From assembly GCA_026986775.1 (NCBI GenBank), contig JALSNX010000001.1, positions 1 to 64,000 of the forward strand: 64,000 nucleotides of DNA. The letters are read 5' to 3'. Shown piece by piece: positions 1 through 64,000 of this stretch (position 1 is its first letter; each line of letters starts with the position of its first letter). The translations under genes were made by a program, and so were the position numbers. Source of the DNA: Caldifarciminota bacterium (GTDB lineage Bacteria; Hydrothermota; Hydrothermia; UBA1063; CAJXJZ01). The notes beneath the pieces were generated by a model. It did no database searches. It saw nothing but the letters and a program-made list of their open reading frames with translations, and had not been told where the DNA came from.

Positions 1-1
1 T

Positions 2-47
2 TACCCTCCTTCTTCCTTTTGTTGCCTTTATTAGAAGAAGGAGGGTA
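2..47. repeat. perfect 14-bp inverted repeat with 18-nt loop
   Basis: TACCCTCCTTCTTC (2-15) and GAAGAAGGAGGGTA (34-47) are exact reverse complements; at the left window edge, so upstream context is unknown. Confidence 0.8.
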
Positions 48-131
48 CTATATTTTACTCGTTTCGTGTAGTTTTTATCATGAGCCAATGATATACCTTT
101 CGTGTAGATTTTTAATGAGGCAACTCGCAAT

Positions 132-160
132 TTGACAGAACTGCTCTTGTTGTTTATAAT
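132..160 (+). promoter_or_regulatory. sigma70-type promoter, TTGACA-N17-TATAAT
   Basis: perfect -35 (132-137) and -10 (155-160), 17-bp spacer, about 40 nt upstream of the ORF at 200. Confidence 0.8.
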
Positions 161-199
161 AAGAATAAAACAATAACCGTTAAAAACAAGGAGGTTGTT

Positions 200-430
200 A
201 TGCCGTGCAGGAAAAAGAAAGATGAAGGACTTGATGATGTGCAAAAGGCTATACTCAATGCTCTGAAAGACTTTAAAGAACCAGCAGGCTGCAAGGAAAT
301 CGCTGAAAAGGCCGGCCTTCCTACACCAAAGGTTACGGGTAAACTGAGAGGCTTAAAAAATAGAGGACTTGTAGAAAGTCCCGTAAAAGGTAAGTATGTA
401 ATTACCGAGGAAGGCAAAAAGGCTCTTTAA
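200..430 (+). CDS. small winged-helix/MarR-like DNA-binding protein
   Basis: 76 aa; ILNALKDFKEPAGCKEIAEKAGLPTPKVTGKLRGLKNRGLVESPVKGKYVITEEGKKAL matches a wHTH pattern; AAGGAGG SD upstream. Confidence 0.75.
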   Translation: MPCRKKKDEGLDDVQKAILNALKDFKEPAGCKEIAEKAGLPTPKVTGKLRGLKNRGLVESPVKGKYVITEEGKKAL

Positions 431-435
431 AATCA

Positions 436-458
436 TGAGTGGGGCAATGCCCCACTCA
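436..458. terminator. hairpin between convergent genes
   Basis: TGAGTGGGGCA-A-TGCCCCACTCA inverted repeat between a + ORF and a - ORF. Confidence 0.6.
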
Positions 459-1973
459 CTACCCTTTTATTGCTATCTTCAAAGCCTCCACCACTTTTGA
501 GTCAAATTTTATACCTTTCTGTTTTTCCAGTTCTCTTATTGCTTCCTCTGGAGAAAGGGGTTTCTGATACTTTCTTGTAAGGGTTGTTGCAGCTGCAAAA
601 TCATCCACAATGCCTATAATCTGTGAAATTATGTGAGGATTCTTTATACCATAGGGATATCCACTTCCATCTATTCTTTCATGATGTTCCTCTACATATC
701 TGGCAAACTCAGGCATTCCCATTTTCTTCATTATAATTGCACCATAGGCTGGATGGTATCTCATACTCTCCCACTCAAGATCAACGGGTTTTGTCGGTTT
801 ATTCAAAATATACCAGGGTATATAAAGTTTTCCTGTATCATGCAGAAGTCCTGCGAGATAAATCTTGCCCAGATTTATTTCCTCGCCTCCTAATATGTTA
901 TAAGCTTCTGCCACCTTCTTTGAATACTCGGCAACAGTTTTTGAGTGGTCCTCGCCAAGGTACCAGTCTTTTGAAAGCAGAGTGGACAGAAGATAAAGAA
1001 GTAACTCTTTACCCTCCTGTGAGAAGATATTTATATACGGTGTATCCATGGCAAGGACAAGAACAATGGTATCAATTATTTCCTTCTGTCTCATTTCATC
1101 CTGAAGCAAAATAGCTTCTTTCAATGCCCTTTTGAAATAGTTTACTGCTCCCTTTGTGTCCTGCCTTCTCCATGAAAAAAGCGCCCATGTTCTGTAAAGC
1201 ACAGGAAGCATGTGCCTTTTGGTCTTATCGTGCATAATTTTGTTGTCAATGTCCATGAGCAGTTTCGCAGCTTCCTGAATATTACCTGTGGCAAGATTGA
1301 ACTCTATTTCGTTTACAGCGAGAAACAGGCGATCCTTTTCTATTTTTTTCAATTCTTCAAGATGTGACCTTATTCGGGCTATATGGTCCTTATTTTCCCC
1401 CTCTTTGAAAAGTGAACGCAGGAGCGTATCTATCATATTTGACAGGAGTATCAGCTTAAAGTCATCATATTTTATAAGGTCGTACCTGTTAAATTCTTTC
1501 TCCTTGACCTGTCCAAAAAGATTTAATGCATGGGAATACGTATCATAGGCTTTTTCATACTCAAATAAATGAAAGTGCTGGGTGAAACCAGCGAGGTAGT
1601 AAAAGAGAGGGCCTAACGTTGTATTCTCATACAAAAGAGCATTTGCTTTTAATTCCTCATAAACAGGAGGAAGGTAAAGCGTTGTAAGTAGAGTTTCATA
1701 ATAACGATAGAGGTTTTTAAGGTATTCTTTCTCCCTGCCTGTTTCTTTATACGTTCTTGCCTGTTCCCTGTAAACTATAGCAGCTTCAACTGATAGTCCC
1801 ACTCTCAAGAGTTCTCTCACGTATTTCTGGTGATTTTTAAGTGGTGTTGTCATTATTTTAAGCTGAGCAATAAAGTCATCTGTGTTTCTGGCAAACCTCA
1901 AAAGTTCCTCATTTGTGAGGGATAATAAATCCTCTGTTTTCTGAAGTTCTTTTAAATACTTTTCCATCTCCAT
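459..1973 (-). CDS. TPR-like N-terminus plus HD/HD-GYP phosphohydrolase domain
   Basis: LAGLLHDTGKLYIPWYIL...HPAYGAIIMKKMG...EEHHERIDGSGYPYG HD-GYP signature; helical repeat N-terminus. Confidence 0.8.
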   Translation of the reverse strand: MEMEKYLKELQKTEDLLSLTNEELLRFARNTDDFIAQLKIMTTPLKNHQKYVRELLRVGLSVEAAIVYREQARTYKETGREKEYLKNLYRYYETLLTTLYLPPVYEELKANALLYENTTLGPLFYYLAGFTQHFHLFEYEKAYDTYSHALNLFGQVKEKEFNRYDLIKYDDFKLILLSNMIDTLLRSLFKEGENKDHIARIRSHLEELKKIEKDRLFLAVNEIEFNLATGNIQEAAKLLMDIDNKIMHDKTKRHMLPVLYRTWALFSWRRQDTKGAVNYFKRALKEAILLQDEMRQKEIIDTIVLVLAMDTPYINIFSQEGKELLLYLLSTLLSKDWYLGEDHSKTVAEYSKKVAEAYNILGGEEINLGKIYLAGLLHDTGKLYIPWYILNKPTKPVDLEWESMRYHPAYGAIIMKKMGMPEFARYVEEHHERIDGSGYPYGIKNPHIISQIIGIVDDFAAATTLTRKYQKPLSPEEAIRELEKQKGIKFDSKVVEALKIAIKG

Positions 1974-1977
1974 TTTA

Positions 1978-4900
1978 TCACCTGTGTATCCAGAATGCCC
2001 TTATTTCTGGGGTTTTACCCTCTCTCCAGACAGAGAGGTATGCTTTCTGTTTTCCTGATGGGTCAAGAATGTCCAAAACTGGCGGTGCGTTCTTTCCTCC
2101 TCCACCGATTTCCCACTCTCCACCTCTTTTTGTGACCTTCCTTATACCGTTTTTACCATAACCATCATAGGAGAGGACCAGAACATACCCTCCCTCAATT
2201 TCACCGACAACACTTTCAGGAAAAGCTACTAAAATTGCATTGTCTTTCTTATCCACAGAAACATCCACATCCTGTATTTTTCTGCCATTTTCATCATATA
2301 TTCCTGTATGTTCGGGCCACCCACAGACCAGCACAGCGTACTTATAAGGTCTGTCAAATACCACATTGATGTTATCATAAAACGGTTTCTTACTTCCCTC
2401 TCTTGACATGATATAAAAGTGAATAAAGGGGAAGGAAAAGCCATAGGGAGCTGCCCACGGGTTACCCAGTTTCGCAAACCTGAATTTCAGAATGTATCTT
2501 CCTTTGGGATCTTTATAAACCTCCATCCCAAGTAGGTCAAAAACACCTTTTTCAAATACACCGTTTTGTGGGTAGGAGTAATTACCATCTCCATAATCAT
2601 CACCCTTTCTGTCCTTTTCCTTAAAATACAGTTCTGCACCTATAAGAGAAACTGCATTTTTGGCCATTATACCACCTCCAGAAGAGGCACCAGTATAGGA
2701 AGTATTCAGTATTGTAGAATCCAGAAATGCAGGATAGGGTTTACCCAATATTTGATACACGTTTTTGAGCGTTCTTCTGAACATCACATCTGTCCATCTA
2801 TCACCACCGGGTGCATTCTGATCATTACCAAAAAACCAGAACCAGTCAGAACCCTCAGCAGAAGCAAGTTCCATAAATGCCCTATCAAGCACAACTTTTT
2901 CATACTTTCCACTTGCTTTCTGCTTTTCAAACCACTTCCTTACCCTGCCGAGATAATCCCACGCGAGGTTTTCTTCGGGCTCCCCTATCCAGGTTGAAAA
3001 ATCGGCATTTATCCATGAGCCTGCAAAGAGATGATTAATATGTCTCTTTGGTGGATACTTTTCAAGGAAATCATACACGGTGGTTGTAATAAGCCAGTCA
3101 GAACTGTCAAGTTGCGAATAAAGTGCATGGAAAAAATCCTTCGCATCGCGCTTATACCATTCCCATGCATTCTCCCCATCAAGAATTACTGTCACAAGAT
3201 GAGGCTGTGGGTCATCTGCAAACTTTTTATGTATCTCGTAAAGGGTTTTTATAAAATCGTTTGCTGCAGCCACACCGGATAAAGACCTGTACCTGAAGCC
3301 TATTCTGTCTGAAAGATCGGTATCCCTGAAAACCATATAGACGGTCTTATCCTTTTTCCCCACCACATAGGGCCTGTACATGTCATCAGCCTGTAAAAGC
3401 CCCTTATTTAAACTCCTTGAAAGAACACCCACATCAGATGCCATCCACTTAAAACCTGCATCATGTACAAGCGGGACAATTGCCTCTGCCACTGAACCTT
3501 CAGCAGGCCACATACCATAAGGTTTCCTGCCAAAGATGCTCTCATATTTCATAACTGCCTTCTTAAGATGCCACATGGCATCAGATGGCCATGAAAACCT
3601 CGGAGGAAGTGGAGTATTGGGCATTGCCTCTTTTGCAAGGTCTGTATCGTAAATAAGCGGCAAAATTGGATGATAATAGGGTGTGGTTATAACTTCAATT
3701 TGGCCCATATCCTGAAGTTTTTTGTGCTCAGGTATAATAGCCTTTAATATCTCAAACTCAATGTCCATCACCTCTTTCTTCTGTTTCTCCGTAAAATTCC
3801 TTCCCTGCTCAATGTATTTTTTCACCGAAACCGTCTTGCCCGTTGGTAAAGTGACTTCGCCTTCTTGAAAATCGGGGTCAAACCACGCAAGATTAAACCA
3901 CATCTGAAGATCTCTATAGTCCTGTGTGGTATACCTTTTCATGGTCTTTTCAAAATTTATACTGCCATCTGGGTTCATTACTCTCTTTAGCCTGAGTTCC
4001 CTGTATCTTGGCCATATATCAATCATGTTGTCCCAGTTGGCAGAGAAGAAACTGGAAAGTAGATGTTTTTTATCTTCAACTGTAAGACTGTCGGCATTTT
4101 TCAATGTCATCCTGACCTCAACATCAGGTGATTTACCCTCTTCATACATTTTTATTTCGTTTTCAAGTTGCATTAGCAAAACAGGAGTTAGATTGATGGT
4201 AACATGCACATTGGGATAGTTTTCAAGAATATGCGCCATATCAAAATAGTCTTTAATTCCGTGTAGCCTTACCCATGGTGCAAAGTATTCACCTGTTTTG
4301 AGGTCCTGATAGTATCTCGGCTGATGTTGGTGCCACACTATGGCAAGATAAAGAGGAGTGCCGAGTTTTTTCAATTTTCCCATTACAGGCTCATTTTCAT
4401 AGGCCTTCGCCGGGGTTTCATATAAAACTTTTCCATCATCTGTCAATTTAAAAGAGGAATTAAAACCACCATACCCATCGTCCACCTTTGCAGGATTTAA
4501 TGGGTCAGGAACCCATTTTGTGCCATCAACCACAAATTTGTACTGATAATAACCAGGAGCCAGTTTAATTTTTACCTTCCAGATTCCATTTTCTTTTTTC
4601 ATGGGCTGGCTTTTTGAATCCCAGTTATTGAAAGTGCCTGCAATATAAACGCTCTTTGCATTATCATCAGCAAAGGTAAACACCACACCGTCTTTATCAA
4701 AATAGGGTGCACGCGCACCTTTAGCACCAACAATCAAAACAGAATTAAATCCACCGTATCCATCTGGCTCTTTTAAGGGATTGTCTTTATCATCTTTCCA
4801 TTCACTTCCATTTATAACAAACTTGTAGAGGTATTTACCGGGTTTAAGTTCCTTTTTGAACATCCATGTAGTATCATCAACTTTCTTCATTGCCCACTGT

Positions 4901-5034
4901 GGATTGTTGGGACTCCAGTTATTGAAACTACCCGCTACGTAAACACTCTGTGCACCGGAAGTGTGAAAGACAAAGGTGACACTATCATCCTTTACCTGCG
5001 CAAGGGATATAAGTAGCAACAGGACTTTTAACAT
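1978..5034 (-). CDS. glycoside hydrolase family 57 (amylase/amylopullulanase-like) with two N-terminal CBM48/AMPK-like domains
   Basis: two VYVAGSFNNW/VYIAGTFNNW modules, then LAIVWHQHQPRYYQD (GH57 motif 1), MWPAEGSV, ILDGENAWEWY. Confidence 0.88.
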   Translation of the reverse strand: MLKVLLLLISLAQVKDDSVTFVFHTSGAQSVYVAGSFNNWSPNNPQWAMKKVDDTTWMFKKELKPGKYLYKFVINGSEWKDDKDNPLKEPDGYGGFNSVLIVGAKGARAPYFDKDGVVFTFADDNAKSVYIAGTFNNWDSKSQPMKKENGIWKVKIKLAPGYYQYKFVVDGTKWVPDPLNPAKVDDGYGGFNSSFKLTDDGKVLYETPAKAYENEPVMGKLKKLGTPLYLAIVWHQHQPRYYQDLKTGEYFAPWVRLHGIKDYFDMAHILENYPNVHVTINLTPVLLMQLENEIKMYEEGKSPDVEVRMTLKNADSLTVEDKKHLLSSFFSANWDNMIDIWPRYRELRLKRVMNPDGSINFEKTMKRYTTQDYRDLQMWFNLAWFDPDFQEGEVTLPTGKTVSVKKYIEQGRNFTEKQKKEVMDIEFEILKAIIPEHKKLQDMGQIEVITTPYYHPILPLIYDTDLAKEAMPNTPLPPRFSWPSDAMWHLKKAVMKYESIFGRKPYGMWPAEGSVAEAIVPLVHDAGFKWMASDVGVLSRSLNKGLLQADDMYRPYVVGKKDKTVYMVFRDTDLSDRIGFRYRSLSGVAAANDFIKTLYEIHKKFADDPQPHLVTVILDGENAWEWYKRDAKDFFHALYSQLDSSDWLITTTVYDFLEKYPPKRHINHLFAGSWINADFSTWIGEPEENLAWDYLGRVRKWFEKQKASGKYEKVVLDRAFMELASAEGSDWFWFFGNDQNAPGGDRWTDVMFRRTLKNVYQILGKPYPAFLDSTILNTSYTGASSGGGIMAKNAVSLIGAELYFKEKDRKGDDYGDGNYSYPQNGVFEKGVFDLLGMEVYKDPKGRYILKFRFAKLGNPWAAPYGFSFPFIHFYIMSREGSKKPFYDNINVVFDRPYKYAVLVCGWPEHTGIYDENGRKIQDVDVSVDKKDNAILVAFPESVVGEIEGGYVLVLSYDGYGKNGIRKVTKRGGEWEIGGGGKNAPPVLDILDPSGKQKAYLSVWREGKTPEIRAFWIHR

Positions 5035-5153
5035 ACAATACCCTCCATTTAAACTTTATTATAACCGAGAGACGGCGTATAGGGAACAACAATTACTCCA
5101 CCTATTTGTCATACTTTATGTGGTGGCTTATAATTAAATATAAACAGGGAAAA

Positions 5154-5576
5154 ATGATGACAACAGTTGGTATTATAATTATTTTCCTTCTTGCCGGGGC
5201 ACTATCTTACGGGTTTTACTGGGGTTACAAAAAAAATCTGTCTATAATGAAAGAGACTGCAAAGTTGCTGGAAGAATACTTCACTCCTACAAGGAAGTAT
5301 TATACATGGATAGGTGGGGTTGTAGGTTTTGAAGCCCAGTATTTCTTACTTGATGGAAGGAAAATTCACGTAAAACTCATTCTCGTTCCGAGGCACGCAA
5401 TCCTGTATTATCCCATTTCCCTTCTCCTTAAAAGGAGGGACAAACTTTTTTTCAGGGGCAAACTGGACCTTTCAGACATTGATGAGAAACATATAATCAA
5501 GCGACTTGCAAATGGTGAGGTTGTGGTAGAAATGAATCCCAACCCCAAAGACATTAAGAAGATAAAATTGCTGTGA
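5154..5576 (+). CDS. hypothetical membrane-anchored protein
   Basis: ORF 5106-5576; internal start MMTTVGIIIIFLLAGALSYGFYWG gives a clean N-terminal TM; stop overlaps the next gene. Confidence 0.55.
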   Translation: MMTTVGIIIIFLLAGALSYGFYWGYKKNLSIMKETAKLLEEYFTPTRKYYTWIGGVVGFEAQYFLLDGRKIHVKLILVPRHAILYYPISLLLKRRDKLFFRGKLDLSDIDEKHIIKRLANGEVVVEMNPNPKDIKKIKLL

Positions 5577-7564
5577 AGTTACTGGCTATAATTCTTCTCT
5601 ACACTAATTTTGAGGGTCTGTTTAAAAGCTGTGAGTTTGATAGTATATTAAATCTCAAACCGAAAACTGTTTATGACTCTGTTATTTATCTTCGGTCTGC
5701 TGTACTACTGGAAAGATGGGATGTGATTGCGCCAATTTTAGAAAAAACTGACCCGGACTCAGCAAATCCCTCATATCTGCCTTATATTCTTCAGTATCTC
5801 ATCAACAGTCCCTATGATGGGCGGGGTAGTGACTTTTTTAAAAGGGCACTCAGTTTATACAGCGGTGTGGAAGATTATATAACCTACATGCTGGGGCTTT
5901 ACTATCTTGAAAACAACCGGATAGACAGTGCAACCTCGCTTCTTTTTAAACTGAAGGTTCAAAACAGGTATCTATTTTATAAACTTGCGAGGGAGATTAC
6001 CTCACGACTTATCCAGTATAGAGAATTCAATAAATTCATGGTACTCAGAAAAAAGCTGGGTCTAAATGGGAAATACTTTCAATATGCTTATATTCTTTCA
6101 CTTAAAGGTACACAAAAACCATACAGACCCCTACTTTATAGATTTCTGAAAAAAAATCCCAAATCTCCCTACAGTGTTGCTCTGATTAAGTATCTTGATA
6201 AATACACTCCTGAATTTATTCCCGCACTATACTATGCCAGAAAATACAGAAGGGTAGTCAGGGTCTATGAAAAATACCACCCCGAAAACGACCTTCTTTT
6301 AAGGCTTTACCTCAAAAGCCTCTATAAAACAAGAAACTACAAAAAATTTACAAAAACACTCAAGAAAAAGTACAAAAGATTGCAGGATAGTGACGATTCA
6401 GAACTATTTCTCATGGCAGGTATAGCGTATTTGCGCATGGGGAAGAAAAACAGGGCTCTGAGTATGTTTCTTCAGGGGTCCAGAAACGATGATATAAGAA
6501 ATATCACTGAATTCTTTTACACACTGTTTAAAAATCCAGAACTTGACAAAAAATGGAGAAAAACCCTTCTCGCCTACAAAGACAACTTTGACGGGTTTCT
6601 CCTTAACTTTTACTCAGGTCTATACTTCCTTGTTAAAGGAGATTCAACCAATGCCCGGCATTTCCTTCTGAATGCGCTGTCTATGTCTGAAAATCCTGCA
6701 GACAGAATTAAAGCCACATATTACCTTGCCAGAATGGATGACACCATACAAATAGTAGACAGTCTCTATTTAACATATTACAATGTCAGAAGTGGTGCAC
6801 TTAAAATAGACAGAACTCGCAACTTAATTCTCCTCTTTAACAACTACTACGCTGACTATCCTCTCCATCAGAACTCCGAACTATTCAGATGGAAAGTGTT
6901 GTTCATGCTGGGAGGCTACAGGCTCGTAAGAAGAGAGGTGGGAAAGAATCCCAGAGCAATGATACTTGCTGCCAGAATGGCTGAAAAAGAAGGGCTTATA
7001 GGGGAGAACGTCTTTTATGCGGTAAATCTTCTTCCATATGTGAGAGCCATATCCAATTCTGCAGGTTTGCCACTTGATTTTCTTAAAATGTATTTTCCTC
7101 TAAAATATCTCCCCAAAATAGAAAGATACTCATCACTATTTGGATTTGACCCTCTCCTTTTTATGTCACTCACAAGGGAGGAGAGCTGGTTCAACAATAA
7201 AGCCATAAGTCCTGCAGGGGCAATAGGCCTCTGTCAGCTTATGCCATATACTGCAAAGAAATTAGCAGGTGATAGCATTGATATAAGTACAACTTCTCTT
7301 TTCAATCCGGATATCAACATAAGGCTTGGAAGTTATTACTTTAGTGCACTGATGGACACCCTTGGTAGCGTTCCCCTTGCCCTTGCAGGTTACAATGCAG
7401 GCCCCCACAGAGCAAAAAGATGGATGAAAAACCTGGATGAAATTGAAGACCTTGACATTTTTGTAGAATTTATTCCTATTACAGAAACACGGGGATATAT
7501 AAAGCGGATACTGAGGACGAGAAGAATTTACGGTAAAATGATTGGTATGGGGGTAAAACCATGA
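5573..7564 (+). CDS. soluble lytic murein transglycosylase (TPR-like plus SLT domain)
   Basis: SLTREESWFNNKAISPAGAIGLCQLMPYTAKKLAG...LALAGYNAGPHRAKRW. Confidence 0.88.
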   Translation: MKLLAIILLYTNFEGLFKSCEFDSILNLKPKTVYDSVIYLRSAVLLERWDVIAPILEKTDPDSANPSYLPYILQYLINSPYDGRGSDFFKRALSLYSGVEDYITYMLGLYYLENNRIDSATSLLFKLKVQNRYLFYKLAREITSRLIQYREFNKFMVLRKKLGLNGKYFQYAYILSLKGTQKPYRPLLYRFLKKNPKSPYSVALIKYLDKYTPEFIPALYYARKYRRVVRVYEKYHPENDLLLRLYLKSLYKTRNYKKFTKTLKKKYKRLQDSDDSELFLMAGIAYLRMGKKNRALSMFLQGSRNDDIRNITEFFYTLFKNPELDKKWRKTLLAYKDNFDGFLLNFYSGLYFLVKGDSTNARHFLLNALSMSENPADRIKATYYLARMDDTIQIVDSLYLTYYNVRSGALKIDRTRNLILLFNNYYADYPLHQNSELFRWKVLFMLGGYRLVRREVGKNPRAMILAARMAEKEGLIGENVFYAVNLLPYVRAISNSAGLPLDFLKMYFPLKYLPKIERYSSLFGFDPLLFMSLTREESWFNNKAISPAGAIGLCQLMPYTAKKLAGDSIDISTTSLFNPDINIRLGSYYFSALMDTLGSVPLALAGYNAGPHRAKRWMKNLDEIEDLDIFVEFIPITETRGYIKRILRTRRIYGKMIGMGVKP

Positions 7565-8799
7565 ATATTTCAACCATTCTCTTTGGTTTCGTATATGTAC
7601 TAAATGCCAGTGGTGCCATCACACCACCTATGGCAGAGTATATAACCCGTGGCATTACTCAGGCTGAAAGGAATAATGCTGAACTTGTATTGATAAAACT
7701 GGATACTCCCGGCGGGCTTGACGAATCCATGCGGGAGATTGTCAAAAAGGAACTTGACAGCAAGGTTCCAGTATGTGTATATGTTCATCCCAAAGGCGCA
7801 AGGGCTGCATCAGCAGGGGCCTTTATTTTTCTTGCAGCCCACATTACGGCCATGAGTCCCGGAACCAGCGTAGGAGCGGCACATCCGGTAACAGTAGAGG
7901 GCAAGATGGACTCTGTAATGAGTGAAAAAATGGTAAACTATGCTTCAAGCTATATAAAGTCCATTGCGAGGACACGAGGACGTAATGCTGAGATAGCCGC
8001 TTTAATGGTTGAACATTCTCTGAGTCTCTCTGCAATTGAGGCAAAAAACAAAGGTCTTGCAGATTATCTTGCACCATCCGTTGACTCTCTTATAAGCCTT
8101 CTTGATGGTAAAACAGTAAATCTAAATGGCAAAGAAATAACCTTAAACCTGAAAAACTCACAAATTAAAGAGATTTCTATGTCCTTAAGGGAAAAGCTTC
8201 TTTTAATACTCACTTCACCCAACATTGCCTATATTCTCATGATGATAGGAATCTACGGACTTTTGTTTGAGCTTTCCCATCCAGGTGCTATACTTCCAGG
8301 AGTGGTTGGAGCAATCTCTCTCATACTTGCTTTTTATTCTTTTCAGACAATACCTGTAAATTATGCGGGAATAATTCTAATAGTGCTCGGTATTCTATTT
8401 TTCATTCTTGACATTAAAATACCCTCTCATGGACTTTTGTCCCTTTCAGGCATAGTATCTATTGGTCTTGGCTCATTTCTCATGTTCAAAGGTAATGCTC
8501 CATTTTTTACGGTTTCGGTGTGGAGTATCCTGAGCGTCCTTGTTTTCACACTCATATTCTTCCTGTGGATTATTGCAAAAGTGCTGGAAAGTTTTATGAA
8601 AAAACCAGTAACCGGGAAAGAAGGACTCATTGGACTTACGGGTATTGTAAAGGAGGACGTAGACGAAAATCACGGTATGGTTCTTGTGCACGGAGAACTC
8701 TGGCAGGCAAGGAGTAAAACCCCCATAAAAAAGGGCGAGAAAATTAAAGTAATAAAGGTGGATGGATTTACTCTAACAGTTAAAAAAGTAAAGAATTAA
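7561..8799 (+). CDS. NfeD family membrane-bound ClpP-class serine protease
   Basis: ITQAERNNAELVLIKLDTPGGLDESMREIVK...GARAASAGAFIFLAAHITAMSPGTSVGAAHPV; C-terminal NfeD-type OB region. Confidence 0.88.
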   Translation: MNISTILFGFVYVLNASGAITPPMAEYITRGITQAERNNAELVLIKLDTPGGLDESMREIVKKELDSKVPVCVYVHPKGARAASAGAFIFLAAHITAMSPGTSVGAAHPVTVEGKMDSVMSEKMVNYASSYIKSIARTRGRNAEIAALMVEHSLSLSAIEAKNKGLADYLAPSVDSLISLLDGKTVNLNGKEITLNLKNSQIKEISMSLREKLLLILTSPNIAYILMMIGIYGLLFELSHPGAILPGVVGAISLILAFYSFQTIPVNYAGIILIVLGILFFILDIKIPSHGLLSLSGIVSIGLGSFLMFKGNAPFFTVSVWSILSVLVFTLIFFLWIIAKVLESFMKKPVTGKEGLIGLTGIVKEDVDENHGMVLVHGELWQARSKTPIKKGEKIKVIKVDGFTLTVKKVKN

Positions 8800-8803
8800 C
8801 TTT

Positions 8804-9697
8804 TTACCACTTACACTGTAACTGCAAAATAATATCCTTTGTATTATCCCCTGAAAGTCCTTTTATATAATTAACATACAGCTTGAAATGGCTGAACTCC
8901 TTAACGAGCCCCGCCCAGATCCTTCGCTCTGGTAAATCATTTGAGTCCACATCAACATACAGATCCTCAAACCTCAAAAGAGACTTAAGACCTTTTAAAA
9001 TATACACTCCAGCCTGCACATAGTAACCCAGGTCATTTCTCTTTATTGTAGAAGAGTCAGACATCACGAATAGAGGCTCTACCGTAAATATTAATCTTTT
9101 GGGCCTTAGGTCCAGATATAATCCTGCCAGTTTTTCTCGTTTTGATGTTTCCTTTCTTTCATAAGTATATAAACCCGCCTTAATCCAGTTCCTTCTGTAT
9201 CCCAATTTAAACAGCATATCCTTCATACCATCAACATCTTTGTAGCTATTTTGGGGACCATTAAAAACTCCAGATTTTACATACACGCAATCTCTAAAAA
9301 AATACGAAGCCTCAATACCAACCTGCCTCCACATACCGTATTTTTTCGCAATTAAGGGATAATCCACAAAGTCAAGGGCAGTGGAACTATGGGGCATGTA
9401 AAAAGTAAAATCTGGAAGGAATCTTCCAATCTTAATCATAAAGTTCCGGCTCTTATAGTTCATATATGCATCTAAGAGTGTCGGATTTTTAAGAAAATCC
9501 ATCTGCATTTTAAACTCAAGTGACTTACCTTCTTTCACTTTGAAAATAAGACGGGTTCTCCTTAAAGAGAGGGTATTATCATCCCGGTCTCTGTATCTGT
9601 AATACACCTGTGTAAATCCATGAACATTTAGCTTTCTGCCATCCACATTATACAGCTCAAATGATATTATTGATAAGAGCAACACAAATGCCTGCAT
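8804..9697 (-). CDS. porin-like beta-barrel (phosphate-selective porin O/P type)
   Basis: signal peptide MQAFVLLLSIISFELY then LNVHGFTQVYYRYRDRDDNTLSLRRTRLIFKVKEGKSLEFKMQMD; start refined from ORF 8804-9739. Confidence 0.65.
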   Translation of the reverse strand: MQAFVLLLSIISFELYNVDGRKLNVHGFTQVYYRYRDRDDNTLSLRRTRLIFKVKEGKSLEFKMQMDFLKNPTLLDAYMNYKSRNFMIKIGRFLPDFTFYMPHSSTALDFVDYPLIAKKYGMWRQVGIEASYFFRDCVYVKSGVFNGPQNSYKDVDGMKDMLFKLGYRRNWIKAGLYTYERKETSKREKLAGLYLDLRPKRLIFTVEPLFVMSDSSTIKRNDLGYYVQAGVYILKGLKSLLRFEDLYVDVDSNDLPERRIWAGLVKEFSHFKLYVNYIKGLSGDNTKDIILQLQCKW

Positions 9698-9776
9698 CTT
9701 TGCCTCCGTTTTTATAAAATTATATCGTATTATGCACATATTCTCAACTATAATTAAAAAGGATTCTGCACTGAAA

Positions 9777-10799
9777 TTACACGCTGAAAGGAATCGGAAT
9801 AAACGTTATAAAGAATATAAAAATACTCAAAAAACCAAGGAATTTTCCCTTAGAACTGAGAGGAGCCACGTGGTTAAGAATAGGTGGGTGATAAAGTCCC
9901 AGTAGTAAAAGCATAAAGTTCCAGAACCACCACCCTGGCCAGAAAAAGCCAAGCACGAGTAATACCATAAACACAATTCTGGAAATAACCCGGTGAAACT
10001 CACCAAACAAAGCAAAAGATACATGTCCGCCATCAAGCTGTCCTACAGGCAGAAGATTCAAAGACGTAACAAACATTCCAATCCAGCCAGCAAAAGCGAC
10101 AGGATGAAGCATAATATCGTATCCCTTACCCACTGTGCCATGAACTATATGGGTAAGAATATTAAAAACAAGGGGAGTACCTAATTTTAAGTGTCCTGCA
10201 GTACTTGATACAGGCACAATTTTTGATAGTGAAATACCGATTATACTTACAGGCAGTGCAACAAAAAAGCCCACTATAGGCCCCATACTCCCTATTTCCA
10301 TGAGAGCATCCTTATGGGTAATTGGAGATTTAACTTTTATAAAGGCTCCCATGGTGCCAATAAGAGGATGAGGAACTGGCAGGAAATATGGCAACGTGGC
10401 TTTAATTCCGTATCTTTTTGATGCAAGATAATGCCCCATTTCATGAAGTCCAAGAATTAACATAAGGGACAGAGAAAAGGGCAATCCTTTTAGTAAATCT
10501 ACAGGGTTTTTAAAGGGGTCAACCCCTGCATGTAGCGCACCCGCATAAAGTGTGGTAATGAAAGTAAGAAAAACCAAAAGAAAATGAACCCATATCTTCT
10601 TTTTCTGGGGTGGAATATGTAGTAAAGTCACTCTGTAGGCATCCACAACCCTGTCAATAGCAGCATATACATCCATTCTGGCAAGTTCATCCTGCATCTT
10701 TCTGGATAGTTCCTCCGCATCCCCTCTAAAGTATCCTATATAGGATGAATCTGTATAGGAAATCACGTTAAAATATCTGTCAATTATCGCCTCTACCAT
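9777..10799 (-). CDS. site-2 protease family M50 membrane metalloprotease
   Basis: LGLHEMGHYLASKRYGIKATLPYFLPVPHP and NLLPVGQLDGGHV; start refined to MVEAIIDR. Confidence 0.85.
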   Translation of the reverse strand: MVEAIIDRYFNVISYTDSSYIGYFRGDAEELSRKMQDELARMDVYAAIDRVVDAYRVTLLHIPPQKKKIWVHFLLVFLTFITTLYAGALHAGVDPFKNPVDLLKGLPFSLSLMLILGLHEMGHYLASKRYGIKATLPYFLPVPHPLIGTMGAFIKVKSPITHKDALMEIGSMGPIVGFFVALPVSIIGISLSKIVPVSSTAGHLKLGTPLVFNILTHIVHGTVGKGYDIMLHPVAFAGWIGMFVTSLNLLPVGQLDGGHVSFALFGEFHRVISRIVFMVLLVLGFFWPGWWFWNFMLLLLGLYHPPILNHVAPLSSKGKFLGFLSIFIFFITFIPIPFSV

Positions 10800-12147
10800 A
10801 TACCTTTTTGCCCTCCACAAAAACAGTCTTTATATTACCATCAATATCAAGAACCACAAAATCTCCATAAAAACCTTTTCTCATTTTTCCTGTGTTTATC
10901 TTTAGCATGTCTGAACCTTTCTCTGTATAATACATTATAGATTCCTTAAACGTAAGTCTCTCCTCTTTTACCGGGTGATTCACTGCACCCTTTAATCCAT
11001 AAGCAGGCCCTTCTGGCATGGAATCTGAACCAAAAGCAAACATAATACCCATATTCCGCATACTCTTATATGGATGCATTAAAGAGAATGCGTTATCATA
11101 AAGAGATTCTTTATACATCTTCCACCATCTTTTTACAAAGTTTGGCTGCATTGAGATATGAACACCCTTTTTTTTCGCAATTTTTAAGGCTTCTTTATGT
11201 GGAAACTCAAAATGCTCTATCCGGTGGGCAAAATCCGGAAAATCCGGTATTACTTCAAGGGCAGTGTCAATCGCCCTTGTCCCTATGGCATGCATAAGTA
11301 CTTTAAAGCCATTTTTTTCATACTTTTTTATCTTTTCTCTGAGTATCGTTATATCATAAAAGGTTGCTTTTGCCTCTGAATCTCTATACGGTTTGTAGAA
11401 CGACGCCGTTCTACCACCAACTGAACCATCAAGAAATAACTTTATTCCCTCCACCTTTACTCTACCCTTCTTCCATCCTGTATTAAGTCCCCTCTCCAAG
11501 ACTAAAGAGAATGCATCTTCATAAAAGGCAACGGCAACCTTAATCTTTAACTTTCCCTTCCTGTCAAGATTTAAATAGGCATCAAATACATTTATATCCT
11601 TGGCAAAATCCAGAACTCCTGTAATGCCTTTTTTCAGGTATTTTTCCTGGGCTATCAGTATGCCCTTTTCAATTCTATCAACATCGGGTTTAAGTATTTC
11701 ATACAGTCTCAAAGGAAGATATTCCATTGCTATTCCCCGCTCAACATCCAGTGTATTATCTGGAATAATACCCTCAAAATAACGAATTGCAGGTGTGTTG
11801 AGTATCGCTATATGTCCGCACACCCTTCTAAGAAGTATGGGAGTGATTTTAGAAATCCTATCAAGGTCATCTTTTACTATGGACTTTTCATCAGTAAACA
11901 GGGTTTCATCATAATCAACAAAAATATTCAGTTCACCCGTCACAACCATAGATGCCACATACTCAAGTAATTCTTTTTTGCTCTTAAATCCCGAAAGGGA
12001 AGGATACTGCATGAAAAAGCCATGCTCTGCCATATGTGAATGGGTATCCACAAAGCCTGGAACTATGGACTGATTCTCTCCAAATACAGGCTCAATGTCC
12101 TCTTCAAAGCGGGAATCTTTTATAGATGAAATAAATCTGTCAATCAT
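10780..12147 (-). CDS. amidohydrolase family (YtcJ-like)
   Basis: IVPGFVDTHSHMAEHG...GIKLFLDGSVGGRTA...MFAFGSDSMPEGP. Confidence 0.82.
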   Translation of the reverse strand: MIDRFISSIKDSRFEEDIEPVFGENQSIVPGFVDTHSHMAEHGFFMQYPSLSGFKSKKELLEYVASMVVTGELNIFVDYDETLFTDEKSIVKDDLDRISKITPILLRRVCGHIAILNTPAIRYFEGIIPDNTLDVERGIAMEYLPLRLYEILKPDVDRIEKGILIAQEKYLKKGITGVLDFAKDINVFDAYLNLDRKGKLKIKVAVAFYEDAFSLVLERGLNTGWKKGRVKVEGIKLFLDGSVGGRTASFYKPYRDSEAKATFYDITILREKIKKYEKNGFKVLMHAIGTRAIDTALEVIPDFPDFAHRIEHFEFPHKEALKIAKKKGVHISMQPNFVKRWWKMYKESLYDNAFSLMHPYKSMRNMGIMFAFGSDSMPEGPAYGLKGAVNHPVKEERLTFKESIMYYTEKGSDMLKINTGKMRKGFYGDFVVLDIDGNIKTVFVEGKKVYGRGDN

Positions 12148-12952
12148 TCAAAAAATAAATAGGGTTGAGATAGCCATTTCTATTTCGCACCTCATAGTGC
12201 AGGTGCGGTCCTGTGGTATAGCCGGTTAATCCTACCTCACCAATGACCTCTCCACGCCTTACTTTTTTTCCTGGATACACTCTTATATTTTGAAGATGGC
12301 CATAAAAAGTTTTGTACTCATTACCATGCTTTATAATAACAACCTCTCCAAACCTCATGTCATGATAAACACTATCAACAACACCATAGGCAGTGGCTCT
12401 TACCACCGTTCCAACCTTTGCCCCTATATCCACCCCCCTATGAATGGGACCATAACCCCGCGTAATTATACCTTCAACGGGCATACCCTTTGGAGTTATA
12501 GAATCTTCTCTCAATACATAAAGCAAAAGGTCAGCCATACCGGGCGAAAAGCCGTATGTGTTTTCCTTTCGGTCTTCATATTGCGACTTTATATGCTCAT
12601 CAGATACGTTGCTGGAGGCTCCGGTATCAGAAAAAGGACGGATTTCAGGAGCCTTCTCATATCCAAGCATCGCATAGAGTTTTTTGCGGAGAAGTTCAAG
12701 TTTTTCCACCTTCTTCTCAAGTTCAACGATGTGCATATTCTGGGCTTTTAACCTTCTATTTTCCGCTTCAAGACGTTTTACCTTAAGGGCAGTAAGATAT
12801 ACCCTTCCATAAAAAATGATACCTGCTATTATGGATGCGAATAAAAGTATCAAAAAGTAAAGGGTGAGTTTAACAACCCACCCTTTTATCCTGTATCTTC
12901 TTATCTCTCCTGCATCAGAAGAGGTAATTATAACATCATATTCTTTCTTCAT
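12140..12952 (-). CDS. M23 family peptidase with N-terminal TM and coiled coil
   Basis: IHRGVDIGAKVGTVVRATAYGVV...KHGNEYKTFYGHLQNI...TGYTTGPHLHYEVR. Confidence 0.9.
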   Translation of the reverse strand: MKKEYDVIITSSDAGEIRRYRIKGWVVKLTLYFLILLFASIIAGIIFYGRVYLTALKVKRLEAENRRLKAQNMHIVELEKKVEKLELLRKKLYAMLGYEKAPEIRPFSDTGASSNVSDEHIKSQYEDRKENTYGFSPGMADLLLYVLREDSITPKGMPVEGIITRGYGPIHRGVDIGAKVGTVVRATAYGVVDSVYHDMRFGEVVIIKHGNEYKTFYGHLQNIRVYPGKKVRRGEVIGEVGLTGYTTGPHLHYEVRNRNGYLNPIYFLND

Positions 12953-13905
12953 CAGCCCTTGAGTTTCAAATCCTCATAAGCAGAAAGGGCAGCAATGGCG
13001 CCCTGAGCAGCAGCCACTATAACCTGAGCCACACCCCCTGTAATATCTCCTGCTGCATACACTCTCTGTACGTTTGTTCTCTGCGTATTGTCAGTTTCTA
13101 TGTATCCCCTCTCCGTGAGTTTAACACCAATCTCTTTTGCCAGTTCTGACTGCGGTAAGAGTCCAACATATATAAATACGCCATCTGTTTCAATGATTTT
13201 TTCTTCCTGCGTCTTTCTGTCTATATACTTTACCCCTTTAACTTTCTCATCACCAAATATCTCTGTAACCTGTGCATTGGTAATGTACTTTATACCACTT
13301 TTTTCAATCTTTTCTCTGTATGCCGCCTCACACATCCATCTGGGCATGAATTCAAGCACCGTAACATCAGCATTTATGTCTTTAAGGAAAAGGGCTGCTA
13401 TGGCACCTGAATTTCCACCACCAATCACAATAACTCTTCTATCCTTAAAGAAATAGCCGTCACAGGTCACACAGTAAGAAAGCCCCTTACCATAGTATTC
13501 CTTTTCACCTTTGACATTCAGATGTTTATGAGTTGTTCCCGTTGCAAAAATGATGGCAGAAGCCTCAATCTCTCCCTTTTCTGTGTCAAGCAGGAAAAGC
13601 CCCTTATCCTTTGTAATCTTTTTAATAGGATTCATATCAAGTATCTCGGCATACTCTTTTGCATGCTCTTTCATCTTCTGCATGAGTTCTTCGCCCTTGA
13701 TACCTTTAAATGGTGGGTAGTTTTCTATATATGGTGCCTCCGCTGCAAGTCCACCAATAACGTTTTTATCTATAACAATGGGCTTAAGACCCGACCTTCT
13801 GGCATAAATGGCAGCTGTGAGCCCCGCCGGACCCGCACCAATAATGGCAACATCACAGGACCTTTTCTCCTTAGCCTCTCCAAATGAAGATAAAATAAGT
13901 TCCAT
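12952..13905 (-). CDS. trxB: thioredoxin reductase-like FAD-dependent oxidoreductase
   Basis: VAIIGAGPAGLTAAIYARRSG, LSYCVTCDGYFFKDRRVIVIGGGNSG. Confidence 0.9.
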   Translation of the reverse strand: MELILSSFGEAKEKRSCDVAIIGAGPAGLTAAIYARRSGLKPIVIDKNVIGGLAAEAPYIENYPPFKGIKGEELMQKMKEHAKEYAEILDMNPIKKITKDKGLFLLDTEKGEIEASAIIFATGTTHKHLNVKGEKEYYGKGLSYCVTCDGYFFKDRRVIVIGGGNSGAIAALFLKDINADVTVLEFMPRWMCEAAYREKIEKSGIKYITNAQVTEIFGDEKVKGVKYIDRKTQEEKIIETDGVFIYVGLLPQSELAKEIGVKLTERGYIETDNTQRTNVQRVYAAGDITGGVAQVIVAAAQGAIAALSAYEDLKLKG

Positions 13906-13980
13906 ATCTTTCCTCCTTTTAGTAAGTTATATTATTCTAATCTTTTTTGCAGGTATATCAAAAACCATTATATTTAGCGG

Positions 13981-14829
13981 TTATTCGCTTCTTGCGAGCC
14001 ACACGCCAGTAAGAACGAACAAAAGACCCAGAAGTGTGGCAGGATATATCTTCTCTTTTAAAACCACTGCAATGATTAAAAGAGATAGTGGAGGGGCAAG
14101 ATATATTAAAGATGCAATACTATGGACATTCTTTGCAATCTGAAGCGATGATAACCACACAAGAAAAGTTATCCCCATTTCAAATGTTCCGATATATAAG
14201 GAACCTATAAGTCCCCTTGTACCGGGCCACCTTATTCCCTGAATAAACAAAACAAAGAGCAGAAATGGGAGTGCAAATAAAAAACCCTGAAATAGCTTAT
14301 CTTCTGCATTTACTTTTATTTTCCTGTTTATATGCCAGTACACCGCCCATACCACAGTAGAGAGAAGAGCAAAAATCACACCCTTTAGATCACTTACAGC
14401 AAGCGCTCTATAGTCTCCCTTTGTTGCAACAAGGACCACCCCCAGAAAACCAAGTAAAATACCTGTAATGCTTCGCAATATCAATTTTTCTTTACCGAAA
14501 AGGACGGAAATAAGAACTAAAACTAAAGGCCAGAGGTAATTTATGCAGAGGGCCTGCTGGGCAAGAAGTCTATTATAGGCTTCAAAAAGGAGAATGTAAT
14601 ACAGAAAAGGATTTAAAATACCAAGAAAAATTGCTTTTTTGTTCCACTCTATCTTTCTTTTTTTAAAGAAAATGATGAAACCAGTTATTATAACCGTTGT
14701 AATTACAGCATAAAAGAGCATTTCATAAGGAGTTACATACCTTAAGGTCAGTTTAAATGCTGTTGCCACTGTACTCCAGAAAAATACAGCAATAAGAGAA
14801 AGTATATATGCCTTTGTTGAATTACGCAT
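13981..14829 (-). CDS. EamA/DMT family transporter
   Basis: ten hydrophobic segments; FFWSTVATAFKLTLRYVTPYEMLFY and LTGVWLA end. Confidence 0.85.
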   Translation of the reverse strand: MRNSTKAYILSLIAVFFWSTVATAFKLTLRYVTPYEMLFYAVITTVIITGFIIFFKKRKIEWNKKAIFLGILNPFLYYILLFEAYNRLLAQQALCINYLWPLVLVLISVLFGKEKLILRSITGILLGFLGVVLVATKGDYRALAVSDLKGVIFALLSTVVWAVYWHINRKIKVNAEDKLFQGFLFALPFLLFVLFIQGIRWPGTRGLIGSLYIGTFEMGITFLVWLSSLQIAKNVHSIASLIYLAPPLSLLIIAVVLKEKIYPATLLGLLFVLTGVWLARSE

Positions 14830-14840
14830 ATATAAATTTT

Positions 14841-14893
14841 AAAGTGGATACCGTGTAATTACACTTGACCGTCCACTTTCCAAATTGTAATAT
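14841..14893 (+). promoter_or_regulatory. promoter with nested dyads upstream of lipoprotein gene
   Basis: TTGACC (14865-14870)-N17-TAATAT (14888-14893); AAAGTGGA (14841-14848)/TCCACTTT (14872-14879) inverted repeat enclosing palindrome GTGTAATTACAC (14853-14864). Confidence 0.6.
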
Positions 14894-14919
14894 TATGTTT
14901 ACCAAACAGGAGGGAGTTA

Positions 14920-15243
14920 ATGAAAAAACTCTTAGTACCGGCTTTTGGAGCTATGCTTCTTGTGATAGGTGCTTGCCAGATGCCCAATGTAAGCCAGATG
15001 AGCGCAAGAATAAATGAGAAACTGGCAAAAATAGAGGTTATGAATGAGAAAATAGACGACCTTGAATCCAAAATTGAAAAGATGCAGGAACAGATAGATG
15101 ACCTTGAAGAAAAAGTTGTAATTCTTGAAACAAAACTTGAGCAAAAACAGGGAGGGACTTCCCAGAGGTCTTATAAAAGAAGTGGTGGAACTTCTAACTC
15201 TGGAAGTCCTTACAAATCAAAAACAAAGAAGAAAATAAGATAA
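14920..15243 (+). CDS. small coiled-coil lipoprotein (Lpp-like architecture)
   Basis: MKKLLVPAFGAMLLVIGAC lipobox; heptad-rich LAKIEVMNEKIDDLESKIEKMQEQIDDLEEKVVILETKL; basic C-terminus. Confidence 0.75.
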   Translation: MKKLLVPAFGAMLLVIGACQMPNVSQMSARINEKLAKIEVMNEKIDDLESKIEKMQEQIDDLEEKVVILETKLEQKQGGTSQRSYKRSGGTSNSGSPYKSKTKKKIR

Positions 15244-15259
15244 AAACAGGAGGTACAAC

Positions 15260-16006
15260 ATGAAGAAGGGAACTATAACTGCCCTGACTGTAATAATAAC
15301 AGGTGCAGTGCTCACACTGACAGGCTGTCCTGCAACCACAGTTGATACCCCATCAGTCTCATGGTCAGTAACACAGGACCAGGGTGGGATTACCTTTACA
15401 TGGGATGCCATTCAGGATGCAGATGGATACATAGTAAAATACAACGGTAAAGCAGATACCATTGAAGCCACAAGTTACACCCTCACAGAACCTGCAGCAG
15501 AGGTTGAGATAGTGGCCTATGCAGGTGATGAGGAATCAAATCCATGGGTTGGCAATTTCGCAGCAGTGGAAACCCAGAACCTTGACTGGTATACAAGAGC
15601 AGACACAGACCCCACACATCCAAGTGGTATTGGTTTCAAAAATGATGGCTCCGTGGTAACAATTTCCTATGCACAGGGTGACCACAATGCCATAGATTTC
15701 GTGGCTGACCAGGACAACTCCATCACAGCCATAGAGGCACTTGACGCCGATGTCAACAAGCAAAACGGAGTGGCCTATTCTGCTACATTTGACTATGCAA
15801 ACATGGATATTGCACCTACTACAGGCTATACTACTTACGAAGCAGTGGTACAGAATGGTACATTTGCATTGCTCAAGGACCTTGATGGTCAGAGAAACGA
15901 CAATGACATCTATGCAAAACTCATTGTTAAAGGTATTGATGGCACCAGATGGACAATTGACATAACGGTCCAGCCCATTGGTGGCTTAAGATGGCTCGTA
16001 AAGTAA
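15260..16006 (+). CDS. lipoprotein with fibronectin-III-like domain
   Basis: MKKGTITALTVIITGAVLTLTGC lipobox; GITFTWDAIQDADGYIVKYNG FnIII-like. Confidence 0.65.
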   Translation: MKKGTITALTVIITGAVLTLTGCPATTVDTPSVSWSVTQDQGGITFTWDAIQDADGYIVKYNGKADTIEATSYTLTEPAAEVEIVAYAGDEESNPWVGNFAAVETQNLDWYTRADTDPTHPSGIGFKNDGSVVTISYAQGDHNAIDFVADQDNSITAIEALDADVNKQNGVAYSATFDYANMDIAPTTGYTTYEAVVQNGTFALLKDLDGQRNDNDIYAKLIVKGIDGTRWTIDITVQPIGGLRWLVK

Positions 16007-16033
16007 CAATATAAAATCTGCAAAATAGGCACG

Positions 16034-16056
16034 GGGCGGCTCTGCCGCCCTTTTTT
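16034..16056 (+). terminator. Rho-independent terminator
   Basis: GGGCGGC TCT GCCGCCC TTTTTT. Confidence 0.9.
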
Positions 16057-16063
16057 ATAAAAA

Positions 16064-16720
16064 ATGAGCGAAAGAAGTAAAGTAGTAATCAGAGGCTTTG
16101 AAGCAAAATACTACGATGAACTTTTAAACGTTCTGAGTCTCTGGCAGTATCCCCGTTTTATAAAGCATATAATAAACAGGGAGACTAATGTTAATAAAGG
16201 TGATAAAGTAGCAGAATTAGGAGTCGGGAATGGAAGAAACGCCATACTCTTTGCCAACATAGTGCAGGACACAGGTAAAGTTGTGGGATTTGATATATCA
16301 GAAGACATGATAGAGAAGGCAAGGAAAAAGACAAAAAACTTTTCTAATATAGAAATCGTGCACCACAGTATACTTGAACCATATCCCGAAAAATACCGTA
16401 ACTTTTTTGATATTGCCTTTATATCTTTTGTTTTTCACGGCCTTGAAGACTATGAGAAGGATAGCATGCTTGAAAATCTGAAAATGATATTAAAACCTGC
16501 TGGTCGTTTCTATATACTTGACTACAATCAGGTGGATATAGAAAAAACACCGTTTTATTACAGATACTTTATTAAAAAACTTGAATGCCCGCTGGCACTT
16601 GAGTTTTTGAGTTATCCACTGGATGAAAACCTAAAAAAACACGGTTTTGTTTTGACAAAAAGATATCTGCACTTTAAAAATCTTCTGTCTTACTCTGAAT
16701 TTGTGCTTGAAAAGCCGTGA
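16064..16720 (+). CDS. class I SAM-dependent methyltransferase
   Basis: VAELGVGNGRNAILFANIVQDTGKVVGFDISEDMIEKA. Confidence 0.85.
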   Translation: MSERSKVVIRGFEAKYYDELLNVLSLWQYPRFIKHIINRETNVNKGDKVAELGVGNGRNAILFANIVQDTGKVVGFDISEDMIEKARKKTKNFSNIEIVHHSILEPYPEKYRNFFDIAFISFVFHGLEDYEKDSMLENLKMILKPAGRFYILDYNQVDIEKTPFYYRYFIKKLECPLALEFLSYPLDENLKKHGFVLTKRYLHFKNLLSYSEFVLEKP

Positions 16721-17379
16721 GACTCAATAAGTTTGTAAGAGACGCACTCGGTATTTCAAGAAGAAGGGCAGACGCTCTTATTAAAGACGGTAAAATCACG
16801 GTAAACGGTAAAATCGTAAGAGAGCCTTTTTACGACACAGATGAAAACGATGTGGTAAAATACCAGGGTAGAACGCTTAAAATGGATGCGGAAAATGAGG
16901 TATATATTTATTACAAACCACGTGGGGTTGTCTCAACACTTTATGACCCTCATGCAGAGAAAACCATTTTCTCTGAACTTAACCTGAAAAAGGGCTTCAA
17001 GTTCGCAGGAAGACTTGACAAGGATTCAGAGGGGCTCATGGTTATTACAAACGATGGCAACCTGATACATAGGCTCACCCATCCATCTTATGAAACTAAA
17101 AAGGGGTATCTTGTATGGACAAAACGACCCATTACTGTGAAAGAGATAAAGTCCATGACAGAGGGCATTGAAGATAAGGGTGAATTTTTAAAGGTGGACT
17201 ATATTGAAAAAAGAGGCGAAAAACTGTATCTATTTGTGCTTCATGAGGGGAAAAAGAGGGAGATACGAAGACTCGTAAAGCGTTTTAATAATGAGGTTCT
17301 CCGCTTAAAGAGAATATTCATGGGAGAATTTTCACTGCCTCAAGATATGAAACCGGGTGAGTTAAGAAAAATACCTTAA
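16717..17379 (+). CDS. pseudouridine synthase, RsuA/RluB family
   Basis: S4 domain LGISRRRADALIKDGKITVNG; FAGRLDKDSEGLMVITNDG; GKKREIRRL. Confidence 0.9.
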   Translation: MRLNKFVRDALGISRRRADALIKDGKITVNGKIVREPFYDTDENDVVKYQGRTLKMDAENEVYIYYKPRGVVSTLYDPHAEKTIFSELNLKKGFKFAGRLDKDSEGLMVITNDGNLIHRLTHPSYETKKGYLVWTKRPITVKEIKSMTEGIEDKGEFLKVDYIEKRGEKLYLFVLHEGKKREIRRLVKRFNNEVLRLKRIFMGEFSLPQDMKPGELRKIP

Positions 17380-17442
17380 TTCACCTTGTTCTTTGCAAGA
17401 CATGCTTCGTATTTTATCCTTATAATAAACGGAGGTTTTATT

Positions 17443-19377
17443 ATGAAAAAATTCCTTTATGTATTTTTCCTGCCCATCCTTCTTGTGGCAGCCCAGAGAA
17501 AAGTCCTTGTAGAGGTTTATACTGCCACATGGTGTTCTTACTGTCCATATTCATCCTATGGTCTTGATACTCTTGAAATGAACTATGGAGATTCCATCGT
17601 TGTAATAAAATACCATCCTTCTTCATCTGACCCATTCTACACTACATTTGCTGTGGAAAGAGCAGACTACTATCCTGACCTTTCTGGCTACCCAACAGCA
17701 TACTTTGACGGCATTGACAGGGTTGAAGGTGGCTGGAATGGCGTATATTCAGCCTACAGGAACGTTTTTTTATCAAGAATAGACAGCGCATCACCTATTA
17801 ACATTCAGTTGAATATTGACTATAACAGCAGGACAAGGACTGGAAGATGTTTTGTTAATTTAACATCTGAAACAAAACTGCCCGACAGCACATATCTGAG
17901 ATACGCCATAGTTGAGGATTCAATTTTTTACAACTGGCAAAACAGGAATGTTTTGAGATATGTATTAAGGAGAATGATTCCAGATGCACGCGGTAGGGCA
18001 ATATCTTTGGGTAGTGGAGAAAGCATGACCGATACAGTAAACTTCAGCCTTGATAATGAATGGATAGAACCTTATGTTTATTTTATTGCCTTTGTTCAAA
18101 ACGATTCATCAAGAGAAGTCATACAGGCAAGTATGATAAGAATACCTGTTGATTACGGAAAATTGGTCTTACTTGGACACAGATATACAGATTCCATTGG
18201 AAACAACAATAGAAGACTTGAACCTGAGGATTCTGCCATTTTCTACTTTACCATCACGGATGTAAAACCTTATAACACCGCAAAATGGGTGAACATAAGT
18301 ATATCAACCGATGACCCTTTCATTGACATAGAAACACCATCCATGTATTTAGATTCAATAACCGTTCAGGATACAGTAACCATCTCCACAAAAGTAAGAT
18401 GCACAGGAGGAAACACACGCTTTGTGAACCTGTTTTTTGAAATGACCTCTGACAGTGGTAAATTCTATTCCATGGATACCATTTCTGTAAAAGTGGGTTT
18501 TGACAGTCTCCTCGTATGGGATGGAAGTATTAATAAAACATTGCGAGATTATGTTCTGCCCTATCTTGATGAACTGGGTGTGCACTATGATTTCCAGTCC
18601 CAGATAGATAGCGGCAGACCATACATTATGGATGCTTACAAATACCTCATGTATTATTCAGGAAACAATACCCCGGATTCTCCAACCATTGCCCTTCTGG
18701 AAGAATTTCTTGATAGTGGAGTGAATGCCTTTATAACAGGACAGAATATAGCAAGCACACAGGACAGCATTTTTCTTACCAATTACCTTCGGGTAAGGTT
18801 TCTCTACGATACCACATTGGACCTTCTGGTGGTGGGAACAGGAAACATCTTTTACCCACAGGATACTGTTTTCCTTACAAGCGGTGGAAGTGCCATGAAT
18901 CAGTACTCAAAGGATGTTATAGAGCCTTTAAGTGATGCTATTCCTCTATTTTACTACAGAAAATACAACCAGCCTGACTCAGATACTGTTGCAGCAGTGG
19001 CCTATGATGATGGAACTAAACGGGTTGTTTTCTTTGCTTTTGGGTATGAAGGTATGGGTACCGTAAAAATGGGTAAAAAGGAGGCTTTAAGAAGGGTGCT
19101 CAATTATCTTGGGTACTCTATAAGTGAGGTAAAAGAAAAGACTGTAAATAAACGCCCTTCGTATGGTAGAACTATCGTTGCAAGAAGTCTATCCTTACCT
19201 ATTCCGTTAACTGAAGGGAGTACTGTTAGCGTCTATTCAAAGGATGGTAGTTTGAAATTTAAAAAGACAATATACAGGGGCATTCTTGATTTGCCAGAAG
19301 ACCTTGCAAACGGTGTTTACTTTATAAAAGTAAAAGGCAAAGAGGAGAAGATCTTAAAATTGCTTCTTCTAAGATGA
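17443..19377 (+). CDS. secreted thioredoxin-fold (Omp28-like) protein with T9SS type A-like C-terminal domain
   Basis: signal peptide MKKFLYVFFLPILLVAAQ, then VEVYTATWCSYCPYSSYGLD; C-terminus VSVYSKDGSLKFKKTIYRGILDLPEDLANGVYFIKVKGKEEKILKLLLLR; start refined using GGAGG SD. Confidence 0.75.
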   Translation: MKKFLYVFFLPILLVAAQRKVLVEVYTATWCSYCPYSSYGLDTLEMNYGDSIVVIKYHPSSSDPFYTTFAVERADYYPDLSGYPTAYFDGIDRVEGGWNGVYSAYRNVFLSRIDSASPINIQLNIDYNSRTRTGRCFVNLTSETKLPDSTYLRYAIVEDSIFYNWQNRNVLRYVLRRMIPDARGRAISLGSGESMTDTVNFSLDNEWIEPYVYFIAFVQNDSSREVIQASMIRIPVDYGKLVLLGHRYTDSIGNNNRRLEPEDSAIFYFTITDVKPYNTAKWVNISISTDDPFIDIETPSMYLDSITVQDTVTISTKVRCTGGNTRFVNLFFEMTSDSGKFYSMDTISVKVGFDSLLVWDGSINKTLRDYVLPYLDELGVHYDFQSQIDSGRPYIMDAYKYLMYYSGNNTPDSPTIALLEEFLDSGVNAFITGQNIASTQDSIFLTNYLRVRFLYDTTLDLLVVGTGNIFYPQDTVFLTSGGSAMNQYSKDVIEPLSDAIPLFYYRKYNQPDSDTVAAVAYDDGTKRVVFFAFGYEGMGTVKMGKKEALRRVLNYLGYSISEVKEKTVNKRPSYGRTIVARSLSLPIPLTEGSTVSVYSKDGSLKFKKTIYRGILDLPEDLANGVYFIKVKGKEEKILKLLLLR

Positions 19378-22361
19378 CGGAACTTTTAAGGGATAAGGAA
19401 CTTAAATTTCCCCACATAATGCTGGTTGAGGCATCGGCTGGCTCCGGTAAAACCTATCTACTTTCACTGAGATTTGTGCAGTTTCTTTTAAGCGATATTA
19501 TTTCCCATAATAGACTGGATAACATCCTCGCCGTTACCTTCACCAACAATGCTGCCTATGAAATGAAGACAAGAATACTTCTGTGGCTTAAAAAAATTGC
19601 TCTTTCACAACTTTCTGAGGAAGAGGAAAACACCCTGAAATCCATTGTCAGTTCTTCAAGAAATATACAGGAAAAGGCCACACATCTTATTGAGGAAATA
19701 CTTGACAATTACCATGCATTCAGCGTATCCACCATTGACTCTTTTATGGTAAAACTCGCAAGGGCATCTGCCATTGAACTTGGACTTTCCCCTGAACTTG
19801 ATATCCTTATGTCAAAAAACGAACTAATTGATGAGGCTGTTTATATTTACATAAGCAAATTGAACAGAAAAGAGATAGAAAACCTGCTTGATATAGAAAG
19901 GGAATACAACAAACAAAAGATTGATTTTCATCTTGTGGAAACCCTCAAGAAATTGGTTAATGAAATCATGCTGGCAGAGGAATATACCAGCATGCCTTCT
20001 GTGGATGGGCTAAAGAAACTCCCTGAAATAGAAAAGGAAATAAAAGAACTTATGAATGAACTTGAAAACCTCTATGAGAGTGCAAGAGCACAGTACCCAA
20101 AGTTGAAAAAATACGACTTTGATAAGATACTGAACGCATATAAAAACTATGACATTCAAAAATTAAGCCTTAACAATAAAAATACATCACGCGACATTGA
20201 TTCAAAAATCACAGAAAAACTCGCTCAACTGGCCGAGAAGTTAAAGATTAAAAAAGCCCTCATACACATGATTATTGCCCGAAAGATAAAAGAGATAGTT
20301 GAAAGGAGGCTTCACACCTTCGGTAAAATACATATAGGAGAAATAACTGAAAAACTACACGCCTTTTTGCGCGAGGAAAATATACCCGGCATTTACTTTT
20401 CCCTCGGTAACAGGTTATACCACTTCATGATTGATGAGTTTCAGGACACAAACCCTGTGCAGTGGGATAATCTCAAGGTTCTTATACACGAAGGCCTTTC
20501 AAAGGGAGGCTCTCTATTCATAGTTGGAGACATAAAACAGGCTATCTATGGGTTTCGGGGTTCTGATTACAGGGTGATGAAACAACTTGTAGACGATTTC
20601 AAACAGCATAAGTCCTTTGAATTTCCAGAAGTCCCTCACGACAATATATACCTCGTTAATCTTGAAAACAACTACAGGTCTAAATCTCAAATTGTTGAAT
20701 ACGTTGACAGCGTATTTAAAGAAGAACTCCTGCAAAAAGTAAACGAAACTGGTGACCCTTCTGGATTTCTGACATACAGACAGAAGGCCATTGAAAAAAA
20801 CAGAAACTCAGGCTACATAAAGACAATCCATGCACTGGAAGATGAACAAAAAAAGATTGTAATGGAAATAATCAAAGATGTAATTGCACGAAACTACAAA
20901 TACGGTGATATAGCCATATTGACAGAAAGTAACGAAAAGGTTATTGAAATTTCAGGATGGCTTACTGAAGAGGGTATTCCTGTTGTTTCAGAAAGTGGTA
21001 CTGATATTAGAAGAAGAAGGGTGATAAAAGAGATTGAATTCTTCCTCAAATTTCTTGACTCTCCGATAGATGACTTTGCTTTTGCTTTATTTTTAAACGG
21101 GTGTATTGCAAAAAAAGTTATGGGAGATAACACAGAAATTCTCAAATCCCACTCACAGAAAAAAGATGCCCCACCACTCTACACATACTTCAAAGACCAC
21201 AATCCTCTCTGGTGGAGCAGGTTCATAGAGCCTCTATTTAAAGAGGTTGGTTATCTATCAACCTACGATATTCTCCTGAGGATTCTTGAGAAATTCAGAA
21301 TTCTGGAGAACTTCCCGGAAGAAACACAGGCAGTTCTAAAACTCCTTGATATTGCCCTGTATCTTGAGGAAAAGGGTAAGGGAAGTCTAAAACACCTCAT
21401 AGAAGCACTTGAAAATGAGAACGATTCAGAGCTATTTAAAATGGACACCTCCTCTGCAAAAGGCGGCGTGCATGTAATGACCATACACAAGGCAAAGGGT
21501 CTTGAATTTAATGTTGTAATTAATCTCATAACAAAGCAAATAAGGTTTAATGCAGACAGCCCTCTTCCCCATGTCACTGAAGAAGGTGTTGTTTTTATGA
21601 AAATAACAAAGGATGACTCGGGTACATCCACCATACTTAACAGGACCTATGGAAGGGAAAAACTGCGATACACAGTTGAAGGTCTGAACAGGCAGTATGT
21701 GGCGATGACACGGGCAAAAGAGGAACTTTATAACATTGTGAAAATCGGTAGCAAAGAGCAACCTGTTCTGAATATAGAGGAAAGGGAAAAAGGTATCAAA
21801 AGCCAGAAGGAAATACAAAAGAAACCTTCATCCTGCGTGGAGTTTATAAATGTTCTGGACCTGTCATTTAATATACCTGACAACGAAGAAGAGTTTATCT
21901 TAACGAGTAAACAGATTGAAGAAACAAAGAGGGGGGATTTTTACCATGCTGTTATGAGCGAGATAATCACAATATCTGACTTAAAAAACCTTAATGCAGT
22001 AATCAATAAATACAGAATACTTTTTGATTTTGAAGAGTATGGAATAGAAGAAAAGATAAAAAATGCGGTAAATCATCCTGTAATTTCAGAATACTTTATG
22101 CCTCGTGAAAAACGGGATATAAAAACGGAAATAGCCTTCATTGATGAAGAAGGTAGAATACTCCGAATGGACAGGGTAATTATTGACCCCGATAAAATAA
22201 CGGTAATTGATTATAAAACAGGATACTCTGAAAACACAGAAAAATACGAAAAACAAATAAAAGAGTATATGAAAATACTGAAAAGCATCTTTATTGGACG
22301 AAAGATTAAGGGAATAGTATTTAACATGGACACAGGAGAATACAATGAATACGAAATCTAA
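19374..22361 (+). CDS. UvrD/RecB-family helicase-nuclease (AddA-like)
   Basis: Walker A VEASAGSGKTYLL; DEFQDTNPVQW; IVGDIKQAIYGFRGSD; VMTIHKAKGLEFNVV; C-terminal DRVIIDPDKITVIDYKTG nuclease motif. Confidence 0.9.
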   Translation: MTELLRDKELKFPHIMLVEASAGSGKTYLLSLRFVQFLLSDIISHNRLDNILAVTFTNNAAYEMKTRILLWLKKIALSQLSEEEENTLKSIVSSSRNIQEKATHLIEEILDNYHAFSVSTIDSFMVKLARASAIELGLSPELDILMSKNELIDEAVYIYISKLNRKEIENLLDIEREYNKQKIDFHLVETLKKLVNEIMLAEEYTSMPSVDGLKKLPEIEKEIKELMNELENLYESARAQYPKLKKYDFDKILNAYKNYDIQKLSLNNKNTSRDIDSKITEKLAQLAEKLKIKKALIHMIIARKIKEIVERRLHTFGKIHIGEITEKLHAFLREENIPGIYFSLGNRLYHFMIDEFQDTNPVQWDNLKVLIHEGLSKGGSLFIVGDIKQAIYGFRGSDYRVMKQLVDDFKQHKSFEFPEVPHDNIYLVNLENNYRSKSQIVEYVDSVFKEELLQKVNETGDPSGFLTYRQKAIEKNRNSGYIKTIHALEDEQKKIVMEIIKDVIARNYKYGDIAILTESNEKVIEISGWLTEEGIPVVSESGTDIRRRRVIKEIEFFLKFLDSPIDDFAFALFLNGCIAKKVMGDNTEILKSHSQKKDAPPLYTYFKDHNPLWWSRFIEPLFKEVGYLSTYDILLRILEKFRILENFPEETQAVLKLLDIALYLEEKGKGSLKHLIEALENENDSELFKMDTSSAKGGVHVMTIHKAKGLEFNVVINLITKQIRFNADSPLPHVTEEGVVFMKITKDDSGTSTILNRTYGREKLRYTVEGLNRQYVAMTRAKEELYNIVKIGSKEQPVLNIEEREKGIKSQKEIQKKPSSCVEFINVLDLSFNIPDNEEEFILTSKQIEETKRGDFYHAVMSEIITISDLKNLNAVINKYRILFDFEEYGIEEKIKNAVNHPVISEYFMPREKRDIKTEIAFIDEEGRILRMDRVIIDPDKITVIDYKTGYSENTEKYEKQIKEYMKILKSIFIGRKIKGIVFNMDTGEYNEYEI

Positions 22362-25140
22362 GGCAATACTTTTTTCTGCTGGTTATCCTTTTATTGATGA
22401 GGTTGCCCGTATTATCATGGAACAGGATACACCAGAACAATTTAAGGTCATAATGCCCTCACGAAGAAGCCTGCTTTTCCTTTCAAAAAAACTCTCAGAA
22501 AAAACAGGAAAACCCATAATAGCCCCGCAGATGTTCTCAATAGAAGACTTTATCAACTTCATGTATGAAAAACACGTTCTGCCCGCTCTGCCACTCCTTT
22601 CACCCACAGACGCGGTATACTTCATAGACGAGGCGAATAAACATACAAACCTCATAAAAACAAAAGAACTGGATACAATCCTTCCATGGGCATTCAAACT
22701 ATACTCTGATTTTGAAGAACTCTATATTGAAGGAATTTCAGTTGAAAAACTCAGGGAAATAGATACACTTATCCACGAAGAGTCTCTTCCCGAGTATGTT
22801 CAGGACAAGATTTCCACTATGTCCACGCTTTATAAAGAGTTTTATAACCAGTTGAAAAACAGATTCTCTACGAGAGCAATAAGATATGTTAAAGTTTCAG
22901 AACTGAACACGGATGTTTTTAAAGGCCCCTATATCCTTTCAGGATTCTTCGCCCTTACACGGGCAGAAAAAAGGATTTTTGAAAAAATCCTTAAATCTAC
23001 TGATTCATATTTTATTGCCATCTGGGATAGAAAAATAGAGGAATTTCTCAGAGAAATTGACATTCCCGTGATAAAAAAGACAGAAGAGGTCAAATCACCA
23101 GAATACCACATAATAAAAACCGCCTCACTGCACGGTGAAGTCTTTGCTCTAAAATCCATACTGAAAGAGAAAAACGCATACACGATAGAAAACGTTGTGG
23201 TTTTACCTGATGAATCCCATCTTTTTGCCATTGTAAACAATATAGACGCACCTTTAAAAAACATCTCAGCAGGCTACCCCTTAATAAGAACTCCATTTTT
23301 TTCTCTTCTTTCATTCATAGAGGAACTTATAACAGGTAAAGAGGATGAAAAATACCTGAAAACATCCTATTTAAACGTTATACTGCATCCGTATATAAAA
23401 AACACAAGATTTAAAAGAGAAACAATTGTTACAAGAATTCTCATGCACACTATTGAAAAGTTTTTAAGAGACTATCCGGTAAGTTTTATTTCTCTCAGTG
23501 ATATTGAAAACAAAAATGTAATGGATATTGCCCTAAAGAACATAGAAAGACAGATGCCAGATGTTACGTATGAGGATGTTCTCAATCATATAAAACAGAT
23601 CCACGACATAACCATTCGTTCCTTTGAAAACATTTCAACCATAGGCGAATTTATAGAAAAGGTTATATCTCTTGCTGACTTTGTATCCTCAAGAACAACT
23701 GCCACACTCCACCCATACGGAAGTCCATTTATTGAGGCCACACTCAATGCACTATTAGAAATAAAGAACTCACTTTTAAGGGAAAAATCCCTTTCTGCCA
23801 CTGGCAACTACTTCAACCTGCTCAGAAACTACATCAAATCATGCAAGGTTCCTTTTAAAGGCACTCCTTTAAGAGGACTTCAGATTCTGGGTACCCTTGA
23901 GACAAGAAACCTCCACTTTAAGCAAGTGTTCTATCTTGATGTTAATGAAGGGATAATTCCAGATGTTAAGAAAGAAGATACCATACTTTCTGATACATTA
24001 AGAGAGTATCTGGGACTATCCACAGCAGGGGACAGAGAAAACATAACACGTTATTATTTCTTTAATCTTATAAGAGGAGCAGATGAGGTCTATCTTTTTT
24101 ATACAGAGAATAAAAACGAGCCATCAAGATACATAGAAATGTTAAAGTGGGAAAAAGAGAAAGAGAAAAAGGAAATCGGAGCCATCAAAGAAAAAACTAT
24201 ATCTTTCAACATTACCTTTTCCCATACCGAACCTGTAGCAATAGACAAAACAAGCGATATAATGGAAAAACTCCAGGATTTTACATTTTCCCCAACACAG
24301 ATTGATACCTACCTCTCATGCCCCTTAAAATTTTACTATAAAAACTTTCTATTTCCTCCTGAATCACGAGAAGTAGAACGCACAAAAACCAGACTGGATA
24401 TTGGAAATATTGTTCACAAAGCACTTGAACGGTATTTTAAGAAATGGATTGGCAGAGAACTTATAATAGAGGATATAGAAAAGGAAAAAGAGGAGTTATA
24501 CACCATTGTTGATATGTATTTCGGAGACATAACTGGTAATGAGCTTTTCATACAATCTGAGCAGGTAAAATATGCCTTGGGACACCTTTTAAAGATACAC
24601 GAAAAGGAATTTAAAGGAATAAAAATACTTGGCCTTGAAAGAAAGTTTCAAACCACCATTAAAATAGACAATAAGAAAGAGGTTAAAATCAAGGGAAAAA
24701 TTGACAGAATACATGAACATAATGGCAGAATATACATCATAGACTACAAAACAGGCGGACTTTACGCACCTCAGGTAAAAAAACTGCCGTCTTTTGATAA
24801 CAGAGATGACTGGCCTTCTATAATAGGGTCCTTTCAGTTGCCATTATACATAATACTATACCACAATACCACTAAAACACCCTATGAAAAGATAGAAGCA
24901 CAACTGTGGAGCATAAAGCATATAAATTCATCAAACTTCCTAAAATCCTTCACAATGGATTTTTTAGAAAAACAGAAAGCCTATGAAGATGCACTAAAAA
25001 CAATAATATCCGAGATACTTGACCCTGATATACCCTTTAAACCAGTTGACAGGGAAAAAGCAAACAATATATGCACAAACTGTCCATATAGAGCAATTTG
25101 TGACAGACTATGGACGCAGAGGTACAACAGAAAGAGTTAA
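22345..25140 (+). CDS. AddB-like PD-(D/E)XK nuclease
   Basis: FSPTQIDTYLSCPLKFYYKNFL; KIKGKIDRIHEHNGRIYIIDYKTGG; C-terminal Cys motif NICTNCPYRAIC; follows and overlaps the AddA-like gene. Confidence 0.85.
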   Translation: MNTKSKAILFSAGYPFIDEVARIIMEQDTPEQFKVIMPSRRSLLFLSKKLSEKTGKPIIAPQMFSIEDFINFMYEKHVLPALPLLSPTDAVYFIDEANKHTNLIKTKELDTILPWAFKLYSDFEELYIEGISVEKLREIDTLIHEESLPEYVQDKISTMSTLYKEFYNQLKNRFSTRAIRYVKVSELNTDVFKGPYILSGFFALTRAEKRIFEKILKSTDSYFIAIWDRKIEEFLREIDIPVIKKTEEVKSPEYHIIKTASLHGEVFALKSILKEKNAYTIENVVVLPDESHLFAIVNNIDAPLKNISAGYPLIRTPFFSLLSFIEELITGKEDEKYLKTSYLNVILHPYIKNTRFKRETIVTRILMHTIEKFLRDYPVSFISLSDIENKNVMDIALKNIERQMPDVTYEDVLNHIKQIHDITIRSFENISTIGEFIEKVISLADFVSSRTTATLHPYGSPFIEATLNALLEIKNSLLREKSLSATGNYFNLLRNYIKSCKVPFKGTPLRGLQILGTLETRNLHFKQVFYLDVNEGIIPDVKKEDTILSDTLREYLGLSTAGDRENITRYYFFNLIRGADEVYLFYTENKNEPSRYIEMLKWEKEKEKKEIGAIKEKTISFNITFSHTEPVAIDKTSDIMEKLQDFTFSPTQIDTYLSCPLKFYYKNFLFPPESREVERTKTRLDIGNIVHKALERYFKKWIGRELIIEDIEKEKEELYTIVDMYFGDITGNELFIQSEQVKYALGHLLKIHEKEFKGIKILGLERKFQTTIKIDNKKEVKIKGKIDRIHEHNGRIYIIDYKTGGLYAPQVKKLPSFDNRDDWPSIIGSFQLPLYIILYHNTTKTPYEKIEAQLWSIKHINSSNFLKSFTMDFLEKQKAYEDALKTIISEILDPDIPFKPVDREKANNICTNCPYRAICDRLWTQRYNRKS

Positions 25141-25754
25141 CCTAAGAATCCAAGAAACCCGGCAAATACGCCGATAACCCCAGAAAGTATGAGGGATAAC
25201 ATTGGATGCCACTTAAAAACAAATACAGTTATCAGAACAAACCCCGTAATTCCCAGAAGGACAATTTTAGGAAGTGTGGAATGTAGATTCAACATACTAC
25301 CCCTGAAGACAGAATAAAGAGCCACAAGCAAAAGACCCAGAACTGCGCCCTTAAGGCCCAAAAGGAGGTATCTTACAACCTTTGCATTTATATACTCTCT
25401 CAAGGCAAGAGAAATAAGGAGTATAATTAAAAAGGGCGGTGTTACCACTCCCATGGTTGCAGCCATTGCTCCAAAGACACCCGCCATCTTAAATCCAATA
25501 TAGGTTGCCGCATTAACAGCAACAGGTCCTGGTGTGGAACCTGCAATTGCCACAAGGTCATTGAATTCAAGGGGTGTCAACCAGTGTGAGTTGTTAACTA
25601 CTTCACGTTCAATAATCGGCAGTATTGCCCATCCTCCCCCAAACCCCACAATACCGATTTTGAAAAACTTGAAGAAAAGTTCAAAAAGAATGGCAAAATT
25701 CATTTGAATATTATAAATCTTCTGATGTGCACGGAGAAATATCTTATAATTCAA
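25137..25754 (-). CDS. ChrA-type chromate transporter domain protein
   Basis: FFKFFKIGIVGFGGGWAILPIIEREVV...ATPGPVAVN-like SPGPVAVNAATYIG; true start may be internal MNFAILFELF. Confidence 0.85.
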   Translation of the reverse strand: MNYKIFLRAHQKIYNIQMNFAILFELFFKFFKIGIVGFGGGWAILPIIEREVVNNSHWLTPLEFNDLVAIAGSTPGPVAVNAATYIGFKMAGVFGAMAATMGVVTPPFLIILLISLALREYINAKVVRYLLLGLKGAVLGLLLVALYSVFRGSMLNLHSTLPKIVLLGITGFVLITVFVFKWHPMLSLILSGVIGVFAGFLGFLG

Positions 25755-27007
25755 ATTTCTTCAGGTTTTCTCACACAAATTACCCTGTTCAATAACAGAA
25801 TAAACACACCCGATAGCAAAAACGCCGTGTGAATACCCATTTTATCAGAAACAAAACCAAAAAGAGGAGCAAATACAGCCATAAAAACGGCCCTTATTTC
25901 ACTGTCAAGAGATAAAACCGTGGCCCTTTCCTCTTTTTTCATCACATCTCCCAGCACATCCACTACAAGGGGCCTCCTTGCATCCTTCATAAGGTAGAGA
26001 ATAAAGTACAATAAAATTACAAGAAAAAGAAGTCTGGACTTTATAATGAAGAACAGGAGAATGAACAATACCCCCATTAAATCAAAGAGTATATTCAAGA
26101 GTTTATAAGACTCGGCGTATTTGAGGAGCCTGTAAACATTCCTTGAAACAGAGGAACTTGCTATGTAAAAAAGCCCATACACCACACCGAGGACTATCTT
26201 AACATTGCTTTCCGTATTTAGAGACGATATTACAACTACCCCGCCAGCCATGATGATGTTCTTCAAAACAGGTTGAATATAATCCTTTATTGTCTTGAAA
26301 ATACCATCGTACAGGGAAGAACTAAAAAGCACCTTCACAACATAAACATTCCTAAATATGGACTTTAGTTTGAACACCATTGAACTTATAAATACCTTTA
26401 AGGAGAAACGTGTGTGAGTTTTTTCGTCAATATCATCCGGATATGTAGTTATAAGGATGAAATCAAGAATATACGGGATTATGGTGATAATAAAAATCCA
26501 CTTCATGGCAGGTATGTTCAAAACAAATACTATGGACAAAAACGATGAAATAGCCGAACCGAGAAGGGAAAAAGACCTTGTCCGACCGTACACAAAGGCT
26601 TTTTGAGAAAACCACCCCTTCTTTTCAAGATATGCATAAATAAGCGCCTTGTGAGTGCCTGAACGGAAAGCCTCCCCCACTCCGTAAAACACCATACCAA
26701 GCGAGGCAAAAATAAGGTTCTTCGTGAAGAAGAAAACAATAAAGGACACTATATATGAGGAGAAACACAGATAAAGGGCCTTCTTTTTCCCGTAATTGTC
26801 CGCAAAAACACCGGTTGGCACCTCAAGAATGTAAACGGTTATTTCCCTTATGGCAAACAGAATCCCTATGTCAAAGAGAGAAAATCCGAGGGATAAAAAG
26901 AAGATGTAAAGATACGGCTCAAAGAACCTGAGGTTTTTAAAGAGTCCGTAAAATGAGAACTTCCATATCTGTTTATCTTTTCTGATTATATCATGTAATT
27001 CCGTCAT
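25751..27007 (-). CDS. MFS transporter
   Basis: multi-TM; EVPTGVFADNYGKKKAL motif. Confidence 0.85.
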   Translation of the reverse strand: MTELHDIIRKDKQIWKFSFYGLFKNLRFFEPYLYIFFLSLGFSLFDIGILFAIREITVYILEVPTGVFADNYGKKKALYLCFSSYIVSFIVFFFTKNLIFASLGMVFYGVGEAFRSGTHKALIYAYLEKKGWFSQKAFVYGRTRSFSLLGSAISSFLSIVFVLNIPAMKWIFIITIIPYILDFILITTYPDDIDEKTHTRFSLKVFISSMVFKLKSIFRNVYVVKVLFSSSLYDGIFKTIKDYIQPVLKNIIMAGGVVVISSLNTESNVKIVLGVVYGLFYIASSSVSRNVYRLLKYAESYKLLNILFDLMGVLFILLFFIIKSRLLFLVILLYFILYLMKDARRPLVVDVLGDVMKKEERATVLSLDSEIRAVFMAVFAPLFGFVSDKMGIHTAFLLSGVFILLLNRVICVRKPEEI

Positions 27008-27345
27008 TTTTTGTTTTTGGGACAGTACCTTATCACCCTCACATTTTCAAGGGTAATAAGACCATCCTGCACAACCTCATCAAGGTAAGGCAGAAACTCC
27101 CTTATCTTCTCCTCTGCATCCACAATTTCAATTATCATGGGCAGGTCGTCAGAAATCCTTAAGAGTTTTGCCGTATGCAGGTGGCTTTTTGCTCCAAAGC
27201 CCATAATTCCTCTGATTACTGTGGCACCTGCCAGTTTCCTTTTTTTCGCTTCCATAACAATATGTTCATACAGTGGCTTTCCCCTGTAAGTATCGTCTTC
27301 CCCGATAAAAATCCTGAGAAGAAGCCCATTTTCAGGTATACCCAT
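27004..27345 (-). CDS. DUF190 family protein
   Basis: LLRIFIGEDDTYRGKPLYEHIVMEAKKRKLAGATVIRGIMGFG. Confidence 0.85.
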   Translation of the reverse strand: MGIPENGLLLRIFIGEDDTYRGKPLYEHIVMEAKKRKLAGATVIRGIMGFGAKSHLHTAKLLRISDDLPMIIEIVDAEEKIREFLPYLDEVVQDGLITLENVRVIRYCPKNKK

Positions 27346-27347
27346 AT

Positions 27348-27749
27348 TTACCTCCCATGTAAAAGATGAAATACCTTAAAAAACACCCTTGTGGTAAAAA
27401 ATCCTAAAAATACAGCAAGAATACCCGCAAAATTCGTTATGATGAAATTCCAGAGTCCTAACAAAACCTCCCTGTCCCTTACAAGATTAACGGTCTCAAG
27501 TGCAAAGGTTGAAAAAGTGGTAAATGCCCCCAATATACCTATAAAGACAAAAAACCTTATATCGGAAGAGATTTCAATCCTTTCAGAAAGGGCAAACAAA
27601 ACACCTATTATATATGCTCCGGTAAGGTTTACAAGGAGGGTACCATAAGGAAACACAGGGTCAAGAAACTTGTATGGAATACCGGAAAGGACATACCTTG
27701 CCACTGCCCCAATAGCACCACCTATCGCTATAAGAAGTATCTTCTGCAT
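27348..27749 (-). CDS. crcB: fluoride channel CrcB/Fluc
   Basis: GGAIGAVARYVLSG; PYGTLLVNLTGAYIIG; GILGAFTTFSTFALETV. Confidence 0.9.
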   Translation of the reverse strand: MQKILLIAIGGAIGAVARYVLSGIPYKFLDPVFPYGTLLVNLTGAYIIGVLFALSERIEISSDIRFFVFIGILGAFTTFSTFALETVNLVRDREVLLGLWNFIITNFAGILAVFLGFFTTRVFFKVFHLLHGR

Positions 27750-27827
27750 CTTTCCCCTTTTTTAAGTTTGTTAATTTTAAAGGGATAAAGGTAAAAAGAG
27801 AAACACAGGAGACGCTATCCTCTTTCC

Positions 27828-30677
27828 TCATCTATTCTTTATCATAAACAATTTTATAAAAGCTGGAAGTATAAATATTGTGTAAATAGTTGAAAAGGTT
27901 ATACCTCCTATAATCGCATGCGCGAATTTATACCATATTTCCTGGGGTTTATAGATTATCCAGAAAGGCGATGCTGTGGCAATAGTGGTAATACTCGTGT
28001 ATAGTATTGATCTGAATCTTGAAAGAGCAGCCATTTCAACTTCTTTATTTATTAAAAATTTCTTCACAAGAAAAATAGAATCATTTACCCCTATACCAAT
28101 AGTAACAAGTAAAGCAAGAATAGCATTTACATCAAAGGTTACTCTGTATATGTTAAAGAAAGAAAAAATCCCCAGAATAGTTACAGGTATAACGAAAATA
28201 ACCATCAACGAAGATACTATTTCATTAAACATAGATACAATGACCAATGTTATAAGCACACAGGTTACAATTACGCCGATTTTAAACTTTACTGTTTTGT
28301 TCACATGGCCAATAATAGGAGTAGAATCATAGTAAAATCCAGCAGGAAGAGGGTGCTCCTTCTCAAACCTTTCCAAAAAATCTTTAAGGGAATCAGATGG
28401 CCCCTGATAGGAAAAACCCAGAAGCATTTTGAAATACCTGTCTTTTCTTTCAATGGCACGTTTTTTGAATTCCTTATAAAATGGCATATTACGGTCTTTA
28501 AGAGTATAATACCCGACTTCGGGATTTTTAAAAATTACCGGCTCTTTCTGTCCGTAATTTATAATACTATTGAGCATAATTTTTCTATACCTTAAAAATC
28601 TATTTTTGGATGTAAGCCCCATTGGTGTGTAAAAAACAGGTATTTCCCCTCCATAATGAAAATCATAGATGGTAAGAGGGAAATATTCTCCTTTTTTTAA
28701 CTCCCGTGCAAGATACTTTACTTCCTTCTGAAGTTTTCTATAATTATATCCATAAAGTGTTAGAGCCAGCATAAATGGTCTTACACTTCCTTCCTGTATT
28801 ACAAAATCCCATGGAGCACCCCCATGCACTACTATATTTACACCTTTAAAATTAGAAAGCACACTCTCAAGGTAGGCTCTCAGATTACTACTCATACTTT
28901 CTATGACAGCATCTCTATTCATATAGATTTCCACAAGACTCCCATTTTCCGTGACATTCATGAGGTAATGTAATTTACAATTTACACAGGTATTTTTTTT
29001 GAACTCTTCTATCGCCCGAATAAGTGGAAATATTACATTTTTATACATTATTTTTGTTTCAACCTGGCCTTCCTCAGGTGTTATGTTGATGGTAATGGCA
29101 GCCCTTTTATCTTCTTTTAAAACAAGAATATCTTCCCTATTAAGTTTTCTATACAAAAATGGTATCATGGATATTGAAATGATATAAATACCGATAGGTA
29201 TGTGTGGCTTTTTGAGTATATACCTCAGTAAAAGCCTGTAAAACATCAATAAATGACCTTTCAATTTTCCTGATACCTCTCTCGCACTGCTTATTCTAAT
29301 AAAATAAAGTGGCAACACAAGGTAGGTCATAAACAAGGACATAATCAGCGCTAAAGAGAAAGATAGCATAAAATATCTGTACTTCAACCTTATATCAACA
29401 CTTGCATACAGAAATGGAATAAAGGCTAAAAGTGAAGTTAGAATGGACACCAGAAGGGGTCCAAATATATTAGATGATGATTCCAGAATGGCTCTTATTC
29501 TTTTTGTTTTCAAAATATTCTGAGAAAATTCTTCAAAAAACACAAGTGCACTGTCAACAAAAAGACCGAGACCAAAGACAAGACCAGAAATGGTAATAAC
29601 ATTAACCTGCATAGCCATTAAAAAGAAAAGGGATATTGTACACAGTAAAGAAAGAAGCGCAACAGAAATAATAAAAACACTCTCTTTCATACTGCCTTCA
29701 AAGGCAAAAAGCACCAGCATGAGAAAAAAGATTCCAACAACAAAAGAAAAAAGGATTTTTGTATATTCATGTTTTATCCTTTTCCCAACATCATATATGA
29801 CTACTGCTCTATTTGATGTCTTTTTCTCATAATCAGAAATCACTCTTCTTACCCTGCGAGAGACCGTTATTTTGTTTACATCACTGCGAAACCTTATTTT
29901 AAAGAGTACTGCAGGTCTGCCATCCACAATATACATTACATTTTTATATCCAGAACTGATTTTAAAGAGGTCCTTCAAGGCCACCCCTTTATAAAAAATG
30001 GAGTATAAACTCACAGGTCTTACACCTATCTGTAAAATTTCTCCACCATTGTGTATACTAAGCCTTTCACCATAAGCCTCAAGTTCCTTTGATATTGCAT
30101 TCAAATTTAAAGAAAGGTCACGCAGTTTGAAAAAACATGGAGTTAATGTGGTAAATTTATTTAAATAACCGAGAATCTCAACATCTCTTACTCCATCTAT
30201 AGTTCTCAATGTGTTTAATAAAATGTCTGCTTCATTCTTCCTGATATTTTCCATGTAAAATTCAAAATCGCGCCTTCTAACAGTTCCCTTTGTGTTGATA
30301 AATGGACCTGCGAAAAAATCAGGTAGTTCTGCATACTTAAGTGCATCAATGACCTTTACAGCAAACCTATCTGCTCTTTCGTCCTGCTTCAGGGTTACAT
30401 CAATTTTCAGCATATGTTCTGTTGTAACAGATTTTACAGATTTCACGCCTTTCATGGACCAGATGAAACCTTCAACATAAGGAGTGTACTTTTGTGCAAT
30501 ATACGATGGGTCCTGTTCTGTGTAAAAATACTCTATCTTAACATGCGGATACATAATCTCCGGATACAATCCCACAGGAATATGAAAAATCCCGTATATA
30601 GCAACAGAAATCATTATTAAAAGAAGACTTATTACCCTTATACCGTGTCTTAAAGAAAATTTAACGATGCTTCTCAT
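27828..30677 (-). CDS. RND family efflux transporter (second of pair)
   Basis: 949 aa; IPVGLYPEIMYPHVKI; TM blocks; LVTIGIGVNDSIFLVKKFL. Confidence 0.82.
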   Translation of the reverse strand: MRSIVKFSLRHGIRVISLLLIMISVAIYGIFHIPVGLYPEIMYPHVKIEYFYTEQDPSYIAQKYTPYVEGFIWSMKGVKSVKSVTTEHMLKIDVTLKQDERADRFAVKVIDALKYAELPDFFAGPFINTKGTVRRRDFEFYMENIRKNEADILLNTLRTIDGVRDVEILGYLNKFTTLTPCFFKLRDLSLNLNAISKELEAYGERLSIHNGGEILQIGVRPVSLYSIFYKGVALKDLFKISSGYKNVMYIVDGRPAVLFKIRFRSDVNKITVSRRVRRVISDYEKKTSNRAVVIYDVGKRIKHEYTKILFSFVVGIFFLMLVLFAFEGSMKESVFIISVALLSLLCTISLFFLMAMQVNVITISGLVFGLGLFVDSALVFFEEFSQNILKTKRIRAILESSSNIFGPLLVSILTSLLAFIPFLYASVDIRLKYRYFMLSFSLALIMSLFMTYLVLPLYFIRISSAREVSGKLKGHLLMFYRLLLRYILKKPHIPIGIYIISISMIPFLYRKLNREDILVLKEDKRAAITINITPEEGQVETKIMYKNVIFPLIRAIEEFKKNTCVNCKLHYLMNVTENGSLVEIYMNRDAVIESMSSNLRAYLESVLSNFKGVNIVVHGGAPWDFVIQEGSVRPFMLALTLYGYNYRKLQKEVKYLARELKKGEYFPLTIYDFHYGGEIPVFYTPMGLTSKNRFLRYRKIMLNSIINYGQKEPVIFKNPEVGYYTLKDRNMPFYKEFKKRAIERKDRYFKMLLGFSYQGPSDSLKDFLERFEKEHPLPAGFYYDSTPIIGHVNKTVKFKIGVIVTCVLITLVIVSMFNEIVSSLMVIFVIPVTILGIFSFFNIYRVTFDVNAILALLVTIGIGVNDSIFLVKKFLINKEVEMAALSRFRSILYTSITTIATASPFWIIYKPQEIWYKFAHAIIGGITFSTIYTIFILPAFIKLFMIKNR

Positions 30678-33336
30678 AAATACGCTTGAATATAGTATAA
30701 ATTTCAGGAATGATGGTCATTGAAGTAAAAGTGGAGAATAAAAGTCCAAGAATCAGGACAATGGCAAGACCATGCTGTAATCTGGCTCCTGCAGAATTAG
30801 ACAGTAAAAGCGGCAAAAGCCCCATTACCGTAGTAACTGTTGTAATCAGTATGGACCTTGTTCTTTTCTCTATGGCCTTATATATTGTAATTTCTCCTGT
30901 TAAAGGAATCGCTCTATTTATAAAGTCAAGAAGCACTATGGCATCATTTACGGAAATCCCCGAAAGGATTATTACACCTATTCCTGTGATTATATCAATG
31001 TCTTTATTAAATAAGGTGAAAACAATAGAGACAAAGAACAGGGATAATGGGACCTGCCACACAGCAACCTTTGCTATCTTCACAGACTCAAATACAGCAA
31101 CAATAGAAAAGAAAACGAGTAATACAGCAAATAAAAGAGCATGAAAAACGGTTTTTATGGTCTTTTTCTTTTCATATTCGGGCACATTGGAACCGGGCCA
31201 TATAGACCCTATAACTGGTTTATATTCTAAAGTGTCAATTGTTGCAATTTTTCCAAGACTGATGCCCATCCCATTTTTAACTGTAACCGGTAAAGACAAG
31301 AGTTCATCAAGTTGACGGAGGTTTACTCCAACAATACTTACCTTTACAGTGTCAATTATGCCAAGAGGTGTCCTGGATAATAATGACCTCAAATTACCAA
31401 TAATTTTCCACATGTCCAGATTATAAGCCCTCACTTTTTCGGGCAGAATGGAGACCCGGACAGTCTTCAAAGTTCTATTTTCATTTAATATAATTTTTTC
31501 TCCTTTAAGAGCCACAAGTGGATTTTTAAGGTCACTTATGGAAACGACCACATCAGGAAAACTTTTTAAAACAGTTGTCTTAAACTTTTCATAATCCTCA
31601 ATTCCATAAACATAAACCGTCCATTTTTTAAATCCATTATCTTCTTTTACAACCACACCATCATAGGTATCAAGGATTCTGGCTATTGTGCGGTCAATGT
31701 CTTCTGTCCTGAGATTAGAAAAATCTATTATCTTTAACCTCACGTTTTCACTTTCAGTATGTGGAAACATTCTGAATCTCAATTGTGTAAGTGAATATAT
31801 GCCAATAGCAATATACACAACAAGCCCGATTATTGTAATTGGTCTATTCTTATGCACAAGAGAAAACATACGTCCAAAGAAAAGCGCACTTAATTTAACG
31901 GATTTTTTTTCCACAGGTTTTATGTTAAATACGTAAGACAACATGGGCACCAGAGAAATGCTGATAAAAAGCGAAATAAGCGTGCTTACGATAACAACAA
32001 AAGCAAAGGGCATAAACAGCCTTCCTGCAATACCATAAATAAAGACAACAGGGATAAATACAACACAGTTTGTGAGCATGGAGGATACCACCGCACTCCT
32101 TACGCTACGGGTCCCAATTATCACTGCCGTTCTTCTATTTTTATACTGTGAAGAAGCATCCATAATACTCTCCATCACAATGACAGAGGCATCTATAAGC
32201 ATTCCGCTACTCATAATAAGAGCGCCAAGAGTAACAATATTTATAGAATATCCTGCAAGGTATATAAAGATGAAAGAAAAAAGAAGTGACAATGGCACAC
32301 TCATACCTATAACAATCCCTATTTTAAGGTCACCCAAAAATAAATACGAACTTAAAATAGAGAAGAGAACGCTGTATAAAAGCACAAAAAACAATGATTT
32401 TATTGTGTTTTTCAGGAACAAGGAGTTATCAAAGAGTATTTTATGTTTTACATTCAGATTTTCCAAAATACGGCGTATCTTTTTTGAAGCCCTTATGGGA
32501 GAGCCAGAAGAGGCAGGGTAAATAAAAACCGCAATATATTTTTTGTTATGATATATTACCTCCTCTCCTGGCTGTGATTCCCTTAAATTAAAATACTCTT
32601 TCAATGCTCTTTTATTTAAAGGAAGTAATAAAATGTCGTTAAAATTGCTAAGAGGTGGTTTTATTAAAAATGGATACTTAAAAGACCCATATTTCAGTGT
32701 TAAACTCAGCGGGTTTTTAAGTATGTTAAATTCGTGAACCAATCTATCTATAACCCTGCTATCTGTTATATAGGCCCATTTCTTTTTATATACAAGTTCA
32801 TATTCCGGATTATTGGCCCCAACAATTTGTATTCTTCCAACACCTTCTATACTTCCAAACTTAAAGACAAGGTCTTCTTTTACAAAATTCTTAAGAGATT
32901 CTGGAAATAAAATACCCATAAATGCCCTCTGTGAATTTGCTGTGCTCCTTATTTTTACATTTTCCACCATAAGAGAAAGGTATCTGTCCTTAGCCTCCTG
33001 TGCATTTATAGCTTCTTTGATTTTTAAATAGGCTACATCCATATCTGTATTCCATTTAAAGTGAAGCATAAATTGACAGTAGTCTGAACTCACTATTTTT
33101 CTAATATAGAGCAGTCCATCCAGGCTCTGGAAACCCTCAAGAAACCTATCAGCCACTTTTTCATTTATAAAGTCAACCGTATTGGGCTTTGTTTTTATCA
33201 GTATTTCATAGGAAGGATATGTAAAACCAGGAAAGAAACTAATCGGAAGGTAAAAAATGGAAACAATGGAAAGCAGAACAAGCATTAAAATAACGGATAC
33301 TACGGAAATTCTGTGTTCTAATATGTATCTGAGCAT
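30661..33336 (-). CDS. RND family efflux transporter (first of pair)
   Basis: 891 aa; LPISFFPGFTYPSYEI; GALIMSSGMLIDASVIVMESIMD; GVIILSGISVNDAIVLLDFINRA. Confidence 0.85.
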   Translation of the reverse strand: MLRYILEHRISVVSVILMLVLLSIVSIFYLPISFFPGFTYPSYEILIKTKPNTVDFINEKVADRFLEGFQSLDGLLYIRKIVSSDYCQFMLHFKWNTDMDVAYLKIKEAINAQEAKDRYLSLMVENVKIRSTANSQRAFMGILFPESLKNFVKEDLVFKFGSIEGVGRIQIVGANNPEYELVYKKKWAYITDSRVIDRLVHEFNILKNPLSLTLKYGSFKYPFLIKPPLSNFNDILLLPLNKRALKEYFNLRESQPGEEVIYHNKKYIAVFIYPASSGSPIRASKKIRRILENLNVKHKILFDNSLFLKNTIKSLFFVLLYSVLFSILSSYLFLGDLKIGIVIGMSVPLSLLFSFIFIYLAGYSINIVTLGALIMSSGMLIDASVIVMESIMDASSQYKNRRTAVIIGTRSVRSAVVSSMLTNCVVFIPVVFIYGIAGRLFMPFAFVVIVSTLISLFISISLVPMLSYVFNIKPVEKKSVKLSALFFGRMFSLVHKNRPITIIGLVVYIAIGIYSLTQLRFRMFPHTESENVRLKIIDFSNLRTEDIDRTIARILDTYDGVVVKEDNGFKKWTVYVYGIEDYEKFKTTVLKSFPDVVVSISDLKNPLVALKGEKIILNENRTLKTVRVSILPEKVRAYNLDMWKIIGNLRSLLSRTPLGIIDTVKVSIVGVNLRQLDELLSLPVTVKNGMGISLGKIATIDTLEYKPVIGSIWPGSNVPEYEKKKTIKTVFHALLFAVLLVFFSIVAVFESVKIAKVAVWQVPLSLFFVSIVFTLFNKDIDIITGIGVIILSGISVNDAIVLLDFINRAIPLTGEITIYKAIEKRTRSILITTVTTVMGLLPLLLSNSAGARLQHGLAIVLILGLLFSTFTSMTIIPEIYTIFKRIYEKHR

Positions 33337-34280
33337 ATTATTTTCTCACAACTTCCATTGTGTGAAGCAAAGGACACACCTTCTACAAGAATAGTGTCAT
33401 TTTCATTTAATCCATTCTTGATAAGGCTATAGTCTTCTCCGATAAAGGCAGGTTCTATGTATCTCCAGATAAGCGTGTTACCTGAAAGTTTGAAAACAAC
33501 ATATCTATCTTTATACTTTTTCAGGGATTTTGTGGGCACCTTTATACCGTATCCCTTCAAGACTATAAATTTTACTTTTACAAAATCCCCAATCTTGAAA
33601 ATACCATCTTTATCCGGAATTTTCACCACAGTATAGATTTCATTGTTTTCTTTGTCAAACTTAAAACCATCAATAAAACCTACCTCTTTTATGGTATCAA
33701 GTGTAACTTCCACCTTTTCTCCCCTGTAATAATTACGACTATATGCAGGAACCTCTACTTTCAAAATGTCAGATTCATACAAAGTAAAAACTTTATCCCC
33801 TTTATTAACATAATCACCACTTTTATATAAAGTCTCAACAAAGCCATCAAAAGGGGATTTGAAATTTGTGAGTTTCAACTTATTCTCTATCTTCTTTAAT
33901 TTTGCGAGGAGGTCATAGTATTCAGGCTTATAGATACCCCTGTCTAAAAATGGTTTTAAAGAAGCCAACTTTGCTTTAACAAAATTAAATTCATAGTAAA
34001 GTGCACTATCTCTTATATTTATGACCACATCTCCCTTCTTAACAACCCCATCGGCCATGTATTCTATCTTTCCACTCACAGGAGAGTGGTAATCAATCTT
34101 TCTATAAGGTTTCACAACTCCATAATACACGGGGCCCGTAAATACTGAATCACTATGAACCACAATAACATGACAGGTTAAACCCTTCCTCTTTTCAACA
34201 ACTTCTCTTTTGGTTTGAGATTTTTTGCAACCGAACATCAATATCACTGAAGCAAGACATAAAACCCCTATATTTTTCAT
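33318..34280 (-). CDS. RND periplasmic adaptor (HlyD/MFP-like) lipoprotein
   Basis: MKNIGVLCLASVILMFGC lipobox; YHSPVSGKIEYMADGVVKKGDVVINI; FKSPFDGFVETLYKSGDYVNKGDKVF. Confidence 0.82.
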   Translation of the reverse strand: MKNIGVLCLASVILMFGCKKSQTKREVVEKRKGLTCHVIVVHSDSVFTGPVYYGVVKPYRKIDYHSPVSGKIEYMADGVVKKGDVVINIRDSALYYEFNFVKAKLASLKPFLDRGIYKPEYYDLLAKLKKIENKLKLTNFKSPFDGFVETLYKSGDYVNKGDKVFTLYESDILKVEVPAYSRNYYRGEKVEVTLDTIKEVGFIDGFKFDKENNEIYTVVKIPDKDGIFKIGDFVKVKFIVLKGYGIKVPTKSLKKYKDRYVVFKLSGNTLIWRYIEPAFIGEDYSLIKNGLNENDTILVEGVSFASHNGSCEKIICSDTY

Positions 34281-35602
34281 GGAAATTCACTCCGTATTTT
34301 TTCAACTTTAAGGTATAGATCAAAAAGTTTCAAGGTAAAATCGTTATACATTTCAATATATTTTCTGATATTATTATAATTCCCAATTTCCCCGTTCCCT
34401 GTTAATATAAAAATAACCTTTTCTAATTCATAAATGGTTTCTCTATATTTTTTCAACTCATTTTTATAATTTTTGAGCAAATGGTTTCTTTTTTTATTGC
34501 GCAATAAAAGGTCTTTGCGAGCATTCAGCATCTTCAGTGAAAGTTCCTCTTCTGCCAGTTTTTCGCAACGCATACTGCCATACGGCAAAAAACTTAAAGT
34601 GACCCCTATATTAACGACAGAGGGAAAAAGATTCCTGTATTCCCCTTTACCTGTCATTACCCTCTCTCCGCCTATTTCAAACTCAAAAAGGGCACCGGGG
34701 CCTTTCTCAGAACAATCCATCAGGGTTCTGTAGTATTCAAGTAAAATTCTTAGCGAATCACTGATAAATTCTATATCTTTTTTATAAACTTTTGTCCATT
34801 TTAAAGAGTCTTCATAAGACACAGATAAAAAATCTTCTCTTATATCAAAAGTGTCTTTTATATCCAGCATGTCTTTGATGGTCTTATAACTTAAACTGTA
34901 ATTAAGGCTATCTTCAGCAAGTTCGTTTAAAACGGATAAATACAGTATTCTTGTATCAAAATATTTATCAGGCCCAATCAACTTCTTTTTCCATCCATCC
35001 TGGATAATACTGTAAATTTCAGTTATGCGGTTCATCAATCTGCTTGTGCGCTTGAGTTTCTCCCGATAAAGAAGATAGGAAAGCACATTCTTTTTAAACT
35101 CATAAAGATGTTCTTTTTTCTTTTTTAATAAAGTCCAGTAAGCATGCATTTTTTTAACATTATCAGCAAGAAATGAAATTTTATTTTTATCCGGTTTGAA
35201 AAATGCCTTTTTAATACCAATTCCTGCATAGAGGTTCCTCTGATGGGCAGGCAGGTAAACATTTGAGTTATATTGATTATCATAGCCCTCAACACGGGCA
35301 TTTAAATCGAACAAAGAAAAGAAGTGGTTCATGCTTAAATTAAACCCATACCTTGTATTACTGTTTTCAAGCAGAATAGGCATACTGTAGCCCGGAAAAA
35401 AGGTTATGTTTTTTGAATAATTTTTGACCGGTAAGTAAACATTAAAGTGTATTTCTGGATTTTCTTCGAATGTCATTTTCCTGAGAGCAATCTCTTTCTT
35501 AAACGTGTTCTTAAGTTTGTTTTCAAACATACTTATAAGTTGTTCATAAGAAAAGTGCTGAATATATGTGCCAAATATCAAAAGAAAAATAACTTTACTC
35601 AT
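34277..35602 (-). CDS. TolC-like outer membrane efflux protein
   Basis: signal peptide and long helical segments; position in RND operon. Confidence 0.6.
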   Translation of the reverse strand: MSKVIFLLIFGTYIQHFSYEQLISMFENKLKNTFKKEIALRKMTFEENPEIHFNVYLPVKNYSKNITFFPGYSMPILLENSNTRYGFNLSMNHFFSLFDLNARVEGYDNQYNSNVYLPAHQRNLYAGIGIKKAFFKPDKNKISFLADNVKKMHAYWTLLKKKKEHLYEFKKNVLSYLLYREKLKRTSRLMNRITEIYSIIQDGWKKKLIGPDKYFDTRILYLSVLNELAEDSLNYSLSYKTIKDMLDIKDTFDIREDFLSVSYEDSLKWTKVYKKDIEFISDSLRILLEYYRTLMDCSEKGPGALFEFEIGGERVMTGKGEYRNLFPSVVNIGVTLSFLPYGSMRCEKLAEEELSLKMLNARKDLLLRNKKRNHLLKNYKNELKKYRETIYELEKVIFILTGNGEIGNYNNIRKYIEMYNDFTLKLFDLYLKVEKIRSEFP

Positions 35603-37314
35603 TTTATAAGCTGTAATTCACAGAGTTTTTTATAAAAAACACTTTCATTGATCAGTGTCTCATGTCTGCCTTCGGCAATAATCCGGCCACTGTCAAGCAC
35701 AAAAATTTTATCCAATCTTGCAACAGTGGATATTCTGTGGGCTATAACAATAAGTGTTTTGTCCTTTACCAGTTCCATTGTAGCATCAAATATTTCCTTC
35801 TCAGTAATCGCGTCTATCTGTCCAAGTGCTTCATCAAAAATAAATATTTCTCCACCTTTTAAAAAAGCACGGGCAATGGAAAGCCTCTGTCTCTCCCCAC
35901 CTGATAATAAAAATTTAGCATCAGTAATTTCTGTGTAAATGCCCGAAGGTAAAAGACTTATATATTTGTAAAGTCCTGCTTTATTCAGTGCCTCTTCTAT
36001 TTCTTCATCAGTAGCATCTGGTTTAACAAGCACCATATTATCTCTTATTGTGCCGGGAAATATAAAATCCTCCTGTGGTATATAGGTTATAAAATCTCTG
36101 AGTTTTTTCAGGCTCACTTCCTTCAGTTCTCTATCCCCAAGGTATATATAGCCAGAATAATTCCTGTAAAATCCCAGAAGTATTTTTATAAGTGTAGATT
36201 TGCCCGCCCCACTTTTTCCAACTATACCTATCCTGGAACCAGCTTTAATGCACATATTTATTCCCTTTAAGACCATATTATTATCAGTATATCCAAATTC
36301 AAGGTTCACTATATTTATCTCAGAAGATGAAATTTCTCCTCCTTTACCAATATCTTCTGTCTTTAGATTTAAAATTTCTTTTATCCTGTTAAAAGCCGGA
36401 CGGGCTGTTTTTATGCTGACAAGCCCTGATACTATGACTGAAATACTTTGTGTTATCATTGAACTTAAATAAAGCAAAGCGAACATGGTTCCAACTGAAA
36501 TTGTATTGTAAGTAACATGAAGGTATCCCGCTCTCAAAAGCAACACAACGGTCATAAAAAGAGCGAGAATCACATTGAGATTATTGATAACAGACCTGAA
36601 GATACCCATCTTAATCTGTATTTTTATTGCACCATTTAAAATCTTTTTGAACATATCACTCAAATGAGTCTGCATATTATAAGCCCTGACAATGGGTAAA
36701 TTAAAAAGGGGCTCAAGCAGAGCTCCCATCACCTCAGATAATTTCCTGCGAAGAGTAAAGTTAAATTGTTCAACTATTCCTCCCCCGTAAAAAGATATAA
36801 GAATCATAATAATCACAAAAATTGCCGTGAAAACTACCGACATACTATCAAATCTCCCTATAATATACGTGGCTCCCAGAAGTATTACGAAATGTTTAAA
36901 TATATCCAGCAAACTATCCGGCAGAATTGAGGATATAGAGGGAATATCATGCGTTATTCTGCTAACATAATCGCCCAGTCGTCTTTTTGAATAGTCAAGT
37001 AGATTTATATTTAAAATCTTCTGAAAAAGTGAAATCTGCATATCTTTTATAAGATTCCTGCGATAAAAATTAATGAGAAAAGAGGAAAATACGGAAAATA
37101 TTCTGACAATCAAATTTAACAGAAGGAAAATTACAATAAAATGCAAAAAAATAGAGAAGTTCCTGTCAATATTAAGGCTCTCTATAGCCTTTTTTATAAT
37201 CAAACTTGAATACACATGGATTATACTGCTTACAAGTGAAATCAAGAATGCTATGGAGAATATGTGAAAATATCTTCGTGAATGTTTACCTATATATTGC
37301 AACATTGCCTTCAT
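35599..37314 (-). CDS. ABC transporter, fused permease/ATPase (type I exporter, no C39 peptidase)
   Basis: IGIVGKSGAGKSTLIKILLGFYRNYSG; FLLSGGERQRLSIARAFLKGGEIFIFDEAL; start refined to MKAMLQYIG. Confidence 0.88.
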   Translation of the reverse strand: MKAMLQYIGKHSRRYFHIFSIAFLISLVSSIIHVYSSLIIKKAIESLNIDRNFSIFLHFIVIFLLLNLIVRIFSVFSSFLINFYRRNLIKDMQISLFQKILNINLLDYSKRRLGDYVSRITHDIPSISSILPDSLLDIFKHFVILLGATYIIGRFDSMSVVFTAIFVIIMILISFYGGGIVEQFNFTLRRKLSEVMGALLEPLFNLPIVRAYNMQTHLSDMFKKILNGAIKIQIKMGIFRSVINNLNVILALFMTVVLLLRAGYLHVTYNTISVGTMFALLYLSSMITQSISVIVSGLVSIKTARPAFNRIKEILNLKTEDIGKGGEISSSEINIVNLEFGYTDNNMVLKGINMCIKAGSRIGIVGKSGAGKSTLIKILLGFYRNYSGYIYLGDRELKEVSLKKLRDFITYIPQEDFIFPGTIRDNMVLVKPDATDEEIEEALNKAGLYKYISLLPSGIYTEITDAKFLLSGGERQRLSIARAFLKGGEIFIFDEALGQIDAITEKEIFDATMELVKDKTLIVIAHRISTVARLDKIFVLDSGRIIAEGRHETLINESVFYKKLCELQLIK

Positions 37315-37321
37315 ATTGGCC

Positions 37322-37483
37322 TCATTCCACTTTACAATCAATAGCAACCATTACACCATCCATATATCCTGCAAGTAGAGACTCTGTGATTCGACAACCA
37401 TAGGATGTAGTGCAATCGCAGATGGTCTTCTCCTCCCCACCACCCTCTATAGGAGTTATTAAAACTATCATATTGCTTTCCAT
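37322..37483 (-). CDS. small Cys-rich peptide 2, putative RiPP precursor or accessory peptide
   Basis: hand translation MESNMIVLITPIEGGGEEKTICDCTTSYGCRITESLLAGYMDGVMVAIDCKVE; AAGGGAGA SD-like; overlaps stop of upstream ORF (37468) and abuts ABC start (37314); shares CxC...C-x8-GYxxG with peptide 1. Confidence 0.65.
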   Translation of the reverse strand: MESNMIVLITPIEGGGEEKTICDCTTSYGCRITESLLAGYMDGVMVAIDCKVE

Positions 37484-38310
37484 ATCTCTATCTCCCTTTT
37501 TGCATTCCTGAAATTAAACCTTACAAAGTAAAGGGATTTTCCTTTTATCATCACAGGATAAACGGGTGTATCAAATTTAAATACTTTATCTATACCCATT
37601 ATCCTACCATTTTTAGTTTTTAAAAGAAAAATCGCGGTTTCTGGTGTCTTTTGATCTGATGGTTTGTTTGACACAGACCTGTAATAAAATCCCCAGGCAA
37701 CCATATTGGTATTTTCACCTCTAAAAGAGGAAATGCCCACTATTCCTCCCTTCAGAAACTTTCCTCTACCCGATTCAGCTATACCATAAGAGGGTAAATA
37801 CCTTTTCAGGGAATCCAATAATATTGTCCTTCTCTTTCTTGATAAAATATCATAATAAAGCGCCCTGAAATGAGAAGGTGAAATAAGATAAAACCCTATG
37901 TAAGAAGGCGTTATACTCAGATAATCTCCTTTAAAATATAAGGTATCAATTTTTTGAGATAAAAGCCATAGTAAATAGACTGTATCCCGAGTTAAGAAAG
38001 CGACCCAATTACCACCTGCAGTAACATCAAGAATATGGCGTTTATCAAGTAACCGGTTATTATTGAGATAAACACCATCATGTCTTAAATAAAAATAAAA
38101 AGTATCAATCACGAAAAATAGTCCGCGCATTTTTATGGGTTTCACAGTATCAACAATCACAGAGTCGCTTTCATATTCAATCTTAAGAACATAGTCTGAT
38201 GTAATAAAATAAGAATTGTCATTTGCAAAATACCACCTTTTGACGGTATTAAACATCCCAATATCCAGTTTTACATTGAATGTAAGTAATGTAAATAAAA
38301 GCATTTTCAT
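37468..38310 (-). CDS. hypothetical protein, possible beta-rich/propeller
   Basis: 280-aa ORF within a tightly packed operon; no motif recognised. Confidence 0.55.
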   Translation of the reverse strand: MKMLLFTLLTFNVKLDIGMFNTVKRWYFANDNSYFITSDYVLKIEYESDSVIVDTVKPIKMRGLFFVIDTFYFYLRHDGVYLNNNRLLDKRHILDVTAGGNWVAFLTRDTVYLLWLLSQKIDTLYFKGDYLSITPSYIGFYLISPSHFRALYYDILSRKRRTILLDSLKRYLPSYGIAESGRGKFLKGGIVGISSFRGENTNMVAWGFYYRSVSNKPSDQKTPETAIFLLKTKNGRIMGIDKVFKFDTPVYPVMIKGKSLYFVRFNFRNAKREIEIWKAI

Positions 38311-38312
38311 AT

Positions 38313-39221
38313 CTACTTTATCCCAAGATCAAAAGGAGATATTTTTACCAATTCATGACCTTCATTCGTGATATAAAACATGTTTTCATCTGGCTCATAT
38401 TTCAGCAATCTGGCAGAGCGCGGGAATCTTATAACTTTTTTAATTTTCAAACTATTCCTATCCACTAAAACCAATACGTTCTTTTCTTCCTTTTTAAGGT
38501 CTCTTCTCTGAAGAATATAATAGTTTTTATATGTTAAAATTCCGGCATATGATGATACAGGATAGAAAGCTATGCTTCTGCCCCTTTCTTTTCTCATAAC
38601 CTCTGCTCTTAAGTCCCTTGCTTTTTTTATGTGAAAAAGAGACAAAAATTTCCCATTTTTAAGAGAAAAGGTCAAAAGAATCATTTTTCTTGCTTCAAAA
38701 AATATCGCTGTATCATTATGAGATGTTGCAATCCACATATCAGAAGGTGAAAAATCTTTGTATTCAACTTCTTTTCTCGTAATCTTCTTATCATTGAGTG
38801 ATATGTGAACTATATATCCCTGACCCAAAAGTAAAAGATATCCATTTTCTCCACTCATGGTATAAGGTGATTCCTTTAAAAGAAACTGGCCAAGATACTT
38901 ACCCATGAAGTTGTAATAGTTGATTTTCTTTGCAATTTTTTCATATATATATATTATCGTGTCGCTGCAAACGAGGGAATTGGTTCCAAAAAATGAGATT
39001 TCCTCAGGTGCATTCCCCAGTGGTATGTAACCGGAATCCACATCGGAAGTTGCCATATTGTATCTATATAGTATTGCGTTTTTAGAGCCAACTGGCATTG
39101 AAAGAAAGACAATACTTTTATTACATGATGCTGTGTAAGAATAAGTGGGTAATGAATATCCAACTTTTACCTCTCCCTTAAGAGAAATAATCAGAAGAAT
39201 AAAGACAAAAGACTTAACCAT
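38313..39221 (-). CDS. 6-bladed beta-propeller-like secreted protein
   Basis: signal peptide MVKSFVFILLIISLKG; repeated YNxxG/GxFL and KYEPDENMFYITNEGHELVKI patterns; start refined from ORF end 39260. Confidence 0.5.
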   Translation of the reverse strand: MVKSFVFILLIISLKGEVKVGYSLPTYSYTASCNKSIVFLSMPVGSKNAILYRYNMATSDVDSGYIPLGNAPEEISFFGTNSLVCSDTIIYIYEKIAKKINYYNFMGKYLGQFLLKESPYTMSGENGYLLLLGQGYIVHISLNDKKITRKEVEYKDFSPSDMWIATSHNDTAIFFEARKMILLTFSLKNGKFLSLFHIKKARDLRAEVMRKERGRSIAFYPVSSYAGILTYKNYYILQRRDLKKEEKNVLVLVDRNSLKIKKVIRFPRSARLLKYEPDENMFYITNEGHELVKISPFDLGIK

Positions 39222-40689
39222 CCTGCCTGCCTCCTTTTCCTGCAATATAGGATAAATCAAAGAATCCGGGATTAATTTCCTTCACTTTTGCGTAAACACC
39301 AAGCAGTTTTTCCCAGTATTTCATCTTTGATTTACAGGTTCTTCTAAATAAATCTTCCCGTAATTTTTCATTTCTATATATATGAGCATAACATATATTA
39401 CAAAGCCTTGCTATTGGACAGTCAAGACAATTTTTATTACGCAGGCTTTCTACTTCTTGAACTATTTCATTAATTCTGTCAAAATTAAATCCGTTAAATA
39501 TATCTCCTATTTTTAAGTGGTAATGAACTTTCTCACACGGGTATATACTTCCATCAGGTGCTATAAATGTCCTGTCATGTCCAGGGATACAGAAACCCCC
39601 TATCAGAAATTCCTCTGAGAGTCTGCCCTTTGGACTATTGTGGTAAATAAAAAGGTCTTTGTATAAGAATTGATACAGAAAATCATCAACGATACCATCT
39701 GGAATATCCTCTTTAAGTGTTTTATTTACAAGTTCTTCAATCTGTCTATCAAATTCCTCAATTTCCTCCTTCGTGAAATTTTTATAAAAATCAGTATCAT
39801 ATGGGTCAACCAGAGAAACAAAAACAGGAGCGTGTGTTTTGCATTCCCACAAGTTAATAAAACGAGAGATTGATTTTAAATCAAATGGAGGCGCAAGTGT
39901 TATAATATATCCCACCTTTCTTTCAAAATAGTCTGGAAATTCTTCCTTGAATTTGCATAAATTTCTTTTTATTAACTGGAATGTGGGCTTCTGAGCTCTT
40001 GTGACCCTGTATCTGTCGTGTATTGATTGAGGGCCATCTATGCTAACATTTAAACTGAAATTATGCTCTTTAAGAAATCTACGAATTTTACCATTTGCAA
40101 GTAATGTGCCATTGGTAGTAAGAGAGAATCTAATGGGTTTATCCCTGAAAAGGTTTTCGGCCAAGTTGACCGCATACCTTATATTGTCAAAAGCAAGCAA
40201 AGGCTCTCCTCCATAAAATCCAAGAGAGACACGTTCGCTGAGTCCTGAATGGGATTTAAAAAACAAAAGAGCCTTTTCTATAATCTTTTTGTCCATATAA
40301 ACACCAGTATTCACCCTTTCCCCTTCATAAATCCCGGAAAACTTACAGTATTTACAGGCGAGGTTACAATCCCATGTTATATCCAGAATCATATGAGAGA
40401 GTTTATTTTCCAGATGCTCTCTGATTTCTGTAGGGGAATGGGGAAATGCTGCTCTTTTAAAATAAGGTCTTTTTAGACTGAAGAGTCCAATTTTTCTGTT
40501 ATACTCATCTATTTCCTTTAATGCAAGTTTAATCTTTTCCACAGGATAACTGGATGTCAATTCTTTTATAATGTCATCATCACTTTTACCCTGTATACGA
40601 TAATGCAATATGTCCCTTACTACCTCTGGGACTTTTACTATCATATTTGTCAGGGGAGAATATATATAATCACCTTCCAGAAATAGCAT
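39214..40689 (-). CDS. radical SAM/SPASM peptide maturase with N-terminal PqqD/RRE-like segment
   Basis: LDITWDCNLACKYCKFSG (CxxxCxxC), FYGGEPLLAF, FSLTTNGTLL, SIDGPQSIHD; SPASM PDGSIYPCEKV...NKNCLDCPIARLCNICYAH...RRTCKS; start refined to ATG after GGAGGTG SD. Confidence 0.9.
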   Translation of the reverse strand: MLFLEGDYIYSPLTNMIVKVPEVVRDILHYRIQGKSDDDIIKELTSSYPVEKIKLALKEIDEYNRKIGLFSLKRPYFKRAAFPHSPTEIREHLENKLSHMILDITWDCNLACKYCKFSGIYEGERVNTGVYMDKKIIEKALLFFKSHSGLSERVSLGFYGGEPLLAFDNIRYAVNLAENLFRDKPIRFSLTTNGTLLANGKIRRFLKEHNFSLNVSIDGPQSIHDRYRVTRAQKPTFQLIKRNLCKFKEEFPDYFERKVGYIITLAPPFDLKSISRFINLWECKTHAPVFVSLVDPYDTDFYKNFTKEEIEEFDRQIEELVNKTLKEDIPDGIVDDFLYQFLYKDLFIYHNSPKGRLSEEFLIGGFCIPGHDRTFIAPDGSIYPCEKVHYHLKIGDIFNGFNFDRINEIVQEVESLRNKNCLDCPIARLCNICYAHIYRNEKLREDLFRRTCKSKMKYWEKLLGVYAKVKEINPGFFDLSYIAGKGGRQDG

Positions 40690-40703
40690 ATCCACCTCCA
40701 TGC

Positions 40704-40740
40704 AAAGCACATGGGGTTCCAAAGGAACCCCATGTGCTTT
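40704..40740. repeat. perfect 17-bp hairpin between precursor peptide and maturase genes
   Basis: AAAGCACATGGGGTTCC-AAA-GGAACCCCATGTGCTTT; no U-tract on the transcribed (minus) strand. Confidence 0.85.
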
Positions 40741-40746
40741 CAATTT

Positions 40747-40893
40747 TTATCTATCCAATGTTCCATCTGCCAGGCCATTAGCATATCCCATCATATAGTC
40801 CCAGTCAGTTTGACAGTTGGGAGAGTAGCATGCGCATACACATGCTTTTGGTGGGATATCACTGGTGAGCATATTTGTTATTATGTTTATCAT
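40747..40893 (-). CDS. small Cys-rich peptide 1, putative RiPP precursor
   Basis: hand translation MINIITNMLTSDIPPKACVCACYSPNCQTDWDYMMGYANGLADGTLDR; GGAGGTG SD; immediately upstream of rSAM/SPASM gene; downstream of consensus promoter. Confidence 0.82.
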   Translation of the reverse strand: MINIITNMLTSDIPPKACVCACYSPNCQTDWDYMMGYANGLADGTLDR

Positions 40894-40917
40894 AGCACAC
40901 CTCCTTTTTATTTTTTG

Positions 40918-40935
40918 CATCACCTCGAGGTGATG
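40918..40935. promoter_or_regulatory. 18-bp perfect palindrome in 5' UTR
   Basis: CATCACCTCGAGGTGATG, 5 nt downstream of the -10. Confidence 0.8.
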
Positions 40936-40940
40936 TTGAT

Positions 40941-40971
40941 ATTATACAGGGGGGGGGGGATGTTTTGTCAA
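40941..40971 (-). promoter_or_regulatory. poly-C spacer promoter P1 (island 1), spacer 19 bp with C11
   Basis: minus strand TTGACA (40971-40966) AAACAT C11 TG TATAAT (40946-40941). Confidence 0.85.
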
Positions 40972-41030
40972 GAAGTAGTATTAATTTAAACATTAGCTAA
41001 AGTTTAAAATGCTTGTGTTACATGCTCGCT

Positions 41031-41048
41031 TGATTGCTTAATCATAAA
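41031..41048 (-). promoter_or_regulatory. shared upstream box with dyad TGATTAAGCAATCA
   Basis: minus strand TTTATGATTAAGCAATCA; 12-nt identity to 48222-48233 at a similar distance from the -35 (77 vs 73 nt). Confidence 0.5.
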
Positions 41049-41183
41049 AATTATTTACCTATCTAATGCTATTTCCTTTGACTTATCCGATTACAATCCA
41101 CTACCACCGTAATATAAGAAAACTCTTAAAGAACCAAAATAATCAAGAAATTAACGCTGTTCATAAGCGCATTATTCAGGATC

Positions 41184-42863
41184 CTACCCTGTATAAAGAT
41201 ACCTTTTTATTTTATTTGTCGGGGTTTTTTCAAAGGGTTCGGGGTGTTCATAGAGTTCGTAAATCTGCGAATATCTCGGAAGACGCTCGTTTGTTTTCTC
41301 TCTTATGTCTCTCAGTATCTCTTTTACTATTCTCTCACGGTTTTCCTCTGAATGCCCCTCAAGTTTATCTTTTAAAAGGTCATAGTTTAAATAAACTTTT
41401 CCAACAATCTTACCGTCCTTTTCATAAACTATGGACTCAAGAACATACACATGCATGTTTAACTTCTCTTCTATTATCTCGGGGAATATATTTTCACCAC
41501 TCGGACCGAGTATCATGTTCTTTGAACGCCCTTTTATGTAAATAAAATTATCCTCATCAACATAACCAAGGTCACCTGTCTTAAACCAGCCGTCTTCACT
41601 CAAAACTTCACGGGTGAGTTCCATGTTTTTATAATACCCTTTCATTACATTGGGGCCTCTCACATATATCTCTCCAATACCTGTTTCAGGTTCAGGGTCT
41701 TTGATTTTCACCTCAACCCATTCTACAATCCTGCCGCTTGCCCTTTTCTTTGTCTCTTTAACAAGAGAGCCACTTATTAAGGGCGCTGTCTCTGTAAGGC
41801 CGTAACCTGTTGCATAGGGGAATTTGATTTTATAATAGAAATCCTCAATATCCTCTGAAAAGGGGGCACCCCCAAGTGTCATTGCCCGAAGCTCCCCACC
41901 AAAGAAATCAATAAGGTTTTTCCTTATCTTGTTTAAAATAACTTTTCTTAAAGGAGACTTCAATAAAATCTTCATCTTTTTTGTCTCAAGCAGGGGCTGG
42001 ATTTTCATCTTGTAAATCTTTTCAAGTATCATGGGAACAGATGCAATTACCGTTGGTTTTACGGATTCTGCCGCCTTCTGTATGAGCCTCGGAACCGGTT
42101 TTTTACCTAAATATGTTATATGTGCTCCCACCGAAAGGGGATACAAAAGCCCGAGAGTAAACTCGTAGGCATGGGCAAGTGGCAGGATGGATAAAAGCCT
42201 GTCGTTCTGGTTCATATCAAAGATTTTTGCAACCTGAATAACATTGGTTACGATGTTTTTGTGGGTTAGCATGACACCTTTTGAATTTCCCGTTGTGCCC
42301 GATGTATAAATGATTGCCGCAAGGTCATCTTCCTCCACGCATTTACCGTAAAGTCCGACTTTTTCGGCAAGGTCGTATATGGCTTCCTTTGCCTTATCGT
42401 AGAGTTTGAATATGGGGCTTACTTCAAGTTCCGAGTCATCGGGTTCAAAATTATCAAGGGTAATAATAAATCTGACATTTCCGAAATCATAGCCCGAAAG
42501 TCGCATAAGTTGTGCCCGTGTTGCAAAAAGCCCTATGGATTCCGAATGTTTCAAGATGTTTGACACATCTTCGGGGTGAAAATCCGCAAGTATAGGGACT
42601 ATAACACCGCCCAAAAACACTGTGGAGAGATATGCAATAACCCAGTTTGGCGAGTTTTCACCTATCAATGCTATTTTGTCGCCTTTAACAACACCTTTTT
42701 CCCTCAAAATGCCACTTATTTCTGTAATCCGCCTGTGAAGTTCCCTGTACGTAATGGTTTCACCACCGAAAATGGACAGAGCGTTTCTGTCGGGATGGAG
42801 TTTAACTGTTGTTTCTATGAGTTTCGGGACAACCCTTTTGTCTATTCTTTTCCACGCATCCAT
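41184..42863 (-). CDS. AMP-binding long-chain acyl-CoA synthetase-like
   Basis: IIYTSGTTGNSKGVMLTHKNIV; YGLTETAPLISG; GWFKTGDLGYVDEDNFIYIKGRSKNMI. Confidence 0.88.
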   Translation of the reverse strand: MDAWKRIDKRVVPKLIETTVKLHPDRNALSIFGGETITYRELHRRITEISGILREKGVVKGDKIALIGENSPNWVIAYLSTVFLGGVIVPILADFHPEDVSNILKHSESIGLFATRAQLMRLSGYDFGNVRFIITLDNFEPDDSELEVSPIFKLYDKAKEAIYDLAEKVGLYGKCVEEDDLAAIIYTSGTTGNSKGVMLTHKNIVTNVIQVAKIFDMNQNDRLLSILPLAHAYEFTLGLLYPLSVGAHITYLGKKPVPRLIQKAAESVKPTVIASVPMILEKIYKMKIQPLLETKKMKILLKSPLRKVILNKIRKNLIDFFGGELRAMTLGGAPFSEDIEDFYYKIKFPYATGYGLTETAPLISGSLVKETKKRASGRIVEWVEVKIKDPEPETGIGEIYVRGPNVMKGYYKNMELTREVLSEDGWFKTGDLGYVDEDNFIYIKGRSKNMILGPSGENIFPEIIEEKLNMHVYVLESIVYEKDGKIVGKVYLNYDLLKDKLEGHSEENRERIVKEILRDIREKTNERLPRYSQIYELYEHPEPFEKTPTNKIKRYLYTG

Positions 42864-42922
42864 CTTTAGAATTTTAAAGTGAATAATCTGTTTTTCAAAT
42901 AAATGAAACTTTGAGATTAAAT

Positions 42923-42951
42923 TTGACAGCATTTTATATTTATACTATAAT
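42923..42951 (+). promoter_or_regulatory. TTGACA-N17-TATAAT promoter
   Basis: TTGACA 42923-42928, TATAAT 42946-42951, spacer 17. Confidence 0.75.
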
Positions 42952-43036
42952 TAATCAACAGTGTGTAACCTTTTAGATGGTGCAAATTTTGCCGGTATTG
43001 TTGGAATGCTTTTCAGGAAATAGCAGGAGGTTTAAC

Positions 43037-44563
43037 ATGGTAAACCTGAAAAAATTAAGAAACATGGTGTATTCAGTATGTTCCGTCTCAATAATGTTTT
43101 CATTTAATGTAGTTCTATTAGCCAGAACAAATACAATCTATGCTCCTCATACCAATGTTATGGACATCAATCTTCTTGATGGTAATGAGTTTAATATGTA
43201 TATCTCTAACTATGGGAAATTTGGACAATCACCAGAGGGAGGAGCCGGAGCATGGTGGCCATCCAATAGAAGTTCGGAAACATATATATTTGGAGCAGGA
43301 CCGTGGATAGGAGCCATAACAAAGGATGGAGACACAGTTGTTACCTTATTCTATAACCCTAATTCAGGTCAATCTGAGGGTGTACCAGCGCACATAGCAG
43401 ATTCAGATGACCTTTATAACTACAGCGCAGCACTCAGAGACCCCTACGATAGAGTCCATATATATGGAAAAACCACAGACCAGTATGAGTGGCCTCTTAA
43501 GACATCCAGTGGTGAGGACAGTGTTGTTTCCGACATGGATTCTTATGAGGCGTTTATGGACATAGCCCCAGAATATCAGGACTCCACCTCTAAACCCCTT
43601 GGACTTTATGTTGTAGAGCAAACCTATCAATGGGCAGTACCGTATCTTGATAACATACTTTTCAATATTTACGAGATTGAAAATATCAGTAGTGATACAC
43701 TTTTTGATGTTTACGCCGGGATAACATATGATTTTGATGTGGGTAATGAATCCGCTCAGAATGCCAACGACCTTGTAAGGTTTTACAGAAGTTATACATT
43801 TGCAGATGATACAGCCCCAACACTTTTAAACCTTGCATATCAGTATCAGACAGAACCGGAACCTGGATGGGTCGGCGTTGATGGGAATGGATTACCCGGG
43901 GTTATAGGAAGTGTATTTCTTGACTCTCCCCTTGCAACAGATACGGTAATTGTGTGGGACACCATAGGAACTCACGTGGGGCCCGATACAATCTATCCCG
44001 GAGAGCCACTTGGTATGACAGCATTTAAAATTTTCACCGTACAGATAGATCCGTGGACTGATCCCGAAAGATACTCTTTGATGGCAGGATATGATCCTCC
44101 AAGTGCAGGCGGTGCGTACAATCCTTACATGGATGATTGGTATGGACCCGGAGATAAGAGATTTATTCAGGTATCAGGTCCATTTACAATGGCTCCAGGA
44201 CAGAAAATAAGACTTGTATCTGCTATTGTAATGGCTGAAGATACACTTAATATACTCTATGAAGCAAAGAAGGCTTATATATTGTACGAAAACAATTTTT
44301 CTGATGTCTCCGAGAAAAACCATAATCGTGCAGATTGTCCAGAACTTAGAGTTATATTGACCACAAATGGAGTGTTGTTCACAGCCAATTCAAACACAGC
44401 AAAACCGATAATGGTGTCAATTTACGATGCCTGTGGCAGATTGGTAAAAGAGGCTAAAATAAAACGCAAATACTACTTTAAGCCTGAAAAAAGCGGGGTT
44501 TACTTTTACATGGTGAGAAACACCGCAATTAAGGAGCATGGTCAATTTATAGTGATACATTAG
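43037..44563 (+). CDS. secreted protein with T9SS type A-like C-terminal sorting domain
   Basis: signal peptide; C-terminus IMVSIYDACGRLVKEAKIKRKYYFKPEKSGVYFYMVRNTAIKEHGQFIVIH; start refined after AGGAGG. Confidence 0.7.
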   Translation: MVNLKKLRNMVYSVCSVSIMFSFNVVLLARTNTIYAPHTNVMDINLLDGNEFNMYISNYGKFGQSPEGGAGAWWPSNRSSETYIFGAGPWIGAITKDGDTVVTLFYNPNSGQSEGVPAHIADSDDLYNYSAALRDPYDRVHIYGKTTDQYEWPLKTSSGEDSVVSDMDSYEAFMDIAPEYQDSTSKPLGLYVVEQTYQWAVPYLDNILFNIYEIENISSDTLFDVYAGITYDFDVGNESAQNANDLVRFYRSYTFADDTAPTLLNLAYQYQTEPEPGWVGVDGNGLPGVIGSVFLDSPLATDTVIVWDTIGTHVGPDTIYPGEPLGMTAFKIFTVQIDPWTDPERYSLMAGYDPPSAGGAYNPYMDDWYGPGDKRFIQVSGPFTMAPGQKIRLVSAIVMAEDTLNILYEAKKAYILYENNFSDVSEKNHNRADCPELRVILTTNGVLFTANSNTAKPIMVSIYDACGRLVKEAKIKRKYYFKPEKSGVYFYMVRNTAIKEHGQFIVIH

Positions 44564-44616
44564 TAATATGGGCCAGCTGTTTTTTTGCACATTAAAATAT
44601 ATCGTGCCACTTTTCC

Positions 44617-44645
44617 TTGACAATTCAGGGATAAGGCTTTATTAT
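44617..44645 (+). promoter_or_regulatory. TTGACA-N17-TATTAT promoter
   Basis: TTGACA 44617-44622; TATTAT 44640-44645; upstream of 44653 ORF (a TATAAT also lies 3 nt further). Confidence 0.5.
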
Positions 44646-44652
44646 AATCATT

Positions 44653-45216
44653 ATGAAAGGCATTATAAAATTTCTGGGGCTTTTATTAGTTGCTACAATT
44701 GCTTATGGTGGTATAGTCATAAACGAAATAAATTTCTATCCGGAGACATGGGTTGAACTTTATAACTCTTCTCCTTATGATGTATCCCTTAATGGATACT
44801 ACCTTGTAACTCCTGATGGGGAATATCCCCTTGACAATGTAACCATCAAAGCCAACTCCTATGTAATTTTATCTAAAGAACGCCTTTTTTCGGATAAGGA
44901 CTTTCAAATCAATGTAGAGCTATCAAATTCCGGTGGTTTTATTGTTATACTGAAGAACAACAGTATCATTGATTTTGTGAACTGGGGGATGCTTGCTGAG
45001 GAATGGAGAAATTCATACCCTTATCTCTGGGACAATGCACCACTTGCCAATATTAACCTGTCAAGAGAACCTGATGGCACTGATACAGATTCCCCTTCAG
45101 ATTTTAAAAGCACTGAGACGCCCACACCCCTTTCACCCAATGCTCCTATGGGGCTTGACCCTATTTCATGGAGCAGAATAAAAGCTCTCTTCCGTGACGC
45201 ACATAAAAGAATGTAA
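44653..45216 (+). CDS. lamin-tail (LTD) domain secreted protein
   Basis: GGIVINEINFYPETWVELYNSSPYDVSLNGYYLVTPDGEYPLDNVTIKANSYVILSKE. Confidence 0.8.
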   Translation: MKGIIKFLGLLLVATIAYGGIVINEINFYPETWVELYNSSPYDVSLNGYYLVTPDGEYPLDNVTIKANSYVILSKERLFSDKDFQINVELSNSGGFIVILKNNSIIDFVNWGMLAEEWRNSYPYLWDNAPLANINLSREPDGTDTDSPSDFKSTETPTPLSPNAPMGLDPISWSRIKALFRDAHKRM

Positions 45217-46658
45217 TGCGTATCCTCTGGGTTGACGACGAGATAGAGACTTTAAAGCCTCATAAAATATTCCTTGAAAGACAGGGGTGTTCTGTTGATA
45301 CCTCTGACCACCCGGAAGAGGCACTTTCTCTTTTGAAAAACAACAAATACGACCTCGTGCTTGTGGACTATAGAATGCCCTCCTTAAATGGCAACGAATT
45401 TGTTCGGATGGCAAAGAAAATAGCACCAAACATTCGCTATGTTCTGGTTACAATGGTTCAGGATACTGATATAATGGAAGAGGCTATCTCTGAGGATGTT
45501 TTTGATTACATCGTAAAGCCAGTGAAACCAACCCAGATACTTGCAGTGATAAAAAGGCTTGAGAAGGATGAAATTTACAGAGCACAAAAGGGTAAAGAAC
45601 TCACAAGGCTCTATCAAAAACTCTCTGAGATTCCACGCGATCAGGAAGGATGGCTGAAAATAGCGGACCTTATAAGCACAAAAGACCCACAGGACGAATT
45701 CCTTGCAGGAGAGATGGAAGAACTTAACAATGAATTTGCAGAGTGGATAGAAAGAAACTATGTAGAGCTACTTAACTCAAATATTACCCGCTCCGACAAT
45801 GTTTTCAAAAAACATGTAATTCCCCTTATTAAAAAAGGTGAAAAAGTAGCTTTCTTTGTACTTGACTGTGTCAAACTTTCACAATTTGTTTCCCTCGTAA
45901 AGGAACTGCCGTCACATGTAAGGCCTGAATTAAATCTTTACTACTCAATACTGCCCACATCCACCATATATGCAAGAAACAGCATTTTTGCCGGAAGACT
46001 GCCTGCTGAAATTCAGAAACTCCATCCTGAATGGTTGAAAAACAACCTTCATGAAAAAGAACTTTTAAAGGAACAACTTTCAAGGGAACATCTTCCTACC
46101 AATTTCAGCTTCTACAGGTTAAACGCACCGGAAGATACTCAAAATATTAAACCGGGTCCATTTCTTATAGCAGGCACAATCAATTTTACCGACCTTATTG
46201 CACACATAAGAGGCAGGGTTGAGCCACTAAAACAGATTGCTAAAACAGAGCAGGAATTCAAAGATATGATTCATTTTCTTATTAAGAAAAGCGGCTTTTT
46301 ACAGAAAATTTCCGAACTTGTGCAGGAAGGATATACAGTATTTCTCACATCTGACCATGGCTGGGTGCAGGCAGATAAACCATCAATTGTTCACGGCGGT
46401 AATGAATTAACTGAGTCTTTGAGATTCAAATTTGGTATATCTTTAAGGGTGGAAAATCCTCGTCATGCAGTAATCTTTGAAAGGCCACGTGAGATAGGAC
46501 TTCCAAAGGGAATGGGAAGACTTGCACTCTGCAGGGACTACTACTTCTTCGTATATCCTTCAGACCCTCATAGATTTGCAAAGCGATATAGAGGGGAGAT
46601 AATGCACGGTGGTGTAACAATTGACGAGATGATAATCCCCATTATAAAGATATATTAA
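45216..46658 (+). CDS. porX: PorX-like response regulator: receiver plus PglZ/alkaline-phosphatase-like domain
   Basis: ILWVDDEIETLKPHKIFLE...LVLVDYRMPSLNG...DYIVKPVKPTQIL; C-terminal VAFFVLDCVKL...YYSILPTSTIYARNSIFAGRLPAEI...LTSDHGWVQ. Confidence 0.85.
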   Translation: MRILWVDDEIETLKPHKIFLERQGCSVDTSDHPEEALSLLKNNKYDLVLVDYRMPSLNGNEFVRMAKKIAPNIRYVLVTMVQDTDIMEEAISEDVFDYIVKPVKPTQILAVIKRLEKDEIYRAQKGKELTRLYQKLSEIPRDQEGWLKIADLISTKDPQDEFLAGEMEELNNEFAEWIERNYVELLNSNITRSDNVFKKHVIPLIKKGEKVAFFVLDCVKLSQFVSLVKELPSHVRPELNLYYSILPTSTIYARNSIFAGRLPAEIQKLHPEWLKNNLHEKELLKEQLSREHLPTNFSFYRLNAPEDTQNIKPGPFLIAGTINFTDLIAHIRGRVEPLKQIAKTEQEFKDMIHFLIKKSGFLQKISELVQEGYTVFLTSDHGWVQADKPSIVHGGNELTESLRFKFGISLRVENPRHAVIFERPREIGLPKGMGRLALCRDYYFFVYPSDPHRFAKRYRGEIMHGGVTIDEMIIPIIKIY

Positions 46659-47293
46659 TCAAGTTCTGCCATACTCACAGCATAAATATCAATCCTTTCA
46701 GCACCCTTTTCGTATAGCATCCTTGCAAGTTCAACAGTGGTTGCACCGGTGGTAATAACATCGTCTATAATGGCCAATTTTTTACCTTTCAGAGAACCAC
46801 TTACCTTAAAAGCACCCTTTATATTTAAAATCCTCTCCTTTCGTGAGAGTTTTGTCTGAGACCGTGTATTTTTAACCCTCTTTACTTTTCTGAAAATGGG
46901 AATACCCGTCAGTTTTGAGACCTCTTTTGCTATCTCCTCAGCCTGATTAAAGCCCCGCCTCCACTTTCTCAAAAAATGAAGTGGCACAGGCAAAAGAAAA
47001 TCATACTCATATTCTTTTATCAGGGCAGCAAGATGGTCAGCAAAAAACGGCACAGCAAAAAAGATACCTCTGTATTTTATGTCCTCTATCATCTCTTTAA
47101 TAGTACCCTTGTAAATAAAAGGTGCCTGAATTACAATCTGGGGATTTTTTATAAAAAGTCTTCTCTCATTTTTGTATATAGAGTTAAACTTTTCCATACA
47201 ATCGGAACATACCGCCTTATCCGAAAGATTATCACACACATAGCATGTGGATGGTAAAAACGTGTTCACAATATTCTTAACAAGGTCAGGCAT
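46655..47293 (-). CDS. ComF family phosphoribosyltransferase
   Basis: CYVCDN...CSDCM zinc motif; RRGFNQAEEIAKEVS; LAIIDDVITTGATTVELA. Confidence 0.9.
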   Translation of the reverse strand: MPDLVKNIVNTFLPSTCYVCDNLSDKAVCSDCMEKFNSIYKNERRLFIKNPQIVIQAPFIYKGTIKEMIEDIKYRGIFFAVPFFADHLAALIKEYEYDFLLPVPLHFLRKWRRGFNQAEEIAKEVSKLTGIPIFRKVKRVKNTRSQTKLSRKERILNIKGAFKVSGSLKGKKLAIIDDVITTGATTVELARMLYEKGAERIDIYAVSMAELD

Positions 47294-48062
47294 TTTGCTT
47301 CTTTGAATTTCTGTAAAGGTAAAACATAATAAAAAGAGCAGCGAGCATGAGGCCTATGGAAATCCACTGATTCACATCAAAGGGGCCATAGTATTTGTAT
47401 GTTTCATAGTACCTGTAATAGTCCACTATGAACCTGACAAATGGCCCTAAGATCATGTACAAAAGAAACACAAAACCATCAAAGGGCTTTTTCTTCTGAA
47501 CAGCGAGGAGAATAAAGAATACGATAAGGTTACCAAAGGACTCGTATAGCTGCGTGGGATGTATGGGGATATTGCCGAAAACCGCAAATGCCTCGGAGCC
47601 CGGCTTAAAAACCGTGCAGAAAGGGCCATGACAGGCGTGACCAAAACAGCAACCATTAAAGAAGCACCCCCATCTTCCAATAAACATGCCAATGGCAAAG
47701 CCCGGTGCAGCCCAGTCTCCAAACTTCCACACCGGTATTTTATGCTTTTTCAGGTAATAAATGGCAGCAGGAATACCGAACACAACACCGCCGAAAAACA
47801 CCAATCCACCGTGCCATATGGCGAACATCTCACCTAAATTGTTCTTAAACTCATGGAAATTGTAAAGAATATAAAATACCCTTGCACCTATAATTGAGGC
47901 TACGATAACCCAGAAACCAAGGTCATAAATCAAATCCCTTTTTATGCCGTGTTTTTTTGCCTGTTGATAGGTAATCTCCATACCAGCTAAAAAACCCAGT
48001 AAAACAAGAACACCCCATGTTCTTACCTCAAGGCCTCCGATTCTAAATAATACTGGATGCAT
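47286..48062 (-). CDS. lgt: prolipoprotein diacylglyceryl transferase
   Basis: GGLVFFGGVVFGIPAA; GMFIGRWGCFFNGCCFG; HPTQLYESFGNL. Confidence 0.92.
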   Translation of the reverse strand: MHPVLFRIGGLEVRTWGVLVLLGFLAGMEITYQQAKKHGIKRDLIYDLGFWVIVASIIGARVFYILYNFHEFKNNLGEMFAIWHGGLVFFGGVVFGIPAAIYYLKKHKIPVWKFGDWAAPGFAIGMFIGRWGCFFNGCCFGHACHGPFCTVFKPGSEAFAVFGNIPIHPTQLYESFGNLIVFFILLAVQKKKPFDGFVFLLYMILGPFVRFIVDYYRYYETYKYYGPFDVNQWISIGLMLAALFIMFYLYRNSKKQNA

Positions 48063-48221
48063 ATTCTTACTCCTTTTTAGCTTATATATTATGTTTCAGC
48101 CCACACGGTTTTACAAACATTATTATATAAAGTGTCTAAAGTTCACGGTGTTTTATATCTTTCGTATTTCAGCGAATTTCATCCGGGACATCAACGAAAG
48201 GTTCATAAAACTTCAAGTCAA

Positions 48222-48239
48222 TTTATGATTAAGTTATCA
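48222..48239 (+). promoter_or_regulatory. shared upstream box with dyad TGATTAAGTTATCA
   Basis: TTTATGATTAAGTTATCA; matches the box upstream of P1. Confidence 0.5.
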
Positions 48240-48294
48240 AACAAAAATTTCAACGAATTTATGACTTTATATCTATTTTAAATTAAACAACTTC

Positions 48295-48323
48295 TTGACA
48301 AAACATCCCCCCCCCTGTATAAT
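48295..48323 (+). promoter_or_regulatory. poly-C spacer promoter P2 (island 2), spacer 17 bp with C9
   Basis: TTGACA 48295-48300, AAACAT C9 TG, TATAAT 48318-48323. Confidence 0.88.
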
Positions 48324-48331
48324 ACCTATAC

Positions 48332-48343
48332 CACCCCGGGGTG
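48332..48343. promoter_or_regulatory. 12-bp palindrome CACCCCGGGGTG in 5' UTR
   Basis: same position relative to -10 as CACCTCGAGGTG in P1; core differs by a paired T-A to C-G change. Confidence 0.75.
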
Positions 48344-48370
48344 AAACGGAAAACAAAAAGGAGGTGTATC

Positions 48371-49225
48371 ATGCTAAAAAACAGGACTGATCATATCATC
48401 ATTGGTGCTTGTGGGCATGCTTGCATGTAATCACATTAAGTCTTTAAGTACTGATTATGCTGAGAGTGATACTGTATATTTCAGGGTTGGTCTCCCTTTT
48501 ATACACGGGTCAACAAGAGAAATGACTCATTATTTTCCATTTGGCGAACAAAATTTTGAAAATTTAGACACATTAAAAATCCATATAGAAGACATCAACG
48601 TTTTGAATAACAGGGTCAAGACACTAAAATCAGGTGAAATGTGCATACAATTGATTTTGAAGTAAATTCTAAAATTGTTCATGTGGTTTATACCAAACAA
48701 ACTTTTGGCGACACTGTATGCGCTGAAATGAGATATATGGACTCTCTGCAGAATCTGGATTGGAACATATCCGTTTATGTTTGGTATGAGAAAGGTCTTC
48801 CCCATGAGAAGGGCATAATAATTCTAAATGGTCAAAAAGCAACAGAGTTACATTTTGAAGCCAATATGATCGATACACAAAATATGATACTCAAATACCA
48901 ATTTCCTTATTACAATTATACAGCTCTTGACACTATAGAAATCTTCAATGTTCAGAATCCACAAATAACTGAGAGATTGTATGAGTTTTGCAGTTCTCAC
49001 AGTGAATCTATTAATTATTTGAAAAAAGTAGATCCTTATGTAATAGATTATGTGGTCAATGACATGATTAAAAATGCCTCAAGCTCAAAAAGAATTAGTT
49101 CTAAATGGTTAAGCTGGGCTGGTGGCGTAATCACCGGTATCGCAACGGGGTATATAGTAGGTCCAGTGGCAGGTACAATCGCAGGCGCAGTTTATGGGGC
49201 AATAAACACATATGTGAATCAATAA
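48371..49225 (+). pseudogene. frameshifted lipoprotein with glycine-zipper C-terminus
   Basis: SD-linked ATG at 48371 reads MLKNRTDHIIIGACGHACM* in its own frame. One A fewer in the A6 tract would give MLKTGLIISSLVLVGMLAC, joining ORF 48402-48665. One A more near 48637-48639 would join that ORF to ORF 48641-49225 (KSGENVHTIDFEV...). Confidence 0.65.
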
Positions 49226-49244
49226 ATAAAAATAAGGAGGAGAT

Positions 49245-49748
49245 ATGGTAAACACAGCAATTATGCTGTTATCCATTCCACTAATTAGTGGTGGAATTTA
49301 TATAACTTACAGGAAACTAAACAAATTTGAGAATATTCTGAACCTGATTGGAAGTGTGCTGGGCGGCACACTGCTCGTCCTTTTTGCATTCTGGAGTTTG
49401 CATATAAAGGACCTTCAGAACAGGGCGTTGATTGTGTCTTTTGTAATGTTCCTCAGCAGTATGTGGGCTCTGGGTGTAATATCTCAGCTGACAGAGAAAA
49501 AATTGAAATTACAAGCAGTAGAGGTAATTCTTTCGGTTGCTTATATCCCAGCATTTCTAATAATTGATAGCACGTGGATGTCAATGCTTGGAAGCGCCCT
49601 TTCAGTGAGTATATTCCTTTTTTTCGCTGGGGTTATGGATATTCTCCAACCTGCTTTTAAATCAAAAAACATGGGGATTTTGAAGGGAGTTTTCTGGATA
49701 TGGTTTTTCATTCTCGGGATAATATTTACTCAGGCTCTTAAGCCTTAG
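49245..49748 (+). CDS. small multi-TM membrane protein
   Basis: 167 aa, about five hydrophobic helices; AAGGAGGAG SD. Confidence 0.7.
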   Translation: MVNTAIMLLSIPLISGGIYITYRKLNKFENILNLIGSVLGGTLLVLFAFWSLHIKDLQNRALIVSFVMFLSSMWALGVISQLTEKKLKLQAVEVILSVAYIPAFLIIDSTWMSMLGSALSVSIFLFFAGVMDILQPAFKSKNMGILKGVFWIWFFILGIIFTQALKP

Positions 49749-49772
49749 CGAATTTCCATACCATAAAATCAT

Positions 49773-49809
49773 AAGGAGTTTTTTCCATCTTTCATGGAAA
49801 AAACTCCTT
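49773..49809. repeat. perfect 16-bp hairpin between membrane-protein gene and ABC gene
   Basis: AAGGAGTTTTTTCCAT-CTTTC-ATGGAAAAAACTCCTT. Confidence 0.85.
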
Positions 49810-49892
49810 CTATTTGGTAATTAAATAGCAATTAAATTTTTCATTGCAAAGGGGCACCCTTATAATTTTAGAACAAAAATAAAGGAGGTGAT

Positions 49893-51554
49893 GTGGTGGA
49901 AAAAAACAATGAAAATTTTCTAAAAGTATTCTACAAAAAGTATATCCTTACTAAAAAACATTTGATTTTGTTATTATCAATTTTAGTGTTTTCCCTTATT
50001 TCTTCAATACTACAGATTCTAATCCCCTATTTTTTAAAAGGGATTATGGATTTTGCAATCGCTGGAAAAAAGAATTTAATGTATAATGCCATCTGGTTAT
50101 TTGGAATAGCCTGGATTTTGGCAGTGATTTCGGCTTATATATATGGTTATTGTATGGAAATAATTAAAGTTGATATAAAAGGAGTTTTAAGAAAAAATCT
50201 TTTAAGAAAATTACATACATTGCTGTATTCGGAGGTGAATAAACACACACAGGGTGCCTATTTACAGATAATACTTGATGATGTAGACAAAATAGACCCT
50301 CTTATTATAGATTCATATCTAAACTTGGGAACCATGGGATTCATGGCACTTGGTGCATTGATATTAATGATTAAGATGTCATGGATTCTGACAATCGTGA
50401 GCGTGCTTCCAGTGCCATTGTATATGGTGTTAATGGTAATATACCAAAAGAAAGCAATCTCACTTACCCAAAAAAGGCAGAGAGACTATCAAAATGTAAT
50501 TGCATTTATTGACGAAAGTATAGGAAATACATATATAGTTAGAAATTTTGGGATATTGCACCAGATACTTGACTTATTCACAACTTTTTATAATAAATAT
50601 GTAAAAAGTTACATGGACCTTTTCAGGGTTAACTTCTTTTATAGTTCGGTTTTAAACACCTTTCTTTCAATAGGTGTGCAATTTTTTATCATTTTATTTG
50701 GAGCAATCCTGATTCTAAAAGGTAAACTGACGGCAGGAATTGTTTTGAGTTTTATGATATATGTTGAGTATGTAAGACAACCTCTGGATTATATTTTAAG
50801 ATTCTCAACCCAGGTAGAGCCCGCAAAAGTATCCCTTAAAAGGATATTTCAAATTCTAAATAGAGAAAGCGTTTATGAACCCAAAACACACTCACTATCT
50901 TATTTAAAACGTCTTCCATCCGATGTTCCCGCTGTAGAAATTAAGAATCTTTACTTTTCTTATGAAAATCATCCGGTGATAAATAATTTAAGCCTTACGC
51001 TGAAGCAGGGGAAATGGCTTTGTATTATCGGCGAAAGTGGAAGGGGTAAGAGCACTCTCTTAAATATTCTCTTAAAGCACTACAGTGTACCTGACGGGAA
51101 AGTTTTCCTATTGGGAGAAGATATAAATAAAATGGAAGTAAATGATATTCTGAGTTTAATAACATTGATTGAGCAGGAACCCCAATTTTTTAGCAGTATG
51201 AGCATTTATGAAAACCTCACTTTGGGACAGGATATACCATGGGAAAAAGTGGAAGAAATAGCCGCAAAAATAGGACTAAAAAATCTGCTAAATAAAATTT
51301 CCAAAAATAGAAAAATATTACTCAAAAATTCGGGTCTATCCGGCGGCGAAAAAAAACGACTCTCCCTTTTACGGGGTATGCTGCGTAATACCCCTATCGT
51401 TATTATAGATGAGCCAACAGCCTTTCTGGATAAAGACAATGCTATTAGAATTATGTCAAAATTAAAGGAATTCTTGAAAGGTAAAACAGTGATTATAACA
51501 ACCCACGATGAGAAAATTCTGAAATTGTGTGACGAAAAAATCTTTATTGAATAG
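49893..51554 (+). CDS. ABC transporter, fused permease/ATPase (no C39 domain)
   Basis: GKWLCIIGESGRGKSTLLNILLKHYS; SGLSGGEKKRLSLLRGMLRNTPIVIIDEPTAFLD. Confidence 0.88.
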   Translation: MVEKNNENFLKVFYKKYILTKKHLILLLSILVFSLISSILQILIPYFLKGIMDFAIAGKKNLMYNAIWLFGIAWILAVISAYIYGYCMEIIKVDIKGVLRKNLLRKLHTLLYSEVNKHTQGAYLQIILDDVDKIDPLIIDSYLNLGTMGFMALGALILMIKMSWILTIVSVLPVPLYMVLMVIYQKKAISLTQKRQRDYQNVIAFIDESIGNTYIVRNFGILHQILDLFTTFYNKYVKSYMDLFRVNFFYSSVLNTFLSIGVQFFIILFGAILILKGKLTAGIVLSFMIYVEYVRQPLDYILRFSTQVEPAKVSLKRIFQILNRESVYEPKTHSLSYLKRLPSDVPAVEIKNLYFSYENHPVINNLSLTLKQGKWLCIIGESGRGKSTLLNILLKHYSVPDGKVFLLGEDINKMEVNDILSLITLIEQEPQFFSSMSIYENLTLGQDIPWEKVEEIAAKIGLKNLLNKISKNRKILLKNSGLSGGEKKRLSLLRGMLRNTPIVIIDEPTAFLDKDNAIRIMSKLKEFLKGKTVIITTHDEKILKLCDEKIFIE

Positions 51555-51572
51555 TAAAAACAGGAGGTGATA

Positions 51573-53519
51573 ATGTTTGTCACTATTATTGTATCCATGC
51601 TGCTTCAACCTGCGAAGATAAAATCTCCTGCTGATATATACATGGTAAAAAATCAAGTAAAACTTGTTGAAATAATGCCGGATACTTCATCTTCACCAAA
51701 GGATTCAACTCTTGTATCGGCAGGCTATACAAAAAAAGAACTTGTGTTTTATTTTAAGAACTATCAGAAGGGCGCTCTCAGTGCTACCATAAAAAAGCGC
51801 GATGCAGAGGAAATCAGTCAGGGAGAAGATGCGGTGTTTATCATACTTGCACCAAATGGTAAAGGTAGAAACGCATATTATATTGTAGTTAATCCTCTGG
51901 GCACTGTATATGACAAAATGCTTACCCAACAGGGAATTGTTGAATGGGATGGAGATATACGAACAAAGGCAAATAAAACCGCCTATGGATGGGAATGCAC
52001 TGTGGAAATTCCCTTTTCAAGTATTACATACTCAGAAGATTCCTGGGGTATCCAGATACTGAGAAATATTATATCTAATTCCGAACTCCAGGCACTTTAC
52101 ATGTCAAATAATGTAGGCTCTTTATACGACCTTGCTGATTTTAAAATAGACTTTAATTACATTGAAAAACGCACAAATGTTGCGCTTTTTATGATACCTT
52201 CCATTAGAGTTGAAAGGATATATGACAGCGCCCGGACACACTGGGATAATAAGGTGAAATTAGGTGGGACCATGAGATTTAAAAAAGGGAACAATACGGT
52301 AATGGATATCACAGGACTTCCCGATTACTCGGAGCTTCCTCTTGACTTTAAAAGGTTTTCCCTGGGCAGATTGCCCATTTCCTACCCTGAAAAGAGGCCG
52401 TTTTTTATAGAGGGAAGGGGATATTATAAATTGCCCAAACTTCTTGTAAGGACAAGGAACATAGAAAACATTGAATACGGTGGAAAATTCTACACAGCAG
52501 GGAAATCCAGCGATTTTGTAATGTATTATCTAAAAGACACTATTCTGAACGACATAATATTCAGCAGGTTTAAGTATCATCTTTCCGATGTATCGGAGTT
52601 GGGGGCCTTCAGTATGCTTAACAGGTTGAATTATAATGTAGTTTCATTTGATGCCTCACACACTATCAAAAAATACGGTATTGACCTTTCTGCACAATGG
52701 GCATCTATTCTGAATACTGATGCACAACTTAAATACTTCAAAATAAACAAAAATGCAAACACCGGTATTTCAGGGTCTTTTTCCTACACTGATATTGACA
52801 CGGGCTTTATATCTCCTCTAAATACCGTTGAATACAATTTTGAGGGCATCAGGAAGTTCGCCTTGAATGCACAGTTCCTTAAATACTTTAAATTGAAAGA
52901 GAGGAATATTATTTTCAATGTTTCTGGATATACAAATCACTTAATCAATAAATTTGACAGGTCCATCATTCACAGGGTTTACAGCGGAAATATGACGACC
53001 TACTTGCTGCCTTACGGTGTCGCTTTACTCCTTGAGGAGGGAGAGTTAAATTATCTTTCTTTGCCAGACAGGTCTTACAGACTGGCCGGTGGAGGATTAA
53101 TTTACTATCTCTCTTCATGGAAACAGGCACGTCTTACAGTATTATATGGCAATTATCTCGGTGGACATCTCTTCAATCCAGAGTTTACTGCAAACATCTC
53201 CCCATTTGGTTTTAATACTGGAATGGATGTTTTCTTTGTAAAAAGCCCCTTTGACAGCCTTTATACGATTAATTTTTACGGAGAACACCCTACACCTTTA
53301 AAACACTTTTTGATAAAGCCCTCTCTTATTTATACCAACAATTTACTTTTAGGTCAGAAAGATATTGACATGAATATTGTTCTTCTGTATGAACCTGATT
53401 ATCTTAAGGGCATCTACCTTGCATATCAAAGAACCATGAGAAAAACCGGAAATTCTTCATGGTCATTATCTTCTGGAAAAATCATCTTTAAAATTAAATG
53501 GGGACTAAAGATTCTGTGA
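51573..53519 (+). CDS. DUF5916-like outer-membrane protein with CBM9-like N-terminal domain
   Basis: EDAVFIILAPNGKGRNAYYIVVNPLGTVYD...WECTVEIPFSSITYSEDSWGIQILRN; C-terminal beta-rich region; ATG at 51573 after AGGAGG. Confidence 0.65.
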   Translation: MFVTIIVSMLLQPAKIKSPADIYMVKNQVKLVEIMPDTSSSPKDSTLVSAGYTKKELVFYFKNYQKGALSATIKKRDAEEISQGEDAVFIILAPNGKGRNAYYIVVNPLGTVYDKMLTQQGIVEWDGDIRTKANKTAYGWECTVEIPFSSITYSEDSWGIQILRNIISNSELQALYMSNNVGSLYDLADFKIDFNYIEKRTNVALFMIPSIRVERIYDSARTHWDNKVKLGGTMRFKKGNNTVMDITGLPDYSELPLDFKRFSLGRLPISYPEKRPFFIEGRGYYKLPKLLVRTRNIENIEYGGKFYTAGKSSDFVMYYLKDTILNDIIFSRFKYHLSDVSELGAFSMLNRLNYNVVSFDASHTIKKYGIDLSAQWASILNTDAQLKYFKINKNANTGISGSFSYTDIDTGFISPLNTVEYNFEGIRKFALNAQFLKYFKLKERNIIFNVSGYTNHLINKFDRSIIHRVYSGNMTTYLLPYGVALLLEEGELNYLSLPDRSYRLAGGGLIYYLSSWKQARLTVLYGNYLGGHLFNPEFTANISPFGFNTGMDVFFVKSPFDSLYTINFYGEHPTPLKHFLIKPSLIYTNNLLLGQKDIDMNIVLLYEPDYLKGIYLAYQRTMRKTGNSSWSLSSGKIIFKIKWGLKIL

Positions 53520-53540
53520 AAATTCAAAATTTATCATATA

Positions 53541-53569
53541 AAAAAGGGCAGGTTTTACCTGCCCTTTTT
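53541..53569. terminator. bidirectional terminator between convergent genes
   Basis: AAAAAGGGCAGGT-TTT-ACCTGCCCTTTTT. Confidence 0.92.
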
Positions 53570-53587
53570 GTTTAAGGTATTTGCCTC

Positions 53588-56266
53588 TTACCTTCTTTTC
53601 CTCTTTCTTCTTTCTTCAATCACTGCCTGTGCTGCGGCAACACGGGCAATGGGCACACGGAACGGAGAACAGGAGACATAATCCATACCTATTCTGTGGC
53701 AGAATTTAACAGATGAAGGCTCTCCTCCATGCTCTCCACATATTCCAACCTTTAAATCGGGTCTTGTGCTTCTTCCCTTTCTGACTCCGATTTCAACAAG
53801 CTGTCCAACTCCACTCTGGTCCAGAACTGCAAATGGATCATCCTTCAAAAGTCCTTTTTCTATATATTCAGGCACGAATCTACCAACATCGTCTCTTGAA
53901 AATCCAAATGTTGTCTGCGTGAGGTCATTTGTTCCGAAGGAGAAAAATTCCGCTGTTTTTGCTATTTCATCTGCTGTAAGGGCTGCTCTTGGAAGTTCTA
54001 TCATGGTTCCAACCATGTATTCAATTTCCTCACCTTTTTCTTCCATAACCTTCTTTGCCACCCTATCTATGAGCTCCTTCATTAGATCAAGTTCTGCTTT
54101 CAATGATACTATGGGAACCATTATCTCAGGTTTTACCTTCACCCCTTCTTTTTTCGCCTCAATGGCAGCCTCTATTATGGCTCTCACCTGCATTTCCGCT
54201 ATCTCTGGATATGTTATGGCAAGACGACAACCTCTGTGCCCCAGCATGGGGTTTGCCTCTCTTAATGCCTCCGCCTTTTCCTTTATTTCCTCTACAGGAA
54301 CTCCTGTTCTTTCAGAAAGTTCCTTAATCTGTTCCTCTGTCTTGGGAACAAACTCATGAAGCGGTGGGTCAAGGAGTCTTATGGTTACAGGGAAACCATC
54401 CATTGCCTTAAATAGTTCTTTAAAGTCCTCTCTCTGCATGGGCAGAAGTTTGGAAAGTGCTTTTTCTCTTTCTTCCTTTGTTTTGGCAAGTATCATCTCC
54501 TGCATGGCATATATTCTCTCACCCATAAAGAACATGTGCTCTGTTCTTGCAAGCCCAATACCCTCCGCGCCAAACTTCCTCGCTCTTCTTGCGTCTTCAG
54601 GTGTCTCAGCATTTGCTCTCACACCCATCCATCTTATTTCATCCGCCCATTTGAGGAACTTATCAAACTCTTCAAAGATTTCAGGGTCTATGGTATCCAC
54701 CTTACCAAGCATAACCTCACCGGTAAGTCCGTCAATACTGATATAATCACCCTTCTTCACAGTGACACCACTTACTCTGAATTCCTGTTTTTCATAGTCA
54801 ACCTCAATATCCTCTGCAGCGACCACAGCTGGAATACCCATTCCTCTTGCCACCACTGCAGCATGAGAGGTCATACCTCCACGAGATGTAAGTATTCCCT
54901 TACTTCTGGCCATACCTTTAATATCATCAGGTGATGTCTCGTCTCTCACAAGGATAACAGCCTCTCCTCTATCGCCAAGTTCTGCTGCCTCATCTGAATC
55001 AAATATGACCTTACCATAGGCTGCTCCCGGTGATGCTCCAAGTCCCTTTGCTATAACGTTCTTTTCCGCTTTGGGGTCAAACATGGGATGTAAAAGTTCA
55101 TCAATCCTTGATGCCTCAACCCTCATCAGTGCCTCTTCTTTTGAAATAAGCCCTTCATCGGCCATATCAACTGCTATTTTAACTGCTGCACGTGCGGTTC
55201 TCTTACCGTTTCTCGTCTGAAGGAGATAGAGTTTATTTCTTTCAATGGTAAACTCTATGTCCTGCATATCCCGATAGTGCTTTTCCAGTTTCTTTGCAAT
55301 ATCGTAAAGTTCTTTGTAGACCTCAGGCATCGTCTCTTCAAGTGTAGGTAGATCTCTGTTCTTTTCCTGTTTTGAATATTCATTTAAGGCATGTGGGGTT
55401 CTTATACCTGCAACCACATCCTCACCCTGTGCATTGGGGAGAAACTCACCATAAAACTTATTCTCACCTGTCATGGGATTTCTTGAGAAAGCAACGCCTG
55501 TGCCAGAATCTTCACCCATATTTCCAAATACCATTGTTACGACATTAACAGCAGTCCCCCAGTCATCGGGTATTCTGTTTATCTTCCTGTACTCAATGGC
55601 TCTATCGCTGTTCCATGAATTGAAAACAGCTATAATGGCATCCCAGAGCTGCTTCCACGGGTCCTGAGGAAACTCTTCACCTGTATGTTCCTTATAAATG
55701 GCCTTGTATTCTTTGATAACCTCATTTAAGTGTTCGGGCTGAAGTTCACTGTCAAGGTTTACTCCAGCATTCTTTTTGATTGTTTCAAGAATTCTCTCAA
55801 AATGTCTGTGCTCTATCCCTTTCGCTGTTTCACTGAACATCTGAATAAATCTTCTATAGGCATCAAGTGCAAACCTCTCATTATTCGTCTGTTTTGCCAG
55901 TCCTTTTACTGATTCATCAGTAAGCCCCAGATTTAAAATGGTGTCCATCATACCGGGCATTGACACTCTCGCACCTGAGCGCACGGAGACTAATAGAGGA
56001 TTGGTATTATCACCAAATTTTTTACCGGTAAGTTCTTCAAGCCTCTTTATGTTCCTGTTTACCTCATCCTCAAGGCCCTCTGGAATACTCTGTGTCTTAA
56101 AATAGTACACACATGCCTCTGTTGATATGGTGAATCCCGGTGGTACCGGTACTCCCAATCTCGTCATCTCGTGGAGGTTTGCACCTTTTCCACCAAGAAG
56201 ATTGCGCATCTCTTTTGAACCTTCGGCAGTGCCTCCACCGAAAAAGTACACGAATTTTTTCGCCAT
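53588..56266 (-). CDS. ppdK: pyruvate, phosphate dikinase
   Basis: LLGGKGANLHEMTRLGVPVPPGFTIS; GILTSRGGMTSHAAVVARGMGIPAV; SFGTNDLTQTTFGFSRDD. Confidence 0.96.
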   Translation of the reverse strand: MAKKFVYFFGGGTAEGSKEMRNLLGGKGANLHEMTRLGVPVPPGFTISTEACVYYFKTQSIPEGLEDEVNRNIKRLEELTGKKFGDNTNPLLVSVRSGARVSMPGMMDTILNLGLTDESVKGLAKQTNNERFALDAYRRFIQMFSETAKGIEHRHFERILETIKKNAGVNLDSELQPEHLNEVIKEYKAIYKEHTGEEFPQDPWKQLWDAIIAVFNSWNSDRAIEYRKINRIPDDWGTAVNVVTMVFGNMGEDSGTGVAFSRNPMTGENKFYGEFLPNAQGEDVVAGIRTPHALNEYSKQEKNRDLPTLEETMPEVYKELYDIAKKLEKHYRDMQDIEFTIERNKLYLLQTRNGKRTARAAVKIAVDMADEGLISKEEALMRVEASRIDELLHPMFDPKAEKNVIAKGLGASPGAAYGKVIFDSDEAAELGDRGEAVILVRDETSPDDIKGMARSKGILTSRGGMTSHAAVVARGMGIPAVVAAEDIEVDYEKQEFRVSGVTVKKGDYISIDGLTGEVMLGKVDTIDPEIFEEFDKFLKWADEIRWMGVRANAETPEDARRARKFGAEGIGLARTEHMFFMGERIYAMQEMILAKTKEEREKALSKLLPMQREDFKELFKAMDGFPVTIRLLDPPLHEFVPKTEEQIKELSERTGVPVEEIKEKAEALREANPMLGHRGCRLAITYPEIAEMQVRAIIEAAIEAKKEGVKVKPEIMVPIVSLKAELDLMKELIDRVAKKVMEEKGEEIEYMVGTMIELPRAALTADEIAKTAEFFSFGTNDLTQTTFGFSRDDVGRFVPEYIEKGLLKDDPFAVLDQSGVGQLVEIGVRKGRSTRPDLKVGICGEHGGEPSSVKFCHRIGMDYVSCSPFRVPIARVAAAQAVIEERRKRKRR

Positions 56267-56520
56267 TTTACTCCTCCTTTTGGCTTTGTACTATTATAAA
56301 GTCTTTAAATTGTATAACAAAAAGCAGAATTGCTTTGCGTTTTAACAAGGTATGTCCATAACATCATATCCCTAAAATATGCATTTTTGTTTAACTTGGC
56401 ACTAAAGTAAATTCTAAAAATTGGCGTAATCACAAAGAATAGGGAATAAAACGGCCTTAGATTTCTTTAAATTCCCCGAATTATGCATTAAAATTTATTA
56501 CAAACAAAGGAGTTAGAGAG

Positions 56521-57180
56521 ATGAAGAAGCTTTTTTTGTTTCTACCACTTATTCTGCTAATAAATGGGTGTTTTTTTGGAACATTCCAGACGGCGCGTCC
56601 CATAGCGGCAGGAAGTGTTGACTCGGGCTGGTTTGTAAATTTTCCCCTGTACACAAATAAAAATGTAAGAGAATCTCAAAAATCATCCGGAACTGCATTT
56701 ACAATACCCAATTTTGGAGGTCATATTTCATATGGAGCATCCAATTTTGCTGAATTTGGTCTCTATGGTTCACTTGGAGAGGGCATTGGCCCATTTGGCA
56801 AATTTCTCCTTCTATCTGAATACTCTTACCCTGTATCATTTGGAGTTCTGGCAGGCTTTGCTTATCATCCATTTGCCCAGGGAATATCCTGGAAACTTGA
56901 CCTTATTTTATCTCATTCCCTATCCCCATATGCTTCCCTCTATGGCGGATTCCATTACGGTTATCAGCCTGACTATCGCACCAGTTTGCCAGCTGACACG
57001 GATATATGGCAGATAAGCAATTTCGCGGATTTTCAGGAGATTTTTGTGGGAATTGAACTTGCAAGAAAAACACAGGTCAGAAAAAGTCTGAAGAGAATGC
57101 CCTATTCACTTACAATGGAATTTGGTATTCCCCTTGTATCACAACCAGCCATATTTGTGGGATTTCAATTTAAAATATGA
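56521..57180 (+). CDS. hypothetical outer-membrane-associated lipoprotein
   Basis: MKKLFLFLPLILLINGC lipobox; glycine/aromatic beta-rich sequence. Confidence 0.6.
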   Translation: MKKLFLFLPLILLINGCFFGTFQTARPIAAGSVDSGWFVNFPLYTNKNVRESQKSSGTAFTIPNFGGHISYGASNFAEFGLYGSLGEGIGPFGKFLLLSEYSYPVSFGVLAGFAYHPFAQGISWKLDLILSHSLSPYASLYGGFHYGYQPDYRTSLPADTDIWQISNFADFQEIFVGIELARKTQVRKSLKRMPYSLTMEFGIPLVSQPAIFVGFQFKI

Positions 57181-58217
57181 CAGAGGAAGAATTAGTAGAA
57201 CTGCTTGAGAAAGGGGAAATTATTGCCTTTCCTACAGATACTGTATACGGACTTATTGCTCTGCCAGATGAAGAAAACGTGGAAAAAATTTATGCGTTAA
57301 AAGAAAGAGACAGGTCCAGACCCGTAGGGCTTTTCCTGCCTGATAAAAAATCCCTTGATAACATTGTTTCAATTGATACAGAGGAGATTGAAAAACTCAC
57401 GTCCTTCTGGCCCGGTGCACTTACGCTGGTCTTGCCTGTTATAAACTCATTCTTTCCGTATCTTCAAAAAAACGGTAAGATAGGCTTTCGCATTCCGGAC
57501 TCACCTTTATTAATAAAGATTCTAAATAAAACCGGCCCCCTTATTCAGACAAGCGCGAATATATCGGGAAAGCCAACACCCATTACTTTTAATGAAATCA
57601 AACAAATTTTTGATGGGCATGTGGTTGTTGTGGAAGGAATGGCCGGAAATCTCTCCTCAACTGTACTTGAGTACAGAGATGGCACATGGGTTGTTCTGAG
57701 GAAGGGTAGCATTCCCGTGGTAAAGATTAAAAAAGAAACAGGCGTTCCAGTTGCCATACGTGATGAGTTAAACATACTTTTTCTGTGCACCGGTAATATA
57801 GAAAGAAGCCCCATGGCAGAAGCCATTGCACGGTCAATTTTCAAAGACCTGCCTGTTAACGTTCGTTCAAGGGGAACATTTTTAGGAGGAGCGCCATACA
57901 GCAATATAGCCCAGAAAGCAGTTGAAAAACTTGGCTACGAAAGAATAGAAGGTATATCAAAAACCGTTTCCACAGAAGACCTCAAATGGGCTGACCTTGT
58001 GCTTGTTATGGAGAAGAAACACCTTGAATTTATAGAAGAAAACTTTCCTGAATTTAAAGACCGGGCCTTTCTTCTTTCAGATGACGATGTGCCCGACCCT
58101 GTTGGGCTCGGCGAAAAAACCCATGAACTTGTAGCAAGAATAATAGAACAGGCCATAAAAACAAGGTGGTTGGAGTTTATTAAAACATTTTTTAATCAAC
58201 AGAGGGGGAAAGCATGA
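57177..58217 (+). CDS. fusion: L-threonylcarbamoyladenylate synthase (Sua5/YrdC) plus low-MW protein phosphatase (Wzb/YwlE family)
   Basis: IIAFPTDTVYGLIALPDEENVEKIYALKERDRSRPVGLFL...QTSANISGKPTP; then ILFLCTGNIERSPMAEAIAR and DVPDPVG. Confidence 0.92.
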   Translation: MTEEELVELLEKGEIIAFPTDTVYGLIALPDEENVEKIYALKERDRSRPVGLFLPDKKSLDNIVSIDTEEIEKLTSFWPGALTLVLPVINSFFPYLQKNGKIGFRIPDSPLLIKILNKTGPLIQTSANISGKPTPITFNEIKQIFDGHVVVVEGMAGNLSSTVLEYRDGTWVVLRKGSIPVVKIKKETGVPVAIRDELNILFLCTGNIERSPMAEAIARSIFKDLPVNVRSRGTFLGGAPYSNIAQKAVEKLGYERIEGISKTVSTEDLKWADLVLVMEKKHLEFIEENFPEFKDRAFLLSDDDVPDPVGLGEKTHELVARIIEQAIKTRWLEFIKTFFNQQRGKA

Positions 58218-59284
58218 ATTATATTATACTTGTAATCAACCCGGGTTCAACATCTACAAAAATAGCCCTGTTTGAGGATGGAAAACTTTTAAAAAAGGAA
58301 ACAATCAAACACCCCATAGATGAAATAAAACACTTTGACAGAATAATAGACCAGCTGGAATTCCGTGTAAACGTGATAGAGAACTGGTTAAAAGAAAATA
58401 ACATTGACCTTAAGAAAATAGACGCTGTTGTTGGAAGAGGTGGACTTTTGAAACCTATTCCCGGAGGAACCTACGAGGTAAATGAAAAAATGATTGAAGA
58501 CCTGAAAAAAGGTATTCAGGGAGAGCATGCTTCAAATTTAGGTGGTATAATAGCATATAGAATAGCACATCCTCTTGGCATCCCTGCGTTCATTGTGGAC
58601 CCTGTTGTTGTTGATGAAATGGACGAGATAGCAAAGGTCACAGGCCTTCCAGAAATAAAAAGACGGTCTATTTTTCATGCACTGAATCAGAAACAGGTGG
58701 CAAGAAAAGCAGCAAAGGACCTCGGGAAGACTTACGAAGAGGTAAATCTAATAGTGGTACACCTCGGAGGTGGAGTATCAATTGGAATGCACAAAAAAGG
58801 TAAGGTTGTGGATGTTAACAACGCATTAAATGGTGATGGACCATTTGCCCCTGAAAGAGCAGGCTCACTTCCTGTATGGGATACCATAAATCTTGCAATG
58901 AGCGGCAAATACACCCTCTCAGAGTGGAAGAAAAAACTGGCTGGGAAGGGTGGTATAGTGGCACATCTTGGCACCAATGACATGAGAGAAGTTGAAGAGC
59001 GTGTGAAAAATGGAGATAAACAGGCAGAGTTTATATACAGGGCAATGGCCTATAACATTGCAAAGTGGATAGGAATGATAGCAACAGTTACAGGTGGAGA
59101 CATTGACGCTATAGTGATAACCGGAGGTCTTGCTTATGACGATATGTTTGTATCGTGGATTAAAGAACGGGTGTCTTTTATTGCAAAAATACTGGTCTAT
59201 CCCGGAGAAGACGAGATGCAGGCACTTATGGAGGGTGCTTTAAGGGTTTTAAAGGGTGAAGAAAAAGCAAAAATTTATGAGTAA
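58214..59284 (+). CDS. buk: butyrate kinase
   Basis: LVINPGSTSTKIALFEDGKLL; LIVVHLGGGVSIGMHKKGKVVDVNNALNGDGPFAPERAG. Confidence 0.93.
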   Translation: MNYIILVINPGSTSTKIALFEDGKLLKKETIKHPIDEIKHFDRIIDQLEFRVNVIENWLKENNIDLKKIDAVVGRGGLLKPIPGGTYEVNEKMIEDLKKGIQGEHASNLGGIIAYRIAHPLGIPAFIVDPVVVDEMDEIAKVTGLPEIKRRSIFHALNQKQVARKAAKDLGKTYEEVNLIVVHLGGGVSIGMHKKGKVVDVNNALNGDGPFAPERAGSLPVWDTINLAMSGKYTLSEWKKKLAGKGGIVAHLGTNDMREVEERVKNGDKQAEFIYRAMAYNIAKWIGMIATVTGGDIDAIVITGGLAYDDMFVSWIKERVSFIAKILVYPGEDEMQALMEGALRVLKGEEKAKIYE

Positions 59285-59299
59285 AGGAGGTTTTTTCAA

Positions 59300-60205
59300 A
59301 TGATTAAAAGACTCAATGAAATGCTGGATGTGATAAGGGGTAGAGAGAAGAAGAGGCTTGTTGTGGCCGCAGGAGAAGACCCTCATACCATAGAGGCAGT
59401 GGCGAGAGCGCATAAGGAAGGTATCGTGGATGTAACCCTCGTGGGAAACCCGGAAAAAATAAAAGAGGTGGCAGAGTCCCATAATGTTGATGTCAGTGCT
59501 TTTGAGATTGTGGAAGAAAAAGACCCAAAGAAGGCCGCTCGTGTGGCGGTGCGCCTCATAAAAGAGGGAAAAGGTGATGTTCTTATGAAGGGACTTGTTG
59601 ATACTGCCACCTATATGAGAGCAATTCTTAACAAACAGGAAGGTCTTTTAAAGGAAAAGAAAGTCCTCTCCCATGTAACTGTAGTTGAATTTCCCATGCA
59701 CCACAAGTTGCTTATTGTATCCGATGTTGCGGTTATCATACAGCCAACACTTGAACAGAAAATAGAGATGGTCAAATATTCTGTGGAAATAGCAAAAGCA
59801 CTAGGCATAGAAACCCCGAAGGTGGCAATAATCAGTGCAGTTGAAAAGGTAAACCCTAAAATGCCATCCACCATTGATGCTGCACTTTTAAAGGTTATGG
59901 GAGAGCGTGGTCAGATTAAAGGAGCTATTATAGATGGCCCACTGGCACTTGATATTGCCGTATCAAAAGAATGTCTTGATATAAAGGGACTCAAAAGTCC
60001 ACTTGAGGGAGACGCAGACATTCTTATTTTCCCCAACATTGAAACTGGTAATGTGTTCTTCAAAACAGCGACGCAACTTGCAGGCGGAAGAATTGCAGCA
60101 GTGGTCACAGGTACAGACGTACCATGTGTTCTTACCTCCAGAGCAGACGATGAGGATTCAAAATTCTACTCAATAGCCCTTGCGGCACTTGTCGCGGGAA
60201 AATAG
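59300..60205 (+). CDS. ptb: phosphate butyryltransferase/phosphate acyltransferase
   Basis: VDVTLVGNPEKIKEVAE; GDVLMKGLVDTATYMRAILNKQEGL; FPNIETGNVFFKTATQLAGG. Confidence 0.9.
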   Translation: MIKRLNEMLDVIRGREKKRLVVAAGEDPHTIEAVARAHKEGIVDVTLVGNPEKIKEVAESHNVDVSAFEIVEEKDPKKAARVAVRLIKEGKGDVLMKGLVDTATYMRAILNKQEGLLKEKKVLSHVTVVEFPMHHKLLIVSDVAVIIQPTLEQKIEMVKYSVEIAKALGIETPKVAIISAVEKVNPKMPSTIDAALLKVMGERGQIKGAIIDGPLALDIAVSKECLDIKGLKSPLEGDADILIFPNIETGNVFFKTATQLAGGRIAAVVTGTDVPCVLTSRADDEDSKFYSIALAALVAGK

Positions 60206-60208
60206 AAA

Positions 60209-61516
60209 ATGAAGATACTCACCCTTAATTGTGGCAGTTCGTCGGTAAAGTATCAGGTTTACGACTGGGAACAAAAAATCCCGCTGGCACAGGGCGTAGT
60301 TGAGAGGGTTACAATAGGAGATTCCTTTATAAAGCATACACCCTTCGGTAAAGACCCGGTAAAGATTTCACACGAATGTCCTGATCATCAGGAAGCTATA
60401 AAATTGGTAATGGACACACTCACACATCCTGAATACGGCGTATTAAAAGACCTATCAGAAATAGATGCAGTTGGACACAGGGTTGTTCACGGAGGTGAGG
60501 AATTTACAAAGTCTATCCTCATAAAGGACGAGGTAATCAAAACCTTTGAAGAACTATCGTCACTTGCACCTTTGCACAACCCGGCGAATGTTAAAGGCAT
60601 AAAGGCCGCCATGGCACTGTTGCCTGACGTTCCCCATGTGGCTGTAATGGATACCGCCTTTCATCAAACCATGCCAGAATATGCCTATCTATACGCTGCT
60701 CCCAGAAGATGGTATGAAGCATACGGTGTAAGGAGATATGGTTTTCACGGCACATCACACCTTTATGTTTCCAGAAGAGCAGCGGTTCTTCTTGGCAAAA
60801 AACCACACGAGGTAAATCTCATAACCTGCCACATAGGTAACGGTGCCAGCATGACCGCAATCAGAAATGGTAAATCCGTTGACCACTCAATGGGATTTAC
60901 GCCGCTTGAAGGACTTATCATGGGTACACGCTCAGGAGACCTTGACCCTGCTATAATCACCTATATCATGGAAAAAGAGCACATAAGTGCGGAAGAGGTG
61001 CTTTACATACTGAACAAGAAAAGTGGAATTCTCGGTATTACTGAAAAATACGCAGACAGAAGGGACGTTGAGATTGCCGCAGAAAAGGGAGACAAACTGG
61101 CCAAACTTGCCATTGAAATGGAAGCATATCGTATCAAAAAATACATAGGTGCTTACTATGCTGTGCTGGGCAAAGTGGACGCAATAGTTTTCACTGCAGG
61201 GGTGGGTGAAAGAAGTCCCATTATCAGAGAGAAGGCTCTATCAGGACTTGAGAATATGGGAATATACCTTGATAAAGAACGCAATAAAAACGCAATGAGC
61301 AGGAACAGGGAATTTACCATATCAACTGACGACTCTCCTGTCAAAGTTTTTGTCATTCCCACTGACGAGGAAATAGTATTTACAGAAGACGTGGTTGCCA
61401 TAGTGGAAGGAAGATACGATATACCAGAAAGATACACGTATAGCTTTGAATCACCGAAGTATGTAAATAAATTAAGGGAACTTGCCTATAAAAAAGAAAA
61501 GGAGAAGGGGCATTGA
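60209..61516 (+). CDS. ackA: acetate kinase
   Basis: ILTLNCGSSSVKYQVYD; GHRVVHGGEEF; FGFHGTSH-type YGFHGTSHLYVS; GFTPLEGLIMGTRSGDLDP. Confidence 0.95.
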   Translation: MKILTLNCGSSSVKYQVYDWEQKIPLAQGVVERVTIGDSFIKHTPFGKDPVKISHECPDHQEAIKLVMDTLTHPEYGVLKDLSEIDAVGHRVVHGGEEFTKSILIKDEVIKTFEELSSLAPLHNPANVKGIKAAMALLPDVPHVAVMDTAFHQTMPEYAYLYAAPRRWYEAYGVRRYGFHGTSHLYVSRRAAVLLGKKPHEVNLITCHIGNGASMTAIRNGKSVDHSMGFTPLEGLIMGTRSGDLDPAIITYIMEKEHISAEEVLYILNKKSGILGITEKYADRRDVEIAAEKGDKLAKLAIEMEAYRIKKYIGAYYAVLGKVDAIVFTAGVGERSPIIREKALSGLENMGIYLDKERNKNAMSRNREFTISTDDSPVKVFVIPTDEEIVFTEDVVAIVEGRYDIPERYTYSFESPKYVNKLRELAYKKEKEKGH

Positions 61517-62238
61517 GCCTCCTCTCCTTTTTCCTTTTTTTATCTTTACTACCTGCACCATTCTCCTCTGGCGAAAGACTCATCTTTGATGTGTCCTATG
61601 GTTTTTTGAAACTAGGGACACTAACCATGGAAGTATTACGAACCGACACGCTAAGAGGGAAAAACGTATACGTTTTCAGAATGACCGCAAAAAGCGAAGG
61701 TGCAGGTGCCCTGTTTACAGTCTCCGATACAATTTACTCATATGTTGACACAGACAGCATGTACACTTTAAGATACGAAAAAAAACTTAAAGAAGGTCAT
61801 TTCAATGACTCCCTTGTTATTGACTACTATCCTGACAGCGGATTTGCTACCTACTCACGTGGCAGAAGTAAAAGAGAGACACTATTAAAAGGGGCCATTG
61901 ACCCATTGGGTCTCTACTACCTAATAAGGAGACTTAAAATAAAAGATAAGGATACCATAAACATCCCCTATCATGTTGACCGAAGGAACAAAATAGTGCA
62001 TGTATTCGTTAAGGGTATACGCTCATGCCGGGACAGGGGAATAAAGAAAAAATGCTATTTCTTAGAACCAGACCTCAAAGGAGGTATTATAAAGGGAGGA
62101 GGAAAGGCAGAAATACTGATAACCGCAGACAGCCTGAGACTTCCTGTTTTAATGAAGAGCAGGCTGTATTTTGGGTCTTTGAAAGTCAAACTCAGAGAAT
62201 ACAGAGTGACAGATACGCCTGAAGATGCTGAAAAATAA
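61513..62238 (+). CDS. DUF3108-like periplasmic protein
   Basis: signal peptide; RLIFDVSYGFLKLGTLTMEVL...FRMTAKSEGAGALFTVSDTIYSYVDTDSMYTLRYEKKLKEG. Confidence 0.7.
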   Translation: MSLLSFFLFLSLLPAPFSSGERLIFDVSYGFLKLGTLTMEVLRTDTLRGKNVYVFRMTAKSEGAGALFTVSDTIYSYVDTDSMYTLRYEKKLKEGHFNDSLVIDYYPDSGFATYSRGRSKRETLLKGAIDPLGLYYLIRRLKIKDKDTINIPYHVDRRNKIVHVFVKGIRSCRDRGIKKKCYFLEPDLKGGIIKGGGKAEILITADSLRLPVLMKSRLYFGSLKVKLREYRVTDTPEDAEK

Positions 62239-62971
62239 CAGGAAAAAATTCCACTTTATAGACTACATATTTCTGGTACTTGTTTTTCTGGCTTTACTGG
62301 CACTCTCCTTTTTTCTATGGGCTCAACTTATTCCATACTGGACGATGCGAATTACAACAAAAGCCTTTGATATAACTACCTACGAGGGTCATTTAAACGA
62401 GACTCCTTCAAAAAAGTTCTTGAGGGTTGAGTTAATAACAGACTTTGATAAACTCTCAGGAAGTAAACTGGCTTTTGACAGAATACTGACTCTCACCATC
62501 AAAGAAAAACCAGATATTCTTATTTTCCTTGGAAAAACAGGTGAAAACGGCCGTTCTCAGAAGAAAATCCTCAGCATGTTCTATCTTCTTCCAGGATTTC
62601 AGGTAAATCCTGAAAGGATATTCGTTATACCGGACAGGGCTTTTTACGAATATCTAATAGGTAATACAAAGACGTTGCTTTATTACGTGGACTTCTTTAA
62701 ATCTCTGAATGCTGAGGTTGAATTTGAGGGAATAGGATACGTGGCAGACTCAGTAAAGTTTATCATGGCTTCAAGCAGAGACAGAATTGAGTTTTTAGAA
62801 GGTGTTAAAAGAGGAACGCTTATTTTCCTTTCAGATGACCCTGAAGATAAAATATACCATGTAATTCCCGAGGTATTTATAACTTATAAAGCATCAAAAG
62901 AGATAAAAAAACACCTCCCACCAAACCTTATTATAACAAAAAAGGGTGTTACTTTTTTAAACCTCTATTGA
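62225..62971 (+). CDS. hypothetical membrane-anchored protein
   Basis: N-terminal TM FIDYIFLVLVFLALLALSFFLWAQL; rest uncharacterised. Confidence 0.55.
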   Translation: MLKNNRKKFHFIDYIFLVLVFLALLALSFFLWAQLIPYWTMRITTKAFDITTYEGHLNETPSKKFLRVELITDFDKLSGSKLAFDRILTLTIKEKPDILIFLGKTGENGRSQKKILSMFYLLPGFQVNPERIFVIPDRAFYEYLIGNTKTLLYYVDFFKSLNAEVEFEGIGYVADSVKFIMASSRDRIEFLEGVKRGTLIFLSDDPEDKIYHVIPEVFITYKASKEIKKHLPPNLIITKKGVTFLNLY

Positions 62972-63699
62972 CCAAGAAGGCCACCAGATTCAAGGAACTC
63001 CCTCAGCTCTGGACTTTTAGCCTCAAAGTACCTTTTACTTTCTATAACCTCAATTATAACACCATTGTTCAAAAGGGCTATTTTGTCGGATGTGTAAAGT
63101 GCCCCACGTATATCGTGGGTCACAAGTACACCTGTAATACCTTCCATCTTATTGAGTTTTTTTATCAACTTGTTTATTTTCCATGCCGTAAGAACATCAA
63201 GACCGGTTGTGGGTTCATCATAGAGAAGATATTTTGGCCTTGAAACAATGGCTCTGGCAAGGCCCACACGTTTTTTCATTCCACCTGATAATTCTGCGGG
63301 ATAAAGGTTTTCTATACCCTCAAGATCAACAAGATAAAGTGCCTCTTCTACCCTGCTTTTTATTTCATTCTCTGAGAAACCACGCTCTCTCAATGGCAAT
63401 GCTATGTTTTCGTACACTGTCATGGAATCAAACAGTGCTGCGCCCTGAAACACATAACTGAAATTTTTTCTCAGGCGATAAAGATCACGCTTTGATAATT
63501 TTGTAACATCAACCCCATCAACGATAACACTTCCCTTATCGGGCTTTAAAAGACCAATAACATGTTTTAAAAACACAGATTTACCTTCACCGCTTTTACC
63601 GAGTATTGCAATATCCTCACCATCTTTAATGGTAAGATTAACTCCCTTTAAAACTTCCTTATCACCAAAACTTTTATAAAGGTCAATAATCTCAATCAT
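62965..63699 (-). CDS. ABC transporter ATPase (MlaF-like)
   Basis: IAILGKSGEGKSVFLKHVIGLLKPDKGSV; ELSGGMKKRVGLARAIVSRPKYLLYDEPTTGLD. Confidence 0.92.
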   Translation of the reverse strand: MIEIIDLYKSFGDKEVLKGVNLTIKDGEDIAILGKSGEGKSVFLKHVIGLLKPDKGSVIVDGVDVTKLSKRDLYRLRKNFSYVFQGAALFDSMTVYENIALPLRERGFSENEIKSRVEEALYLVDLEGIENLYPAELSGGMKKRVGLARAIVSRPKYLLYDEPTTGLDVLTAWKINKLIKKLNKMEGITGVLVTHDIRGALYTSDKIALLNNGVIIEVIESKRYFEAKSPELREFLESGGLLGQ

Positions 63700-63998
63700 C
63701 CGTAAAGAATCACCCCAAGTATGTAATCAGCCATTAAAACAAACAGTGAAGAATACATAACTGCCTGTGTGGTAGCAATTCCTACACCCTTCGCACCCTC
63801 TTTAGCATAATACCCAAAGGAACTTGAGATAAAGGCTATCAAAAAGCCAAAAACAACGCTTTTCAAAAGACCTCCAAAGAGGTCAATGGGATAAAAATAG
63901 GTTCTTATACCTGAAAAGAATGTAGAAAACGGAATATCAAGGTAAACTGCAGATACAACAGCAGAACCAGCAATAGCCACAAAATCAGCAAGTACCAC
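63696..63998 (-). CDS. MlaE-like ABC permease (truncated by window edge)
   Basis: FLIAFISSSFGYYAKEGAKGVGIATTQAVMYSSLFVLMADYILGVILY; runs to window end. Confidence 0.88.
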   Translation of the reverse strand: MVLADFVAIAGSAVVSAVYLDIPFSTFFSGIRTYFYPIDLFGGLLKSVVFGFLIAFISSSFGYYAKEGAKGVGIATTQAVMYSSLFVLMADYILGVILYG

Positions 63999-64000
63999 TA

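Follow-up and report, generated by a model that had tools for sequence, protein, structure and literature searches.

Several described systems come close to the locus reported here. In the CcpM/CLI_3235 type (TIGR04068), to which SacP23 of Paenibacillus polymyxa belongs (PMC10731318), a small Cys-rich precursor is accompanied by an RRE-rSAM-SPASM maturase and an ABC exporter. The SCIFF maturase CteB (PDB 5wgg/5why) combines an RRE fold with a radical SAM domain and a SPASM domain harboring two auxiliary clusters. The thioether synthases PapB, of the ranthipeptide freyrasin (PMC9413430), and RumMC, of the sactipeptide ruminococcin C (PMC8188230), have the same RRE-rSAM-SPASM architecture and Cys-containing precursors. 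As regards promoters, the fim2, fim3 and fimX genes of Bordetella provide an experimental precedent, since one-base changes in their C-stretch promoters alter transcription (PMC1891110, PMC10172299).

The locus shares features with each of them. It lies in a stretch of 64,000 nucleotides, called the window hereafter. Comparison of genome sequences shows two conserved, putative Cys-rich precursors under purifying selection, with a maturase of the RRE-rSAM-SPASM type next to them; an ABC exporter is also present, and the promoter module is one that nearly all RiPP-type cassettes of the genome have. The two peptides, pep1 and pep2, are very probably the precursor forms of a peptide made by ribosomes and modified by a radical SAM enzyme, a judgement that covers the whole explanation given below, including its inferred steps.

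The precursors, their maturase and the operon

The original prediction was that of a 48-aa peptide with four Cys and a strong Shine-Dalgarno (SD) sequence, and exactly this ORF is found at 40747-40893 on the minus strand, with an ATG start, a TAA stop, the SD AAGGAGG and 4 Cys in the encoded product. Homologs of pep1 occur in three other genomes among the 148 of the phylum that were searched, namely G002, of the same genus (78% identity, E 5e-21), G007, of the same order (62%, E 7.6e-15), and G035, of the same class (56%, E 1.2e-9). The alignment has 21 invariant columns, 3 Cys among them, the first Cys being replaced by Trp in G035, and comparison with the G002 copy (dN 0.144, dS 1.366) indicates purifying selection. 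Judged by its homologs in three genomes and by this selection, the 48-aa ORF is real and conserved, and more than a product of chance. The peptide had been proposed as a candidate new RiPP precursor, its family unrecognised, and it matches no family in NCBIfam or Pfam, loose thresholds included (NCBIfam up to E 10), so that the novelty holds against these libraries.

The apparent operon runs in the order pep1, maturase, propeller 1, protein 2, pep2, ABC exporter, outer-membrane efflux protein (OEP), periplasmic adaptor (MFP) and two RND transporters, and the final five genes form a chain of end-to-end overlaps. Its features in the window are:

40941 to 40971, minus strand: promoter, with TTGACA (40971-40966), a 19-nt spacer containing C11 (40949-40959) and TATAAT (40946-40941)
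40919 to 40934: perfect 16-bp palindrome ATCACCTCGAGGTGAT at about +1, whose core CACC-N4-GGTG is common across the regulon
40747 to 40893, minus strand: pep1, predicted 48-aa RiPP precursor, CxC-x4-C followed by C-x4-D-Y-x2-G-Y-x2-G-x-A-D-G
40704 to 40740, minus strand: intercistronic hairpin between pep1 and the maturase gene, conserved in position and not in sequence
39214 to 40689, minus strand: predicted RRE, radical SAM and SPASM peptide maturase; the nearest NCBIfam model is TIGR04068 (CcpM), below cut-off
38313 to 39221, minus strand: secreted beta-propeller-like protein 1, with homologs in G002 (46% identity) and, as a fragment, in G035 (24%)
37468 to 38310, minus strand: second propeller-like or secreted protein, with a homolog in G002 and no match in Pfam
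37322 to 37483, minus strand: pep2, predicted 53-aa precursor, CxC-x5-C-x8-G-Y-M-D-G; its G002 homolog MENTLIQVITSPENKEPQDAACNCSFYYGCRIKGALLEGYMDGIMAVMPDSSNG has the same position
35599 to 37314, minus strand: ABC exporter, in which Pfam finds no C39 peptidase domain
34277 to 35602, minus strand: OEP
33318 to 34280, minus strand: periplasmic adaptor of the HlyD/RND_mfp type
30661 to 33336, minus strand: RND transporter (ACR_tran), overlapping the upstream gene
27828 to 30677, minus strand: RND transporter (ACR_tran), overlapping the upstream gene

The claim that the peptide directly precedes a SPASM maturase is borne out by a gap of 57 nt between the pep1 stop and the maturase ATG (40689). A missing counterpart in relatives would have spoken against the claim; G002 and G035 both have pep1 upstream of the orthologous maturase (maturase identity 67 and 45%). 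The G002 operon is split between two contigs, one ending with pep1 and the N-terminus of the maturase and the other holding the remaining genes.

In the maturase, Pfam recognizes radical SAM and SPASM domains, and the ten Cys expected for them are invariant among four relatives. The PqqD/RRE-like N-terminal segment that had been proposed is backed by profile and by fold. The best profile match in the PDB is CteB (5wgg, E 4e-48), starting in the RRE, and the model of the N-terminal 90 residues (pLDDT 86) has three strands and three helices, for which Foldseek returns CteB on top, followed by lasso-peptide RREs complexed with leaders (probabilities 0.94-1.00, with modest E of 0.003-0.35). The best NCBIfam model is CcpM, with 271.1 bits against a curated cut-off of 500, and the next ones, lachnocin, RumMC and PapB, are all well under their own cut-offs (for the PapB ranthipeptide model NF047865, 151 bits against 340); the SCIFF maturase model TIGR03974 gives 128.6 bits against 425. 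Since every model scores below its cut-off, the maturase belongs to no curated family, though it would work like the CcpM/RumMC/PapB group. A maturase search of genome contigs gave one distant match only, in a Lachnospiraceae locus (27% identity, E 2e-17), and the genes of more distant maturase relatives in the phylum often adjoin a Cys-rich small ORF. With a conserved short precursor ORF beside a tailoring enzyme that carries an RRE, the locus is, to judge from its genes, a RiPP system (radical SAM type) of the broad thioether-maturase group, outside every curated family. From the nearest maturase families we infer that thioether cross-links from the Cys of pep1 are the candidate chemistry.

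The second peptide, pep2, which like the genome-wide recurrence of the promoter is absent from the original prediction, aligns with pep1 across C-x8-G-Y-x-x-G. It lies between the propeller-like gene and the ABC exporter in both its own genome and G002, and its ORF overlaps the end of the upstream gene (37468..38310). The AF2 model of propeller 1 (pLDDT 76) matches propellers of the YncE/BtuG type in Foldseek, with a TM of about 0.5. No leader protease was found within the operon, and no subtilase or TIGR04066/TIGR04069 partner is seen in it. The RND genes may have a functional share in the RiPP system. DUF5916-like membrane or outer-membrane proteins recur beside SPASM maturase/ABC pairs at other loci (L020, L023, L026, L054, L125 and L129), where they are likely an export or immunity partner; the one in the window (51567-53519) adjoins only the ABC gene at 49893.

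The proposed mechanism is that the short N-terminal leader of pep1 docks on the RRE of the maturase, which would then join the cysteines of CxC-x4-C to nearby residues via thioethers, with a loss of about 2 Da per link. The modified peptide could exit via the ABC transporter, possibly with the OEP, MFP and RND proteins, and the periplasmic propeller proteins may bind it or protect the cell.

It could be argued that the conserved peptide is an unmodified metal-binding or redox peptide and that the radical SAM enzyme acts on pep2 or on another substrate. CxC motifs can bind metals, and in G007 pep1 occurs with no close maturase, both SPASM genes of that genome being on other contigs and not close relatives. 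This explanation is nevertheless very unlikely, given that pep1 directly precedes orthologous maturases in its own genome (G000), G002 and G035, and that nine more SPASM genes of its genome likewise follow directly on a short peptide ORF. A different question is whether the maturase makes another linkage, e.g., an ether, a C–C cyclophane or an epimerisation, as SPASM membership does not fix the chemistry and the NCBIfam relatives include non-thioether enzymes. The best models, however, are maturases of thioether or Cys-rich peptides (CcpM at 271 bits, lachnocin, RumMC, PapB) and three Cys are invariant, so that a non-thioether product appears rather improbable and thioethers are the preferred reading.

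The poly-C promoter module

The peptide had been given a consensus promoter of its own. Both hexamers, TTGACA and TATAAT, are indeed perfect, but the spacer is not of the usual length, having 19 nt instead of 17 and holding 11 consecutive C. The palindrome about +1, which is followed by AAAAAGGAGG, could be a 5'-terminal mRNA hairpin or an operator. The hairpin between pep1 and the maturase gene has 17 bp (-31 kcal/mol, z -6.6), and hairpins past the pep1 stop are kept in all four genomes with unrelated sequences (z -4.9, -4.8 and -5.3 in G002, G007 and G035). The 5' and intercistronic hairpins may bracket and stabilise the precursor mRNA, which would yield more precursor than enzyme. In G035 the pep1 promoter has neither the poly-C tract nor the palindrome, and in G007 a very similar palindrome element is kept and the long C tract is absent. 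The orphan pep1 homolog of G007 (L053 8645-8788) has, besides this 5'UTR palindrome, a downstream hairpin and no maturase nearby.

The pattern TTGACA...C7+...TAWAMT is found 15 times in the own genome (reversed-pattern control, 0), 6, 4 and 2 times in three congeners, and is rare elsewhere. All nine C tracts of at least nine in the 2.18-Mb genome sit in -35/-10 spacers; eight of them pair TTGACA with TATAAT or TATACT as the -10, and the -35 of the ninth (TGAAAATC(n)...TATAAT) is cut off by the start of its contig. Promoters with perfect hexamers number 69, of which 15 have a C7+ spacer. Eight of the 15 poly-C promoters stand directly before SPASM genes (hypergeometric P 2.5e-16, on the assumption of 1900 genes and ignoring an 8.3-kb duplication).

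Seen from the enzymes, 9 of the 11 SPASM genes of the genome are under this promoter type, one of them with an interrupted tract, and a short peptide lies in between except at the degenerate C27:152k, where the promoter runs straight into a broken maturase. The complete peptide and SPASM cassettes with poly-C are C1:39k (pep1), C1:200k, C4:175k, C4:193k, C10:13k, C18:56k and C22:87k. The interrupted C tract is that of C18:19.9k, whose 33-nt 5'UTR core is identical to that of pep1. The tenth SPASM gene (C9:120k, L187) has a 19-T spacer instead of poly-C and a 32-aa peptide, and at the eleventh (C4:4k) a transposase-like gene lies upstream of a 38-aa peptide. C4:193k is an 8.3-kb duplicate of C4:175k, 99.7% identical, i.e., a recent duplication of a whole cassette (L125 6064-14336 and L126 5320-13593); its precursor MWGKIDIINASGQSVITGIPGGHFDHHADGHADMHADASVK is His/Asp-rich without Cys, which suggests a different chemistry.

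At C2:27.6k (L191 2652-9556), a copy of the module whose tract is interrupted precedes a class III lanthipeptide cluster containing LanKC, an ABC transporter and an outer-membrane beta-barrel. LanKC, of 880 aa, scores 717 bits against a curated cut-off of 575, and the 43-aa precursor MDRLLSLQQLNPNNNTIQGEAGKSSMSWAFCSTLSMACTPPDK, at 20.1 against 22, falls just short of the class III models. The module is thus not confined to one biosynthetic class. Outside the RiPP cassettes, it stands before genes for lipoproteins and other secreted proteins, and for membrane proteins. Pep1 is one of about a dozen putative RiPP precursors in the genome, nearly all under a poly-C promoter, which points to a peptide arsenal under joint control and perhaps with random switching.

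The window contains a second copy:

48295 to 48364, plus strand: poly-C module with TTGACA, C9 in a spacer of 17, TATAAT, CACCCCGGGGTG and AAAAAGGAGG

It lies upstream of a lipoprotein-like ORF, an ABC gene (49893-51554) and the DUF5916-like gene (51567-53519), with no radical SAM gene among them. Within 48295-49748 (plus strand), the promoter with its optimal 17-nt spacer is upstream of a lipoprotein gene that looks frameshifted and of a small membrane protein. The ORF at 48369 (MLKNRTDHIIIGACGHACM) was considered as a precursor and rejected, because a lipoprotein signal is encoded in the overlapping +1 frame and a frameshift seems to affect the locus. The ORF at 48641-49225 ends in a Gly-zipper-like stretch (49105-49225, plus strand), WLSWAGGVITGIATGYIVGPVAGTIAGAVYGAINTYVNQ, which resembles the tails of pore-forming bacteriocins.

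Possible phase variation or operator control

The C tract lies in the core promoter, as in phase-variable homopolymer promoters of the fim/porA type, and its place between two perfect hexamers gives the layout of a promoter controlled by slippage. A design like that of the Bordetella fim C-stretch promoters makes phase-variable RiPP expression the leading idea. The poly-C tract would set the -35/-10 spacing, and slippage may render expression phase-variable, so that cells vary in the RiPPs they make. In that sense, the pep1 promoter has C11 with a spacer of 19 against C9 and 15 in its ortholog, and the C18:56k cassette has C11 and 18 against C8 and 14 in G002, all in draft assemblies, whose homopolymer lengths are not reliable; among paralogous promoters, identical flanks surround tracts that differ by two C. 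The dispersion of poly-C spacer lengths is not significantly greater than that of other promoters (P = 0.10), and, since draft assemblies are weak on homopolymer length, phase variation is only a hypothesis here. That slipping spacers create clonal mosaics making different RiPP subsets, from about a dozen cassettes of at least two classes, is accordingly put forward tentatively, with a likelihood somewhat short of even.

The module could also be a regulon element without phase variation, its palindrome CACC-N4-GGTG, and perhaps its C tract, serving as the binding site of a regulator by which all RiPP operons would be induced together. Most module promoters have the palindrome about +1, and G007 keeps its very similar element despite having no long C tract. 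Against this, the palindrome centres vary, one has an AAAA loop, and no gene for such a regulator was found. Furthermore, in the C1:200k and C18:56k cassettes (L124 and L128) the 5'UTR is instead perfectly complementary, for 12 and 15 nt, to the region beyond the precursor stop, which 0 of 500 shuffles reproduced; the precursor ORF would thereby be held within a single RNA stem. These two cases favour an RNA role, and for this reason the hypothesis of a single operator was downgraded; co-induction through the palindrome is regarded as a doubtful, if sizeable, possibility, and phase variation is kept as the leading idea.

Comparison with known systems

The maturase falls far from the CcpM/CLI_3235 type in score (271 bits against 500), the precursor is outside the NCBIfam families, and two precursors, propellers and RND genes are present here. 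Unlike SCIFF, pep1 has 4 Cys and not six in forty-five, and TIGR03974 gives 129 bits against 425. As compared with PapB and RumMC, the repeated Cx3D motif is absent, the conserved Asp being at C-x4-D, and both cut-offs are far from reached. What is new is a precursor family unmatched in NCBIfam and Pfam, with two precursors per operon.

Like Bordetella fim2, fim3 and fimX (PMC1891110, PMC10172299), the genome has poly-C of variable length in the promoters of several related genes with surface or secreted functions; unlike them, the tract lies here between perfect -35 and -10 hexamers, and its targets are mainly RiPP cassettes. A literature search, which most subscription journals lay outside, found no paper joining phase variation with radical SAM RiPPs. 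The promoter and 5'UTR are recognisable and common to almost every RiPP cassette of the genome, and so provide a DNA signature for finding precursors of unrelated sequence, and the common poly-C tract makes RiPP phase variation directly testable. What most deserves follow-up is this promoter, possibly phase-variable, which a RiPP repertoire of more than one class has in common.
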